Assembly (NCBI RefSeq): GCF_009363695.1
Contig: NZ_CP045403.1
Coordinates: 1,654,001 to 1,718,000, forward strand
Direction: 5' to 3'
Source of the DNA: Bacillus sp. THAF10
GTDB taxonomy: Bacteria > Bacillota > Bacilli > Bacillales > Bacillaceae_I
DNA length: 64,000 bases
Of the stretch, positions 1 through 64,000 are shown one piece after another; position 1 is the stretch's first letter; each line of letters starts with the position of its first letter. The notes under the pieces are model-generated. The model worked only from the letters and a program-made list of their open reading frames with translations. It was not told the DNA's origin and ran no database searches. Both the position numbers and the translations under genes were made by a program.

Positions 1-2
1 TT

Positions 3-449
3 CAGGAATTTAAACGTGTTGCTTATATATACGAAAACGAAAACTATTACCCTGTCATGGAAAATGGTAAAATGCTGTCTGTACTTACGAAAGAAGAACC
101 AACACCAGATGATGCTCCGTTGATGTTAAATTGGAAGAACGGAGAGATGGTGGAAAATTTTATTAGGGAGCTAATTAAAATTCCTCCATCTATCATTTAT
201 TCTATTTCAGAAATTCATCACACGCCTACAGACATCGATGCCCATCATATCACTTTATTTATGAATGATGGATTTGAAGTAAGTGCGACGATACCTGGGT
301 TTGCTAACAAAATGATCTCTTATCCTTCCATCGTCGAGCAGCTAGATCCCGCTGTTAAGGGAGTTATAAACATCGAGGTTGGTACGTTTTTTAAACCATA
401 TGAATCAGTTGGAGAGGAAGAGGAAGCAACAGATGAAGGTGACGGGTAA
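3..449 (+). CDS. divIB: Cell division protein DivIB/FtsQ, 3' part only
   Basis: Partial: the frame is open from the first bases of the window and ends at TAA 447-449, so the cytoplasmic tail, membrane anchor and most of the POTRA domain lie outside. The 148 visible residues cover the end of the extracytoplasmic FtsQ/DivIB domain and an acidic C-terminal tail (GEEEEATDEGDG). DivIB belongs to the septal DivIB-DivIC-FtsL complex that controls septal peptidoglycan synthesis. The identification rests on weak similarity plus context: it precedes the DUF881 pair, sbp and ftsAZ, exactly where divIB sits in B. subtilis. Its end overlaps the start of the next gene. Confidence 0.8.
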   Translation, partial: QEFKRVAYIYENENYYPVMENGKMLSVLTKEEPTPDDAPLMLNWKNGEMVENFIRELIKIPPSIIYSISEIHHTPTDIDAHHITLFMNDGFEVSATIPGFANKMISYPSIVEQLDPAVKGVINIEVGTFFKPYESVGEEEEATDEGDG

Positions 450-1119
450 ACATGTTGTTCTGTCGCTTGTCTGTCTTGTGCTAGGGTTTATCGTTTCATA
501 TTCCTATCAACTTACAAATGAGGAAGAAGCAAATGTTACAGACAGGCAATGGCAACGAGATGGGTCAATAAGAGAAACTTTATTAAAAACGGAAGAACAC
601 AACTTAGAGCTTCAGCAGGAATTATTACAAAAACAAGAAGAAATACAATCAATAGAAGAAGAGCTTGCTAGAGGAGAACAATTAATGTTTAACCTCGTGG
701 AAGATGTGGACAAGCTCAGAATGTATAATGGAAATGTAAAAGTACAGGGACAAGGAGTAGAGGTAACACTCGCGGATGCTTCTTATGCTCCTTCAGAAGA
801 AAATATAAATAATTACATTGTGCATGAAAGCCATGTTTTCAAAGTGATGAATGAGCTTTTTATTTCTGGTGCGGCTGCAGTAGCTATTAATGGGCAGAGA
901 ATAACAAACGACTCTTATATTATTTGCAATGGTCCGGTCATAACTATTGACGGCAATCAGCATCCTGCTCCATTCGTCATAACAGCGATAGGGGATTCGG
1001 AAGTAATGGTAGCAGCGCTCAATATTCTTGGGGGAGTTAAGGACCAACTAGTTGCTGATAATATTACCGTTAAGATACAAGAGCATAATCTCGTTGTGCT
1101 CGACCCTGTTATCCGTTAG
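433..1119 (+). CDS. ylxW: DUF881 family membrane-anchored protein (YlxW-like)
   Basis: About 228 residues: a short basic N-terminus, one membrane segment (about residues 7-25), a charged coiled coil (about 45-95), then the DUF881 domain containing AVAINGQRIT and a conserved C-terminal VKIQEHNL-like stretch. I chose ATG 433, preceded by purine-rich GGAGAGGAAGAGGA; an upstream ATG at 379 would add 18 unlikely residues and overlap divIB more. The start lies inside the end of divIB, suggesting translational coupling. The biochemical function of DUF881 proteins is not established; the location in the division cluster suggests an envelope or division role (inference). Confidence 0.82.
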   Translation: MKVTGKHVVLSLVCLVLGFIVSYSYQLTNEEEANVTDRQWQRDGSIRETLLKTEEHNLELQQELLQKQEEIQSIEEELARGEQLMFNLVEDVDKLRMYNGNVKVQGQGVEVTLADASYAPSEENINNYIVHESHVFKVMNELFISGAAAVAINGQRITNDSYIICNGPVITIDGNQHPAPFVITAIGDSEVMVAALNILGGVKDQLVADNITVKIQEHNLVVLDPVIR

Positions 1120-1150
1120 AATGACTGCATGCTTATGAGGTTAGGTGTTC

Positions 1151-1870
1151 ATGGTGGACAAAAGGAAAATAAGTTTTACCATTATTACGATGATTGTAGG
1201 ACTAATGATTGCCATACAGTTTCAAACAGTAAAGCAACCGATCATTCGGGACACTCGTGATACATGGGAGCTTCGCAGTGATTTGAAACGAGAGCAAGAA
1301 ATTCAGTCGCAAATTATTCAAGAAATAAGAAAATATGACAATATGATACAGGAATATGCCATTGATCAGGAAGAAGCAAAGGGAACGGTTGTCAGAGAGA
1401 CACTTGAGGAATTAAAACAAGAAGCAGGGCTAACAGAGATGAAGGGGCCAGGAATTAGAATGACAGTCAAACCGTTGTTTAGTGAGGAAGTTTTAGGACA
1501 GCCAATGAATAATATATCTTCCGATCTTTTAAGAAGATTTGTCAATGAGTTAAATTCTTATGGGGTCCAAGAAATTAGTATCGCCAATCAACGAATTGTT
1601 AATCACACGGTCATTAGAGAAATTAATGGCAGAACGAAAGTGAATAACTCCTGGATTCCTAATGACAATTTTGAAATCATCGTAATTACCAGTGACCCGT
1701 CAAAGCTCTACAATCGTTTACAGGTTTCTAGGGCTATGGATGAATTTGCAATTGAAAATTTGATGCTAGATGTAAGCACACCCATTAATGAAGTGACAGT
1801 TCCAGCTTATGATGAACAAATCAGAGTAAAGTATATGGAACCGGTAAAAGCTGGGAAGGAGGGGAGTTGA
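1151..1870 (+). CDS. ylxX: DUF881 family membrane-anchored protein (YlxX-like)
   Basis: Second DUF881 protein, about 239 residues, with one N-terminal membrane segment (about residues 7-25), a coiled coil (about 35-85) and the DUF881 domain (KGPGIRMTV, ISIANQRIV). It resembles its neighbour in layout, so the pair looks like an old duplication. Start choice is uncertain: GTG 1145 has GAGG four bases upstream, ATG 1151 has it ten bases upstream. It ends one base before sbp, so the genes are surely cotranscribed. Function unknown; a membrane-proximal role near the divisome is inferred from position only. Confidence 0.8.
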   Translation: MVDKRKISFTIITMIVGLMIAIQFQTVKQPIIRDTRDTWELRSDLKREQEIQSQIIQEIRKYDNMIQEYAIDQEEAKGTVVRETLEELKQEAGLTEMKGPGIRMTVKPLFSEEVLGQPMNNISSDLLRRFVNELNSYGVQEISIANQRIVNHTVIREINGRTKVNNSWIPNDNFEIIVITSDPSKLYNRLQVSRAMDEFAIENLMLDVSTPINEVTVPAYDEQIRVKYMEPVKAGKEGS

Positions 1871-1871
1871 C

Positions 1872-2240
1872 ATGTGGCTTCCTCTCCTAGGATTAATTAT
1901 TGGAATTGTGCTTGGGTTGTATTCGGAAATCCGTGTGCCAGATGAATATTCAAACTATCTATCCATTGCTGTTCTTGCAGCTCTTGATACGCTATTCGGT
2001 GGCATCCGTGCTCATTTGCAAAATAATTATGATGAAAAAGTATTTGTATCTGGTTTTTTCTTTAATATCCTGCTTGCAGCAAGTTTAGCTTTTCTAGGTG
2101 TACATCTTGGTGTAGACTTATATTTAGCTGCAGTTTTTGCGTTTGGAGTAAGGCTTTTCCAAAATATTGCGGTGATAAGAAGAATATTATTAGCAAAATG
2201 GTCTATTTCTAAAGAAAAATCGAAAAAAAGTGATTTTTAA
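1872..2240 (+). CDS. sbp: Small basic protein Sbp (DUF1290)
   Basis: 122 residues, strongly hydrophobic with about four predicted membrane segments and a short basic tail (SKEKSKKSDF). The opening WLPLLGLIIGIVLG and the EIRVPDEYSNYLSIAVLAALD stretch (quoted to show the family pattern) fit the Sbp/DUF1290 family found directly upstream of ftsA in Bacilli. A strong ribosome binding site (GGAAGGAGGGG) precedes ATG 1872. The role of Sbp is not established. Last gene before the ftsA promoter region. Confidence 0.85.
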   Translation: MWLPLLGLIIGIVLGLYSEIRVPDEYSNYLSIAVLAALDTLFGGIRAHLQNNYDEKVFVSGFFFNILLAASLAFLGVHLGVDLYLAAVFAFGVRLFQNIAVIRRILLAKWSISKEKSKKSDF

Positions 2241-2267
2241 AAAGGGAAAACATTATATGTGTGGAAT
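2241..2267 (+). promoter_or_regulatory. Candidate SigH promoter of ftsAZ
   Basis: Spo0H-type promoter: AAAGGGAAA at 2241-2249 fits RnAGGAwWW with one mismatch and, after exactly 11 bases, GTGGAAT at 2261-2267 fits RnnGAAT perfectly. B. subtilis ftsAZ is known to have a SigH promoter that raises FtsZ at sporulation onset. A TATAAT at 2277-2282 nearby could serve SigA, but I see no good -35 for it. Placement about 80 bases before the ftsA start is sensible. Confidence 0.65.
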
Positions 2268-2344
2268 ACTTTCTAATATAATAAGTTTTTTGTTTGTTGT
2301 TGAAAAAATATTGGTTGTTAAGGAGTAGAAGGAGGTGCCAGAGA

Positions 2345-3634
2345 ATGAACAGCAATGAGATTTACGTAAGTTTAGACATCGGTACATCCAGTGTTAAAGT
2401 AATCATTGGAGAAATGGTTAATGATACTTTAAATATAATTGGAGTCGGTAATGTAAAATCAACTGGTTTAAGAAAAGGATCGATTGTAGACATAGATGAA
2501 ACTGTTCATTCCATAAATAAGGCAATAGAACAAGCTGAAAGAATGGTAGGCATGCCGATAAACAGGGTGGTTGTTGGCGTCACAGGAAATCATGTTCAGC
2601 TCCAAGATTGTCATGGTGTTGTCGCTGTTTCAAGTGAAAACAGAGAAATCGGAGACGATGATATTGCAAGGGTAATCGATGCTGCCCAAGTCTTTTCTAT
2701 CCCGCCAGAGCGTGAAATTATCGACTGTATTCCGAAGCAATTTATCGTGGATGGTTTGGATGAAATCAATGATCCTAGAGGGATGCTTGGTGTTCGATTA
2801 GAAATGGAAGGTACCATCATTACCGGATCAAAAACTGTGTTACATAACTTACTGCGTTGTGTAGAAAGAGCTGGTTTAGAAATAACGGATATATGTTTAC
2901 AGCCGCTTGCTGCAGGATCTATCGCACTTTCAAAGGATGAGAAAAACCTAGGAGTAGCACTAGTTGATATTGGTGGAGGCTCCACAACTCTCGCTGTATT
3001 TGAAGATGGATTTTTAAAAGCGACAAGCGTTTTGCCTGTGGGTGGTGAATATATTACAAAGGATATTTCCATCGGCTTACGAACTTCTACTGAGGACGCA
3101 GAAAAAATAAAGCAAAAACATGGACATGCTTTTTATGACCATGCCTCTGATGAAGAAGTTTTCAGCGTTCCAATAATCGGAAGCGATCAACATCAACAGT
3201 TTAGTCAGCTTGAAATTTCTGATATTATAGAAGCAAGAATGGAAGAAATCTTTGAATTAATCCAGCACGAGATTAAAAGATTGGGAGTTAAGGAGATACC
3301 AGGAGGATTTGTTTTAACTGGTGGAGTTGCCTCCATGCCTGGAGTCCTGGAGCTTGCTCAGCTTATTCTTAACAATAATGTCAGGAAAGCTGTTCCGGAT
3401 TATATTGGTGTCAGAGAACCCCAATATACAACTGGAGTAGGTCTTATCCAATTTGCGTATAAAAATGCGAAACTTCAAGGCAGAAAAATTGAAGCTACAG
3501 CAACTTCAAATGAATTTACAGAAAAACGTAGTGGAAAACAAACTCAACAAAAAGGAAAACAATCAAAACCAGAACAAGAAGAAGAAAAGGTTGGGAATAA
3601 AGTAAAGAAATTTTTCGGACTTTTCTTTGAATAA
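2345..3634 (+). CDS. ftsA: Cell division protein FtsA
   Basis: 429 residues, actin-fold ATPase that tethers FtsZ to the membrane. Seen: N-terminal phosphate-binding strand [13 protein letters not shown], the FtsA-specific 1C region, a second phosphate loop ([13 protein letters not shown]), GGVASMPG near the adenosine pocket, and a C-terminal amphipathic helix ([11 protein letters not shown]) that is the membrane-targeting sequence. Length matches the family (about 420-440). ATG 2345 is preceded by AAGGAGGTG; an earlier in-frame start at 2294 lacks such a site. Followed by ftsZ after 50 bases, forming the ftsAZ operon. Confidence 0.97.
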
Positions 3635-3684
3635 TAGACGGTTTTTGTATTGGTAGTACTTTTTTAGAATTAGGAGGAACAGTC

Positions 3685-4851
3685 ATGTTAGATTTTGATA
3701 ATAGTATTGATCAATTAGCTACGATTAAAGTTATTGGAGTTGGTGGGGGAGGTAATAACGCAGTAAACCGCATGATTGAACATGGTGTTCAAGGTGTGGA
3801 ATTTATTGCCGTTAACACGGATGCCCAAGCTCTTAACCTATCAAAAGCAGAAGTGAAAATGCAAATTGGAGGAAAGCTTACTCGTGGGTTAGGTGCAGGT
3901 GCAAACCCTGAAGTAGGTAAAAAAGCTGCAGAAGAAAGCAAGGAGCAGTTAGAAGAAGTGTTAAAAGGCGCGGACATGGTATTCGTAACTGCTGGTATGG
4001 GAGGCGGAACTGGTACTGGTGCAGCACCAGTTATTGCTCAGATTGCTCGTGATTTGAATGCCCTCACAGTAGGTGTTGTTACAAGACCATTCACATTCGA
4101 GGGTCGTAAGCGTGCTACGCAAGCTGCAGGTGGAATCGGTGCAATGAAGGAAGCAGTTGATACCCTAATTGTCATTCCAAATGACCGCTTGCTTGAAATC
4201 GTAGATAAAAATACACCAATGCTTGAAGCGTTCCGTGAAGCGGATAACGTGTTACGTCAGGGTGTACAAGGTATATCTGATCTAATTGCAACACCAGGAC
4301 TTATCAACCTTGACTTTGCAGACGTGAAAACAATTATGAGTAACAAAGGTTCTGCACTAATGGGAATCGGGGTGGCAACTGGTGAAAACCGTGCATCCGA
4401 AGCTGCGAAGAAAGCCGTTTCCTCTCCATTATTAGAAACGAGCATTGACGGAGCACAAGGAGTGTTGATGAACATCACTGGAGGAACAAACCTCAGTCTT
4501 TACGAGGTCCAAGAGGCTGCTGATATCGTAGCGTCTGCTTCCGATCAAGAAGTTAATATGATCTTTGGTTCTGTAATCAATGAAAATCTAAAAGATGAAA
4601 TTATCGTTACAGTCATTGCGACTGGTTTTAGTGAGGCAGAAATCAATCATGCCAAACAAGGTGGTCGTCCTGTCTTTGGAGCTCAAAAGGCCCCTACTCA
4701 AAAGCCGCAATCACCACAACGTGAACAAAGACGTGAAGAGCCTGTTTATCAAGGCCAGGAAGAACCTAGACGTCCACAAAATCAAGGAAATCAACAGGAA
4801 GAAACATTAGACATTCCTACTTTCCTACGAAATAGAAATCGTCGTCGCTAA
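3685..4851 (+). CDS. ftsZ: Cell division GTPase FtsZ
   Basis: 388 residues. The tubulin-like GTPase that polymerises into the Z-ring and recruits the divisome. Seen: [12 protein letters not shown] near residue 20, the tubulin signature [10 protein letters not shown] (about 106-115), NDRLLEIVD and the T7-type loop with NLDFADVK; a variable Gln/Pro/Arg-rich linker (about 320-372); and the C-terminal peptide [13 protein letters not shown] that binds FtsA, SepF and EzrA. Ribosome binding site AGGAGGA precedes ATG 3685. A strong terminator follows directly. In B. subtilis a protease gene (bpr) comes next; it is absent here. Confidence 0.99.
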
Positions 4852-4864
4852 TATAAAAGCAATC

Positions 4865-4902
4865 AAAAGCACCAGCCTTATCATAAGGTCTGGTGCTTTT
4901 TG
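4865..4902 (+). terminator. Rho-independent terminator of ftsAZ
   Basis: AAAAGCACCAG pairs with CTGGTGCTTTT, extended by CCTTAT/ATAAGG with one bulged T, followed by TTTTTG. Long GC-containing stem 14 bases after the ftsZ stop. Confidence 0.92.
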
Positions 4903-4946
4903 TATTGAAAATGGTGATAGTGAAAAGTGTTATTAAGGAAGTTTCT

Positions 4947-5012
4947 AGCTGTTGATTGTAGCAAAGGCGTAGACTCCCGCAGAAGCGGACCCTTTTGCGG
5001 AAATCATCAGCG
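4947..5012 (+). repeat. Interspersed repeat, copy 1 (short, degenerate)
   Basis: Starts AGCTGTTGATTGTAGCAAA and ends TTGCGGAAATCATCAGCG. The same ends occur in the larger copy at 15070-15210 (AGCTGTTGATTGGAGCAAA and TTGCGGAAATCACCAGCG), so this copy looks internally deleted. It lies in the 321-base gap between ftsZ and spoIIGA, which otherwise holds only the ftsZ terminator and the spoIIG promoter region. Similar elements are common between genes in many Bacillaceae genomes (from memory). Confidence 0.7.
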
Positions 5013-5102
5013 TAGTTAAACAGAGCTTTATTTTTTCACTAATATTACTCCGACAAAAATGGTGCGTATCTTTCAAAAATTGTAATCTACTACCGGCAGG
5101 AA

Positions 5103-5135
5103 ATGACAGACTTTCTAGTAGCAGTCATTTATACT
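5103..5135 (+). promoter_or_regulatory. Candidate spoIIG promoter with long spacer
   Basis: ATGACA at 5103-5108 (5/6 to TTGACA) and TATACT at 5130-5135 are separated by 21 bases. The B. subtilis spoIIG promoter is known for an overlong (22-base) spacer and Spo0A activation, so the arrangement is suggestive. A near Spo0A box (TCCGACA, one mismatch in the complement of TGTCGAA) lies at 5049-5055. No perfect Spo0A box was found here, so confidence is limited. Confidence 0.4.
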
Positions 5136-5172
5136 AGTTTCAAATATAAGAGGAATAAATGAGGGACTTAAT

Positions 5173-6129
5173 TTGACGGTTTATTTAGATGCAATATGGC
5201 TATTAAACTTTGGTTTTGATTTTTTGCTCTTGAAAATTACCGGGCATATATTAAAGCGTCAAATGGTGACATGGAGAATTTGTATTGGTGCATTTATTGG
5301 TTCCTTAATCGTGGTGCTTATGTTTACTCCTTTACAAGCGCTAGTCGCAAATCCCCTTTTAAAGATCTTGTTTTCTTTTGCGATGATACTAATAACCTTT
5401 GGGTTTCACCGCATTCGAACTTTTGTGGAAAATTTACTGGTATTTTATGTGACGACTTTTGCCATAGGAGGAGGCATGCTTGCCATTCATTTTGCATTAC
5501 AGGTGGATCATCGATTTGCAAATGATAGCATCATGACGTTAACAAGAGGACTTGGGGACCCTATATCCTGGCTCTTTGTACTTATCGGATTTCCCATTCT
5601 TTTAATTCTCTCCAAGAAACAATTTGACTCCATTGAGACGAGAAAATTTAAATACGACCAATTAGCCACCATTAAAATTTGGATAGAAAAGGAAGTGATA
5701 ACTATCCCTGCTCTAGTAGATAGCGGTAATCAGCTACTAGATCCTATCACGAAAACTCCCGTTATGATTGCCGAAATCTCTGCGATGCAAGCATTCATTC
5801 CTCAAGAATTAATACAAGCTGTAGACTCCATTTCACAAACACAAGGTTGGCCTACTTTTTCATCTGATACGAAGTGGGTAGATAGAATCCGAATTGTCCC
5901 GTACCGGGCTGTTGGAAAAGCTACTACGCTTATGCTTGCAATCAAGCCGGATAAAGCCATTATTATTCATGATCAAAAATATGTAGAAACGAGCAAGTTT
6001 TTAATTGGATTGACAAAAACCAACCTCTCATCTGAGGGTGACTATATGTGCATCTTACATCCAAAAATGCTGCAAGGAGGAATAAACATTGGGGAAGCTC
6101 AAGATAAAGCTAACGTATTTATGGTATAA
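5173..6129 (+). CDS. spoIIGA: Sporulation sigma-E factor processing peptidase SpoIIGA
   Basis: 318 residues. Membrane-embedded aspartic protease that removes the pro-sequence of SigE in the mother cell after a signal (SpoIIR) from the forespore. The first about 150 residues form roughly five membrane segments; the cytoplasmic half carries the protease motif ALVDSGNQL, with the catalytic aspartate near residue 183. Start is TTG 5173, supported by GAGGGA eight bases upstream and by the family opening [14 protein letters not shown]. It overlaps the sigE start by about 40 bases, as expected for a protease and substrate made together. Confidence 0.95.
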
Positions 6130-6808
6130 ACTATTAATGAAACTGGGATTAAAGACTGATGAGATTTATTATATTGGAGGAAGTGAAGCCCTCCCTCCAC
6201 CACTCTCGAAGGAGGAAGAAGCGCACTTATTAATTAAGCTTCCTAAAGGTGATCAAGCAGCAAGATCGATTTTAATTGAAAGAAACCTTCGACTAGTCGT
6301 TTACATCGCAAGAAAATTTGAAAATACAGGCATCAATATTGAGGATTTAATTAGCATTGGAACGATTGGATTGATCAAAGCTGTAAATACCTTTAATCCT
6401 GAGAAGAAAATTAAGCTAGCCACTTATGCTTCTCGATGCATCGAAAATGAAATCCTCATGTACTTGCGAAGAAATAACAAGGTTCGTTCAGAAGTGTCAT
6501 TTGATGAGCCGCTGAATATTGATTGGGACGGGAATGAATTGTTATTATCCGATGTGTTGGGAACGGATGAGGACATCATTACAAAGGATTTGGAGGCAAA
6601 CGTCGATCGAAAGTTATTATTAAAAGCATTGGAATCTTTAAGTGATCGGGAAAAACAAATCATGGAGCTGCGTTTTGGCCTTGTTGGTGGAGAAGAAAAA
6701 ACACAAAAAGATGTAGCAGATATGCTCGGAATATCGCAATCATATATCTCTAGATTGGAAAAAAGAATCATAAAAAGATTAAGAAAAGAATTTAATAAAA
6801 TGGTGTAA
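6089..6808 (+). CDS. sigE: RNA polymerase sporulation sigma factor SigE (pro-sigma-E)
   Basis: 239 residues, the same length as I recall for B. subtilis pro-SigE and nearly identical in the conserved regions. The basic amphipathic pro-sequence (about residues 1-27, [12 protein letters not shown]) keeps it at the membrane until SpoIIGA cuts near EIYYIGG. Region 2 ([26 protein letters not shown]) and the region 4 helix-turn-helix ([19 protein letters not shown]) are intact. Start is TTG 6089, with AGGAGG eight bases before it, inside the end of spoIIGA. It drives the early mother-cell programme; no terminator is obvious before sigG. Confidence 0.97.
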
Positions 6809-6884
6809 AAAAATTTTTTCTCAGTTTTACTTAAGATTGATAAGGGTTTACGCTTTTTGTCAGAATAGATAGATTTTAACAAGT

Positions 6885-6913
6885 GCATATTTTTCCCTCC
6901 TAAGGAGATACTG
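6885..6913 (+). promoter_or_regulatory. Candidate SigF/SigG promoter of sigG
   Basis: GCATA at 6885-6889 fits the forespore -35 (GYWTA) and GGAGATACTG at 6904-6913 fits the SigF -10 (GGnnAnAnTR) fully. The spacer is 14 bases, about one shorter than the usual 15-16, which lowers confidence. A start site near 6920 would leave out the upstream arm of the leader hairpin at 6890-6900. Confidence 0.5.
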
Positions 6914-6947
6914 ACTCTGAACAGCAACTCCTGACTGGAGGGGAAAG
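6890..6947 (+). promoter_or_regulatory. sigG leader hairpin that would hide the ribosome binding site
   Basis: TTTTCCCTCC at 6891-6900 is complementary to GGAGGGGAAA at 6937-6946 over ten consecutive pairs (one G-U); an inner stem AGGAG 6903-6907 / CTCCT 6928-6932 stacks inside. The 3' arm is the Shine-Dalgarno of sigG (ATG 6949). The structure can form only in mRNA reading through from spoIIG, since a start at the SigF/SigG-type promoter would begin downstream of the 5' arm. Confidence 0.65.
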
Positions 6948-6948
6948 A

Positions 6949-7728
6949 ATGACACGTAATAAAGTTGAAATTTGCGGTGTAGACACCTCAAAGCTTCCGG
7001 TACTAAAAAACGAAGAAATGAGAAAGTTATTTCGAGAAATGCAGAGCGGTGATTTGTCTGCGCGCGAAAAATTAGTCAATGGGAATTTGAGGCTTGTATT
7101 AAGTGTTATTCAACGGTTTAACAACCGTGGAGAATTTGTAGATGACCTGTTTCAAGTTGGCTGCATTGGATTGATGAAATCCATTGATAACTTTGATTTG
7201 GGACAAAATGTAAAATTTTCTACATATGCAGTTCCGATGATAATTGGAGAAATCAGACGTTATTTAAGAGATAATAACCCAATAAGAGTCTCTCGATCAT
7301 TACGGGATATTGCCTACAAAGCGTTGCAAGTAAGAGAAAGATTGATGAGTGAAACCTCTAGAGAGCCAACAGCTGAAGAAATTTCCAAGGTATTAGAGGT
7401 ACCGCATGAGGAAATTGTGTTTGCTCTTGATGCCATTCAAGACCCTGTATCCTTGTTTGAACCCATCTACAATGATGGTGGCGATCCAATTTATGTTCTC
7501 GACCAAATAAGTGATGAAAAAAATAAGGACATACAGTGGATTGAAGAAATCGCACTCAAAGAAGGAATGCGAAGACTAAATGATAGAGAGAAGCTCATTT
7601 TAAGAAAAAGATTTTTTCAAGGTAAAACACAAATGGAAGTTGCTGACGAAATTGGTATTTCACAAGCCCAGGTATCACGTCTTGAAAAAGCAGCAATAAA
7701 GCAAATGAACAAAAATATACAGAGTTAA
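6949..7728 (+). CDS. sigG: RNA polymerase sporulation sigma factor SigG
   Basis: 259 residues, matching the family length. Forespore late sigma factor, active after engulfment. Opens with NKVEICGVDTSKLPVL, the conserved SigG N-terminus that includes the SpoIIAB/Gin-interacting segment; region 2 (NGNLRLVLSVIQRF, FQVGCIGLMKSIDNFD), region 3 (EPTAEEISKVLEV) and the region 4 helix-turn-helix (EVADEIGISQAQVSRLEK) are intact. ATG 6949 follows GGAGGGG, which is sequesterable (see leader). Read-through from spoIIGA-sigE plus a forespore promoter gives the usual two-layer control. A terminator follows. Confidence 0.97.
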   Translation: MTRNKVEICGVDTSKLPVLKNEEMRKLFREMQSGDLSAREKLVNGNLRLVLSVIQRFNNRGEFVDDLFQVGCIGLMKSIDNFDLGQNVKFSTYAVPMIIGEIRRYLRDNNPIRVSRSLRDIAYKALQVRERLMSETSREPTAEEISKVLEVPHEEIVFALDAIQDPVSLFEPIYNDGGDPIYVLDQISDEKNKDIQWIEEIALKEGMRRLNDREKLILRKRFFQGKTQMEVADEIGISQAQVSRLEKAAIKQMNKNIQS

Positions 7729-7733
7729 CGAAA

Positions 7734-7774
7734 GAAGCCAAAATTCCAGCTATAAGGGATTTTGGCTTTTTTTC
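7734..7774 (+). terminator. Terminator after sigG
   Basis: AAGCCAAAATTCC pairs with GGGATTTTGGCTT (one wobble), followed by a long T tract with TTTTTTTC. Ends the spoIIGA-sigE-sigG unit. Confidence 0.9.
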
Positions 7775-7844
7775 TTTTTTCCTCATGAAGAAAGAGGCAA
7801 GTATCATATAGTTAATAAATGATATTAATTTGGAGGAATGACGC

Positions 7845-8105
7845 ATGGTTAAAATTTCAGATTTTCAAATGAAGGACGTTGTTAGTGTATCTGACGGAAA
7901 AAAGTTAGGAAACATTGGAGACATCGACATTAATTTAACAAACGGGAAGATAGAAGCAATTATTATTACCGGTGGTGGCAAAGTGTTAGGCTTTTTTGGG
8001 AAGGATGAAGAAGTTGTTATTCCTTGGCGCAATATTGTTAAAATAGGTGCTGATGTTATTCTTGTTCGCTATCAAAATAAAATGGAAACAACGTACGAGG
8101 AGTGA
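7845..8105 (+). CDS. ylmC: Sporulation-associated PRC-barrel protein YlmC/YmxH
   Basis: 86 residues, a single PRC-barrel domain (SDFQMKDVVSVSDGKKLGNI, IIITGGGKVLGFF). The YlmC/YmxH family occurs in endospore formers and is labelled sporulation protein by association; its molecular job is not known. Good ribosome binding site (TTGGAGGAA) before ATG 7845. In B. subtilis ylmA, an ABC-type ATPase gene, lies between sigG and ylmC; here the terminator of sigG is followed directly by ylmC. Confidence 0.88.
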   Translation: MVKISDFQMKDVVSVSDGKKLGNIGDIDINLTNGKIEAIIITGGGKVLGFFGKDEEVVIPWRNIVKIGADVILVRYQNKMETTYEE

Positions 8106-8141
8106 AAAACGCGAAATTTATTGTCGAAGGGATGAATATCA

Positions 8142-8171
8142 TTCAATGAATGTAGAAAAATGTGGTACAAT
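8142..8171 (+). promoter_or_regulatory. Candidate SigA promoter of the pgeF-ylmE-sepF-ylmG group
   Basis: Extended -10 TGGTACAAT (8163-8171) with a weak -35 TTCAAT at 8142-8147, 18-base spacer. A start near 8178 would make ATG 8182 nearly leaderless, supporting ATG 8209 as the pgeF start. Confidence 0.45.
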
Positions 8172-8208
8172 ATGAAGGAATATGTCCGTAATAAAGAAGG
8201 TGCCACTT

Positions 8209-9045
8209 ATGTCAGAACCATTCGTTTTAGAAACAGAACAAATTTTGGGTGTCCCAAAATGGAAAAGTATCATGCCCAATCTTGCTGTCGGATTTACCAC
8301 GAAGAATGGGGGAGTAAGTGAAAGCCCTTTTCACTCGCTCAATGCAGGATTACATGTGAATGATGCAGAGGAACATGTGGGACAAAACAAGGAAATAATT
8401 GCAAAGCTTACCAATATTCCTACAAAATATTGGGTAGGCTGTGAACAAACACATGAGAATCATATTGAGAGGATAGACCACACTCATCGAGGAAAAGGTG
8501 TCTATCAATATACAAATGCAATAAACAGAACGGATGGTGTTTACACCAATAAGAAAGATGTTTTATTAACCCTATGCTTTGCAGATTGTGTGCCGTTATA
8601 TTTTATTTCTCCTGAAGATCAATTCATTGGCCTGGCCCATGCTGGCTGGAAGGGGACGGTTCATAATATTGCGGGAGAAATGATTCAAAGATGGAAGGAT
8701 GAAGGGATTAACGTGAAAGATATCCTTGTTGCAATTGGTCCTTCCATCTCTAAAAATGAATATATTGTTGATAACTTCGTAGTCGATCAGGTTAAGAAGG
8801 TATTACCCAAAGCAAGTCATCAAAAAGCCTTCACAGAAGTATCCATTGGCCAATATGAATTAGACTTAAGGGCTGTTAACTTTGAGTTACTTAAAATTGC
8901 TGGAGTAAAAGAAGAAAATATCCTTTGTAGCAAGTATTGTACAAGCCAGGATTCCACTCTCTTTTTTTCACACAGACGGGATAAAGGGAATACAGGGAGA
9001 ATGATGAGCTTTATTGGAATGAAAGGAGCAAATCACTTTGAGTAA
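8209..9045 (+). CDS. pgeF: Peptidoglycan editing factor PgeF (laccase-domain protein YlmD)
   Basis: 278 residues from ATG 8209, the length I recall for B. subtilis YlmD. Cu-oxidase_4/multi-copper polyphenol oxidoreductase fold with the metal-site motifs [21 protein letters not shown] and AHAGWKGTV, and a C-terminal [12 protein letters not shown]. The family includes purine nucleoside-active enzymes and PgeF, which corrects wrongly incorporated L-Ser in peptidoglycan precursors in E. coli. AGAAGGTG lies seven bases before the chosen start; the in-frame ATG 8182 has poor spacing. It overlaps ylmE by eight bases. Confidence 0.9.
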
Positions 9046-9724
9046 TCAACCCGTCAAAAACAATCTTCAATTAATAAAAGAAAGAATACAAGATATATGT
9101 GCAAATCTAAATCGTAATCCAGAAGAAATAAAGATTATTGCCGTTACAAAGTATGTTTCTATAGACAGAGCCAAAGAAGCATTAGAGGCAGGGATTGTCC
9201 ATCTTGGTGAAAACCGTGATGAGGGTCTTCTTGAAAAATGGGAAGAAATTGGGGAAGATGCGACATGGCATTTTATCGGCTCCCTGCAATCAAAAAAAGT
9301 GAAAAATGTCATTAATCATGTAGGGTACATCCACTCTTTAGATCGGATATCACTTGCAAAAGAGTTACATAAACGCACAGAAGACACCATCAAATGCTTT
9401 GTGCAGGTCAATGCTTCAGAAGAAGCATCTAAGCATGGACTTGCCCAGGAAGAAGTTATAGAATTTATCGAAAAATTAAAGCATTATCCAAAAATTGAAG
9501 TAGTTGGCTTAATGACCATGGCCCCCCACACAGAGGATGAGAGCGTTATCCGCGGATGCTTCAAACAGCTTAGAATGTTAAAGGATCAAATTCAGGATAT
9601 GAATCTTCCCTATGCCCCTTGTGAGGAATTATCAATGGGAATGTCTAATGACTACCATATTGCGATTGAAGAAGGTGCAACTTTTATTCGAATCGGCAGC
9701 TCTCTTGTAGGAAATGAACAATAA
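9038..9724 (+). CDS. ylmE: PLP homeostasis protein YggS/YlmE family
   Basis: 228 residues, alanine-racemase-like TIM barrel binding pyridoxal 5'-phosphate. Seen: the lysine strand IIAVTKYVS (Lys near 37), [24 protein letters not shown], and the C-terminal phosphate-binding [24 protein letters not shown]. The family (PLPHP/YggS) carries PLP to other enzymes and has no racemase activity of its own. Start TTG 9038 overlaps pgeF and has AAAGGAG about nine bases upstream. Part of the conserved ylmD-E-sepF-ylmG-ylmH-divIVA string. Confidence 0.95.
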
Positions 9725-9741
9725 ACGAGGAGGTATGAATG

Positions 9742-10209
9742 ATGACGATTAAATCCAAATTTAAAAGTTTCTTTGCATTAGATGATGAAGAATATGAGTA
9801 TAATGAAACAGAGGAATATGAGGGGGAAACACAAGTGGATGAGCCAAGGAGAACCCGCTCAGGCACAACACAGCCTTCATCCTCGAAACAAAATGTCGTG
9901 AGCTTACAAAGCGTTCAAAAAACATCAAAAGTGGTGCTTTATGAACCAAGGTCGTATTCAGAAGCGCAGGATGTCGCAGATCATTTAAAAAATAGAAGAG
10001 CAATCATTGTGAACCTGCAAAGAATTGATATCGACCAAGCGAAGCGTATTGTCGACTTTTTAAGTGGCACGGTTTACGCTATTGGTGGCGACATCCAACG
10101 GATTGGTCAAAACATATTCTTATGTACTCCTGATAATGTGGATGTATCTGGATCCATTTCAGAAATGATTCAGCAGGAACAAGAAGATTTTGCAAATAAG
10201 AGGTGGTAG
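9742..10209 (+). CDS. sepF: Cell division protein SepF
   Basis: About 155 residues. SepF bundles and aligns FtsZ filaments and anchors them to the membrane. Seen: N-terminal amphipathic helix ([10 protein letters not shown]), acidic linker ([16 protein letters not shown]), and the C-terminal FtsZ-binding core (DUF552: [41 protein letters not shown]). Two adjacent ATGs (9739, 9742) follow AGGAGGT; the second has better spacing. It works with ftsAZ about 5 kb upstream. Confidence 0.96.
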
Positions 10210-10215
10210 AAGTTT

Positions 10216-10485
10216 ATGGATTTGTTGTTTTATTTACTTGATAGATTAGTGTTTTTCTACACGATTTTATTAATCATCTATATCTTTATGTCTTGGTTTC
10301 CTGGGGCGAGAGAATCGCAATTTGGAGCGATTTTAGGGAAGATTTGTGAGCCATACCTGGATATGTTCCGCAGAATCATTCCTCCACTTGGAATGATTGA
10401 TATTTCCCCGATTGTGGCAATTTTTGTACTCCGTTATGCAGTAGTCGGCTTACACGAATTGTTTAGACTTTTAGGTTTATTATAA
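10216..10485 (+). CDS. ylmG: YggT family membrane protein YlmG
   Basis: 89 residues with two membrane segments, each followed by the YggT family features (YIFMSWFPGARES, CEPYLDMFRRIIPP). YggT/YlmG proteins sit beside division genes in many bacteria and plastids; plastid relatives affect nucleoid and envelope organisation, but the bacterial function is not settled. Ribosome binding site AGAGGTGG, six bases after the sepF stop region; cotranscribed with sepF. A terminator follows. Confidence 0.93.
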   Translation: MDLLFYLLDRLVFFYTILLIIYIFMSWFPGARESQFGAILGKICEPYLDMFRRIIPPLGMIDISPIVAIFVLRYAVVGLHELFRLLGLL

Positions 10486-10490
10486 GCAAA

Positions 10491-10528
10491 AGGAGGGGAA
10501 TCTCTGAGTTGATTTCCCTCTTTATTTT
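10491..10528 (+). terminator. Terminator after ylmG
   Basis: GAGGGGAATC (10493-10502) pairs with GATTTCCCTC (10511-10520) with one G-U pair, followed by TTTATTTT. The left arm resembles a ribosome binding site but no start codon follows it. Confidence 0.8.
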
Positions 10529-10557
10529 GCCAATTTAATTGTAAGTAGAGTGATAAA

Positions 10558-11331
10558 ATGAGTATTTATCAGCATTATCGACCAGAAGAACATGACTTTA
10601 TTGACCAAGTATTAGAATGGAAAGAAGTAGTCATAACACAATATGCACCAAAACTTACAGACTTTCTTGACCCAAGAGAGCAAGAAATAGTGAGAAAAGT
10701 CATTGGAAAGAACGAGGATGTTTTACTCGCTTTTCATGGCGGGGCAAAAAATGCGGAAAGACAAAGAGCGCTCCTTTATCCTTCATATTTTGTGCCGTCT
10801 GAAGAGGACTTTCAGTTAAAAGGGTATACTCTTTCGTATCCTGATAAATTTGTCCAGATTGAACACAGACAAGTACTGGGCTCTTTAATGGGCGTTGGCT
10901 TAAAACGGAGTAAATTTGGCGATATCCTATTTCAAGACAAACATGTACAACTTGTCCTAAGTGCAGAGGTTAGCTCCTATGTGGAACTTCAATTGCAAGA
11001 GGTAGGCAAAGTTAAAGTTGCTTTAAAAGAAATTCCATTAACCTATCTAAACGCCATCGAAGAAAGCTGGGAGGAGCACTCCACTACCGCTGCCTCTTTA
11101 AGGCTTGATGTCATTTTAGCTTCCCTTTACAATCTATCAAGGCAAAAAACTCAGCTATTAATAGGGGCGAAAAAAGTAAAAGTGAATTGGAAGACTGTAG
11201 AGGAAACTGCCTTTGAATGTAGAGAGGGAGATATCTTATCCTTAAGAGGATTTGGCAGAAGTAAACTCATTGCCATTGATGGAAAAACAAAAAAGGATAA
11301 ATGGAAAATCATCGCTGGAAAACAAAAATAA
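10558..11331 (+). CDS. ylmH: S4-domain RNA-binding protein YlmH (RqcP2-like)
   Basis: 257 residues. N-terminal YlmH domain (about 1-175, with GGAKNAERQRALLYPSYF) and a C-terminal S4 RNA-binding domain (about 180-245, SLRLDVILASLYNLSRQKTQ). YlmH binds the 50S subunit and has been reported to be able to act in ribosome-associated quality control alongside RqcH, like RqcP. The partner gene rqcH lies about 19 kb downstream on the other strand. Weak ribosome binding site (AAGTAGAGTG). Followed by divIVA after 83 bases. Confidence 0.93.
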   Translation: MSIYQHYRPEEHDFIDQVLEWKEVVITQYAPKLTDFLDPREQEIVRKVIGKNEDVLLAFHGGAKNAERQRALLYPSYFVPSEEDFQLKGYTLSYPDKFVQIEHRQVLGSLMGVGLKRSKFGDILFQDKHVQLVLSAEVSSYVELQLQEVGKVKVALKEIPLTYLNAIEESWEEHSTTAASLRLDVILASLYNLSRQKTQLLIGAKKVKVNWKTVEETAFECREGDILSLRGFGRSKLIAIDGKTKKDKWKIIAGKQK

Positions 11332-11414
11332 ATTGCATGCTACATGCAGGAAATATCTTGTGTATGTCGAATGATGTATAGTAGCAGAAGAGAACTATAT
11401 GGAGGTGGCATTCA

Positions 11415-11915
11415 ATGCCTTTAACACCACTGGATATTCATAATAAAGAATTTAATAAAGCTTTCAGAGGCTATGATGAAGATGAGGTAAATGAGTTTTT
11501 AGATCAAGTCATCAAAGACTATGAAATGGTTTTACGTGAAAAGAAAGAGCATGAAGAAAAGGCGAAAGAATTAAAGGAACGTCTCTCCCATTTTACGACA
11601 ATCGAAGAAACATTAAATAAATCGATTTTAGTTGCTCAAGAATCGGCAGAGGATGTTAGAAGAAATGCGCAAAAGGAAGCAAAGCTGATCATCAAAGAGG
11701 CAGAAAAAAATGCTGATCGAATCATCAATGAATCCTTATTAAAATCAAGAAAGCTTCAAGTGGAAATCGATGAATTGAAAAAACAATCCAAAATCTTCCG
11801 TAATCGCTTTAAAATGCTCGTAGAAGCTCAATTAGAGCTGATTGATAATGACGATTGGGAGCATTTAATGGAATACGAAGAAAAGGATAAAGAATTAGAA
11901 GAAAGCGGAGTATAA
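11415..11915 (+). CDS. divIVA: Cell-curvature/septum protein DivIVA
   Basis: 166 residues. Tropomyosin-like scaffold that recognises negatively curved membrane at poles and septa, positioning MinJ/MinCD and, in sporulation, the chromosome anchor RacA. Seen: the membrane-binding N-terminus ([39 protein letters not shown] pattern) followed by long heptad-rich coiled coil to residue about 150. Excellent ribosome binding site (GGAGGTGG) before ATG 11415. Its place next to ileS is conserved in Bacilli. Confidence 0.97.
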
Positions 11916-11917
11916 CC

Positions 11918-11947
11918 TTGACGAAATAAGGTAATATTCAGTATAAT
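11918..11947 (+). promoter_or_regulatory. SigA promoter of the T-box-ileS transcript
   Basis: TTGACG at 11918-11923 and TATAAT at 11942-11947, 18-base spacer: 11 of 12 consensus positions. It lies just after the divIVA stop and before the T-box leader, with a start site near 11954. Confidence 0.85.
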
Positions 11948-11953
11948 AACGAA

Positions 11954-12228
11954 ACGAAATCATGTTTTTTAATATACCGTATAAAAACGCTGAGAGGGAC
12001 AGTAACTACTGCATCACTTATTGTTAGCGAACTGGGGATGGTGTGAGCCTAGTATAAGTAACAGTAGCGAAAATCACCCTTGAGTATTATTCTGAAGGCT
12101 AATAAGCTTGTAGGTTTAATCGTCTCATTCACGTTACGAATGCTAAAGTGGACTAGATTTTCTAGTCAATTTAGGGTGGTACCACGGGAAATCCTCTCGT
12201 CCCTTTTAGGGATGAGGGGTTTTTTTAT
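11954..12228 (+). promoter_or_regulatory. T-box leader sensing tRNA-Ile
   Basis: Stem I begins around CTGAGAGGGACAG (GA motif), contains GGGGATGGTGTGAGCC distal-loop features, and a candidate specifier ATC (Ile) at 12073-12075 in GAAAATCACC. The conserved T-box AGGGTGGTACCACG lies at 12173-12186, just before the terminator stem. Uncharged tRNA-Ile would pair with the specifier and with TGG of the T-box bulge and stabilise the antiterminator. This element fills the 352-base gap between divIVA and ileS. Confidence 0.95.
12192..12228 (+). terminator. Regulated T-box terminator before ileS
   Basis: CCTCTCGTCCC pairs with GGGATGAGGGG around a TTTTA loop, followed by TTTTTTT. It competes with the antiterminator formed by the T-box sequence. 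Confidence 0.93.
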
Positions 12229-12267
12229 TTTTTGATGGAAATACATTTATAGTTGGAGGAAAGACAG

Positions 12268-15036
12268 ATGGAATACAAAGATACATTATTGATGCCAAAA
12301 ACAGAATTCCCTATGCGTGGAAACCTGCCTAATCGTGAGCCGCAACAACAAGAAAAATGGAGTGAGATGGACATCTATAAAAAAGTGCAAGATCGCACAA
12401 AAGATCGTCCAATGTTCGTGTTGCACGATGGCCCTCCTTATGCAAACGGTGATATCCATATGGGTCATGCGTTAAATAAGGTCTTGAAGGATTTTATTGT
12501 TCGTTATAAATCGATGAGCGGATTCCATGCACCATATGTTCCAGGGTGGGATACGCACGGTTTGCCAATTGAAACTGCATTAACAAAAAACAAAAAAGTA
12601 AAACGCAAAGAAATGTCTGTTGCAGACTTCCGCAAGCTTTGTGAAGAATATGCCTATGACCAAATCAACAATCAACGTGAACAATTTATGCGTCTTGGTG
12701 TTCGTGGGGATTGGTTTGATCCATATATCACCTTAAAGCCAGAATATGAAGCTCAACAAATTAAAGTTTTTGGTGATATGGCGAAAAAAGGGCTCATCTA
12801 CAAAGGCTTAAAGCCAGTATATTGGTCCCCATCTAGTGAATCAGCGCTGGCTGAAGCAGAAATCGAGTATCAAGATAAGCGTTCGCCGTCCATCTATGTG
12901 GCGTTTAAAGTGGAGGATGGAAAAGGTGTATTAGATGGGACAGAGCAATTTATCATCTGGACAACCACACCTTGGACCATTCCAGCGAACTTAGGAATTG
13001 CCGTGCATGCAGAACTTGACTATAGTGTCGTAGAAACCGGTGGAAATAAATATATTATTGCACAGGAACTCTTGGAGTCTGTTTCCAATACACTTGAATG
13101 GGAAAACCCGCAAGTGGTAAACACCTTCAAAGGCTCACAGCTAGAAAATGTAACGGCCAAACATCCTCTTTATGACCGCACCTCTCTGGTGATGCTTGGA
13201 GAGCACGTAACAACCGATGCAGGAACAGGTTGTGTTCACACTGCACCAGGACACGGAGAAGATGACTTTGTAATCGGAAAAAAATACGGTCTTGACGTTC
13301 TTTGTCCAGTAGATGCAAAAGGGGTAATGACAGAGGAAGCACCTGGCTTTGAAGGATTGTTCTATGATGAAGCAAACAAGCCAATTACAGAAAAACTTCA
13401 AGAAGTTGGTGCATTACTTAAACTGACTTTCATCACTCACTCGTATCCGCATGATTGGAGAACGAAAAAGCCAACGATTTTCCGTGCTACTGCCCAATGG
13501 TTTGCATCTATTGATAAAATCAGAGAGCAATTGCTACAGGCTGTTGCTGAAACAAAATGGGTGCCAGCGTGGGGAGAAACTCGTCTATTTAACATGGTTC
13601 GTGACCGTGGGGATTGGTGTATCTCTCGTCAACGTGCATGGGGTGTGCCAATTCCAGTATTTTATGCTGAAAATGGTCAGGAAATTATTACAGACGAAAC
13701 GATCGATCATGTGTCAGCATTATTTAGAGAGCATGGCTCCAACATTTGGTTTGAAAAGGAAGCAAAAGAGCTTCTTCCTGAAGGCTTTACGCATGAGGGT
13801 AGCCCGAGTGGTACCTTCTATAAAGAGATGGATATTATGGATGTTTGGTTCGACTCTGGCTCCTCTCATCAATCGGTGCTTGAGGAACGAGACGACCTAC
13901 AGCGTCCAGCAGACCTTTATTTAGAAGGATCTGATCAATATCGTGGTTGGTTCAACTCATCCTTAACTACAAGCGTTGCCGTTACAGGTAAAGCTCCGTA
14001 TAAGGGAATTCTCAGTCATGGGTTTGCACTTGATGGCGAAGGCCGCAAGATGAGTAAATCGGTAGGTAATGTTGTCCTACCGTCTAAAGTAATGAACCAG
14101 CTCGGAGCAGATATTCTGCGCCTTTGGGTTGCATCTGTAGATTATCAAGCGGATGTTCGTGTGTCTGACAATATTTTAAAACAAGTAGCAGAAGTATACC
14201 GAAAAATTCGTAATACTTTCCGCTTCTTACTTGGAAACCTTGCTGATTTTAACCCTGCAAAGAATGCTGTTGCAGTAAATGATTTACGAGAAGTAGACCG
14301 CTACATGCTTGTAAAATTGAATAACATGATTACAAAAGTGAAAAAATCCTATGAAGAATACGAATTTGCAGGAATTTATCATGCCGTTCATAACTTCTGC
14401 ACAATTGACCTTAGCTCGTTCTATCTTGATTTTGCGAAGGATATCTTATATATCGAAGGAAAAGATCAGCATGACCGTCGTGCTATCCAAACGGTGTTAT
14501 ATGAAACATTGCTTGCATTAACAAAGCTTGTGACTCCTATTCTTCCTCATACAGCGGATGAGGTATGGTCTCATATTGACTTTGTAACAGAAGAAAGTGT
14601 TCAGCTTGTTGATATGCCGGACGTGTTGACAGTGGAAAATGCAAAGGAAATTGAAGCAAAATGGGATAAGTTCATGACATTGCGTGACGATGTGTTAAAA
14701 GCATTGGAAGTTGCTCGTAATGAAAAAGTGATTGGTAAGTCTCTTGCAGCAAAAATCACCCTTTATCCTACTAGCGAAACAAAAGCGCTGCTTGATTCCA
14801 TTGAGGAAAATGTGCAGCAGCTATTTATTGTTTCAGGTTTAGAAATTGCAGGCAGTAAGGAAGATGCGCCATCAACGGCACAGCAATTCGATGATGCTGC
14901 CATCCTTGTCACGCCAGCTGAAGGGGAAACATGTGACCGTTGCTGGGTGGTTACCCCAACAGTAGGTCAAGACACCGACCACCCAACACTATGTGTGCGT
15001 TGTGCATCGGTAGTAAAAGAAAACTACACAGCATAA
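12268..15036 (+). CDS. ileS: Isoleucyl-tRNA synthetase
   Basis: 922 residues, class I bacterial-type IleRS. Seen: HIGH-type signature HMGH (residues 64-67), the editing domain with [12 protein letters not shown] and [21 protein letters not shown] at 594-598, and a C-terminal zinc-binding region with two Cys-X2-Cys pairs (CDRC and CVRC). ATG 12268 follows AGGAAAGAC; the family opening ([19 protein letters not shown]) confirms it over the TTG at 12253. Expression is set by the T-box leader. The C-terminal zinc domain marks the mupirocin-sensitive bacterial type rather than the eukaryote-like type (inference). Confidence 0.98.
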
Positions 15037-15069
15037 ATGTAGTTTAGTAAATGAATGTTGAAAGAAAAA

Positions 15070-15210
15070 CCCAGCTGTTGATTGGAGCAAACTGCAGAGA
15101 CTCCCAATGGAAAGAAGCGATAGACTAAAGACCCCACAGGGCGAAGCCCGAGAAGGCTCACCAATCGCCCCCCCAAGGACGCGGAGCAGATTTGCGGAAA
15201 TCACCAGCGA
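15070..15210 (+). repeat. Interspersed repeat, copy 2 (longest)
   Basis: Begins CCCAGCTGTTGATTGGAGCAAA and ends TTGCGGAAATCACCAGCG (each quoted in part); shares GAAGCGATAGACTA with copy 3 and both ends with copy 1. The middle contains short inverted stretches (GGGCGAAGCCC), so the RNA could fold. It fills most of the 294-base ileS-lspA gap, which otherwise holds a terminator and the lspA promoter. No coding capacity. Confidence 0.75.
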
Positions 15211-15220
15211 GAATGTTTGG

Positions 15221-15248
15221 CCTCCACTACGATTAGTGGAGGTTTTTA
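15221..15248 (+). terminator. Terminator between ileS and lspA
   Basis: CCTCCACTA (15221-15229) pairs perfectly with TAGTGGAGG (15234-15242), loop CGAT, followed by TTTTTA. Confidence 0.92.
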
Positions 15249-15263
15249 TAATAGTGAATTAAC

Positions 15264-15292
15264 TTTATTTACAAACATTGTTTTGCTATAAT
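15264..15292 (+). promoter_or_regulatory. Extended -10 promoter of lspA
   Basis: TGCTATAAT (15284-15292) is a perfect extended -10 with a weak -35 (TTTATT, 17-base spacer). Start near 15299, about 30 bases before the lspA ATG and just after a terminator. Confidence 0.65.
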
Positions 15293-15330
15293 TCAAAAGT
15301 ACATATAAAAAGCTGGGGGTACCTGTAAGA

Positions 15331-15798
15331 ATGTATTACATAATCGCATTAGCTATTATTATTATTGATCAACTTACAAAATGGTTAGTAGTGAGATACA
15401 TGGAGCTTGGAGAAAGTATTCCAATCATTGAAAACTTTTTATATTTGTCCTCTCACAGAAATCGTGGAGCTGCATGGGGTATCCTTGAAGGGCAGATGTA
15501 CTTTTTTTATGCTATCACGATGATCGTGGTCATTGGATTAATAGTGTATCTGCAAAAACTGCCAAAGGACCAACCATGGATGAAGCTAGCATTGAGTTTG
15601 ATGCTCGGTGGTGCGATTGGTAACTTTATCGACCGACTTTTGCATCAAGAGGTCATTGACTTTATAAATACATTTATCTTCACATATGATTTTCCCATCT
15701 TTAATGTGGCAGATTCTGCTCTCGTAATTGGAGTGGGAATTATCTTAGTGTTAACTATCTTAGAAGGTAAGAAAGAGAAGAAGGAGCTATCAAATTAA
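15331..15798 (+). CDS. lspA: Lipoprotein signal peptidase (signal peptidase II)
   Basis: 155 residues, four membrane segments. Cleaves the signal peptide of diacylglyceryl-prolipoproteins ahead of the lipobox Cys. Seen: [21 protein letters not shown], and the two catalytic aspartates in [11 protein letters not shown] and [20 protein letters not shown] precedes ATG 15331 at slightly long spacing. The stop overlaps the next start by one base (TAATG), so translation is coupled. The lipoprotein encoded at 28958-29728 is a likely substrate. Confidence 0.97.
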
Positions 15799-16712
15799 TG
15801 ACAGAAACTTTCACGATTACAATCGATGAATCACAAAATAACGACCGTATTGACAAAGTCCTTTCCACCCAACATGACGATTGGTCACGATCTCAAGTAC
15901 AACAGTGGATAAAAGAAGGACAGGTTCTTGTAAATGGGGAAACAATTAAGCCTAACTATAAATGTTCTACTGGCGATAGTATTACTGTTACGATTCCTGA
16001 ACCAGAAATCCTAGATGTTTTACCTGAAGAGATGAATCTAGACATCTATTTTGAGGATTCTGATGTCATCGTGGTCAACAAGCCAAGAGGAATGGTCGTC
16101 CATCCAGCAGTAGGTCATTATACTGGTACGCTTGTTAACGGCTTAATGGCCCATTGTAAGGATTTATCAGGAATAAATGGTGTGATGCGTCCTGGAATTG
16201 TCCATCGTATAGACAAAGATACTTCTGGACTGTTGATGATTGCTAAGAACGACTTTGCTCATGAAAGACTCGTGAACCAGCTAGTCGAGAAGACCGTAAC
16301 CAGAAAGTATCAAGCTATTGTTCATGGAGTGATTCCGCATGATGTTGGAACCATTGATGCCCCAATAGGACGAGACAAAAAAGAACGTCAAAGCATGACA
16401 GTCACGGATGAAAATAGCCGTCATGCTGTAACCCATTTCCGCGTGATAGAGCGTTATCAAGACTTTACTCATGTAGAGTGCCAATTAGAAACAGGGAGAA
16501 CGCATCAGATACGTGTTCATATGAAGTATATTGGATATCCACTTGCGGGCGACCCAAAATATGGACCAAGAAAAACACTAGATATTAATGGTCAGGCTCT
16601 TCATGCAGGTGTTCTTGGTTTTATCCATCCTCGTACAGAAGAATATTTGGAATTCCAAGCGCCAATTCCACCAGAATTTGAGCGCGTTTTAATGAGAATA
16701 AAAAATCATTGA
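15798..16712 (+). CDS. RluA/RluD-family 23S rRNA pseudouridine synthase (YlyB)
   Basis: 304 residues. N-terminal S4 domain (about 14-75, RIDKVLSTQHDDWSRSQVQQ) and the pseudouridine synthase domain with the catalytic Asp in HRIDKDTSGLL, plus GRTHQIRVHM and HPR motifs. By similarity it modifies U in 23S rRNA (RluD class, helix 69 in E. coli); exact sites in this organism are inferred. Its last bases contain the -35 of the pyr promoter. lspA-ylyB-pyrR order matches B. subtilis. Confidence 0.94.
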   Translation: MTETFTITIDESQNNDRIDKVLSTQHDDWSRSQVQQWIKEGQVLVNGETIKPNYKCSTGDSITVTIPEPEILDVLPEEMNLDIYFEDSDVIVVNKPRGMVVHPAVGHYTGTLVNGLMAHCKDLSGINGVMRPGIVHRIDKDTSGLLMIAKNDFAHERLVNQLVEKTVTRKYQAIVHGVIPHDVGTIDAPIGRDKKERQSMTVTDENSRHAVTHFRVIERYQDFTHVECQLETGRTHQIRVHMKYIGYPLAGDPKYGPRKTLDINGQALHAGVLGFIHPRTEEYLEFQAPIPPEFERVLMRIKNH

Positions 16713-16737
16713 CAGGTTAAAGTTATTTTGAGATAAT
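16709..16737 (+). promoter_or_regulatory. SigA promoter of the pyr operon
   Basis: TTGACA (16709-16714), 17-base spacer, GATAAT (16732-16737): 11 of 12 consensus positions. The -35 overlaps the stop codon of the pseudouridine synthase gene. Confidence 0.9.
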
Positions 16738-16754
16738 CATATCAATTAAATAAG

Positions 16755-16832
16755 ACCTTTAAAGACAGTCCCGTGAGGCTGAGAAGGTAACGGCAACTAG
16801 ACGATAGGAGTTTTTGTGTGCACACATTCTCC
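16755..16832 (+). promoter_or_regulatory. PyrR attenuator 1 (binding loop and antiterminator)
   Basis: The PyrR binding loop AGTCCCGTGAGGCTGA at 16767-16782 matches the ARUCCnGnGAGGYU consensus and is closed by ACCTT/AAGGT. Downstream AGGAG/CTCCT flanks a TGTGTGCACACA palindrome in the antiterminator region. With UMP, PyrR stabilises the binding loop and lets the terminator form. Confidence 0.93.
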
Positions 16833-16843
16833 TGTTCGCCTAG

Positions 16844-17459
<616 letters not shown>

Positions 17460-17462
17460 AAA

Positions 17463-17552
17463 CCCTTTTAATTGCAGTCCCGAGAGGCTCGCAAAGGGGT
17501 ATTCTGGTTCACATTTCTGTACGTGTACAGAAAGATTGTGGAACCTTTCTAC
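17463..17552 (+). promoter_or_regulatory. PyrR attenuator 2 (pyrR-pyrP gap)
   Basis: CCCTTTT ... CAGTCCCGAGAGGCTCG ... AAAGGGG forms the PyrR binding loop at 17463-17499, followed by an antiterminator region with a CTGTACGTGTACAG palindrome (17518-17531). Confidence 0.93.
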
Positions 17553-17587
17553 CTCTTTGTGCCCTAGGCTGCACAAAGAGTTTTTTT
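17553..17587 (+). terminator. pyr attenuator 2 terminator
   Basis: CTCTTTGTGC pairs perfectly with GCACAAAGAG, followed by TTTTTTT. Confidence 0.95.
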
Positions 17588-17612
17588 ATGCGAAATTTTG
17601 GGAGGTCAAATC

Positions 17613-18932
17613 ATGAGAGAGAAACCGGTATTAGATATTAAAGAAGTACCATCAAAATCAAAATGGCTTATTTTTAGCATTCAGCACTTATTTGCGATGT
17701 TTGGTGCAACGATTCTCGTTCCAGCACTTGTTGGCTTAAGTCCAGCAGTGGCACTTGTATCAAGTGGGTTAGGAACATTAGCATATCTGTTTATAACCAA
17801 AGGACAAATTCCTGCATATTTAGGTTCATCCTTTGCCTTCATTGTTCCAATAATTGCAGCCACTGAGCTTGCAGGACCTGGAGGAGCAATGGTTGGAGGA
17901 TTTATGGCAGGTCTTGTTTATGGGCTAGTGGCAATGCTGATAAAGCTGTTAGGACATCAATGGATCATGTACATTCTTCCACCAGTTGTAGTTGGACCAG
18001 TCATCATTGTTATTGGGCTTGGACTAGCTGGGGTTGCAGTCGATATGGCTATGTATGAAAATCCAGGTGCTCCGCCAAATGAACTGGTGTATAGCATCAA
18101 GCATTTACTTGTAGCTTTAACAACCCTTTCCATTACCATTATTAGTGCGATTTTCTTCCGCGGAATTTTTGGTATCATCCCGATTCTGATCGGAATTGTT
18201 GGTGGATATGTTACCGCCTATTTTGCAGGCTTGGTAAATCTTGCTTCTGTTAGGGCAGCAAGCTGGGTGGAAGCGCCAGAATTTATAATCCCATTTGTAG
18301 ATTATTCACCAACAATGACAGCTTCTATCATATTCCTTATGGTTCCTATCGCAGCAGTAACCATCGCGGAACACATCGGAGACCAAATGGTCATTAGTAA
18401 GATTGTCGGTAAGAATTTTGTTAAAAATCCAGGTTTACATCGTTCCATATTAGGGGATGGTGTAGCAACCATGCTTGCATCCTTAATCGGTGGACCACCT
18501 AACACGACTTATGGTGAAAACATTGGCGTGTTGGCTATTACAAGAGTGTTCAGCGTGTTCGTGGTAGGAGGAGCAGCAGTATTAGCCATCGTGTTCGGCT
18601 TTATTGGAAAGATTTCGGCATTAATAGGTACGATACCAAGCGCAGTAATGGGTGGAGTCTCCATCTTGCTCTTTGGAATCATTGCAGCAAGCGGTCTTCG
18701 AACACTAATAGATAACAAGGTAGACTTTAGTATCAAGAGAAATCTAATTATCGCTTCTGTAACACTAGTTATCGGGGTTGGAGGAGCTTTCGTACAAGTG
18801 GCGGAGTATCAGATTGCAGGAATGGCGCTTGCAGCGATTATTGGAATCATCTTAAACCTCGTATTGCCAGGTAAAGAAAAAGTGCAGGAAGATCTTTTTG
18901 AAGAAGAGGAAAAACAACATACAGTAGCTTAA
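17613..18932 (+). CDS. pyrP: Uracil permease (NCS2 family)
   Basis: 439 residues, about 14 membrane segments, NCS2/UraA uracil:proton symporter. Seen: KWLIFSIQHLFAMFGATILVP at the N-terminus (family opening), AYLGSSFAFI, the substrate-site segment VTIAEHIGDQ with its conserved Glu, and GGPPNTTYGENIGVLAIT. ATG 17613 follows GGGAGGTCAAATC. Placement between attenuators 2 and 3 means uracil uptake is repressed by pyrimidines along with synthesis. Confidence 0.97.
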   Translation: MREKPVLDIKEVPSKSKWLIFSIQHLFAMFGATILVPALVGLSPAVALVSSGLGTLAYLFITKGQIPAYLGSSFAFIVPIIAATELAGPGGAMVGGFMAGLVYGLVAMLIKLLGHQWIMYILPPVVVGPVIIVIGLGLAGVAVDMAMYENPGAPPNELVYSIKHLLVALTTLSITIISAIFFRGIFGIIPILIGIVGGYVTAYFAGLVNLASVRAASWVEAPEFIIPFVDYSPTMTASIIFLMVPIAAVTIAEHIGDQMVISKIVGKNFVKNPGLHRSILGDGVATMLASLIGGPPNTTYGENIGVLAITRVFSVFVVGGAAVLAIVFGFIGKISALIGTIPSAVMGGVSILLFGIIAASGLRTLIDNKVDFSIKRNLIIASVTLVIGVGGAFVQVAEYQIAGMALAAIIGIILNLVLPGKEKVQEDLFEEEEKQHTVA

Positions 18933-18933
18933 C

Positions 18934-19048
18934 AACCTTTTAAGAAAAGTCCAGAGAGGCTGGCAAGGGTGAAAAAAAGCTTGATTTGATAGGTGGAACA
19001 TGTGCTATTGGGGTACCATTTTACCCTCCTATCAGACTAAGTGTACTT
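18934..19048 (+). promoter_or_regulatory. PyrR attenuator 3 (pyrP-pyrB gap)
   Basis: ACCTTTTAAGAAAAGTCCAG begins the PyrR binding loop; AAGTCCAGAGAGGCTGG (18948-18964) fits the consensus and is closed by AAGGGT. The downstream segment with CTGATAGGAGGG-complementary halves (TTGATAGG / CCTATCA) forms the antiterminator. Confidence 0.93.
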
Positions 19049-19084
19049 AAAACACCCTTCCATCTTGGACTGGGTGTTTTTTTG
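19049..19084 (+). terminator. pyr attenuator 3 terminator
   Basis: AAAACACCC pairs with GGGTGTTTT across a 14-base loop, followed by TTTT. Lies before pyrB. Confidence 0.9.
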
Positions 19085-19104
19085 ATAGAAACGGAGGGTG
19101 GAAA

Positions 19105-20031
19105 ATGGGACATTTACGAACGATGAGAGACTTATCAAACGAGGAAATTATGACACTAATGGAACAAGCTATCCGTTTTCAAAACGGGGAGAGTTGGACG
19201 CCCCCTCACCAAACATTTGTGGCCAATCTATTTTATGAATCAAGTACGAGAACCAAATGTAGCTTTGAAGTAGCCGAAAGAAAACTAGGCCTTCAAGTTA
19301 TTCCTTTTGAGGTAGCAACGTCAAGTGTGAACAAAGGTGAAAGTCTGTATGACACGGTTAAAACCCTAGAGTCTCTTGATGTGAGAGCGATGGTTATACG
19401 ACATCCTGAGGAAGAATACTTTCAACAACTTTCTTCCATAAACGCTTCGATTATAAATGGCGGCGATGGCTGTGGAAATCACCCAACCCAATCCTTACTA
19501 GATGTAATGACTATCTATCAGGAGTTCGATAGACTAAATGATTTGAACATTACAATAGTTGGCGATATTCGCCACAGTCGAGTTGCTAGATCCAATGCAG
19601 CAGTGCTTAAACGATTTGGCTGTAATGTAAAATTTGTTGCCCCACAAGAATGGCAGGATGAAAGCTATCCTAAAGAAACCTACATATCCATGGATGAAGC
19701 AATTTCTACTAGTGATGTGGTGATGCTGCTAAGAATTCAGCATGAGCGCCACCTATCTAGTCAACATGATTTGGATGATTACCATCATCAGTATGGTATG
19801 ACAATTCAACGTGAAAAGAAGATGAAAGAAAAAGCAATCATTATGCATCCTGCCCCAGTAAACCGCGGGGTGGAAATTGCAGCAGAATTGGTAGAATGCG
19901 AGCGTTCCCGAATTTTTAAGCAAATGGAAAATGGGCTGTACATGAGAATGGCCGTATTAAAAAGAGCCTTAACAGAAAATGAAGGAGGAAGAGCACATGA
20001 CAATCTTATTAAAGAATGGGAAATGGCTTAA
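19105..20031 (+). CDS. pyrB: Aspartate carbamoyltransferase catalytic subunit
   Basis: 308 residues. Second step of UMP synthesis (carbamoyl phosphate + aspartate). Seen: carbamoyl-phosphate motif [50 protein letters not shown] and [12 protein letters not shown]. As in Bacillus there is no pyrI regulatory subunit gene, so the trimer is expected to lack CTP control. ATG 19105 with GGAGGGTGG upstream. It overlaps pyrC by 35 bases. Confidence 0.98.
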
Positions 20032-21286
20032 TTCAAAGGGAGAAATAGACAAGGTTGATATCTTGTTAGCTGGCAACACCATTGAAGAAATCTCCTCCAA
20101 TATTAATAAAGAAGGTGTTGACACCGTAATCGATCTGGAAGGAAATCTAGTTGCTCCTGGATTTATTGATGTCCATGTGCATTTACGTGAGCCAGGTGGA
20201 GAGAAGAAAGAAACAATCGAAACAGGAACAAAAGCAGCGGCAAAAGGTGGTTTTACCACAATATGTGCGATGCCAAATACAAGGCCGACACCAGATACGA
20301 AAGAGCAACTTCATTGGTTGACGAAAAAAATTGATGAAACTGCAGTGGTCAGAGTACTTCCTTATGCTTGCATTACAACAAGACAGCTAGGGCAGGAACT
20401 CACAAATTTTAAAGAGCTGACAGAAGCAGGAGCATTTGCTTTCACAGATGATGGGGTTGGAGTGCAGGATGCTTCGAAAATGTTGGAGGCTATGAGAAGA
20501 GCGGCGGAACTAAACATGCCGATTGTTGCTCATTGTGAAGAAAACACCCTCATCAATAAAGGCGCAGTACATGAAGGTATGTTTTCCAAAGAAAATGGAA
20601 TTAACGGAATTCCATCGGTTTGTGAGAGTGTCCACATCGCACGAGATATACTGCTAGCTGAAGCAGCAGGTTGTCATTATCATGTTTGCCACATTAGTAC
20701 GAAAGAATCTGTCCGTGTCGTTAGAGACGCAAAAAGAGCAGGCATACATGTGACAGCAGAAGTGAGTCCGCATCACCTCTTATTATGTGAGGAGGATATA
20801 CCAGGCTTAGATGCTAACTTTAAAATGAATCCTCCCTTGCGAGGAAAAGCGGATCAGAAGGCGTTGCTTGCGGGCTTGCTCGATGGAACCATTGACATGA
20901 TTGCTACAGACCATGCGCCGCATACAAAGGAAGAAAAAAGTGAAGGGATGGAAAGAGCGCCATTTGGAATTGTGGGATTAGAAACTGCCTTTCCACTTCT
21001 TTACACTCATTTTGTAGAGACAGGCATTTTTACCCTTAAGCAACTGATAGATTGGTTAACAATGAAACCGGCTCAGGTGTTTAAGCTTCCTTATGGTAGG
21101 TTAGAGGTAGGAGCAAAAGCAGACATTACCGTAATAAATTTAGATAGCAAAGCAACGATTAATCCAGAAGATTTCTTATCAAAAGGAAAAAACACTCCTT
21201 TTTCGGGATGGGAATGTAATGGTTGGCCAGTGATGACGTTTGTAGATGGAAAACTAGTGTGGCAGAAAGGTAGTGTTCTAGTATGA
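19997..21286 (+). CDS. pyrC: Dihydroorotase
   Basis: 429 residues, type I zinc amidohydrolase. Seen: metal ligands HVHLREPG near residue 60, the CHISTKESV and [10 protein letters not shown] segments, and the catalytic Asp in [15 protein letters not shown] 19997 has GAAGGAGGAAGAG in front; an earlier in-frame ATG at 19979 lies within that site. The start sits inside pyrB, and the stop overlaps pyrAA by four bases (ATGA), so the proteins are made in step. Confidence 0.98.
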
Positions 21287-22380
21287 ATCGGCAACTAATT
21301 TTAGAAGATGGAACATTCTTTGTTGGAAAGGCATTTGGCAGCTTAAAGGACTCTATTGGCGAGGTAGTTTTTAATACAGGAATGACAGGATATCAGGAGA
21401 TCTTATCAGACCCTTCTTACTGCGGGCAGCTTGTGACTCTTACCTATCCGCTTGTTGGAAACTATGGCATCAATCGTGATGATTTTGAATCAATTGACCC
21501 TGCTATCAATGGGTTTATCGTGAAAGAAGTAAGTGAATATCCTTCAAACTTCCGTAATCAGTGGACATTAGATGAATTTTTTAAAGCAAAGGACATTCCG
21601 GGAATTGCTGGAATTGATACAAGAAAGCTCACTAGAATTATCCGAGAGCATGGAACCTTAAAAGGAGCACTATGTGGGCTGGATGTAGATAGAAACGAAG
21701 TGATTTCGAGCTTAAAGTCTCGTGTGTTGCCTACCAACCAAGTGGAGCAAGTGTCAACGAAGACGGCGTATCCTTCTCCTGGTCGGGGGTATCGAGTCGT
21801 TCTTGTCGATTTTGGTATGAAACATGGAATTCTTCGTGAATTAAACAAACGAGGTTGTGATGTTGTAGTCGTACCTTACAATATTACAGCCGAAGAAATC
21901 ATGAGATTAAGTCCAGATGGCGTGATGCTATCTAATGGGCCTGGTGATCCAAAGGATGTACCTGAGGCAATAAGCATGATTCAGGATTTGCTTGGAGTGG
22001 TTCCGGTTTTTGGCATTTGTTTAGGCCATCAACTTTTTGCCCTCGCATGTGGAGCAAATACAGAAAAAATGAAGTTCGGACATAGAGGCTCTAATCATCC
22101 AGTGAAAGACTTAAGCACAGGCCGTGTTGCGCTTACCTCGCAAAACCATGGCTATACGGTAACGGAGGATTCGCTTCTCGATACTAATCTTGAAGTAACA
22201 CATATTGCGCTCAATGACGGCACAATTGAAGGCTTAAAGCATACCATCCACCCTGTTTTTACGGTGCAATATCACCCAGAAGCAAGCCCAGGGCCTGAAG
22301 ATGCTAACTATTTGTTTGATCATTTCATGACTTTAATTGAAGAAGCAAAGAAGGGAGAACGCTTATGCCAAAACGTCTAG
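21283..22380 (+). CDS. pyrAA: Carbamoyl-phosphate synthase, small (glutaminase) subunit, pyrimidine type
   Basis: 365 residues. N-terminal CPSase small-chain domain (about 1-130: [28 protein letters not shown]) and a class I glutamine amidotransferase domain (about 170-355) with the nucleophile Cys in [16 protein letters not shown] and the His-Glu pair in [11 protein letters not shown]. Delivers ammonia to PyrAB. It overlaps pyrC by 4 and pyrAB by 16 bases. The location in the pyr operon marks it as the UMP/PRPP-linked enzyme rather than the arginine one. Confidence 0.98.
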
Positions 22381-25300
22381 ATATCCACACTATCCTTGTA
22401 ATAGGTTCAGGCCCCATTGTCATCGGGCAGGCTGCAGAATTTGACTATGCAGGTACACAAGCCTGCATCGCACTTAGAGAAGAAGGCTACCGCGTAATTC
22501 TCGTCAACTCTAACCCAGCAACGATCATGACCGACCAAGAAATGGCGGATAAAGTGTATATGGAGCCACTAACGGTGGAATTTGTCAGCAGAATTATCCG
22601 AAAAGAAAGACCAGATGCCATCCTCCCTACTCTTGGTGGGCAAACAGGATTGAATCTTGCAGTGGAGCTGGCTGAGGCTGGGGTGTTGGAAGAATGTAAT
22701 GTTCAAATTCTTGGAACAAAGCTATCTGCCATTCAAAAAGCAGAAGACCGCGACCTCTTCCGAACCTTAATGAGGGAGCTGAATGAGCCTGTTCCTGATA
22801 GTGAGATTATTACCAATCTTGATGAGGCCTATCAGTTTGTCGAAAAGATTGGGTTCCCGGTTATTGTAAGGCCAGCTTACACCCTCGGTGGGACAGGAGG
22901 CGGCATTTGCTCTAATCCAGAAGAGCTAGATGAAATCGTCTCAAGCGGTCTGAAAAATAGCCCCGTAACACAGTGTCTTTTAGAGAAAAGCATTGCCGGT
23001 TTTAAAGAAATCGAATATGAAGTGATGCGTGACTGCAATGATAATGCGATTGTAGTATGTAATATGGAAAATATAGATCCAGTTGGTGTTCATACGGGAG
23101 ATTCCATCGTCGTAGCACCAAGTCAAACCTTAAGTGATAGAGAGTATCAGCTATTACGTAATGTTTCTCTCAAGATTATCCGAGCACTAGAAATTGAAGG
23201 CGGCTGTAACGTTCAGTTGGCATTAGATCCTCACAGCTTTCAATATTACATTATTGAAGTAAACCCAAGGGTAAGTCGTTCATCTGCACTAGCTTCCAAA
23301 GCAACAGGTTATCCTATCGCAAAGCTAGCAGCAAAGATAGCAGTTGGGTTGACACTCGACGAAATGATGAACCCAGTCACTGGAAAAACCTATGCTTGCT
23401 TTGAACCAGCACTTGATTATATTGTGACAAAGATTCCAAGATTCCCTTTTGACAAGTTTGAATCTGCCAACCGCCGCCTTGGTACGCAAATGAAAGCAAC
23501 AGGTGAAGTGATGGCAATTGGACGTACTTTTGAAGAATCCTTATTGAAAGCTGTGCGTTCCTTAGAATCGAACATCTTTTATCTAGAGCTTGAAGGCAGC
23601 GAAGGCTTTTCCGATGAACTGGTAGAAAAAAGAATCAGAAAAGCAGGGGACGAGCGCTTGTTTTACCTCGCAGAAGCAATGCGCAGAGGCTATTCCATTG
23701 AAACAATCCATGAATGGTGCGAAATTGATATGTTCTTCCTACAAAAAATACACAAAATCCTTTCAATGGAAGAACATATTACTGCCAATAAAGGTTGTAT
23801 GACTACCCTACATGAAGTAAAACAGATGGGCTTTAGCGACAAAACCATTGCCAAGCTTTGGAGTGTCTCAGAAAGAGAAATTTATCAACTTCGATTAGAC
23901 AAAGACATTCAACCTGTCTACAAAATGGTTGATACGTGTGCTGCCGAATTTGAATCCTCTACTCCGTACTATTATGGAACGTATGAGGATGAAAACGAAT
24001 CTGTTGTCACTCAAAAAGAAAGTATTGTTGTACTAGGATCTGGACCAATCAGAATTGGTCAAGGGGTAGAATTTGATTATGCTACGGTCCACTCTGTGTG
24101 GGCGATTAAAGAAGCAGGGTATGAAGCAATCATCATCAATAACAATCCCGAAACAGTGTCAACAGACTTCAGTATTTCTGACAAACTGTATTTTGAGCCC
24201 CTCACCATTGAAGATGTCATGAATATCGTAAACCTTGAAAAACCAAAAGGTGTGGTTGTCCAATTTGGGGGACAAACAGCCATTAATCTTGCTGCTGAGC
24301 TTGAAGCAAGAGGAGTGAAAATTCTTGGCACCACCCTTGAGGACTTAGATCGTGCAGAAAACAGAGATAAGTTTGAGCAAACATTAACAAACTTAGACAT
24401 TCCGCAACCAAAAGGGAAAACAGCAACTTCGATTCCCCAGGCTGTCGAAATTGCAGAGACTATCGGCTACCCAGTACTTGTTAGACCATCTTATGTGCTT
24501 GGTGGACGGGCGATGGAAATAGTCTATAAATCAGAAGAGCTGCTACTTTACATGAAAAATGCTGTCAAAGTAAATCCAGAACACCCTGTTTTAATTGACA
24601 AGTATATGACAGGAAAAGAAATTGAAGTGGATGCAATTTCGGACGGAACAGATGTTTTTATTCCTGGAATTATGGAGCATATTGAACGCGCTGGGGTTCA
24701 TTCAGGAGACTCTATTGCTGTATATCCACCGCAAACACTAAGCAATGAGATTAAGAAAAAGATAGTGGACTACACAACTCGCCTTGCAAAAGGGTTGAAC
24801 ATCGTTGGTCTACTAAACATACAATTTGTCATTTATAAAGAAGAAGTGTACGTCATTGAGGTGAACCCAAGGTCAAGCCGTACGGTCCCATTTTTAAGCA
24901 AAATAACCCATGTTCCAATGGCTAACGTTGCTACAAAAATTATCCTTGGCGAAAGCTTACAATCACAAGGTTACTATTCTGGGTTACAGCCTGAAACACC
25001 AGGAGTGTTCGTAAAAGTTCCGGTTTTCTCTTTTGCAAAATTACGAAATGTCGATATCACACTCGGGCCAGAAATGAAATCAACTGGGGAAGTAATGGGG
25101 AAAGATTTTACCCTTGAAAAAGCACTTTATAAAGGGCTAGTAGCATCAGGAATATCCATTAAGACTTACGGCTCTGTTCTTTTCACCATCGCAAACAAGG
25201 ATAAAGAGGAAGCATTAACCCTTGCGAAAAGATTTCACCAGATTGGTTACAAAATATTGGCAACTGCAGGCACAGCAGAGTATTTTTGGCAAGAAAATAT

Positions 25301-25579
25301 TCCATCCGAAGTTGTTAATAAAATTGGAGGCGAATCTCCTAACCTAATAGATGTTATCCGCAAAGGAGAAGCGCAATTTGTCATTAACACTTTAACGAAA
25401 GGCAAGCAGCCTGCACGAGATGGTTTTCGAATTAGACGCGAATCAGTAGAAAACGGTATCCCTTGCTTAACCTCTCTTGATACAGCTAAGGCAATTCTAA
25501 GAGTCTTAGAATCTATGACATTTTCCATAGAATCTATTGACGCATTAGTTTCCGAAAACAAAGAGGTGGTGTACAGCGG

Positions 25580-25583
<4 letters not shown>
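22365..25583 (+). CDS. pyrAB: Carbamoyl-phosphate synthase, large subunit, pyrimidine type
   Basis: 1072 residues. Two homologous halves, each with a preATP-grasp domain ([20 protein letters not shown] near residue 10; [20 protein letters not shown] near 556) and an ATP-grasp domain ([26 protein letters not shown]). A middle oligomerisation domain and a C-terminal MGS-like regulatory domain (about 935-1072, [11 protein letters not shown]) bind UMP/PRPP in relatives. Makes carbamoyl phosphate from bicarbonate, ATP and ammonia. Overlaps pyrK by four bases. Confidence 0.98.
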
Positions 25584-27984
<2,401 letters not shown>

Positions 27985-27988
<4 letters not shown>

Positions 27989-28617
27989 ACAAAAAAATAG
28001 CAGAAGAGTTACTAGAAATTAAAGCGGTATTCTTTCAACCAGATGAACCATTTACGTGGTCGTCAGGCATAAAATCCCCCATATACTGCGATAACCGGCT
28101 GACTATTTCCTATCCAAGAGTGAGAAAACAGGTTGCAGATTCATTAGCAGCCCTAGTTAAGAACAGCTTTGGAGAGGCAGAGATGATTGCAGGTACAGCT
28201 ACAGCCGGAATTCCTCATGCTGCCCTTGTAAGCAATGAGCTTAACCTTCCAATGTGCTATGTGCGGAGTAAGGCGAAAGGGCACGGTAAAGGCAACCAAA
28301 TTGAAGGGTTGGTCACAAAAGGTCAAAAGGTAGTAGTGGTGGAGGATCTGATTTCAACAGGTGGTAGTGCAATCGGGGCGGTGGAAGCCCTGCGTGAAGC
28401 AGGTTGTGAAGTGCTCGGTGTGGTAGCTATTTTTACATATGGCTTAGATGTGGCAGCTGATAATCTTGCAAATTTCAATGTGAAAACAGAGGCACTTTGC
28501 GATTATCAAACATTAATGGAAGCAGCGATTGAGCGCGGTGATATTGGAGAAGCAGACCGCAAAAAACTATCCAAATGGCTAGAAAACCCAACAAGCGAGG
28601 CTTGGATGGCTTATTAA
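27985..28617 (+). CDS. pyrE: Orotate phosphoribosyltransferase
   Basis: 210 residues. Type I phosphoribosyltransferase with [17 protein letters not shown], the flexible loop [15 protein letters not shown], and the PRPP loop [17 protein letters not shown]. Converts orotate to OMP. ATG 27985 follows AAGGAGTGG. Last gene of the pyr operon; a terminator starts 14 bases after the stop. In B. subtilis a sulphate-assimilation cluster follows; it is absent here. Confidence 0.98.
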
Positions 28618-28630
28618 AGAAAAAAATTGA

Positions 28631-28658
28631 AAAAACCTCCCGAATTAGGGGGGTTTTA
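28631..28658 (+). terminator. Terminator of the pyr operon
   Basis: AAAACCTCCC pairs with GGGGGGTTTT (one wobble) around GAATTA. It opens the 340-base pyrE-lipoprotein gap, which also holds a palindrome (28830-28879) and a second, bidirectional terminator; the rest shows nothing recognisable. Confidence 0.9.
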
Positions 28659-28829
28659 CTGTTTAAATGAATGGCTGTGGGTTTGAAAGCTACTGGTTGT
28701 GGTGAATCTCGAAAGGTTGGTCGTTTATTATCAAAGGTAGAGGGGATATCACGAGAGGTTTTGTTTTTTACAAAAAAGTTTTTGTTAAAATTGAATAAAT
28801 AATAGTTTATTTTCTAGTTGGAATGTGCG

Positions 28830-28879
28830 GTAAGGGTAGACTGGTGACCCCATACATCAAACGTGGAGGGGACCCTTAC
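28830..28879. repeat. Inverted repeat in the pyrE-lipoprotein gap
   Basis: GTAAGGGT (28830-28837) and ACCCTTAC (28872-28879) are exact complements 34 bases apart, with CCCC/GGGG close inside (28848-28851 / 28868-28871). No T tract follows, so it is not a standard terminator. Could be a remnant of a mobile or repeat element or an unrecognised RNA fold. Confidence 0.5.
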
Positions 28880-28905
28880 GAGCAGACTCTTCCATAAAGG
28901 TCATA

Positions 28906-28952
28906 TAAAAAGCTGTTAGAACGTCAATGAAGACGCTCTAACAGCTCTTTTT
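28906..28952. terminator. Bidirectional terminator between pyr operon and lipoprotein gene
   Basis: AGCTGTTAGA(A)CGTC pairs with GACG(C)TCTAACAGCT, flanked by AAAAA on the left and TTTTT on the right, so it can end transcripts from both sides. It directly abuts the minus-strand lipoprotein stop at 28958. Confidence 0.9.
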
Positions 28953-28957
28953 CATCA

Positions 28958-29728
28958 TTATATCTTTTTCTCAATGTCGCTGTTCTTTTTCAAGTCTTCG
29001 ACGATGGTTTGTAGTTGTTTTTGTTTTTCTTCTTTTTCAAGCTGACCGCGAATTTGGTCTTCTACTTCTGCAAGCTCAGGGAATTTGCTTTCAGGTGCTT
29101 CTTCGCCTTCTTTAGCTTTTTCTTCTCCTTCGGGAGCTTGTTTTTGCTGTGCTTCACTTTGTTCTTTTGCTTGATTGTAGTAATCTTTGACTTGATCGTC
29201 GGTTACTTTAGATTCGCCTAGTTCTTTTTCCATGTATTTTTCAAGAGCAAGTTCTTCTGCAAGTTGTGCTTTTAGAGTTTCCATGGTTAATGGCGTTCCT
29301 TCAAGAGCTTCTTTAAATTTTTCTTCACTCTCATATCCAGCTTTGATTTCTTCCAAGTATTTATTTACTTCATCTTCAGATGCTTTGTAGCCTTTGTCAG
29401 CTACTTCTTGAGATAGAACTTCCTGGTCGATTAGGGCATTTAATGTTTGGTCCTTCATTTTATCTGCGTCGCCACCAGCTTGTCCAAATTGCATCATCAT
29501 CATTTGTGTCTGTTCGAGCATCATGTTGTACTCTTCACCTTTTATTTCTTTGCCATTTACAATGGCGACTGTTTCTTTTGGATCTACTTTTTCTGCTTCT
29601 GGTGCTTTTTCTTCTTGTTTGTTTTGCTCTTTATTGCCTTCTTTAGCAGCATTGTCATCTTTAGATCCACAAGCTGCAAGTACTCCAACTGTAAGTATGG
29701 TCACTAGAAATAAAGATATCTTTTTCAT
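28958..29728 (-). CDS. Lipoprotein with SurA/PrsA-type N-terminal chaperone domain, no PPIase domain
   Basis: 256 residues. Signal peptide with lipobox LAAC, lipidated Cys at residue 20, then a charged linker (21-50). Residues about 52-182 look like the SurA_N/PrsA foldase module (AIVNGKEIKGEEYNMMLEQ, LIDQEVLSQEVADKGYK, VTDDQVKDYYNQ). Where PrsA carries its parvulin domain (about 90 residues) there is only a Glu/Lys/Gln-rich stretch (about 187-222), followed by the usual C-terminal helix (VEDQIRGQLEKEEKQKQ). Expected on the outer face of the membrane, holding unfolded secreted proteins (inference). No counterpart at this locus in B. subtilis that I recall. Good ribosome binding site (GGAGGGT). 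May be cotranscribed with rqcH, 95 bases upstream. Confidence 0.85.
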   Translation of the reverse strand: MKKISLFLVTILTVGVLAACGSKDDNAAKEGNKEQNKQEEKAPEAEKVDPKETVAIVNGKEIKGEEYNMMLEQTQMMMMQFGQAGGDADKMKDQTLNALIDQEVLSQEVADKGYKASEDEVNKYLEEIKAGYESEEKFKEALEGTPLTMETLKAQLAEELALEKYMEKELGESKVTDDQVKDYYNQAKEQSEAQQKQAPEGEEKAKEGEEAPESKFPELAEVEDQIRGQLEKEEKQKQLQTIVEDLKKNSDIEKKI

Positions 29729-29823
29729 GTTGTACCCTCCAATTTAAAGCATATAAAACTATTTTTCCATTTAAACATGGTTTTTATGAGGAAGCAAATA
29801 TTTACCCCTTTTTTGGGATAGAT

Positions 29824-31530
29824 TTATGATTTTTTCAGGCTGATAATTACTTCTTCGTCTGGTGTTACATACACGGTTTGCTGCTGTTCGTATATGACAA
29901 AACCAGGCTTTGAGCCAGAGGGTTTTTTGACATGTCGTACTTTTGTGTAATCAACAGGAACAGAGCCTGAGTGCCGTGCTTTGCTGAAATATGCAGCAAT
30001 GGTCGCTGCCTGCATGATGGTTTCCTCACTAGGGTCTTCACTGCGGACCACCACATGGGACCCAGGAATATCTTTTGTATGCAGCCATATTTCATCACGG
30101 CGAGCTACTTTGTTTGTTAAATAATCATTTTGCTTATTGTTTTTACCGACCAGAATCTCGATGCCTTCATTAGAGGTATACTGTTCTAAAACAGGCTTTT
30201 GCGGTTTGATTTTTTTGCGACTTTGTTTCATTCGCATATAGCCTTCTTCCATAAGCTCTTCACGAATTTCTTGAATGTCTTTAGGAGATGCTGTTTCCAC
30301 TTGCTGACTTAGCATGTCAAAGTATTGAATTTCCTTTTTAGCTTTTTCAATTTGTTCTTCGACAATGGAAAGGGAATTTTTTGCTTTTTGGTATTTATTG
30401 AAATAAGCTTGAGCATTAGCTGATGGGGATTTTTGTACATCAAGACGAATGGTGATGCTGCCGCCATTTTCATCATAGTAATTGGTAACAGTTACCTCTT
30501 TATCACCGCGCGAGATCTGATAGAGATTTGCTGTTAGCAGTTCCCCGTACAACTGATACTTCTCTGCTTCTTTTGCATCTATTAATGTTTGTTCCAGTTT
30601 TAGGATTTTCTTTTCGTTTTTCTGAATTTCATTCGTGATGTAGCGGTCCAAATCGTTTGCTTGCTGTTTCACCCTATCTCTAGAAGCTTTCCCGAAGTAA
30701 AAACGGTCTAAAAGCTCACTGAGTGTTGGAAAATGCTTACGTTCTCCTTTTAGATGCTCAAGGTTCATGAAGTAAAATTGTTCTTTGTTGTCTTCTGTTA
30801 TAATCATTTGCGGTTGAAACGCATGTTGCTTTACCTTCTCCAGGAGTTGAAGGAAGCTTTTCGGTAACGTCTCTCTGTTAGCTAAGCCTGCTTGATAAAC
30901 TGCTTCTTTTGCAAATAATGGAGAAACTCCAGCAACGAGCTGAACAAGTTGCTTGTCTAATTTTCCAGAGAAATAGTCGAGTTTGTTTCTAACTGCCTCT
31001 TCTGTCACTTCAAAAGGGTCAAGCTTATGTTGTGAAGGAGGAAGCACATATGGCTGACCAGGGGAAAGACTTCGATGCCTGTTGTGAGCCATTGGAACAT
31101 GCTTGATACTATCTAGAATCATTTGTTTTTCTTTATCGATAAAAATGATGTTAGAGTGGCGTCCCATAATTTCTACAATAAGCTGTTTATAGGAAATATC
31201 ACCGATTTCATTGCGTGCCTTCACATCAAGGATGATGATACGGTCCATGCCTACTTGATGGATGTTTGTGATAATGCTGCCTTCCAGGTGTTTTCTAAGC
31301 AGCATACAAAACATTGGCGGCTCTGCAGGGTTTTCATAGGCTTCTTCTGTTAAGTGCAGTCTAGCATAGCTAGGATGAGCACTTATGAGCAGCTTGTGGT
31401 TTTTCCCTCCTGAGCGAACAGTGATTATTAATTCATTTTTATAAGGTTGATAAATTTTATTAATTCTTCCATTTTCCAGCTTCTTCAATTCTGCTGTCAT
31501 GGCATATGTAAAAATCCCATCAAAACTCAT
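29824..31530 (-). CDS. rqcH: Ribosome quality control protein RqcH (NFACT family)
   Basis: 568 residues: NFACT-N (about 1-175, with the DR motif of tRNA recognition in VGMDRIIIL, residues 96-97), HhH region, a long coiled coil (about 275-430), and the NFACT-R domain (about 445-560, with [29 protein letters not shown]). RqcH binds obstructed 50S subunits and adds C-terminal alanine tails to stalled chains. Older names are YloA and FbpA. Complete start ([11 protein letters not shown]) and length normal. Divergent from the downstream P-type ATPase; a TATAAT on the minus strand (31581-31586) may be its -10. Confidence 0.97.
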
Positions 31531-31689
31531 GTCGGATTAACTTCCTTTCTTTTTCACGGCATACAAGGGTTCTTTTTCTCATTATAGCTTATAGATTCTT
31601 GCAACGCTCAAAAAGTATATCATTTTTTTGGACAGGTCTGAATAGACTTTGTTAGATAGATTTTGTGCAAAGGTTGTGAGGTGTGACAG

Positions 31690-34371
31690 ATGAAGTGGCA
31701 TGAAATGAGAGCAGAAGAAGTAGAACAACAAATTAATTCTGATATCCATGCTGGCTTGAGTGAGTCAGAAGCGAAGAGCCGTTTGCATCAATTTGGGACG
31801 AACGAGCTAAAGGAAGCGGAACGACCGAACGCCTTTTTGTTGTTTTTAGAACAGTTTAAGGATTTTATGGTTGTCGTTTTATTGGCTGCCACACTCATTT
31901 CCGGACTATTAGGAGAGTACATTGATGCAGTTGCCATCATTGCAATCGTTGTAATTAATGCATTTTTAGGTTTCTTTCAGGAAAGAAAAGCCGAGAAATC
32001 CTTGCAGGCATTAAAAGAGCTATCTGCTCCACAGGTGATGGTATTAAGAGAAAGCGAATGGCGAAAGGTTGCATCAAAAGATGTTGTGCTTGGTGATATT
32101 ATTAAGTTTTCAAGCGGCGATAGAATTGGAGCGGATTTACGAATTGTACAGGCTAACTCGCTCGAAATAGAAGAATCTGCGCTTACAGGTGAATCTGTTC
32201 CTACCATAAAAAGTGACAAGCCTGTGCACGGCATGGATGTCGCAATAGGGGATCAAGAGAATATGGCCTTTATGGGAACGCTTGTAACTAGAGGATCAGG
32301 AATTGGTGTAGTGGTGGCAACGGGTATGAATACAGCCATGGGTCAAATAGCCGATTTGTTGCAATCTGCTGAATCAACGATTACGCCTCTGCAGCGTAAA
32401 TTGGAGCAGCTTGGAAAAATTTTAATTACTGTGGCCCTCATTTTAACAGTACTTGTCGTAGTAGTGGGAGTCATTCAAGGTCACAGCTTATATGAAATGT
32501 TTCTTGCTGGGGTTTCTCTTGCGGTAGCAGCAATTCCAGAAGGATTACCAGCCATTGTGACTGTTGCGCTCTCACTTGGCGTTCAACGGATGATTAAACA
32601 AAAGTCAATAGTAAGAAAACTCCCTGCAGTCGAAACCTTAGGATGTGCTTCTGTTATTTGTTCGGACAAAACAGGCACACTCACTCAAAACAAAATGACA
32701 GTCACTCACCTCTGGTCAGGAGGTAACATGTGGCATGTGACAGGGAATGGCTATGAGCCTAAAGGAGAATTTCATACAGAGAACAATAAAAGCTCGGTGA
32801 TGGAAAAATCATTAGTCCAACTTCTTACGTTCGGGCTTTTATGTAATAATGCTGAATTAAAAGTAAAAAACAAACAATATGTATTAGACGGTGACCCAAC
32901 GGAGGGAGCATTAGTGGTTGCTGCCATGAAGGCAGGGTATACTCGGGAGGGCATCAGCAAAGAGTTTCAAGTGATAAAAGAATTTCCATTTGATTCAGAG
33001 AGAAAGATGATGAGTGTTGTGGTAAAGGATGAACTCGGAAAGATGTTTGTTATTACAAAAGGTGCACCAGACGTGATAGCAAATGGTTGTGAAGCGATTT
33101 TATGGCAAGGGAAACGAGAGGTTTTCTCTGATAAGCATCAGCATGCTGTGAAAGATACGGTACACAGCTTAGCATCACAGGCCCTTAGAAATATAGCAGT
33201 GGCATTTAAACCAATCTCCTCCTTTCATGAAGAGTTGTTAGAAAAGGATATAGAAAAAGATCTTATCTTCATAGGGCTACAAGGGATGATTGATCCGCCA
33301 CGACAAGAAGTGAAGCAAGCAGTGAAAGAGTGTAGGGAGGCTGGAATCAAAACGGTCATGATTACAGGTGATCATGTGATTACCGCGAAAGCCATTGCGA
33401 CAGAAATAGGGATTCTGCCAATGGGTGGTAAGGTTTTAGAGGGGAAAAGTTTACAGACCATGACGCAAGGTGAACTAGAAGATATTGTAGATGACGTGTA
33501 TGTCTATGCTAGAGTGTCGCCACAGCATAAGCTTTCCATCGTCAAAGCGCTCCAGAAAAAAGGACATATTGTTGCCATGACAGGAGATGGAGTAAACGAT
33601 GCTCCTGCCATTAAGGCATCAGATATTGGTATTGCGATGGGGATTACCGGTACAGATGTGGCAAAGGAAGCATCTTCCCTCGTATTGCTTGATGACAATT
33701 TTGCAACGATAAAGGCTGCAATTAAAGAAGGTAGAAACATCTATGAGAATATAAGAAAATTTATCAGATATTTACTAGCATCCAATGTTGGAGAAATTCT
33801 CGTGATGCTCTTTGCGATGCTTTTAGCACTCCCTTTACCACTAGTACCAATCCAGATTTTGTGGGTGAATCTTGTGACTGATGGATTACCTGCGATGGCG
33901 CTAGGACTTGATCAAGCTGAGGGTGATGTAATGAAGCGTAAGCCAAGACACCCAAAAGAAGGGGTCTTTGCTCGCGGTTTATGGTGGAAAATAATCTCAA
34001 GAGGCTTTTTAATCGGACTTGCTACATTGCTCGCATTTTTGATTGTCTATAAGCAACATCCTGATAATCTTATCTACGCACAAACTGTAGCATTTGCAAC
34101 TTTAGTTATGGCACAGTTGATTCATGTCTTTGACTGCCGAAGCGACCGTTCTATTTTTCATCGAAACCCGTTTCAGAATTTGTATTTGGTAGGAGCCGTC
34201 ATTTCTAGCATCATCCTCATGCTGATTGTGATTTACTACCCGCCATTACAAGTTATCTTCCATACTGTCTCCCTTGCGCCTAAAGAATGGCTGCTGATCT
34301 TAGGAATGGCTTCCTTGCCAACATTTCTTTTAGTGGGATCTCTCTTTACAAGTAAAAAGAAAAAAATATGA
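31690..34371 (+). CDS. Calcium-transporting P-type ATPase (YloB-like)
   Basis: 893 residues, P2A SERCA-like pump. Seen: N-terminal cation ATPase domain (SGLSESEAKSRLHQFGTNEL pattern), actuator motif TGES, PEGLPAIVTVALSLGV in membrane helix 4, phosphorylation site DKTGTLT with Asp near residue 326, KGAPD nucleotide motif, MITGDH, TGDGVNDAPA, and about ten membrane segments. B. subtilis YloB is a vegetative/sporulation Ca2+ ATPase. ATG 31690 has GAGGTGTGA before it. Specificity for Ca2+ over Mn2+ is inferred from family. Confidence 0.95.
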   Translation: MKWHEMRAEEVEQQINSDIHAGLSESEAKSRLHQFGTNELKEAERPNAFLLFLEQFKDFMVVVLLAATLISGLLGEYIDAVAIIAIVVINAFLGFFQERKAEKSLQALKELSAPQVMVLRESEWRKVASKDVVLGDIIKFSSGDRIGADLRIVQANSLEIEESALTGESVPTIKSDKPVHGMDVAIGDQENMAFMGTLVTRGSGIGVVVATGMNTAMGQIADLLQSAESTITPLQRKLEQLGKILITVALILTVLVVVVGVIQGHSLYEMFLAGVSLAVAAIPEGLPAIVTVALSLGVQRMIKQKSIVRKLPAVETLGCASVICSDKTGTLTQNKMTVTHLWSGGNMWHVTGNGYEPKGEFHTENNKSSVMEKSLVQLLTFGLLCNNAELKVKNKQYVLDGDPTEGALVVAAMKAGYTREGISKEFQVIKEFPFDSERKMMSVVVKDELGKMFVITKGAPDVIANGCEAILWQGKREVFSDKHQHAVKDTVHSLASQALRNIAVAFKPISSFHEELLEKDIEKDLIFIGLQGMIDPPRQEVKQAVKECREAGIKTVMITGDHVITAKAIATEIGILPMGGKVLEGKSLQTMTQGELEDIVDDVYVYARVSPQHKLSIVKALQKKGHIVAMTGDGVNDAPAIKASDIGIAMGITGTDVAKEASSLVLLDDNFATIKAAIKEGRNIYENIRKFIRYLLASNVGEILVMLFAMLLALPLPLVPIQILWVNLVTDGLPAMALGLDQAEGDVMKRKPRHPKEGVFARGLWWKIISRGFLIGLATLLAFLIVYKQHPDNLIYAQTVAFATLVMAQLIHVFDCRSDRSIFHRNPFQNLYLVGAVISSIILMLIVIYYPPLQVIFHTVSLAPKEWLLILGMASLPTFLLVGSLFTSKKKKI

Positions 34372-34377
34372 TATAAT
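34369..34377 (+). promoter_or_regulatory. Extended -10 promoter before yloC
   Basis: TGATATAAT is a perfect extended -10 whose TG overlaps the ATPase stop codon. A TTTACA sits 21 bases upstream, too far for a standard -35. It may serve yloC-remA-gmk-rpoZ. Confidence 0.5.
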
Positions 34378-34385
34378 GGTGAAAG

Positions 34386-34415
34386 AAGGTAGTAGAGAAA
34401 AGTCTCTATTACCTT
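34386..34415 (+). promoter_or_regulatory. 13-bp hairpin in the yloC leader
   Basis: AAGGTAGTAGAGA pairs with TCTCTATTACCTT over 13 positions (one G-U) around AAAG. It begins about nine bases after the extended -10, so it would be the 5' end of that transcript. The following bases (TCTTACG) are a poor T tract, so a terminator for the ATPase gene is possible but weak. Confidence 0.6.
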
Positions 34416-34491
34416 TCTTACGTGTTAGGATGTTGTAAAAATAACTTTCAAAATAAGGCAAAGAGTGCTAATATAGTGGTTGCTTAGCATC

Positions 34492-34513
34492 TAAGTATAA
34501 AAAAATATACTTA
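34492..34513. repeat. Inverted repeat TAAGTATA-N6-TATACTTA before yloC
   Basis: Exact 8-base arms separated by six A, ending 18 bases before the yloC ATG. Could be a protein-binding operator or a weak RNA hairpin near the ribosome binding site. Confidence 0.5.
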
Positions 34514-34531
34514 AGATCGGACGTGAGATTA

Positions 34532-35404
34532 ATGGTAAAAAGCATGACAGGCTTTGGCCATTCAGAAGCATCCTATGACAATGTGAAAATCGTGGTCGAA
34601 ATGAAATCTGTTAACCATAGATTTTGTGAAATCATAGTCAGGATGCCTAAGCAGTTTATGTTGTTAGAAGAAAAAATAAAAAAAGAAGTGGCGTCCATCA
34701 TCCAGAGAGGACGTGTAGAAATATTTATCACCACTGAAGGAGGCTTATCTGGAAAACAACTTTCAGTGGATTGGGATCTTTTAGGAATGTACATAGAAGA
34801 GATTCAAGAAATGAAAAATCGATATAATATTTCCGGTTCTATTGAAGTGAGTGATATACTTAAAATAGAAGAGCTTTTTGTTCTATCACAATCAGAAAAG
34901 CTCATCTCGGAATTAGAGACTCCTTTACTAGAGCAAGTCCGAACAGCAGCTGAACAGTTGCTCAAGATGAGACAAATAGAAGGGGAAGCTCTTAGAGAAG
35001 ATGTCCAAGTGCACCTAGACAAAATAGAAGATGATGCTGACAGTATTAAACAGTTAGCTCCATCTGTCGCTCTTGCTTATCGGGAAAGATTAGAAAAAAG
35101 GCTCAAGGAATATCTCGAATCTCAAATTGATGAGCAAAGAATACTTGCGGAAGCCGCGATCTTTAGTGAAAAAGCAGACATCAATGAAGAATTAAGTAGA
35201 ATACATAGTCATCTAGAGCAGTGCCGACAGTGCCTCTTTATTTCAGAGCCTGTGGGAAGAAAACTAGATTTTCTCACTCAGGAGCTTAACCGGGAGATTA
35301 ACACGATTGGTTCCAAGGCGAATGATGCAAAGATTGCCAGTTTTGTAGTGGATATGAAGGCTTCATTAGAAAAAATAAAAGAGCAAGTGCAAAACATTGA
35401 GTAA
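34532..35404 (+). CDS. yloC: YicC-family endoribonuclease YloC
   Basis: 290 residues. YicC/YloC family: N-terminal KSMTGFGHSEASYD, EMKSVNHRFCEIIVRMP, and a C-terminal region with FLTQELNREINTIGSKANDA and a conserved Asp/Glu set. E. coli YicC and B. subtilis YloC have been described as a distinct class of endoribonuclease; activity here is inferred. ATG 34532 fits the family start; a GTG at 34523 is possible. It is preceded by an inverted repeat (34492-34513) and leads the remA-gmk-rpoZ set. Confidence 0.93.
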   Translation: MVKSMTGFGHSEASYDNVKIVVEMKSVNHRFCEIIVRMPKQFMLLEEKIKKEVASIIQRGRVEIFITTEGGLSGKQLSVDWDLLGMYIEEIQEMKNRYNISGSIEVSDILKIEELFVLSQSEKLISELETPLLEQVRTAAEQLLKMRQIEGEALREDVQVHLDKIEDDADSIKQLAPSVALAYRERLEKRLKEYLESQIDEQRILAEAAIFSEKADINEELSRIHSHLEQCRQCLFISEPVGRKLDFLTQELNREINTIGSKANDAKIASFVVDMKASLEKIKEQVQNIE

Positions 35405-35464
35405 TCTTTGATTATCAATAGAAAAACAAGGTTAAAATAGAGTTTGTAACTAGAGGTGAGAACC

Positions 35465-35728
35465 ATGAATATTAAATTGATAAATATTGGCTTTGGTAAT
35501 ATTGTTTCTGCAAATAGGATTATCTCTATCGTCAGTCCGGAATCTGCTCCGATAAAACGTATTATTCAGGATGCAAGAGATCAAGGTATGCTAATTGATG
35601 CAACATATGGTAGAAGAACAAGGGCTGTGTTGGTCATGGATAGCGATCATGTTATTTTATCTGCAGTCCAACCTGAGACTGTTGCACAAAGGCTAATTAA
35701 TAAAGATGATATGTCTGATGAAGGGTAG
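35465..35728 (+). CDS. remA: Extracellular matrix regulator RemA (DUF370)
   Basis: 87 residues, nearly identical in pattern to B. subtilis RemA ([51 protein letters not shown]). RemA is a DNA-binding protein that activates biofilm matrix and osmoprotection operons. I chose ATG 35465; the upstream GTG (35456) is the ribosome binding site AGAGGTGAG. The conserved neighbourhood yloC-remA-gmk-rpoZ is typical of Firmicutes. Confidence 0.96.
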
Positions 35729-35742
35729 GTATTTATAGATAA

Positions 35743-36357
<615 letters not shown>

Positions 36358-36358
36358 T

Positions 36359-36592
36359 ATGTTATACCCATCTATTGACTCACTCATGCAAAAGCTTGAT
36401 TCTAAATACACGTTGGTTACTGTATCAGCAAGACGTGCAAGAGAGATGCAGCAACAAAATGATCAAATGATCGAAAAGACAGCTTCCTTTAAATGCGTCG
36501 GAAAAGCACTAGAAGAGATCGATGCGGGACTTTTAACTGCAAAATCCATAAAAACTGCTGAAAGAAGCGAAGGAATCCTTAATTACAAGTAA
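36359..36592 (+). CDS. rpoZ: RNA polymerase omega subunit
   Basis: 77 residues. Starts [20 protein letters not shown] (RpoZ opening) and has the core [10 protein letters not shown]. Assists assembly of the beta-prime subunit. ATG 36359 starts one base after the gmk stop, with GGAGGC upstream inside gmk; earlier in-frame starts would lie within gmk. The gmk-rpoZ pair is conserved widely. A terminator follows at once. Confidence 0.96.
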
Positions 36593-36627
36593 AAATAACA
36601 ACCTAGAGATAGGTTGTTATTTTTTTA
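36592..36627 (+). terminator. Terminator after rpoZ
   Basis: AAAATAACAACCTA pairs with TAGGTTGTTATTTT around GAGA, followed by TTT. Confidence 0.92.
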
Positions 36628-36667
36628 AGGTATCGGCATTGCTTTTTTATAAACGGGGGTAGATTAC

Positions 36668-37873
36668 ATGTTGAAAAACAAAAAAATCTTATTATGTGTC
36701 ACAGGGGGGATTGCTGTCTATAAAGCAGTTGCCTTAACAAGTAAGCTTGTGCAACAAGGAGCAGAAGTAAAGGTCATCATGACCGAATCTGCCTGCAAAT
36801 TTGTGACTCCCTTATCCTTTCAGGCACTTTCACGAAATGAAGTTTTTACCGACACGTTTGCTGAGAAAGATCCTTCTGTCATTTCCCATATTGATTTAGC
36901 AGATTGGGCTGATCTAAATCTTGTTGCTCCCGCAACGGCCAATACCATCGGCAAGCTTGCCAATGGAATAGCAGATGATATGGTAACGACCACTCTCCTT
37001 GCAACCACCGCACCAGTCTGGATTGCACCAGCCATGAATGTCCATATGTACGATCACCCAGCGGTAAAAGATAATATGACCCGCTTAGCATCTTTTGGTT
37101 ACCACTTTATTGAGCCTGGAGAGGGCTTTTTAGCTTGTGGATATGTTGGAAAAGGAAGATTAGAAGAACCAGAGTCCATTGTGGTTGCTTTGGAAAATTA
37201 TTTTCAAGAAAAAAAGCCGCTCAGCGGAAAAAATGTGCTTGTCACAGCAGGTCCGACAGTGGAAAAGGTCGATCCTGTGCGTTTCTTTTCCAATCATTCT
37301 TCGGGTAAAATGGGGTATGCAATCGCGGAAAAGGCAGCTAGTTTGGGTGCAAAGGTGACACTCGTTTCAGGACCAACCAATTTATGTGACCCGGTGAATG
37401 TAAGTACGTATAGAGTGGAATCTGCACAAGAGATGTATGAAAAAGTTCTTTCCCTTTACGAAGAAGCGGATATTGTTATAAAATCAGCAGCGGTTGCGGA
37501 CTATCGACCAAAATTTGTTTATGATCGTAAAGTGAAAAAACAAACGGAAGATCTGGTTATTGAAATGGAGCGCACGATGGATATTTTAAAAACGCTTGGA
37601 GAGAAGAAGAAGCATCAATTCTTAGTCGGCTTTGCAGCGGAAACAAATAATGTCGAAGAATACGCGCAAGGGAAGTTACAAAAGAAAAATTTAGATCTCG
37701 TTGTGGCTAATAATATTACCCAAACCGGCGCCGGATTTGGTACAGATACAAACATTGTTACCCTATTTCATAAGGATGGAACGGCTCAATCACTCCCTTT
37801 GATGTCTAAAAATGATGTAGCTGCTCGTTTATTAGATGAAATTAGCAAAAAGCTTAAGGAACCAAACGCATGA
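36668..37873 (+). CDS. coaBC: Bifunctional phosphopantothenoylcysteine decarboxylase / phosphopantothenate-cysteine ligase
   Basis: 401 residues. N-terminal CoaC flavoprotein (about 1-185: LCVTGGIAVYKA, APAMNVHMYDHPAV, substrate-loop LACGYVGKGRLEEP) and C-terminal CoaB ligase (about 188-401: VLVTAGPTVEKVDPVRFFSN, KSAAVADYRPK, KKNLDLVVANNI). Performs two steps of coenzyme A synthesis. ATG 36668 overlaps nothing upstream; the stop overlaps priA by four bases (ATGA). Confidence 0.97.
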   Translation: MLKNKKILLCVTGGIAVYKAVALTSKLVQQGAEVKVIMTESACKFVTPLSFQALSRNEVFTDTFAEKDPSVISHIDLADWADLNLVAPATANTIGKLANGIADDMVTTTLLATTAPVWIAPAMNVHMYDHPAVKDNMTRLASFGYHFIEPGEGFLACGYVGKGRLEEPESIVVALENYFQEKKPLSGKNVLVTAGPTVEKVDPVRFFSNHSSGKMGYAIAEKAASLGAKVTLVSGPTNLCDPVNVSTYRVESAQEMYEKVLSLYEEADIVIKSAAVADYRPKFVYDRKVKKQTEDLVIEMERTMDILKTLGEKKKHQFLVGFAAETNNVEEYAQGKLQKKNLDLVVANNITQTGAGFGTDTNIVTLFHKDGTAQSLPLMSKNDVAARLLDEISKKLKEPNA

Positions 37874-40278
37874 AATATGCCAGTATAATCGTTGATGTAC
37901 CCGTAAAACAGACGGATCGTGCTTTTGATTATGAAATTCCTGAACAATGGAGAGAAGTAATTGTGCCTGGAATGAGAGTAAATGTTCCTTTTGGTCCCCG
38001 GCAAATTCAAGGGTTTGTGGTTGAGGTAAAAGAGACCACAAGCATCGAAAAAACCAAACCGATATCCGCCTTGATTGATATTGAGCCAATTCTGACAAAC
38101 GAACTAATGAAGCTGGCTGAATGGCTTAGGGACCACACTTTGTGCTTTACGATTTCCGCTTATCAAGCTATGCTGCCAGCGGCTTTAAAGGCAAAATATG
38201 AAAAATGGATTATGGTTAAAAACCCCGCTAAACTGCAACCTGAAATAGAGCTTTTTTTTCAGGGGAAGGACAAAATAAAGTTTGAGGAACTAAGTGGGAC
38301 CAACCATTTCCAGAAAATTAGAGCGTTAATAGATGAGGATACTCTTGAAGTTTATTACGAAGTGAAAGATCGCCTAAAAAAGAAAACACACAAGGTTGTT
38401 AAAATAATTGCTTCACATGAAAAGCTCTTAGAGGTAAAGGGGCAAATATCAACAAGGGCAAAGGCCCAGATTAAGTTAATTCATCATTTATTAGAGACTC
38501 AACAAGAAATACTAGAAAAGAAGTGGCTAATGGAGGAATTGCAAATAGGTTCTGCTGCCATTGATGCCTTGAAGAAGTATGGAATTATTGAAGAAGTTGA
38601 CGAAGAGATCTATCGCGATCCTTATCAAGACAGAACGTTCACTCCCACCTCTCCACTTCCACTTACTCCCCAACAACAAGAAGCAATCAGTCCTATTCTC
38701 GATTCGATTGAACAAAAAAAGCATGATGGCTATGTGATGTTTGGAGTAACAGGAAGTGGGAAAACCGAGGTATACATGCAGGCTGTCCATGAAGTTTTGC
38801 AAAAAGGAAAAGAAGCGATTGTGTTGGTACCTGAAATTGCCCTTACTCCTCAAATGGTCAACAGATTTAAATCTCGTTTTGGCTCAGATGTGGCCGTTTT
38901 GCACAGTGGCCTTGGTATGGGGGAAAAGTATGATGAATGGCGCAAAATTCATCGTAAAGAAGTACGGGTAGTTGTGGGAGCACGCTCAGCAATATTTGCA
39001 CCTTTTGAAAACATTGGAATCATAATCATTGATGAAGAACACGAAACCAGCTATAAACAAGAAGACTCCCCACGATATCATGCAAGAGATATTGCCATGG
39101 AGAGAGGGCGGTTCCATCATTGCCCGGTTGTGCTTGGAAGTGCCACTCCAACCTTAGAGACTTTTGCACGTGCGTCAAAGGGCGTGTATAAGCTTTTGAA
39201 AATGGACAAGCGAATGAGCGAACAGGGTATGCCTGATGTGGATATCGTGGATATGCGAGAAGAGCTTCGCGAAGGAAATCGATCGATGTTTTCGAGAACA
39301 CTTCTAGAAAAGCTTCAAGAGCGCTTAGAGCGAGGAGAACAATCGGTTTTATTTTTGAACAAAAGAGGTTATTCTTCCTTTGTTATGTGTCGAGACTGTG
39401 GATATGTGGTAGAATGTCCGCATTGTGATATTTCTTTAACCTATCACAGAAGTTCCAATGGGATGAAATGTCATTATTGCGGGTATGAAGAGCCTGTCAA
39501 ATCCACTTGCCCTAGCTGTGATAGTGAGCATTTTCGTTTTTTTGGTACGGGAACACAAAAGGTAGAAGAAGAGCTGACAAAGCTATTGCCAGAGGCTAGA
39601 GTGATACGGATGGATGTTGATACAACCAGGAAAAAAGGTGCCCATGAAAAGCTCTTAGAGCAGTTTGGAGCACGTAAAGCTGATATCCTGTTGGGGACGC
39701 AAATGATAGCAAAGGGTCTGGATTTTCCTTATGTTACACTTGTTGGTGTACTAACAGCTGATACGATGCTAAATATTCCGGACTTTCGTTCGTCTGAGAA
39801 AACCTTTCAATTATTAACCCAGGTCTCAGGAAGAGCCGGACGTCACACTCTAAAAGGAGAGGTTGTGGTTCAAACCTATTCACCTGAGCATTATAGTGTC
39901 GAGTTGGCAGGTTCCCATGATTATCTTCAGTTTTATCATAAAGAAATGCAGGTGCGAAAGCTTCATCAGTATCCACCCTTTTACTACCTTGCACTCGTAA
40001 CGGTCACTCATATGGAGCTGACAAAGGTGGTATCCGTAACAGAGAGCATTACAAGGTATCTAAATGGAAAGCTTTCAAACACTGCGGTTATTTTAGGTCC
40101 TGTTGCCTCGCCGATTTCGAGAATAAAGGACCGTTATCGCTATCAATGTATTATTAAATATAAAAAAGAACCACAGCTTGAGGAGATTCTAAAGAGTATT
40201 CTTGAAAAGTATCAAACAACGATGGATCAAGAAAAATTAGCCATTCATATTGATTTAAACCCTTATATGCTGATGTAG
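37870..40278 (+). CDS. priA: Primosomal replication protein N' (helicase PriA)
   Basis: 802 residues. N-terminal 3' DNA-binding domain (1-100), Walker A GVTGSGKTEVY (about residue 294), DEEH box (IIIDEEHETSYKQE), zinc-binding region with four Cys pairs (CRDC, CPHC, CHYC, CPSC) between about 510 and 560, and helicase C motif GTQMIAKGLDFP and QVSGRAGR. Restarts collapsed replication forks by loading DnaB/DnaD-type proteins. Start overlaps coaBC; def follows after 23 bases. Confidence 0.98.
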   Translation: MKYASIIVDVPVKQTDRAFDYEIPEQWREVIVPGMRVNVPFGPRQIQGFVVEVKETTSIEKTKPISALIDIEPILTNELMKLAEWLRDHTLCFTISAYQAMLPAALKAKYEKWIMVKNPAKLQPEIELFFQGKDKIKFEELSGTNHFQKIRALIDEDTLEVYYEVKDRLKKKTHKVVKIIASHEKLLEVKGQISTRAKAQIKLIHHLLETQQEILEKKWLMEELQIGSAAIDALKKYGIIEEVDEEIYRDPYQDRTFTPTSPLPLTPQQQEAISPILDSIEQKKHDGYVMFGVTGSGKTEVYMQAVHEVLQKGKEAIVLVPEIALTPQMVNRFKSRFGSDVAVLHSGLGMGEKYDEWRKIHRKEVRVVVGARSAIFAPFENIGIIIIDEEHETSYKQEDSPRYHARDIAMERGRFHHCPVVLGSATPTLETFARASKGVYKLLKMDKRMSEQGMPDVDIVDMREELREGNRSMFSRTLLEKLQERLERGEQSVLFLNKRGYSSFVMCRDCGYVVECPHCDISLTYHRSSNGMKCHYCGYEEPVKSTCPSCDSEHFRFFGTGTQKVEEELTKLLPEARVIRMDVDTTRKKGAHEKLLEQFGARKADILLGTQMIAKGLDFPYVTLVGVLTADTMLNIPDFRSSEKTFQLLTQVSGRAGRHTLKGEVVVQTYSPEHYSVELAGSHDYLQFYHKEMQVRKLHQYPPFYYLALVTVTHMELTKVVSVTESITRYLNGKLSNTAVILGPVASPISRIKDRYRYQCIIKYKKEPQLEEILKSILEKYQTTMDQEKLAIHIDLNPYMLM

Positions 40279-40301
40279 AGAAAAGCTTGGAGGAATGAAG
40301 A

Positions 40302-40781
40302 TTGACAATACTAGATATCGTGAAATATCCGTCTCCAGTTTTAGAGGAAAATTGCGAAGTGGTGACGGTTTTTGATAAAAGATTACATCGCTTACTCTCC
40401 AATATGTATAACACGATGCTTGAAGCGGACGGAGTCGGTTTAGCAGCGCCACAAATCGGGATTGCCAAAAGAATTGCCATAGTGGATATTGATGATAAAC
40501 ACGGCAAAATTGAAATGATTAATCCTGAAATTCTCGATGCACAAGGAGAGCAGGTCGGCCCTGAGGGTTGCTTAAGTTTTCCTGGACTTTATGGAGAGGT
40601 CAAACGAGCAAATACGGTGAAAATAAAGGCTCAAAACAGAAAAGGTAAGTGGTATGAGTTAGAAGCAAGTGGATTTCTTGCAAGAGCGATTCAACATGAA
40701 ATCGACCATTTGAATGGCGTTCTATTTACCAGCAAAGTGACAAGATACTTCGAAGAAAACGAGCTAGAAGCAGAAGGGTGA
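40302..40781 (+). CDS. def: Peptide deformylase (type 1, Def)
   Basis: 159 residues. Three family motifs present: GVGLAAPQIG, EGCLSFPG (metal Cys), and QHEIDHLNGVLF (two metal His and catalytic Glu). Removes the formyl group from nascent proteins. Start is TTG 40302 with TTGGAGGAATG upstream. Sits directly before fmt, so addition and removal of the formyl group are made together. Confidence 0.97.
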   Translation: MTILDIVKYPSPVLEENCEVVTVFDKRLHRLLSNMYNTMLEADGVGLAAPQIGIAKRIAIVDIDDKHGKIEMINPEILDAQGEQVGPEGCLSFPGLYGEVKRANTVKIKAQNRKGKWYELEASGFLARAIQHEIDHLNGVLFTSKVTRYFEENELEAEG

Positions 40782-40788
40782 ATAAGAG

Positions 40789-41733
40789 ATGAAAAAAATT
40801 GTGTTTATGGGAACTCCAGATTTCGCTGTTCCTGTTTTACAACAAATAATAAAAGATGGCTATGAGGTTATTGCAGTGGTAACACAGCCTGATCGCCCAA
40901 AAGGCAGAAAAAAAGTGCTAACTCCACCGCCTGTAAAAGTAGAAGCAGAGAAACATCACATTCCTGTTTTACAGCCAGAGAAGATAAAGGAGCCCTCAGA
41001 ATATGAAAAAGTAGTCGGGCTAAACCCTGATTTGATTGTGACAGCTGCTTTTGGTCAAATTTTACCAAAGCCATTGCTTGACGCTCCTGAATTTGGCTGC
41101 ATTAACGTCCATGCCTCGTTGCTTCCAAAATATAGAGGAGGTGCGCCTATCCACTACTCCATTATAAAAGGAGAGGAAAAGACAGGTGTCACCGTCATGT
41201 ATATGGTCGAAAAGTTAGATGCGGGGGATATGCTCTCGAGAGTGGAAGTGCCAATTGAAGAAGATGATCATGTTGGAAGCATACATGACAAGCTAAGCAT
41301 TGCTGGTGCCAAACTTCTCTCTGAAACCCTTCCGTTAGTTTTTGAGAAAAAGGTAACAGCAGTGGAGCAAAACCATCAAGAGGCTACCTTTGCGTCCAAT
41401 ATTAAAAGAGAGCAAGAAAAAATCAACTGGGAACAAGATGGTGAATCGGTCTATAATCATATTCGCGGCATGCATCCTTGGCCTGTAGCATATACCACGT
41501 TAGAGGGTCAAGTGATGAAAATCTGGTGGGGGGAAAAGGTTGTAAGCTCCCCAGAAGGTGAAGTGGGGACAATCATACGTAAAGACGAGGATGGTATGGT
41601 TATAAAAACTGGTAACGATACGGCAATAAAAATAACAGATTTACAGCTTGCTGGTAAAAAAAGAATGTCAGGCTCACAGTTCTTAAACGGTGCCGGAGCC
41701 AATTTAACAGTAGGCACGAAGCTAGGAGAATAA
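40789..41733 (+). CDS. fmt: Methionyl-tRNA formyltransferase
   Basis: 314 residues. N-terminal formyltransferase domain ([15 protein letters not shown], catalytic region [20 protein letters not shown] with Asn-His-Ser, and Asp in KLDAGDML) and a C-terminal OB-like tRNA-binding domain (about 205-314). Formylates initiator Met-tRNA with formyl-THF. ATG 40789 follows GAATAAGAG (weak); translation is probably coupled to def seven bases upstream. Confidence 0.98.
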
Positions 41734-41734
41734 C

Positions 41735-43072
41735 ATGAAAAAAGTCAGAGAGGTTGCTCTTGAAGCTCTTTTAAGTATTGAAAAGAATCAGGCATACAGC
41801 AACCTGCTATTAAATAATTATCTTGAATCTGGTAAGTTAAACAAAAAGGATGCAGGGCTTTTTACCGAGCTTGTATATGGGACCATCCAGCGTAGCATCA
41901 CCCTTGATTATATTTTAGCTCCATATATTCAAAAACAGAAAAAACTTCAAGACTGGGTAAAAGTACTGCTACGAATGACCGTCTATCAAATGGTTTATTT
42001 AGATAAAATTCCAGAACGAGCTGCCATATTTGAAGCAGTAGAAATTGCCAAAACAAGAGGTCATAAAGGGGTTGCAGCAGTAGTAAATGGCGTATTACGA
42101 TCCTTCCAAAGAAATGGCGCACCTGATTTTTCTGTTATAACTGACGATGCTGAAAGGCTATCTGTTACAACCAGTCACCCAAAGTGGCTCGTAGAAAAAT
42201 GGATAGCACAGTATGGAGTAGAAGAAACAGAAAATATGGGTAAGATGAACCTAGTTGCTCCATTTCAAACTGCCCGAGTGAACACAACGAAGGCCAATGT
42301 GGAAGAAGTTCTGGATATGCTTTTGGAAGAAGGGTTTTCTGTACAAGCTGGTGAAATAGCAGAAGAGAGCATAGTTTCCCTTAAAGGAAATATGGTGTTT
42401 TCCGACACGTACAAAAAAGGATACATTTCCATTCAGGATGAAAGCTCTATGCTTGTCGGGAAAGCGTTGGGAGTGGAAAACAGCGACAATATTTATGATT
42501 GCTGTGCTGCTCCTGGTGGGAAATCCACCCACATTGCAGAATTACTCCAAGGCAGTGGCAGTGTCGTCTCTACTGATTTACATGATCACAAAGTAAAACT
42601 TATTAAGGATCAGGCAAAAAGGCTCGGGCTTTCCAATTTAACAGCTCAGTCTCTTGATAGCAGAAACGCAACGAAAGTATTTACAAAGGAATCGTTTGAT
42701 AAGGTGCTGGTGGATGCTCCATGCTCTGGTTTTGGTGTTATACGTAGAAAACCAGATCTGAAGTATTCAAAAACGTATAAGGACATTGAACAATTAGCTT
42801 CGATACAATTGGCTATACTAAATGAAGTGGCACCTCTTGTAAAAAAAGGTGGAACTTTAGTCTATAGTACATGTACAATTGATAAAGAAGAAAATGCAGA
42901 TGTCGTTCAACAGTTTCTTGAAAAGAATAGTGATTTTGAAATAGATGTAACTTTGAAGGATCTATTGCCGAAAAAGGTGAGCCCTCTTGTGAAGGATGGG
43001 ATGCTACAGCTCTTGCCTCATCATTTCGGTACTGATGGATTCTTTATAGCTAGACTAAGAAAGCAGGTGTAA
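41735..43072 (+). CDS. rsmB: 16S rRNA m5C967 methyltransferase RsmB
   Basis: 445 residues. N-terminal NusB-like RNA-binding domain (about 1-130) and an SAM-dependent m5C methyltransferase: [16 protein letters not shown] (SAM motif I), [16 protein letters not shown] (catalytic Cys region, motif IV), [11 protein letters not shown] (motif VI Cys). Fmu/Sun homologue. ATG 41735 begins right after fmt. The def-fmt-rsmB-rlmN-prpC-prkC-rsgA string is conserved in Bacilli. Confidence 0.97.
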
Positions 43073-43074
43073 AG

Positions 43075-44160
43075 ATGGAACAAACACAAAAAGAAAACAA
43101 ACTAGAAGCAACTCATAAACCATCCATCTACTCGTTACAATTGCACGAAATGGAAGACTGGTTAGAAAGTATTGGAGAAAAGAAATTTAGAACCACGCAA
43201 ATTTTTGAATGGTTGTATCAAAAACGAGTAGCGTCCTTTGATGAAATGAGCAACTTGTCGAAAAACCTTCGAGAAAAGCTGGAGGAAACTTATACTCTGA
43301 CGACGCTAAAAACCATTGTGCAACAAACCTCCTCCGATGGAACCATGAAGTTTTTATTTGAGCTTCATGATGGATATTCCATTGAAACGGTACTGATGAG
43401 GCATGAATATGGTAATTCGGTGTGTGTGACAACCCAGGTGGGCTGCAGAATAGGATGTACCTTCTGTGCCTCTACACTAGGTGGATTAAAGCGAAACCTA
43501 GAAGCCGGTGAGATTGTTGCGCAAGTTGTTAAAGTCCAACAAGCAATTGATGAACTTGATGAGCGAGTCAGTCATGTGGTTATCATGGGAATTGGGGAAC
43601 CTTTTGATAACTATGATGAGATGTTAGATTTCTTAAAAATTATTAATCATGATAAAGCACTTAATATTGGTGCGCGTCATATTACCGTTTCAACTAGCGG
43701 TATCATTCCAAAAATTTATAAATTTGCCGATGAGAATCTTCAAATTAATTTTGCAGTTTCTCTTCATGCTCCAAACACAGAGTTAAGATCTAGATTAATG
43801 CCGATTAACCGAGCATATAAGCTACCTGAGCTAATGGATTCTATTCGTTACTATATTAAGAAAACAGGACGAAGAGTTAGCTTTGAATATGGATTGTTTG
43901 GAGGAGTGAATGATCAGGTCGAACATGCTGAAGAGCTTGCAAGACTTGTGAAGGGGGTTAAATGTCACATTAACTTAATTCCCGTTAACTATGTTCCTGA
44001 GCGTGATTATGTCAGAACACCAAAAGAACAAATTAAACTTTTTGAAAAAACCTTAAAGAGTAAAGGTGTTAATGTAACTGTACGTCGTGAACAAGGTCAC
44101 GACATTGATGCTGCATGTGGCCAGCTGCGTGCAAAGGAGCGGAAAGAAGAGACGAGGTGA
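43075..44160 (+). CDS. rlmN: Dual-specificity 23S rRNA/tRNA adenine-C2 methyltransferase RlmN
   Basis: 361 residues, radical SAM enzyme. The Fe-S motif CRIGCTFC (CxxxCxxC) lies near residues 124-131, and [13 protein letters not shown] and SLHAPN fit the RlmN/Cfr fold. C-terminal Cys in [10 protein letters not shown] is the site of the methyl carrier step (with the Cys in the region [13 protein letters not shown]). Modifies A2503 of 23S rRNA and A37 of some tRNAs by family. Not Cfr, by gene context and conservation. Confidence 0.97.
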
Positions 44161-44169
44161 CAGGGGTTA

Positions 44170-44919
44170 ATGGTCTTTTTAACAGATAGAGGGAGAGTTC
44201 GTTCACATAATGAAGACAATGGGGGAATCTTTGTTAATAAAGACGGTACATTACTTGCAATTGTGTGTGATGGCATGGGTGGTCATCAGGCTGGGGAGGT
44301 TGCAAGTGAAAAAGCTGTCCAACATTTGAAGGCAATGTGGGAAGAGACGGAAAACATCTCTTCCCCTGAGCCTGCTGAAACTTGGCTGAAGACGTTTGTT
44401 ATGCAAACAAATCAGCTCTTATTTGACCATGCAAACAGTCATGAGGAATGCAATGGCATGGGGACAACGATTGTGGCGTTGGTTCTAGGAGATTCCTTTG
44501 TCACCTATGCGCATGTAGGAGATAGCCGAATCTATCTCATTACAAAAGAAATTAGCAAGCAGATTACAGAGGACCATACCTTTGTAAATGAGTTAGTGAA
44601 AAGTGGACAAATTTCAAAAGAAGATGCCGAGCATCATCCAAGAAAAAATGTCATACTACAGGCTTTGGGGACAGAAAAAACAGTGAAGATAGATGTTAAA
44701 ACGATTACATATGACGATCCAGGTTATGTATTGCTTTGTTCTGATGGATTAAGTGACAAAGTAAGCCAACGAGAGATTGCCGAGGTCTTATTAAATGATG
44801 ACCAAGATGTTTCTGAAAAAGCGCATGATCTAATAAAACGCGCCAACCATTACGGTGGGGAAGATAATATCACGGTAGCCATATTGGAATTATCTGTCTC
44901 CGAAGTAGGGAGTGGGTGA
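44170..44919 (+). CDS. prpC: PP2C-type serine/threonine phosphatase PrpC
   Basis: 249 residues. Metal-binding and catalytic motifs of the PPM/PP2C family: RSHNEDNGGIF, CDGMGGHQAGEVASE, GMGTTIVALVL, VGDSRIYLI, SDGLSDKV and GGEDNITVAIL. Counters PrkC by dephosphorylating shared targets such as EF-G, CpgA/RsgA and HPr-like proteins. Start ATG 44170 after AGGGGTTA; five bases separate it from prkC, the usual phosphatase-kinase operon. Confidence 0.97.
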   Translation: MVFLTDRGRVRSHNEDNGGIFVNKDGTLLAIVCDGMGGHQAGEVASEKAVQHLKAMWEETENISSPEPAETWLKTFVMQTNQLLFDHANSHEECNGMGTTIVALVLGDSFVTYAHVGDSRIYLITKEISKQITEDHTFVNELVKSGQISKEDAEHHPRKNVILQALGTEKTVKIDVKTITYDDPGYVLLCSDGLSDKVSQREIAEVLLNDDQDVSEKAHDLIKRANHYGGEDNITVAILELSVSEVGSG

Positions 44920-44924
44920 GATAG

Positions 44925-46895
44925 GTGTTAATAGGCAAAAGATTAAATGATCGCTACAAAGTACAAGAAGTCATCGGTGGCGGGGGAATGGCGAATGTTT
45001 ACCTTGCCCATGACATGATTTTGGACCGTGATGTTGCTGTAAAAGTGTTACGATTAGATTTTGCAAACGATGAGGAATTTATTCGCAGATTCAGAAGAGA
45101 AGCTCAATCTGCAACAAGCCTTGATCATCCAAATATTGTTAGCATTTATGATATTGGGGAAGAGGATGATATATATTATATTGTCATGGAGCATGTTTCC
45201 GGCAAAACGCTGAAACAGTATATACAGCAATATGCTCCAGTAGATCATTATAATGCGGTAGAAATCATGAATCAGCTGACTTCTGCTATTTCTCACGCGC
45301 ATGATAATGGAATTATTCATAGAGATATTAAACCTCAGAATATATTGATTGATGATTATGGGACCATTAAAGTAACAGATTTTGGAATAGCAATGGCTCT
45401 TAGTTCAACAACCATTACTCAAACTAACTCATTATTGGGATCTGTTCATTATTTATCTCCAGAACAGGCACGTGGAAGTTTAGCAACGAAAAAATCCGAT
45501 GTGTACGCACTCGGAATTGTCATGTTTGAATTATTAACGGGAAGGCTACCTTTTTCAGGTGAGTCTGCTGTTTCTATTGCACTAAAGCATTTGCAATCAG
45601 AAACACCTTCTCCAAAAAGGTGGAATCCAAGTATTCCACAAAGCATGGAGAACATTATCTTAAAGGCGATGGCGAAAGATCCACTTCATCGTTATGCTTC
45701 TGTTGAAGAAATGCAAACGGATGTCATGACCGCCCTTGATCCAAATCGTATGCATGAACCTAAATTTCATGTGCCTGACGAAGATGAAGAAGCTACAAAG
45801 GCAATTCCTATCATAAAAGGTGGTTTTCATTCCTTTCCTAATGAAGACGAAACTAAAATTAGGACGGTAGAGGATAATTCATCTAAAGAAGAAAAAAAAG
45901 CATCTCCTCCGAAAAAGAAGAAAAAGAAAAAATGGATCATGACATTGTTGATTTTATTGGTTCTGTTAGTTGGGGGAGGGGTTGCTGCGGTAACATGGTT
46001 GCCATCCCTGCTTCTTCCTAAAGATGTTACAATTCCAGATGTATCTGGAAAAGATCATGAAGATGCCATAAAAGAACTTACAGATATGGGCTTAGTTATT
46101 GATGAGACGAAAAAAGAGATCAGTGATGATTTTGAAGAAGAAAAAGTAATTCGCACCGTTCCACCAGCTGGAGATGAAGTGAAAGAGGGTAAAGCAATAA
46201 CCATTTTCTTGAGTCTTGGAAAAGAAAAGGTGGAAATGGAAGATTACACAAATGAACCAGCAAATGTCGCAATTAATAGTATAACCAATAAAGGTTTTAA
46301 GGATTACGAGCCTGAAGAGGAATATTCTGAGGACGTCCCAGAAGGCTCTGTTATTCGTCAAGAGCCAGAAGCTGGCGAATCCGTCATCCCTGATGAGACG
46401 GTTGTCACTCTTTATATTTCCAAAGGGTCAAGTCCCATTCAATTAGATAATTATGAAGGATCTTCCTTAAACTTTGCTGAGCGTCATTTAGCTACATTAG
46501 GGCTTATACCGAAAGTGACAGAAGAATATCATGAATCTGTTTCAGAAGGAAATATTATAAAGCAAGAACCAGCCCCAGATTCTCAAGTGATTAAAGGCGA
46601 TGAAATAAAACTTACGGTCTCTAAAGGACCACAGCCAGAAGAAAAAACAGTGGATATTCCACTTGAAGTAACATATGATCCGGAAGAAGAAGGTGCAGAA
46701 CAAACAGTAGAAGTGTTTGTGGAGGATTTAAATAGCGAAAATATGGACGAGCCCATCGAAAGATATATCATTACAGATGATTTAGTTTCCAGTTTCACCT
46801 TAACAGTTGCATACAAACAAAAGGCTAAATACGAGATACGTGTTGATGGGGAAGTTGTCAAAAAAGAAACAGTAAACTATGACGATATTGAGTAA
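44925..46895 (+). CDS. prkC: PASTA-domain serine/threonine kinase PrkC
   Basis: 656 residues. Kinase domain (about 10-270): glycine loop GGGGMANVYLAHD, catalytic Lys40, HRDIKPQNIL, DFGIAM and SPEQARG. Basic KKKKKKKW segment then one membrane helix (about 336-356). Outside are three PASTA domains (about 367-433, 434-501, 502-568) that bind muropeptides, and a C-terminal Ig-like domain (about 570-656). Senses peptidoglycan fragments, for example to trigger germination. Start GTG 44925, with GAGATAGGT before it. rsgA, a known substrate by family, follows. Confidence 0.98.
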   Translation: MLIGKRLNDRYKVQEVIGGGGMANVYLAHDMILDRDVAVKVLRLDFANDEEFIRRFRREAQSATSLDHPNIVSIYDIGEEDDIYYIVMEHVSGKTLKQYIQQYAPVDHYNAVEIMNQLTSAISHAHDNGIIHRDIKPQNILIDDYGTIKVTDFGIAMALSSTTITQTNSLLGSVHYLSPEQARGSLATKKSDVYALGIVMFELLTGRLPFSGESAVSIALKHLQSETPSPKRWNPSIPQSMENIILKAMAKDPLHRYASVEEMQTDVMTALDPNRMHEPKFHVPDEDEEATKAIPIIKGGFHSFPNEDETKIRTVEDNSSKEEKKASPPKKKKKKKWIMTLLILLVLLVGGGVAAVTWLPSLLLPKDVTIPDVSGKDHEDAIKELTDMGLVIDETKKEISDDFEEEKVIRTVPPAGDEVKEGKAITIFLSLGKEKVEMEDYTNEPANVAINSITNKGFKDYEPEEEYSEDVPEGSVIRQEPEAGESVIPDETVVTLYISKGSSPIQLDNYEGSSLNFAERHLATLGLIPKVTEEYHESVSEGNIIKQEPAPDSQVIKGDEIKLTVSKGPQPEEKTVDIPLEVTYDPEEEGAEQTVEVFVEDLNSENMDEPIERYIITDDLVSSFTLTVAYKQKAKYEIRVDGEVVKKETVNYDDIE

Positions 46896-46914
46896 TCATT
46901 AAAGGAGTGAGTGT

Positions 46915-47793
46915 ATGCCAGAAGGCAAGATTGTCAAAGCATTGAGTGGTTTTTATTATGTTTTGACAGCCGACGGTGCCGTTACCCAATGTAGGGGAAG
47001 AGGGGTTTTCAGAAAAAATAAAATTACCCCTCTTGTTGGGGACATCGTTGTCTTTCAAGCGGAAAATGACCAAGAGGGCTATATCATGGATGTGCACCCA
47101 CGCACCAATGAACTCATCAGGCCACCGATTGCAAACATTGATCAGGCTATCCTTGTATTTTCTGCTATGGAACCTGAATTTAGCACAAGTTTGCTAGACA
47201 GGTTCTTAGTTCTAATTGAATCTAAAGGGGTAACTCCATTAATTTGCATCTCTAAAATGGACCTTTTATCTAAAGAAGAAGAGTTGATGCAGTATGCAGA
47301 TTACTACCGTGAAGTTGGATATGAAGTGTTGCTGACGTCAACTAAAGAGCCAGAACAACTAAAAGAGATTCTTCCATATCTGAAAGATAAAACTTCTGTC
47401 ATTGCAGGACAATCTGGGGTTGGGAAATCCTCGCTTTTGAATGTCCTTCGACCGGAGCTAGATCTAAAAACAAACATCATTTCCTCTCATTTAGGTCGTG
47501 GAAAGCATACCACAAGACATGTGGAGCTAATAGAAATTAATCATGGCTTTGTTGCAGACACCCCTGGGTTTAGCTCACTAGAATTTACAGAGCTTCATGC
47601 AGATGAAGTAAAGGATTGCTTTCCTGAGTTTGTGGAAAAAAGCGATAGCTGCAAATTTAGGGGCTGTACGCATATAAAAGAACCTAAGTGTGCGGTAAAA
47701 GCTTCCGTTGATAATGGAGAAATTGCCACTTTTCGATATGAGCATTACCTTTCCTTTGTAGATGAAATAAGAAATAGAAAGCCGAGGTACTAA
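46915..47793 (+). CDS. rsgA: Ribosome small subunit-dependent GTPase A
   Basis: 292 residues. N-terminal OB fold (1-65), circularly permuted GTPase with G4 SKMDL before G1 GQSGVGKSS and G3 DTPGFSS, and the C-terminal zinc finger (CKFRGCTHIKEPKC with His). Checks late 30S assembly; also called YloQ/CpgA, and phosphorylated by PrkC in B. subtilis. Ribosome binding site AAAGGAGTG. rpe starts four bases after its stop. Confidence 0.98.
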   Translation: MPEGKIVKALSGFYYVLTADGAVTQCRGRGVFRKNKITPLVGDIVVFQAENDQEGYIMDVHPRTNELIRPPIANIDQAILVFSAMEPEFSTSLLDRFLVLIESKGVTPLICISKMDLLSKEEELMQYADYYREVGYEVLLTSTKEPEQLKEILPYLKDKTSVIAGQSGVGKSSLLNVLRPELDLKTNIISSHLGRGKHTTRHVELIEINHGFVADTPGFSSLEFTELHADEVKDCFPEFVEKSDSCKFRGCTHIKEPKCAVKASVDNGEIATFRYEHYLSFVDEIRNRKPRY

Positions 47794-47797
47794 CCTT

Positions 47798-48448
47798 ATG
47801 ATAAAAATCGCACCTTCTATTTTAAGCGCTGATTTTGCCAATCTAAAAAAAGACATCCTAGAAGTTGAAGCTGGAGGAGCAGATTATATTCATATTGATG
47901 TGATGGATGGTCATTTTGTTCCTAATATTACGATAGGACCTTTAATCGTAGAGGCAGTGAGACCTGTGACAGACTTGCCGCTTGATGTGCACTTGATGAT
48001 TGAAAATCCTGATAAGTATATTGAGGCGTTTGCTAAAGCTGGAGCGGATATTATTTCCGTTCATGTGGAAGCCTGTCCTCATCTCCACCGAACCATCCAG
48101 CACATTAAATCTTTTGGTAAAAAAGCAGGGGTCGTCATCAATCCTGCAACCCCGGTAGAAAGTATTTTGCCAATACTTGAAGATGTAGATCTCGTTCTGT
48201 TGATGACAGTAAACCCAGGATTTGGGGGCCAAGCCTTTATTTCAAGTGTTCTTCCGAAAATAAAGCAGGTTGCTCAACATGTTAAGGAAAGAAATTTACA
48301 AGTAGAAATAGAGGTAGATGGAGGAGTTAATGCCGAAACTGCCAAGCTTTGTGTAGATGCAGGAGCGAACGTGCTTGTTGCAGGCTCTGCCATTTATAAT
48401 CAAGAAGACCGAAAAAGAGCCATTCAAACGATTCGAAACAACCAGTAA
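47798..48448 (+). CDS. rpe: Ribulose-phosphate 3-epimerase
   Basis: 216 residues. TIM-barrel epimerase of the pentose phosphate pathway: IAPSILSADFANLKK, HIDVMDGHFVPNITIGP, VHLMIENP, the loop MTVNPGFGGQAFI and VDGGVNAETA. Metal site His/Asp residues are present. ATG 47798 lies four bases after rsgA. A weak terminator-like hairpin separates it from thiN. Confidence 0.97.
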   Translation: MIKIAPSILSADFANLKKDILEVEAGGADYIHIDVMDGHFVPNITIGPLIVEAVRPVTDLPLDVHLMIENPDKYIEAFAKAGADIISVHVEACPHLHRTIQHIKSFGKKAGVVINPATPVESILPILEDVDLVLLMTVNPGFGGQAFISSVLPKIKQVAQHVKERNLQVEIEVDGGVNAETAKLCVDAGANVLVAGSAIYNQEDRKRAIQTIRNNQ

Positions 48449-48474
48449 AAAGTCTTCTTTTGGAAGGCTTTTTT
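48446..48474 (+). terminator. Weak terminator after rpe
   Basis: AAAAGTCTTC pairs with GAAGGCTTTT (one wobble) around TTTTG, followed by TTT. Probably partial read-through into thiN. Confidence 0.6.
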
Positions 48475-48496
48475 ACGTTAGAAAGAAGGTGAGAAC

Positions 48497-49153
48497 GTGA
48501 TCATTCAAATTGTTGCAGGAGGCCCTAAAGAAAACATTCCTGATTTAATGAGCTTTCATGGTGAGGATGTATTATGGATTGGAGTAGATTGCGGAGTTTC
48601 TTATCTCCTTGAGACTGGCATAACTCCTAAAAAAATATATGGGGATTTTGATTCTGTCTCAAATGAACAAAAGGAAACAATATTACAGCGCTTTAGTGAT
48701 GCAGAAATCTTTCCAAGTGAAAAAAACGAAACAGATACGGAAATAGCGATAAATTGGGCTTTAAAGCAAAAGCCTTCGTTGATTAGAATCTTTGGTGGAA
48801 CAGGAGGAAGGCTAGATCACTTCCTTGCAAACATTCAGCTACTACTAAAAGGTTTGGAACATGGGAGTAGAATCGAGATTCTAGATATTCAAAATCGCAT
48901 GCATGTAGTAAAAGAGGGAACGTACTCATTGTGTAAAGATTCTTCCTTCCCTTATACCTCCTTTCTTCCTGTTAGCAGGTTTGTTTTAGGAATTACACTA
49001 ACAGGCTTTAAATATCCTTTAACAAACAGGAATATTAAATGGGGAGATACACTATGTATTAGTAATGAAATGGTTTGTGAAAATGGTACTTTTTCATTTC
49101 ATGAAGGCATATTAATGGTGATAAGGAGCCGTGATTATCATTCATCATTTTAA
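48497..49153 (+). CDS. thiN: Thiamine diphosphokinase
   Basis: 218 residues. TPK family: VLWIGVDCGVSYLLETG, KIYGDFDSVSNEQKE (the DFDS metal site), ETDTEIAINWAL, and IFGGTGGRLDHFLAN. Converts thiamine to thiamine diphosphate. Start GTG 48497 with AGAAGGTGAGAA in front. It is followed closely by spoVM, as in B. subtilis. Confidence 0.95.
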   Translation: MIIQIVAGGPKENIPDLMSFHGEDVLWIGVDCGVSYLLETGITPKKIYGDFDSVSNEQKETILQRFSDAEIFPSEKNETDTEIAINWALKQKPSLIRIFGGTGGRLDHFLANIQLLLKGLEHGSRIEILDIQNRMHVVKEGTYSLCKDSSFPYTSFLPVSRFVLGITLTGFKYPLTNRNIKWGDTLCISNEMVCENGTFSFHEGILMVIRSRDYHSSF

Positions 49154-49200
49154 AACGGACCTTATGATTGTAAAAGGGAAAGTTTTGAGGAGGGAATGGA

Positions 49201-49281
49201 ATGAAGTTTTATACAATTAAATTACCAAGGTTTTTAGGCGGCATCATTCGTGCAATGCTTGGGTCGTTTAAAAAAGAGTAG
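49201..49281 (+). CDS. spoVM: Stage V sporulation protein M, 26 residues
   Basis: Tiny gene, 27 codons including the stop: KFYTIKLPRFLGGIIRAML then GSFKKE. The pattern matches B. subtilis SpoVM except for conservative changes (Lys10 to Arg, Val16 to Ile, Arg24 to Lys, Asp26 to Glu). SpoVM is an amphipathic helix that recognises the positive curvature of the forespore and anchors SpoIVA for coat assembly. The proline at position 9, important for its function, is kept. Excellent ribosome binding site (GAGGAGGGA). I could not identify a convincing SigE promoter. A terminator follows. Confidence 0.97.
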   Translation: MKFYTIKLPRFLGGIIRAMLGSFKKE

Positions 49282-49306
49282 AGCACCTGAGAAGGGTGCT
49301 CTTTTT
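49279..49306 (+). terminator. Terminator after spoVM
   Basis: AGAGCACC pairs with GGTGCTCT around TGAGAAG, followed by TTTT; it begins inside the stop codon region. Confidence 0.9.
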
Positions 49307-49350
49307 AAAGTTCATCGTAATAACATTATGTAAACATTAAATTATAAGTA

Positions 49351-49381
49351 AAAAGCGACAGGAAATTATCCTGTCGCTTTT
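49351..49381. terminator. Terminator of rpmB (works in both directions)
   Basis: AAAAGCGACAGGA pairs perfectly with TCCTGTCGCTTTT, flanked by A and T runs. Lies 16 bases after the rpmB stop on the minus strand. Confidence 0.92.
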
Positions 49382-49396
49382 GAGTGTGCAGAACGA

Positions 49397-49585
49397 TTAT
49401 ACGCGTTCTACTTTACCTGATTTTAAAGCTCTTGCAGAAACGTATACACGCTTAGGCTTACCGTCAATTAGAATGCGAACTTTTTGAAGGTTTGCGCCCC
49501 ATTTACGACGAGTAGAGTTCATTGCGTGAGAACGTGCGTTTCCAGAACCAGTCTTTTTACCTGTAATTACACATTTACGTGCCAT
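49397..49585 (-). CDS. rpmB: 50S ribosomal protein L28
   Basis: 62 residues on the minus strand. Family pattern [38 protein letters not shown] and [13 protein letters not shown]. Only one Cys is present, so this is the non-zinc form (C- type). Ribosome binding site AGGAGGGA on the minus strand. Its leader (49586 to about 49720) has a 9-base inverted repeat that might be regulatory. Confidence 0.98.
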
Positions 49586-49636
49586 ATTCCATTCCCTCCT
49601 AACTACAAAGAAACATCATTCAATATTTTCATCAGT

Positions 49637-49657
49637 AATAAGAAGATCCTTCTTATT
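49637..49657 (-). repeat. Inverted repeat in the rpmB leader
   Basis: AATAAGAAG, loop ATC, CTTCTTATT: perfect 9-base arms with a 3-base loop, 52 bases upstream of the rpmB start. No T tract on either strand typical of a terminator. The rest of the 365-base rpmB-yloU gap holds promoter-like elements but no other gene. Confidence 0.55.
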
Positions 49658-49815
49658 TACAGCGAGAAAAACAATCTAAGCAGTCTACGACAATGAGAAG
49701 CGGACTTTTAAATGGTTTTTCTATACTAAAATAATCACTTGAAAATACTTATATAATTTAACACACTCCCCCACACTTTGCAATAGTTCTGTGAAAAGCT
49801 TTCAAGAAAAAAACC

Positions 49816-49847
49816 TTGACATACATGTTTTTAGCATTCAGTATAAT
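49816..49847 (+). promoter_or_regulatory. Candidate promoter of yloU-fakA
   Basis: Perfect TTGACA (49816-49821) and perfect TATAAT (49842-49847), but the spacer is 20 bases rather than 17. The boxes are consensus but the spacing is poor, so the true start may use one box with another partner or need an activator. Confidence 0.4.
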
Positions 49848-49950
49848 AATAGTATTGTTACAATGGTACCCGAATGCTTTTAAAATGGTCGTATTTATAG
49901 TAAAATAGCGAGTAGACAAGATGAAAAATACATTTAAAGGGGGAACCTTT

Positions 49951-50313
49951 ATGTCCATCGAACTAAAAACATCTTATGGTCAAATAGATATTTCTAACGA
50001 TGTCATTGCTACAATTGCAGGTGGAGCTGCAGTAGATTGTTATGGAATTGTCGGTATGGCTTCTAAAAGTCAATTGAAAGATGGGTTATCTGAAATTTTA
50101 CGTAAAGAAAATTTCACAAAAGGTGTGATTGTACGCCAAGAGGAAGATCTGTTACATATAGATATGTACATTATTGTAAGCTATGGAACGAAAATTTCCG
50201 AGGTGGCGCATAATGTGCAAACAAAAGTAAAATATACCTTAAACCAAATGCTCGGTCTTTCCGTAGACTCATTAAATATATATGTTCAGGGAGTTCGAGT
50301 GACGAACCCGTAA
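49951..50313 (+). CDS. yloU: Asp23/Gls24 family envelope stress protein YloU
   Basis: 120 residues. Asp23 family: SYGQIDISNDVIATIAGGAA, YGIVGMA and YIVVSYGTKISEVAHNVQ. Family members are small membrane-associated or envelope stress proteins of unknown mechanism. ATG 49951 follows AAAGGGGGAA; an ATG at 49921 would add ten residues. Sixteen bases before fakA, a conserved pair in Firmicutes, suggesting a link with fatty acid kinase or DhaL-type signalling (inference). Confidence 0.93.
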   Translation: MSIELKTSYGQIDISNDVIATIAGGAAVDCYGIVGMASKSQLKDGLSEILRKENFTKGVIVRQEEDLLHIDMYIIVSYGTKISEVAHNVQTKVKYTLNQMLGLSVDSLNIYVQGVRVTNP

Positions 50314-50328
50314 TAAGGAGGAAATATA

Positions 50329-51996
50329 GTGTCAATTAAAGTTTTAAATGGAAAACGTTTTGCACAAATGATTATTCAGGGTGCAAATCATTTATCAAAC
50401 AACGCAAAAACGGTGGATGCGTTGAATGTCTTTCCTGTTCCGGATGGAGATACGGGAACGAACATGAATCTTTCTATCACTTCAGGAGCGAAAGAAGTGA
50501 AAAACAATGTGACAGAGCATATTGGTAAGGTAGGATCTGCACTTGCGAAGGGTTTACTTATGGGTGCGCGTGGAAACTCTGGTGTAATTCTTTCTCAATT
50601 GTTCAGAGGCTTCTCTAAACATATCGAAGCAAAGGATACAATCACAAGCAAAGATTTTGCTTCTGCTTTGGAAGCTGGTGTTCAAACGGCATATAAAGCT
50701 GTCATGAAGCCAGTAGAGGGAACGATTCTAACGGTTGCAAAAGATGCTGCTAAAAAAGCAGTGGAAGTGGCTAAAAACGAAGATGATATTATCGTATTAA
50801 TGGAAGAAACGTTAAAAGAAGCGAATGCATCCTTAAAGCGTACGCCAGATTTATTACCTGTTCTTAAAGAAGTTGGGGTAGTTGATAGTGGTGGACAAGG
50901 TCTTGTTTTTATTTATGAAGGTTTCCTTGCTGAGCTTAAAGGAGAACGTATAGAGGATATTGTTCCAAAAACTTCGATGAATGAGCTTGTGAACGCCGAA
51001 CACCATAAAAACGTTCATTCCGCTATTAACACGGAAGATATTGAGTTTGGTTACTGTACGGAATTTATGGTGAAGTTTGAAGAAAATAAACAACCATTTA
51101 CAGAGGAAGACTTCCGTAATGATTTATCTCAGTTTGGTGATTCTTTACTTGTCATTGCCGATGATGAAATTGTAAAGGTACACATTCATGCTGAACAGCC
51201 CGGTGATGTTCTTACTTATGGCCAAAGGTATGGTAGCTTAATCAACCTGAAAATTGAGAATATGAGAGAACAACATAGCAACCTGCTGTTTGAAGAAGAT
51301 GCTTATCCAACTCCTAAGCCAGAAGCTAAGCAAAGGCGTGAAAAGTTTGGCATCATTACTGTGGCAATGGGAGAAGGTATCTCTGAATTGTTCAAAAGCA
51401 TCGGAGCGAGAGCTGTCATTGAGGGCGGCCAAACGATGAATCCAAGTACAGAGGATATTCTAAAAGCAGTTGAGGAAGTGAATGCTGACAATGTCATCAT
51501 TCTTCCTAACAACAGTAACATTGTGATGGCAGCAAAACAGGCAGCTGAGGTTGCTGGGAAACATGTTGCGGTAGTCGAAAGTAAAACAGTTCCTCAAGGA
51601 ATGGCAGCTATTCTTGCCTTCAATCCTACCGGAGAATTAGAAGACAATGTTAGTTTGATGAAGGATGCTTTAAGCACAGTGAAAACAGGTCAAATTACTT
51701 TCGCTGTCAGAGACACTAACATTGACGGTGTGGAGATCCAAAAGGATGACTTTATGGGGATTGCTGATGGAAAAATCCTTTTGACGAACAAAAACAAAAA
51801 AGAAGCGGCAAAACAGCTGCTTAACGAAATGATGGATGAAGACGCAGAGATCCTTACCGTAATTTATGGAGAGGATGTATCAGAAGAGGATGCTGACGAG
51901 CTTGTAAGTGAGCTTGAAGAAGCGTACCCTGATGCTGAAATAGAAGTTCATAATGGAAAGCAACCATTATATTCCTTTATTTTTTCTGTTGAGTAA
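50329..51996 (+). CDS. fakA: Fatty acid kinase FakA (YloV, DhaL/DAK2 family)
   Basis: 555 residues. N-terminal DAK2/DhaL ATP-binding domain with the metal site NVFPVPDGDTGTNMNLS (about residues 30-46) and GARGNSGVILSQ; middle and C-terminal domains (about 215-330 and 340-555) for FakB binding. FakA with FakB phosphorylates exogenous fatty acids, feeding PlsX/PlsY (plsX lies about 4.5 kb downstream). Start GTG 50329 with AAGGAGGAAA. A terminator follows. Confidence 0.94.
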   Translation: MSIKVLNGKRFAQMIIQGANHLSNNAKTVDALNVFPVPDGDTGTNMNLSITSGAKEVKNNVTEHIGKVGSALAKGLLMGARGNSGVILSQLFRGFSKHIEAKDTITSKDFASALEAGVQTAYKAVMKPVEGTILTVAKDAAKKAVEVAKNEDDIIVLMEETLKEANASLKRTPDLLPVLKEVGVVDSGGQGLVFIYEGFLAELKGERIEDIVPKTSMNELVNAEHHKNVHSAINTEDIEFGYCTEFMVKFEENKQPFTEEDFRNDLSQFGDSLLVIADDEIVKVHIHAEQPGDVLTYGQRYGSLINLKIENMREQHSNLLFEEDAYPTPKPEAKQRREKFGIITVAMGEGISELFKSIGARAVIEGGQTMNPSTEDILKAVEEVNADNVIILPNNSNIVMAAKQAAEVAGKHVAVVESKTVPQGMAAILAFNPTGELEDNVSLMKDALSTVKTGQITFAVRDTNIDGVEIQKDDFMGIADGKILLTNKNKKEAAKQLLNEMMDEDAEILTVIYGEDVSEEDADELVSELEEAYPDAEIEVHNGKQPLYSFIFSVE

Positions 51997-52012
51997 TTTG
52001 ATATTTTAAATC

Positions 52013-52042
52013 ACAAAAGAAGGGATCAAACCCTTCTTTTGT
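52013..52042 (+). terminator. Terminator after fakA
   Basis: ACAAAAGAAGGG pairs exactly with CCCTTCTTTTGT around ATCAAA. Ends the yloU-fakA unit; the T tract is within the right arm. Confidence 0.9.
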
Positions 52043-52068
52043 ATTGATGTAAAGGGGATTGGGCTGAG

Positions 52069-52731
52069 ATGAAATATAGAAGTGTATTTGATATAATTGG
52101 GCCTATCATGATTGGTCCCTCAAGCTCCCATACAGCTGGAGCAGCCAGAATTGGAAGAGTTGCTAGAAGTCTATTCGGAAGGCAGCCCAAGTGGGCAAAC
52201 ATTTACTTTTATGGCTCATTTGCAAAAACATATAAGGGTCATGGAACAGATGTAGCAATTGTCGGAGGGATTCTAGATTTTGATACGTTTGACGAACGCA
52301 TAAAGACCTCTTTGCACATAGCAGATTCTTTAGAAATGACGGTTTCTTTTCATGAAGAAGAAGCCATAACCGACCATCCAAATACTGCTAAAGTTATTAT
52401 TGGAGATGATCAAGGTGAACTTGAGCTTGTTGGTATTTCCATTGGTGGAGGGAAGATTGAAATTATTGAATTAAACGGCTTTGCACTTAAACTTTCAGGT
52501 AATCACCCGGCAATATTAGTTGTTCATGACGATCGATATGGTGCCATCGCAGGAGTAGCAAATGTGTTGGCGAAGTTTGCCATTAATATCGGCCATATGG
52601 AAGTGTCAAGAAAAGAAAGAGGAAAAAAAGCATTAATGACCATTGAAGTGGATCAAAATATTGATGAGCATGTGTTAGAAGAGCTATCCTCTCTTCCAAA
52701 CATCACGCAGGTTACTAAAATAGTTGATTAA
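52069..52731 (+). CDS. sdaAB: L-serine dehydratase, beta subunit
   Basis: 220 residues. SDH-beta domain (YRSVFDIIGPIMIGPSSSHTAGAAR, with the serine-binding SSSHTAG) and a C-terminal ACT domain (about 145-220, PAILVVHDDRYGAIAGVANVL). Pairs with SdaAA to deaminate L-serine to pyruvate and ammonia, as in B. subtilis and Clostridium. No clear ribosome binding site beyond GGGCTGAG. Separated from sdaAA by 64 bases that hold a cre-like site. Confidence 0.95.
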   Translation: MKYRSVFDIIGPIMIGPSSSHTAGAARIGRVARSLFGRQPKWANIYFYGSFAKTYKGHGTDVAIVGGILDFDTFDERIKTSLHIADSLEMTVSFHEEEAITDHPNTAKVIIGDDQGELELVGISIGGGKIEIIELNGFALKLSGNHPAILVVHDDRYGAIAGVANVLAKFAINIGHMEVSRKERGKKALMTIEVDQNIDEHVLEELSSLPNITQVTKIVD

Positions 52732-52746
52732 TTCGCAGAATAATAA

Positions 52747-52760
52747 TGATAGCGCTTACA
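52747..52760. promoter_or_regulatory. Perfect CcpA catabolite-responsive element (cre) before sdaAA
   Basis: TGATAGCGCTTACA matches TGWnAnCGnTnWCA at every position. It lies 36 bases before the sdaAA ATG. Its position between sdaAB and sdaAA suggests either repression of an internal promoter or a roadblock to transcription from sdaAB. CcpA control of sdaA is an inference from the site. Confidence 0.7.
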
Positions 52761-52795
52761 ATCAAATCAGGTATTATGTCTGAGGAGGAAAAAGA

Positions 52796-53683
52796 ATGTT
52801 TCGTAATGTCGCAGAATTAATTGAATTAGCAGATAGCAGCAATAAAAAAATCTCGGAAATTATGATTGAACAAGAAATGGAATTCACCGGAAAAAGTAGA
52901 GAAGATATCTTGCATCAAATGGATAAAAATCTTGAAATTATGGAGCAGGCTGTCGCCAAGGGCTTAGAAGGTGTAAGATCTGTTTCTGGTTTAACTGGTG
53001 GAGATGCAGTTCTACTACAGCAATATATTGAAAAGGGAAAATTTCTTACAGGTAAAAACATTCTGGATGCGGTTAGCAAAGCGGTTGCCACAAATGAAGT
53101 AAATGCCGCGATGGGGACAATTTGTGCTACTCCTACTGCAGGATCAGCTGGGGTTGTTCCTGGTACACTCTTTGCGGTCAAAGATGTGTTGAACCCAACT
53201 AGAGAACAGATGATTGATTTTCTCTTTACTTCTGGAGCTTTTGGATTTGTAGTTGCAAACAACGCTTCCATCTCCGGTGCTGCAGGAGGCTGTCAGGCAG
53301 AAGTTGGTTCGGCCTCTGGTATGGCGGCTGCTGCAATTGTGGAAATGGCTGGTGGGACGCCAGATCAAAGCGCACACGCAATGGCCATTACATTAAAGAA
53401 CATGCTTGGCTTAGTATGTGATCCTGTAGCAGGTCTTGTAGAAGTGCCATGTGTAAAACGAAATGCCATGGGTGCGGCAAATGCAATGGTTGCAGCAGAT
53501 ATGGCTTTAGCGGGAATAAAGAGCACCATTCCATGTGATGAGGTAATTGATGCCATGTACAAAATTGGCCAGACAATGCCTACTGCACTAAAAGAAACTG
53601 CACAAGGAGGGTTGGCGGCAACACCAACTGGTCGCGAGCTTGAAGCGAAAATCTTTGGTGTTCCATTACAAAAAGGTGACTAA
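52796..53683 (+). CDS. sdaAA: L-serine dehydratase, alpha subunit
   Basis: 295 residues. SDH-alpha fold carrying the cysteines for the oxygen-sensitive [4Fe-4S] cluster (in GTICATPTAGSAG, GGCQAEVGSASGMAAAA and EVPCVKRNAMGAANA). Active with SdaAB. Strong ribosome binding site GAGGAGGAA before ATG 52796. Its last eight bases overlap the recG start. Iron-sulphur enzyme with possible catabolite repression from the cre upstream. Confidence 0.96.
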   Translation: MFRNVAELIELADSSNKKISEIMIEQEMEFTGKSREDILHQMDKNLEIMEQAVAKGLEGVRSVSGLTGGDAVLLQQYIEKGKFLTGKNILDAVSKAVATNEVNAAMGTICATPTAGSAGVVPGTLFAVKDVLNPTREQMIDFLFTSGAFGFVVANNASISGAAGGCQAEVGSASGMAAAAIVEMAGGTPDQSAHAMAITLKNMLGLVCDPVAGLVEVPCVKRNAMGAANAMVAADMALAGIKSTIPCDEVIDAMYKIGQTMPTALKETAQGGLAATPTGRELEAKIFGVPLQKGD

Positions 53684-55724
53684 TTTATCTGTCCTTCCAA
53701 TTACAACGATTAAAGGTGTGGGAGAGGAAACAGCCGCTTCCCTTCAAACAATGGGTATTTTTACGGTAGAAGATCTTCTTTTGTATTTTCCGTACAGATA
53801 CGAGGATTATCGTTTAAGAGATATATCGGAAGTCAAGCATGATGAGAAAGTAACAGTAGAGGGGAAGGTTCACGGTGAGCCTTCTCTTATGTATTATGCA
53901 AGAAAAAAATCGCGATTAACGTTCAGAGTGTTTGTGGGTAGATTTTTAGTAAAGGCCATCTGCTTTAACAGACCTTACTTTAAAAATAAAATAAATATTA
54001 ATGATACGGTAACCATTACTGGAAAATGGGATCAGCATCGCCAGACCATCACTGTTTCTGAGATTCATTTTGGACCTTTCTTAAAGGAACGGGAAGTGGA
54101 GCCCGTATATTCCGTTAAAGGAAATATTACCGTTAAACAGATGAGAAAATTCATTGCCAATGGACTATCATTATACGGGGAACAGCTTGAAAGCAGGTTG
54201 CCACACTTATTGTTACAAAAATATAAACTTCCGTCTAAGCAGGAGTGTGTCAAAGCTTTACACAACCCTGAAAATCAAAGCATGCTAAAACATGCAAGAA
54301 GGTATTTTGTATATGAAGAATTTCTTTTTTTTCAATTAAAAATTCAGGCATTAAGAAAATATAAACGTGAGCAATCGAAGGGCATAGGACATTCCTTTCC
54401 TGTGAAAAGGTTAGAGCAATTCATTTCATCGCTTCCTTTTCCGTTGACCGGAGCGCAACAGAGAGTGTGGAATGAAATTCAGAATGACTTAGTAGCTCCG
54501 TATCGAATGAATCGGTTGCTGCAAGGTGATGTTGGTTCAGGAAAAACCGTTATTGCAGCTATTAGCCTTTATGCAGTATATCTGGCAGGACGTCAAGGAG
54601 CATTAATGGTTCCGACAGAAATTTTAGCAGAACAGCATGCTCAATCCTTAACAAAGCTTTTTGCTGAAACACCCGTTCAGATAAGATTACTAACAAGCTC
54701 TGTTAAAGGGAAAAAAAGAAGAGAAATATTAGAAGAAATACAGCTTGGTAGAGTGGATATTTTAGTAGGCACACATGCACTGATTCAAGATGAGGTGAAT
54801 TTCGCCAATTTAGGCATGGTTATCACCGATGAACAGCACCGATTTGGTGTAGAGCAACGTAGGGTCCTTCGGGAAAAAGGGGAAAACCCTGATGTGCTAT
54901 TTATGACAGCTACACCTATCCCTAGAACCCTAGCTATCACTGCTTTTGGTGAAATGGATGTATCGGTTATCGATGAAATGCCTGCAGGAAGAAAAGCGAT
55001 TGAAACGTATTGGGCGAAGCATCAAATGATTGATCGAGTGCTTAGCTTTGTGGAAAAAGAACTGCTTAAAGGAAGACAAGCCTATGTGATTTGTCCGCTA
55101 ATAGAAGAATCAGAAAAGCTGGATGTCCAAAATGCCATTGATGTGCATGATATGCTGACACACTATTACCGGGAAAAATGGAAAATTGGATTAATGCATG
55201 GTCGTCTTTCCTCAGAAGAGAAGGAAAAGGTGATGGAGGCGTTTTCCAGTAACGACGTACAGCTTCTGGTATCCACCACTGTTGTAGAAGTTGGGGTAAA
55301 TGTACCGAATGCCACCATCATGGTCATTTATGATGCCGAGCGGTTTGGACTGTCACAACTTCATCAGCTTCGGGGAAGAGTTGGTCGAGGCAGTCATCAA
55401 TCCTACTGCATCCTGCTAGCTGACCCGAAAACGGAAGTAGGGAAAGAACGTATGAAAATCATGACGGAAACGAACGACGGCTTTTTGTTATCAGAAAAAG
55501 ATCTAGAGTTGCGTGGCCCTGGTGACTTTTTCGGTAAAAAGCAAAGTGGAGTACCAGAATTCAAAGTCGCAGACATGGTACATGATTATCGTGCTCTAGA
55601 AGTCGCAAGACAGGATGCGCACGACCTTCTCTACTCTGATTCCTTTTGGCACGATGAAGAATACGAAGGACTGCGTGATTTAATTACCACTTCCGGTATC
55701 CTTGATGGAGATAAATTAGATTAA
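53676..55724 (+). CDS. recG: ATP-dependent DNA helicase RecG
   Basis: 682 residues from GTG 53676, the length I recall for B. subtilis RecG. Wedge domain with OB fold (about 1-155), Walker A LQGDVGSGKTVIAA, DEQH box (VITDEQHRFGVEQR), helicase C motifs (STTVVEVGVNVPNATIMVIYDA, QLRGRVGRG; quoted in part) and the TRG motif region near the end. Reverses stalled forks and resolves Holliday junctions. The start is uncertain: no good Shine-Dalgarno is visible and TTG 53655/GTG 53658 are alternatives. The overlap with sdaAA suggests coupling. Confidence 0.96.
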   Translation: MTNLSVLPITTIKGVGEETAASLQTMGIFTVEDLLLYFPYRYEDYRLRDISEVKHDEKVTVEGKVHGEPSLMYYARKKSRLTFRVFVGRFLVKAICFNRPYFKNKININDTVTITGKWDQHRQTITVSEIHFGPFLKEREVEPVYSVKGNITVKQMRKFIANGLSLYGEQLESRLPHLLLQKYKLPSKQECVKALHNPENQSMLKHARRYFVYEEFLFFQLKIQALRKYKREQSKGIGHSFPVKRLEQFISSLPFPLTGAQQRVWNEIQNDLVAPYRMNRLLQGDVGSGKTVIAAISLYAVYLAGRQGALMVPTEILAEQHAQSLTKLFAETPVQIRLLTSSVKGKKRREILEEIQLGRVDILVGTHALIQDEVNFANLGMVITDEQHRFGVEQRRVLREKGENPDVLFMTATPIPRTLAITAFGEMDVSVIDEMPAGRKAIETYWAKHQMIDRVLSFVEKELLKGRQAYVICPLIEESEKLDVQNAIDVHDMLTHYYREKWKIGLMHGRLSSEEKEKVMEAFSSNDVQLLVSTTVVEVGVNVPNATIMVIYDAERFGLSQLHQLRGRVGRGSHQSYCILLADPKTEVGKERMKIMTETNDGFLLSEKDLELRGPGDFFGKKQSGVPEFKVADMVHDYRALEVARQDAHDLLYSDSFWHDEEYEGLRDLITTSGILDGDKLD

Positions 55725-55729
55725 AGAAT

Positions 55730-55769
55730 GAAGCAGTGCTGTCTAGTTTGGCAGAACTGCTTTATTTTA
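55730..55769 (+). terminator. Terminator after recG
   Basis: AAGCAGT-G-CTG pairs with CAG-A-ACTGCTT (one internal mismatch), followed by TTATTTTA. Precedes the fapR promoter. Confidence 0.75.
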
Positions 55770-55771
55770 TC

Positions 55772-55821
55772 TTGCATTCTTGTAGATTAATATATATACT
55801 ACTGTTAGTACCTAGTCATAA
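55772..55821 (+). promoter_or_regulatory. fapR promoter with overlapping FapR operator
   Basis: SigA promoter TTGCAT (55772-55777), 17-base spacer, TATACT (55795-55800). The FapR box TTAGTACCTAGTCATAA lies at 55805-55821, 15 of 17 positions matching the consensus TTAGTACCTRRTACTAA, over the start site. Malonyl-CoA releases FapR and opens the fapR-plsX-fabD-fabG-acpP operon. Confidence 0.92.
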
Positions 55822-55841
55822 TAGTTCGGATGGTGTTTGAC

Positions 55842-56408
55842 ATGAGAAGAAATAAAAAGGAACGCCAATTACTCTTAAAAGAAAAAATAAAAGATAATCC
55901 ATTTATTACCGATGAAGAGCTTGCTGATTTTTTTCAAGTTAGCATCCAAACAGTGCGGTTGGATCGGCTAGAATTAAACATTCCAGAGCTTCGGGAAAGA
56001 ATAAAAAATGTTGCAGCTCGGACGCTTGAAAAAGAGGTTCGCTCTTTGCCTCTAGATGAAGTGATTGGTGAAATTATTGATTTACAATTAGATGACAGCG
56101 CGATTTCTATTTTTGATGTAAAGGGTGAACATGTTTTTAAACGAAATCAGATTGCCAGAGGTCATCATCTGTTTGCACAAGCGAATTCACTTGCAGTGGC
56201 AGTCATTAATGATGAACTGGCCCTAACTGCCAAAGCGACCATTCGTTTTACCAGACCTGTAAAAATAGGGGAAAGAGTGGTTGCAAAAGCAACAGTTGGC
56301 AAAGTGGATAAAGAAAAGGGAAGAACTACTGTCGAAGTAAAAAGCTCAGTAGGAAATGAAAAGGTCTTCCACGGTGAATTTGAAATGTTTCGCCAAACAA
56401 GTTCTTAG
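55842..56408 (+). CDS. fapR: Fatty acid and phospholipid biosynthesis repressor FapR
   Basis: 188 residues from ATG 55842, the family length. N-terminal helix-turn-helix (about 20-45: [21 protein letters not shown]) and a hotdog domain (about 75-185) that binds malonyl-CoA ([19 protein letters not shown]). Represses its own operon through the operator at 55805. ATG 55830 is also in frame but begins before the family start MRRNKKERQ. Confidence 0.97.
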
Positions 56409-56427
56409 TTAAAGGCAGGTTATAAAG

Positions 56428-57447
56428 ATGAGGATTGCTATTGACGCAATGGGAGGCGACCATGCACCAAAATCAGTTGTGGAAGGTGTCATGCAAGCCG
56501 TTGAAAAATACACGGATGTTTCGTTTACACTCGTTGGCAATGAAACAGAAATTCGCAAATACTTAACAAAAGATACAAATATAAGCATTTTACATACAGA
56601 AGAAGTTATTTCAGGTGATGAAGAGCCAGTAAGAGCCGTTCGTCGCAAAAAAAATTCATCCATGGTTTTAATGGCCAAAGAAGTGAAAGAGGGTCGTGCT
56701 GATGGATGTATATCTGCCGGTAACACAGGAGCTTTAATGACGGCGGGTTTGTTAATTGTTGGTCGCATAAAAGGAATAGAACGACCGGCACTATCTCCAA
56801 CTTTCCCTACTGTTGATGGAAAAGGGTTTGTTATGCTTGATGTGGGGGCGAATGCAGATGCTAAGCCTGAGCATTTATTCCAGTATGCACTGATGGGTTC
56901 TATTTATGCTGAAAAAGTTCGAGGAATAAAGGCTCCTCGTATCGGACTTTTAAACGTTGGCACAGAGGACAAAAAAGGAAATGAGTTAACGAAAGCTGCA
57001 TTTGAGTTTATAAAAGAATCTGGTGTTGTTCATTTTATTGGAAACGTAGAAGCAAGAGATCTGTTAAATGGTGTAGCAGATGTTGTGGTCACCGATGGAT
57101 TTACTGGAAACATAACCTTAAAGGCGATTGAAGGAACAGCACTATCTGTTTTTGATATGCTCAAAGAAGTGCTTACCAGTGATTTGAAAAGTAAGCTTGC
57201 AGCAGCGGTACTAAAACCAAAGCTGAAGAGCATTAAAAATAAAATGGATTACTCAGAATATGGCGGTGCTGCCCTTTTTGGCCTAAAGGCACCTGTTGTA
57301 AAAGCGCATGGATCCTCAGATGAAAATGCTATTTTCAATGCAATCAGGCAAACGAGAGAAATGCTAGAAACAAATATGGTAGGAACAATTTCCGAAACTA
57401 TCGAAAAGATGGAGTTTGTTACATCTGAAGAGAATGGGGGAGAATGA
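56428..57447 (+). CDS. plsX: Phosphate acyltransferase PlsX
   Basis: 339 residues. Peripheral membrane acyl-ACP:phosphate acyltransferase that starts phospholipid synthesis. Seen: [43 protein letters not shown], and [20 protein letters not shown]. Ribosome binding site AAAGGCAGG before ATG 56428. The stop overlaps fabD (ATGATGG). Confidence 0.98.
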
Positions 57448-58400
57448 TGGGAAAGGTAGCATTTGTTTTTCCAGGGCAAGGCTCTCAAAGTGTAGGAATG
57501 GCGCAAGAGCTTTCCACATCGTATCAAGAAGTACAAGCAATTGTTAATAAAGCAGACGAAAAACTGGGGTTTGGACTTTCCACTTTAATGTTTGAGGGAC
57601 CTCAAGAGGAATTAACCTTAACTTATAACGCTCAGCCTGCCTTGCTTACTTCTAGTATCGCTATTTTACAAAAGCTTACTGATGCTGGTATCAAAGCTGA
57701 TTTTACAGCAGGTCATAGTCTTGGAGAGTATTCAGCACTCGTTGCAGCTGGTGCTATTAGCTTTGAAGATGCAGTGTATACGGTTCACATGCGCGGAAAA
57801 TACATGGAAGAAGCCGTTCCAGCAGGAGAAGGCTCCATGGCAGCGGTTCTTGGTCTTGAGGAAGCTTTATTGCAAGAGGCTTGTGACGAAGCTACGGATA
57901 ATACAGGGCCTGTACAGCTTGCAAATCTTAACTGTCCAGGGCAAATTGTTATTTCAGGATCTGCTGCAGGAGTGGCAGCTGCATCCGAGCTGGCAAAGGA
58001 AAAAGGGGCAAAACGAGTGATACCTTTAGTGGTAAGTGGACCTTTCCATTCAAGTTTAATGAAGCCAGCAGCTTCAAAGCTTGAGGATACACTGTCCATG
58101 ATTCAAATTTTCGACCCTGTTATTCCTGTTATCGCAAATGTGGATGCAGAACCAGTTGTCTCCCAAGTGGAAATTAAATCAAAGCTAGTCGAACAGCTTT
58201 ATTCCCCTGTCCGATGGGAGCAATCTGTGGAAAAGATGCTGGAACTTGGAGTGGACACTTTTGTAGAAGTTGGCCAAGGGAAGGTGCTTGCTGGTCTTAT
58301 TAAAAAGGTGAACAGGAAGGTAACCGTCCTCCCTGTTTATGATAAGGAAACGTTACAAAAAGCAGTGGAACATTTTAATGGGGGTGCAGAAAATGCTTAA
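57447..58400 (+). CDS. fabD: Malonyl-CoA:ACP transacylase
   Basis: 317 residues from ATG 57447. Seen: [16 protein letters not shown], active-site Ser in [14 protein letters not shown] (near residue 92), conserved Arg in [10 protein letters not shown], and the catalytic His in SGPFHSSLM. Loads malonyl onto ACP for chain extension. GGGGGAG precedes a double ATG; the second gives better spacing and the known family length. Confidence 0.98.
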
Positions 58401-59133
58401 AGGAAAAACAGCTGTGGTGACCGGAGCATCCCGAGGAATTGGACGTGCCATTGCCCTTGAGCTAGCACAACTTGGCGCTAATGTGGTTGTCAATTACTCA
58501 GGAAGTGAAGCGAAAGCACAGGAAGTGGTAGAAGCGATACAAGAACTTGGAGGTAACGCGTTTTCCTTCCGTGCAAACGTTGGAAATATGGAAGAAGTTC
58601 AAGCTATGATGAAGGAAGCAGTAGCTAGATTTGAAACCATTGATATTTTAGTTAATAATGCAGGTATTACTAGAGATAACCTGTTAATGCGTATGAAAGA
58701 TGATGAATGGGATGATGTAATTAACATTAATCTTAAAGGCGTCTTTAACGCTACAAAAGCAGTAACCCGTCAAATGATGAAGCAGCGCTCTGGGCGAATC
58801 ATTAATATTGCGTCTATCGTTGGAGTAATGGGGAATGCAGGTCAAGCCAACTATGTTGCTGCAAAAGCAGGTGTGATCGGACTAACTAAAACAACTGCTC
58901 GAGAACTTGCATCTCGCCACATTACGGTGAATGCAATCGCACCAGGCTTTATCACTACAGACATGACGGACAAACTAACAGAGGAAGTAAAATCGGAAAT
59001 GCTAAAGCAAATTCCTTTAGCAAGATTTGGAGATGCTAAGGACATTGCTTCTGTTGTGTCTTTCTTAGCTTCTGAGAACAGTGGATATATTACTGGTCAA
59101 ACCATCCATGTAGATGGTGGAATGGTGATGTAA
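58393..59133 (+). CDS. fabG: 3-oxoacyl-ACP reductase FabG
   Basis: 246 residues, short-chain dehydrogenase. NADP-binding [21 protein letters not shown], catalytic Ser in [10 protein letters not shown], and Tyr-Lys in [10 protein letters not shown]. Reduces 3-ketoacyl-ACP. ATG 58393 with GGGGGTG upstream; it overlaps fabD by eight bases. Confidence 0.98.
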
Positions 59134-59186
59134 TACTGGTTTTTTCACAAGAAATTTCTTATAATACTTGAGGGGAGGTGAAAGTT

Positions 59187-59420
59187 ATGGCAGATGTATT
59201 AGAGCGTGTAACAAAGATCATCGTTGATCGTTTAGGAGTTGACGAGTCTGAGGTGAATTTAGATTCTAAATTCAAGGACGATTTAGGTGCAGACTCTCTT
59301 GATGTAGTGGAGCTTGTAATGGAACTTGAAGATGAGTTCGATATGGAAATTTCCGATGAGGAAGCTGAAAACATTACAACGGTTGCCGATGCGGTAAACT
59401 ACATAAAAGCAAACGCATAA
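59187..59420 (+). CDS. acpP: Acyl carrier protein
   Basis: 77 residues, acidic four-helix protein. The serine for 4'-phosphopantetheine sits in [11 protein letters not shown] (near residue 37). It carries growing acyl chains for fab enzymes and PlsX. ATG 59187 follows AGGGGAGGTGAAAG, a strong site fitting high expression. Last gene of the FapR operon. Confidence 0.98.
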
Positions 59421-59431
59421 TGACGACAATT

Positions 59432-59461
59432 TGCCTCACTCCGGTGGGGCTTTTTATTTTT
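59432..59461 (+). terminator. Terminator after acpP
   Basis: GCCTCAC pairs with GTGGGGC (one wobble) around TCCG, followed by TTTTTATTTT. Opens the 339-base acpP-rnc gap, which further holds repeat copy 3 and the rnc promoter. Confidence 0.9.
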
Positions 59462-59501
59462 TCAAGGTTGTGATCATGACAATTGTAGATACTAAGGAGT
59501 T

Positions 59502-59604
59502 CCCAGCTGATGATGGGAGCAAATGTGTACACAATTCTCAGGAACGAAGCGATAGACTAGAGGCCAACAGGTGTTGCTGAGGAGGATTTAGCATTGCTCC
59601 AAGA
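59502..59604 (+). repeat. Interspersed repeat, copy 3 (degenerate)
   Basis: CCCAGCTGATGATGGGAGCAAA and GGAACGAAGCGATAGACTAG (first given in two parts with copy 2: CCCAGCTGnTGATnGGAGCA) match copy 2; the right half has diverged. No coding capacity. Confidence 0.65.
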
Positions 59605-59675
59605 ACAATAAACAATTTAGCAAAAATCAATAGCCTAGTTTCATCGAGCAATTCTTGAAAATTTTTCGTTGCTAT

Positions 59676-59703
59676 TTGTATCCGTAAAATAATTTGTTAA
59701 AAT
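59676..59703 (+). promoter_or_regulatory. Candidate promoter of rnc
   Basis: TTGTAT (59676-59681), 16-base spacer, extended -10 TGTTAAAAT (59695-59703). Start near 59710, 50 bases before the rnc ATG. Confidence 0.5.
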
Positions 59704-59759
59704 AGTAATGTTATACAACTTTCATTAAAGAAAGAAGATTGTATGTTGGAGGCACCAAA

Positions 59760-60497
59760 ATGACAAGACACAGGAGCAAAACAAATGAATGGAAGTCCGA
59801 AGCGATTAAAAAACGATTTTCCCAACTTCAAGACTCCATCAATATAAAATTTCAAAATGAAAAATTATTATACCAAGCTTTCACCCATTCATCGTATGTG
59901 AATGAGCATCGCAGAAAGCCATATGAAGACAATGAACGTTTAGAATTTCTGGGAGATGCCGTATTGGAATTAACCATTTCTCAATTCTTATACACAAAGT
60001 ATCCAATGATGAGTGAAGGACAATTGACGAAGCTTAGAGCGTCTATTGTTTGTGAACCTTCATTAGTAGCTTTTGCAAACGAGCTTTCGTTTGGTCAATA
60101 CGTTCTTCTTGGTAAAGGAGAGGAAATTACAGGTGGGCGTACCAGACCTGCGCTACTAGCAGACGTCTTTGAAGCCTTCATTGGTGCACTCTATCTTGAC
60201 CAAGGTCTTTCAACGGTTTTTACATTTTTGGAGGGATTTGTGTATCCAAAAATAAATGAGGGTGCTTTTTCTCATGTGATGGATTTTAAAAGTCAATTGC
60301 AAGAGCTCATTCAACGCAATGCACTTGGTACAATAGAGTATGAGGTTCTCGAGGAAAAAGGACCAGCTCATAATCGTGAATTTGTCTCTAGAGTTTCCTT
60401 GAATAAGGAAGAAATGGGAATAGGAATAGGCCGTTCGAAGAAAGAAGCAGAACAACATGCAGCACAAGTAGCGCTTCATAAGCTAAAGAAAAAGTAA
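59760..60497 (+). CDS. rnc: Ribonuclease III
   Basis: 245 residues. RNase III domain with the signature [14 protein letters not shown] (about 55-68; catalytic Glu/Asp) and the second metal site in [17 protein letters not shown], followed by a C-terminal dsRNA-binding domain (about 170-243: [27 protein letters not shown]). Processes rRNA and protects against phage/toxin RNAs by family. ATG 59760 with TTGGAGGCACC; an in-frame ATG 59739 would lack a ribosome binding site. smc follows after 90 bases that hold a strong hairpin. Confidence 0.98.
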
Positions 60498-60501
60498 GAA
60501 T

Positions 60502-60546
60502 AGTAAGCGATTCTGATACATCTTTTTTCAGAATCGCTGTCTTACT
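60502..60546 (+). promoter_or_regulatory. Long hairpin between rnc and smc
   Basis: AGCGATTCTGA (60506-60516) pairs perfectly with TCAGAATCGCT (60528-60538). An outer pair AGTAAG (60502-60507) / CTTACT (60541-60546) can extend the stem if CTGT is bulged. No T tract follows, so it is not a standard terminator. Confidence 0.6.
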
Positions 60547-60587
60547 GTACATAGAAAATTTGGAAAGAATAAATGAGGTGAAATCTA

Positions 60588-63500
60588 ATGTACCTCAAAC
60601 GATTAGAAGTGGTTGGATTTAAGTCGTTTGCTGAAAGAATATCCGTTGATTTTGTACCTGGTGTAACAGCAGTAGTTGGTCCAAACGGAAGCGGAAAAAG
60701 TAACATCATTGATGCAATTAGATGGGTTTTAGGAGAACAATCAGCTAAATCATTACGTGGCTCCAAGATGGAAGACATCATATTTGCAGGAAGCGACAGT
60801 AGAAGAGCGCTTAATATGGCAGAAGTGACCTTGACACTTGATAACAGCAATCGAATTCTTCCGATAGACTACATGGAAGTAAGCGTTACTAGAAGGGCGC
60901 TGAGGTCAGGGGACAGTGAATTTTTAATCAATAAACAATCCTGTCGATTAAAAGACATCGTGGATTTGTTTATGGATTCTGGTCTAGGAAAAGAAGCCTT
61001 CTCCATTATCAGTCAGGGAAAAGTGGAAGAGATCTTAAGCAGTAAAGCGGAAGAAAGAAGAAGTATTTTTGAAGAAGCCGCTGGTGTCCTAAAATATAAA
61101 TCAAGAAAAAAGAAAGCCGAAAGCAAGCTCTCTGATACACAGGAGAATTTGAATAGAGTTTCAGATATTCTATACGAGTTAGAAGGACAAGTGGAGCCGT
61201 TAAAAATGCAGGCCTCTATTGCAAAGGACTATCTGGAGAAAAAAGAAGAACTCGAACAAATTGAAGTCGGTGTCACTGTATTTGAAATCGAAGAGTTACA
61301 TCAAAAATGGGAAAACACAACAACGGAAGTAAAGGCTAGCACAGAGAAGGAACTTTCTCTTTCCACCATGCTTTCAGAAAAGGAAGCGACTCTTGAGAGT
61401 TATAAAGATAAAGTTGCTGCGCTTGATGAATCGATTGATTCCTTGCAGCAAGCATTACTTGTAGCTAGCTCAGAGCTTGAGAAGCTTGAAGGCCGGAAAG
61501 AAGTGTTAAAGGAAAGAAAAAAGAACGCAAGCACTAATAGAGCACAGCTAGAGAAAAACGCTGTGGAATTAGAACAATTTCTTTCTACTCAAAAAGCAAG
61601 GCTTTTATCCGATCAAGAGCATTTGGAAAATTTACGAAAAGAACTCGTGTTGACAGAGCAACAGCTCAAAGAAAAACAAGCATTACATGAACAATTCGAT
61701 GAAGATATTGAAAGCAAAATTGATACTTTAAAAAGTGAGTATATTGAACTTTTAAACAAGCAGGCTACCTTTAGGAATGAACTATCACACATCGAACAGC
61801 TAGAAAAACAAGAAAGCTCGAAGGCTAACAGGCTAGATGAAGGTAATCGAAAGTACGTTGATTTGCGAGAGAATACCCTTTTGAAAAAGAAGAAAATCTC
61901 CGCTGATCTGCTAGAAGTAAAAGATGCTTTAGAGAAAACGGTAGGTACATATAGAAAGGAACTTGCCGAGCTTGAGCAATTCAAGCAATCTTACGAGAAA
62001 AAAGAATCCACTTTGTATCAGGCCTATCAGTATTTGCAACAAACACGTGCAAGGAAAGAAATGCTTGAGACCATGCAGGGTGACTTCACAGGCTTTTTTC
62101 AAGGAGTTAAAGAGGTTCTAAAGGCAAGGGATGAAAATAAGCTCCAAGGTATAAAAGGTGCTGTCGCAGAGCTACTGCAGGTAAAGGAAGAGCATGAGAC
62201 GGCGATTGAAATCGCACTTGGTAGTGCCACACAGCATATTGTGGTCGATAACGAACAAAACGCAAGAACGTCCATCCAATACTTGAAGCAAAATGGCTAT
62301 GGAAGAGCGACATTCTTACCAATTACGGTAATGAAGCCAAGAACGCTATCAGACTATCAATTAAATCAATTAAATGATCATGATTCATTTATTGGTATTG
62401 CTGCAACACTCGTTTCTTTTGATTCTGAGTATAGCAACATCATAAATAACCTCCTTGGCAGTGTCGTCATTGCCAAAGATCTAAGAGGTGCAAATACGCT
62501 TGCAAATCTCCTTGGTCATCGTTATAGAATTGTTACACTGGATGGAGATGTGGTAAATCCAGGCGGATCCATGACAGGTGGGGGGCTCAAGCAGAAATCG
62601 AATTCGCTGTTAAGCAGAGGAAGAGAGCTTGAATCTATTAGCCACAAATTAGAGGAAATGGAAACGAAGACAAATCTTTTAGAAAACCAAGTGAAAACCT
62701 TAAAAGAGAAAATATCCGCAAAGGAAGCTAGCGTACAGGAGCAAAAAATAACGGGAGAAGAACTACGTTATAAAGAGCAACAAATTAATAGTCTTTTAAG
62801 AGAAGTTGAGCTAGAAGAAAAAAATGTCAATGAACACCTAAGTTTATACGACTATGAAAAGCTACAATTAACTTCCTCCTTAAAAGATGCCGAAGAAAAG
62901 AAAGTTAGTTTGGAAAAAAGCTTAAAAGAGATTGGTCTCCAAATCGTAGAGCTGGATAAGAAAATATCTCAGCTAAACACAATAAAACTCGAACAGAACG
63001 CTTCGAAAGTAACCGTTCAAAACGAGTTAACGCAATTGAAAATAGAGTATGCAAGCAAGAAGGAAAAGCTACACAATCAGTCCGAAAAAGTAGCAGGTAT
63101 TCAACTAGATTTAAAACAGTCAACCGAAAAGCTAACAGATATTAAAGAAGACCTTGCGCTGCTTAATAGTGAAATGGATGATAGTTCATCTGGAGAAGAG
63201 AGGCTCGAACAAGCTGCTATACAAAAGCGAGAAGACAAGGATACCACAGTGAAGCTTATCGCTGAACGACGTGCAGAGCGTCTTGCTTTCTATGAAAAAG
63301 TGGAAAGTGAAGAAAGGGAGCTAAAAGAGCTTAAACGTCAATATAAGCAAGTATCAGAGGTGTTAAAGGCCGAAGAAGTCAAACTCAATCGACTGGACGT
63401 GGAGCTTGATAATAGACTCGAGCATTTAAGGGAAGAGTATATGCTATCTTTTGAAGCAGCAAAAGAAGAATATCCCTTAGATTTGGATATAGAAGAAGCT

Positions 63501-64000
63501 AGAAAAAGAGTGAAGCTCATAAAGCTTGCAATCGAAGAGCTTGGAACGGTTAACATTGCTGCGATTGAAGAATATGAACGGGTAAGCGAGAGATATACCT
63601 TCTTAAAAGAGCAGCAGCAAGATCTTCAACAGGCCAAGGACACGTTGTTCCAGGTAATCGGTGAAATGGATGAAGAGATGAAAAAACGCTTCGAGACAAC
63701 CTTCACCAATATCAGGGCTCATTTTCATGACGTGTTTCGTTCTTTATTTGGAGGTGGAAGAGCAGATCTAGTGCTTACAGACCCAAAGGATATGTTAAAT
63801 ACAGGTGTGGATATTGTTGCTCAGCCACCAGGTAAGAAGCTACAAAATCTTGGGCTTTTATCAGGAGGGGAACGTGCATTAACAGCGATTGCGCTTCTCT
63901 TCTCTATCTTAAAGGTGCGCCCTGTACCGTTTTGTATTCTTGATGAAGTAGAAGCGGCATTGGATGAAGCCAATGTACATCGGTTTGCGCAATATCTGAA
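60588..64000 (+). CDS. smc: Chromosome segregation ATPase SMC, 3' end missing
   Basis: 1137 complete residues visible, cut by the window end (family length about 1190). Walker A GPNGSGKS (31-38), N-terminal coiled coil, hinge (about 503-670, ending NPGGSMTGGG), C-terminal coiled coil, ABC signature LSGGE (1091-1095) and Walker B CILDEVEAALDEAN (about 1110-1123). Condenses and segregates the chromosome with ScpA/ScpB. Starts MYLKRLEVVGFKSFA after AATGAGGTG. rnc-smc order matches B. subtilis (ftsY is expected next, outside the window). Confidence 0.97.
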   Translation, partial: MYLKRLEVVGFKSFAERISVDFVPGVTAVVGPNGSGKSNIIDAIRWVLGEQSAKSLRGSKMEDIIFAGSDSRRALNMAEVTLTLDNSNRILPIDYMEVSVTRRALRSGDSEFLINKQSCRLKDIVDLFMDSGLGKEAFSIISQGKVEEILSSKAEERRSIFEEAAGVLKYKSRKKKAESKLSDTQENLNRVSDILYELEGQVEPLKMQASIAKDYLEKKEELEQIEVGVTVFEIEELHQKWENTTTEVKASTEKELSLSTMLSEKEATLESYKDKVAALDESIDSLQQALLVASSELEKLEGRKEVLKERKKNASTNRAQLEKNAVELEQFLSTQKARLLSDQEHLENLRKELVLTEQQLKEKQALHEQFDEDIESKIDTLKSEYIELLNKQATFRNELSHIEQLEKQESSKANRLDEGNRKYVDLRENTLLKKKKISADLLEVKDALEKTVGTYRKELAELEQFKQSYEKKESTLYQAYQYLQQTRARKEMLETMQGDFTGFFQGVKEVLKARDENKLQGIKGAVAELLQVKEEHETAIEIALGSATQHIVVDNEQNARTSIQYLKQNGYGRATFLPITVMKPRTLSDYQLNQLNDHDSFIGIAATLVSFDSEYSNIINNLLGSVVIAKDLRGANTLANLLGHRYRIVTLDGDVVNPGGSMTGGGLKQKSNSLLSRGRELESISHKLEEMETKTNLLENQVKTLKEKISAKEASVQEQKITGEELRYKEQQINSLLREVELEEKNVNEHLSLYDYEKLQLTSSLKDAEEKKVSLEKSLKEIGLQIVELDKKISQLNTIKLEQNASKVTVQNELTQLKIEYASKKEKLHNQSEKVAGIQLDLKQSTEKLTDIKEDLALLNSEMDDSSSGEERLEQAAIQKREDKDTTVKLIAERRAERLAFYEKVESEERELKELKRQYKQVSEVLKAEEVKLNRLDVELDNRLEHLREEYMLSFEAAKEEYPLDLDIEEARKRVKLIKLAIEELGTVNIAAIEEYERVSERYTFLKEQQQDLQQAKDTLFQVIGEMDEEMKKRFETTFTNIRAHFHDVFRSLFGGGRADLVLTDPKDMLNTGVDIVAQPPGKKLQNLGLLSGGERALTAIALLFSILKVRPVPFCILDEVEAALDEANVHRFAQYL

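Follow-up and report, generated by a model that had tools for sequence, protein, structure and literature searches.

A predicted hairpin over the sigG Shine-Dalgarno sequence in read-through RNA and its co-evolution across families of Bacilli

The sigG gene lies behind an operon whose transcription precedes the forespore and also takes place outside it. Vegetative Bacillus subtilis is harmed by SigG produced in the wrong cells (PMC5942855), and early sigG RNA in that species is read-through from sigE that goes untranslated (PMC2530871). A hairpin in this read-through RNA was proposed decades ago (Masuda 1988 and Sun 1991, as cited in PMC5942855), in agreement with the remark in the original prediction that a similar idea had been discussed for B. 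subtilis spoIIIG. The B. subtilis hairpin concerns the same gene (spoIIIG/sigG) in the same place, 3' of spoIIGA-sigE, and belongs to read-through RNA only. It is stated to have 20 or more pairs, whereas the corresponding structure in the window (the whole 64,000-nucleotide stretch of Bacillus sp. THAF10 DNA analyzed here) has 11 outer pairs, a start-codon stem and inner stems. The window feature is an orthologue of a known one and the idea is not new; what we add is sequence-based evidence of co-evolution across families. We found neither conservation nor co-evolution of the large read-through hairpin reported in PMC5942855, and a search by title and abstract opening, with the subscription literature mostly beyond its reach, found no comparative study of it.

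The RBS hairpin of Mearls 2018 (PMC5942855) is a structure separate from the read-through hairpin. It forms in promoter-derived mRNA, where, as at the window locus, CTCC upstream of the Shine-Dalgarno sequence (SD) pairs with GGAG; its stated energy in B. subtilis is -6.2 kcal/mol, compared to -7.1 kcal/mol for the fold of 6918-6960 here. According to the same paper, changes that weaken this hairpin raised B. subtilis expression 2-4-fold, changes that strengthen it nearly abolished expression, and RBS hairpins occur in 15 of 15 Bacilli.

Another parallel comes from phage T4, in gene e and I-TevI. Their long early RNA hides the SD, and transcripts from late promoters, located around the 5' arm, lack that arm (PMC3014915, PMC2988022). 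The sigG arm at 6890-6900 is likewise the promoter spacer, such that the short RNA is predicted to escape the hairpin. The systems are analogous rather than homologous: genes and promoters are unrelated, the T4 arrangement follows phage-cycle timing rather than cell compartment, and it has been tested by mutation.

The sigG locus and its leader

Three genes lie in tandem in the window, each scoring above its NCBIfam equivalog cut-off.

5173..6129, + strand: spoIIGA (sigma-E processing peptidase), from the first start codon; NCBIfam TIGR02854, 316 bits (cut-off 210)
6089..6808, + strand: sigE, from the first start codon; TIGR02835, 447 bits (cut-off 349)
6949..7728, + strand: sigG; TIGR02850, 516 bits (cut-off 457)

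The sigG gene is directly 3' of spoIIGA-sigE, matching the B. subtilis-type arrangement, and the gap of 140 nt separates it from sigE, the presumed source of read-through RNA. The SigG protein is 100% identical over residues 1-259 to two named S. horikoshii loci, and the chromosome is Sutcliffiella-like. A search of 6700-7100 with Rfam covariance models found nothing with an E of 1 or lower, and no terminator-like site was found at the sigE-sigG junction (6700-7060). A repeat-like stretch 5' of spoIIGA was rejected as a genomic repeat, since a genome search allowing up to 3 mismatches located it only once.

The leader contains the following elements.

6885..6889, + strand: -35-like GCATA of a SigF/SigG-type promoter, from the sequence; contains CAT at 6886-6888
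6890..6900, + strand: 5' (outer) arm of the predicted read-through hairpin, within the promoter spacer, from the fold and from co-evolution with the SD region
6903..6907, + strand: AGGAG, overlapping the -10 and inner-stem partner of CTCCT in read-through RNA, from the fold
6904..6912, + strand: -10-like element GGAGATACT, from the sequence (GGAGATACTG across 6904-6913)
6919..6920, + strand: inferred transcription start, from the distance to the -10 and B. subtilis positions in PMC5942855
6928..6932, + strand: anti-SD CTCCT, from the fold; pairs with the -10 AGGAG in read-through RNA, and its CTCC with the SD in promoter-derived RNA
6937..6947, + strand: 3' arm, SD GGAGGGG followed by AAAG, from sequence and fold

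The -10-like element is where it was originally placed (6904-6913), and 14 nt separate it from the -35-like element. These SigF/SigG promoter-like elements are present and conserved: among 193 leaders matching our first promoter pattern, GCATA was found in 169 and GGAGATACT as the -10 in 144, and the spacer measures 14 nt in 188 of the 209 leaders of the wider set. The start was positioned using the B. subtilis RBS (+19 to +23) and hairpin (+10 to +15) coordinates in PMC5942855, and would fall after the 5' arm. ACAGCA (6921-6926; columns 48-53 of alignment A1, described below) is well conserved in A1 and mostly unpaired in the structures discussed here.

Predicted folding of read-through and promoter-derived RNA

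We confirmed the predicted ten-pair complementarity between TTTTCCCTCC (6891-6900) and GGAGGGGAAA (6937-6946) in both sequence and position. Folding adds a terminal U-G pair (6890/6947), giving 11 pairs between 6890-6900 and 6937-6947, two of them U-G, that bury the sigG SD. In the same fold the start codon ATG stems with CAT 6886-6888, and AGGAG 6903-6907 forms an inner stem with CTCCT 6928-6932. The 67 nt from 6885 to 6951 fold at -26.5 kcal/mol, compared to -12.5 (sd 2.3) for 200 dinucleotide shuffles, none of which was as good (z -6.0). With 150 nt of upstream context, opening the SD in read-through RNA is predicted to cost 16.7 kcal/mol, a calculation that leaves out of account co-transcriptional folding and any ribosomes still engaged on sigE. 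This cost ranks first among 155 ORFs (median 4.1), which were called mechanically with a GGAGG/GGGGG SD in 464 kb of the genome (the window plus 20 stretches of 20 kb). In the same sample, sigG ranks second of 155 for complementarity between -70..-36 and the SD, and 15th of 155 for SD opening cost when only the last 30 nt upstream are folded.

Truncation of the RNA from its 5' end left the opening cost at 16.5-16.7 kcal/mol for ends between 6809 and 6885. The cost was 9.6 kcal/mol with the end at 6896, 3.5-4.4 kcal/mol at 6899-6904 (-10 kept, arm gone) and 6.2-6.8 kcal/mol at 6908-6927. Together, folds and truncations predict that an arm located 5' of the promoter start and complementary to the SD forms a hairpin in read-through RNA only. 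These energies (16.7 versus 6.2-6.3 kcal/mol) reproduce the expectation that the SD is strongly hidden in read-through RNA and far less so in RNA started at the promoter. The inner AGGAG/CTCCT stem was also part of the original prediction, and it does fold, at 6903-6907/6928-6932. We rejected it as a necessary part of the lock over the SD, for which it is predicted to be dispensable: the long RNA still costs 16.5 kcal/mol to open with the -10 shuffled and 16.3 kcal/mol with the anti-SD shuffled, and therefore the outer arm alone would make the lock.

Forespore transcripts had been expected to be free, which our folds contradict. CTCC 6928-6931 pairs with GGAG 6937-6940 with a probability of 0.76-0.99 for 5' ends at 6914-6925, and SD opening in the short RNA costs about 6 kcal/mol because of this pairing; the B. 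subtilis mutations agree (PMC5942855). By folding energy this small hairpin does not stand out: 6919-6990 lies within the range of its shuffles (z 0.14; 110 of 200 did equally well), and shuffling the anti-SD in the short RNA reduces the cost only from 6.2 to a median of 4.8 kcal/mol. The lower cost with 5' ends at 6899-6904 arises because the SD-like -10 competes for the anti-SD. A less supported suggestion is that the -10, once transcribed, draws the anti-SD away as a decoy; the window values (3.5-4.4 versus 6.2 kcal/mol) fit this, but in only 86 of 195 leaders does keeping the -10, with the arm absent, lower the cost by at least 1 kcal/mol. At the group level, a GGAG -10 associates with a leader CTCC (51 and 17 versus 8 and 14, p 0.0016, ancestry ignored).

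Any C/T-rich spacer will pair with GGAGGG, and the SD opening cost is still a median 11.6 kcal/mol after the letters of the 5' arm are shuffled. Much of the lock strength is therefore explained by pyrimidine content, and the pyrimidine-rich spacer could be a promoter feature only, with the SD match as a by-product of composition. We consider this unlikely, because mononucleotide-shuffled spacers reach -8.7 compared to -14.6 for the spacers' own sequences, own and exchanged arms differ (see below), and in some lineages A-tract spacers are paired with U-tracts. A weaker argument is that 11 of 12 other promoter-pattern matches in the genome have no CCC in the spacer (the one at 3482880 has CCCC), most of these matches probably not being promoters since a reversed control pattern matched 11 times.

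The leader in relatives

The first set comprised leaders from 219 relatives, among the matches listed. Removing duplicates by the last 75 nt left 200 distinct leaders, and five without a recognizable promoter in the usual place (L076, L082, L087, L130 and L163) were dropped to leave 195. From other orders we kept 34 of 40 leaders, and from a third set, drawn from the window's order and largely from new families, 27 of 30; the six and three dropped had no recognizable promoter. SigE is encoded upstream of sigG in 207 of the 219 relatives, again among the matches listed, and 9 of the 12 without a SigE match have at most 450 nt of upstream sequence. L096, L132 and L133 gave no SigE match despite 1500 nt upstream of sigG, and the leader arms are present in L132 and L133.

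The original prediction took the arms to be specific to this organism, but SD hiding is predicted to be stronger in read-through RNA throughout most of the survey. The opening cost of the long RNA exceeds that of the short RNA by at least 3 kcal/mol in 168 of 195 leaders of the first set, and in 183 of 209 sequences and 83 of 90 groups of the wider set. Restricted to GTDB-numbered families, the difference reaches this level in 161 of 184 sequences and 67 of 73 families. Median long/short opening costs (kcal/mol) were 12.4/4.3 for GGAGGGA-type leaders (119), 12.1/4.0 for GGAGGGGA leaders (29), 11.2/4.1 where GGAGGG is followed by T or C (12), 12.4/6.3 for GGAGGGGT leaders (4) and 11.6/5.2 for other SD types (9). 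For the 22 GGAGGT leaders, mostly Paenibacillus, the medians were 6.9/4.5, and 8 of the 22 still have the SD core paired with the promoter region. Paenibacillus-type leaders are thus predicted to form much weaker locks; among them, only L091 has a strong terminator. Differences below 3 kcal/mol were found for families f23, f27, f39, f50, f66 and f68 and for the Pullulanibacillus leader.

Several leaders differ in layout. In some Paenibacillus-type leaders such as L079, the -10 flank CCAAGGAGA could pair differently in read-through RNA, being complementary (by eye) to TCTCCTTGG ahead of the SD. About 20-110 extra nt lie between the sigG promoter and the SD in L130, L163, L076, L082, L283, L331, L336, L337, L340 and L270. 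L130 and L163 retain TTTCCCTC/GAGGGAAA across the insert (by eye), the lock is kept in L270, L331 and L340, and it is absent from L283, L336 and L337. An Rfam scan of L076, L082, L130 and L163 found no family matching the leader. A TPP riboswitch lies 3' of sigG in Bacillus mojavensis (L062:3242-3344).

Putative terminators separating the two genes, from predictions in B. weihenstephanensis, are described in a B. mycoides paper (PMC3762067). In our survey, terminator-like hairpins precede the promoter in 31 of 173 leaders, compared to 4 of 173 after one shuffle each; in L036 and L045 the hairpin overlaps the -35 and the promoter spacer T-tract itself serves as the U-tract. The hairpins seen in our survey would suit a pairing that mainly terminates transcription or destabilizes the read-through RNA, rather than blocking ribosomes. 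We think this very improbable, given that the window locus has no terminator-like site, the arm covers the SD and start codon with no U-tract after it, and the relation between strong terminators and the strength of the lock is weak. On this last point, the idea that a strong sigE-sigG terminator relaxes the lock was set aside: with leaders over 60 nt left out, the difference is below 3 kcal/mol in 8 of 29 leaders with strong terminators and 28 of 222 others (p 0.045), and 5 of those 8 are Rossellomorea/f27.

Co-evolution of the arm and the Shine-Dalgarno region

Covariation of the arms in relatives had been named beforehand as a check, and it was found with both swap tests and alignment scores. 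In the swap test, one random leader was taken per numbered family and its own arm/SD duplex was compared with exchanged ones. Across 73 families the own duplexes averaged -15.35, versus -13.52 when exchanged (z -8.4; 0 of 12000 permutations as low). The 47 families in the window's order gave z -5.9 (1 of 12000) and the 26 outside it z -5.5 (0 of 12000), whereas a control pairing the arm with codons gave +1.3, +1.1 and +0.7 for the 73, 47 and 26 families. These family tests exclude 47 of the 195 leaders as unlabelled, including all named Paenibacillus and Cohnella, and therefore under-represent the main exception. With 90 groups, 17 of which come from genus names and may overlap numbered families (the reason for the repeat on the 73 numbered families alone), arm against SD gave z -9.1, compared to -1.7 for a control using 24 nt upstream. 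Controls in the first set gave -1.7 for the arm against the leader before the SD and +1.1 for the reversed arm. The arm of the RBS hairpin showed no co-evolution with the SD in the 90-group test (z 0.0). Exchange with the nearest family, a harder test, gave -15.33 for own duplexes versus -14.34 (53 better, 30 worse, 7 ties, p 0.004; codon control p 0.26). Because this effect is modest, common descent may account for part of the signal seen among families.

Alignment A1 contains 147 leaders, with GAATA Paenibacillus-type leaders kept out. Its outer helix has a covariation score of 0.244, compared to 0.211 when shuffled (0 of 500) and 0.13-0.19 when slid. Double changes occur in 9 of 11 pairs, a number that 73 of 500 shuffles reach, and in 52 cells versus 35, with more in 3 of 6 slides. 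Fixed-register covariation of the outer helix is modest. The inner stem covaries a little (0.123 versus 0.099, 1 of 500), the RBS hairpin shows none beyond chance in A1, and RNAalifold on the whole alignment returned only 8 pairs at -2.8 kcal/mol. Pairing is nonetheless kept by differing sequences, as in AAAAUCCCUCC/GGAGGGGUUUU, CUCCCUCC/GGAGGGAG, UUUCUUUCCUUGG/CCAAGGGAGGGAG and UUUUCUUUUUGCAGG/CCUGCAAGGAGGGGA.

The arms flank the -10 and start region, and the first transcribed bases, ACAGCA, are conserved, as might be expected if the inverted repeat acted as DNA, in the form of a regulator binding site at the sigG promoter. That reading is extremely unlikely. The pairing sequence itself varies between lineages, and U lies opposite G in 219 cells versus 29 with C opposite A (counts that ignore kinship), an excess that fits pairing of the sense RNA strand and is not expected of a DNA palindrome.

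We propose instead that 6885-6951 would be read twice, as the SigF/SigG-type sigG promoter in DNA and as a hairpin in RNA. In transcripts entering from spoIIGA-sigE, the promoter spacer would serve as an anti-Shine-Dalgarno arm and close over the SD and start codon, leaving the read-through message hardly translated. RNA begun at the promoter (about 6919) would lack the arm, and this forespore message would be translated at a damped rate because the nearby CTCC pairs weakly with the SD. The outcome would be SigG made mainly from its own compartment-specific promoter, an account that we regard as highly probable. The basis for it is complementarity, predicted energies, conservation and co-evolution, from which we infer that this organism makes read-through RNA, where transcription starts, how translation is affected and what the arrangement is for. 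The likely function would be to have mainly forespore-promoter-started mRNA translated, at a damped rate.

More tentatively, the sigG promoter could be doubly coded across class Bacilli, reporting transcript origin, with the read-through lock and not the RBS hairpin as the co-evolving feature. The arm remains strong in 29 of 35 leaders with a weak RBS hairpin, suggesting that it is the lock, rather than the weaker RBS hairpin, that is held by co-evolution. The lock may also help to hold the spacer at 14 nt. A lock built from the promoter spacer would explain how transcription of a single locus in both settings can lead to translation mainly in one, and the comparative data would turn a one-species proposal into a rule that can be tested across many Bacilli and has the exceptions named above.
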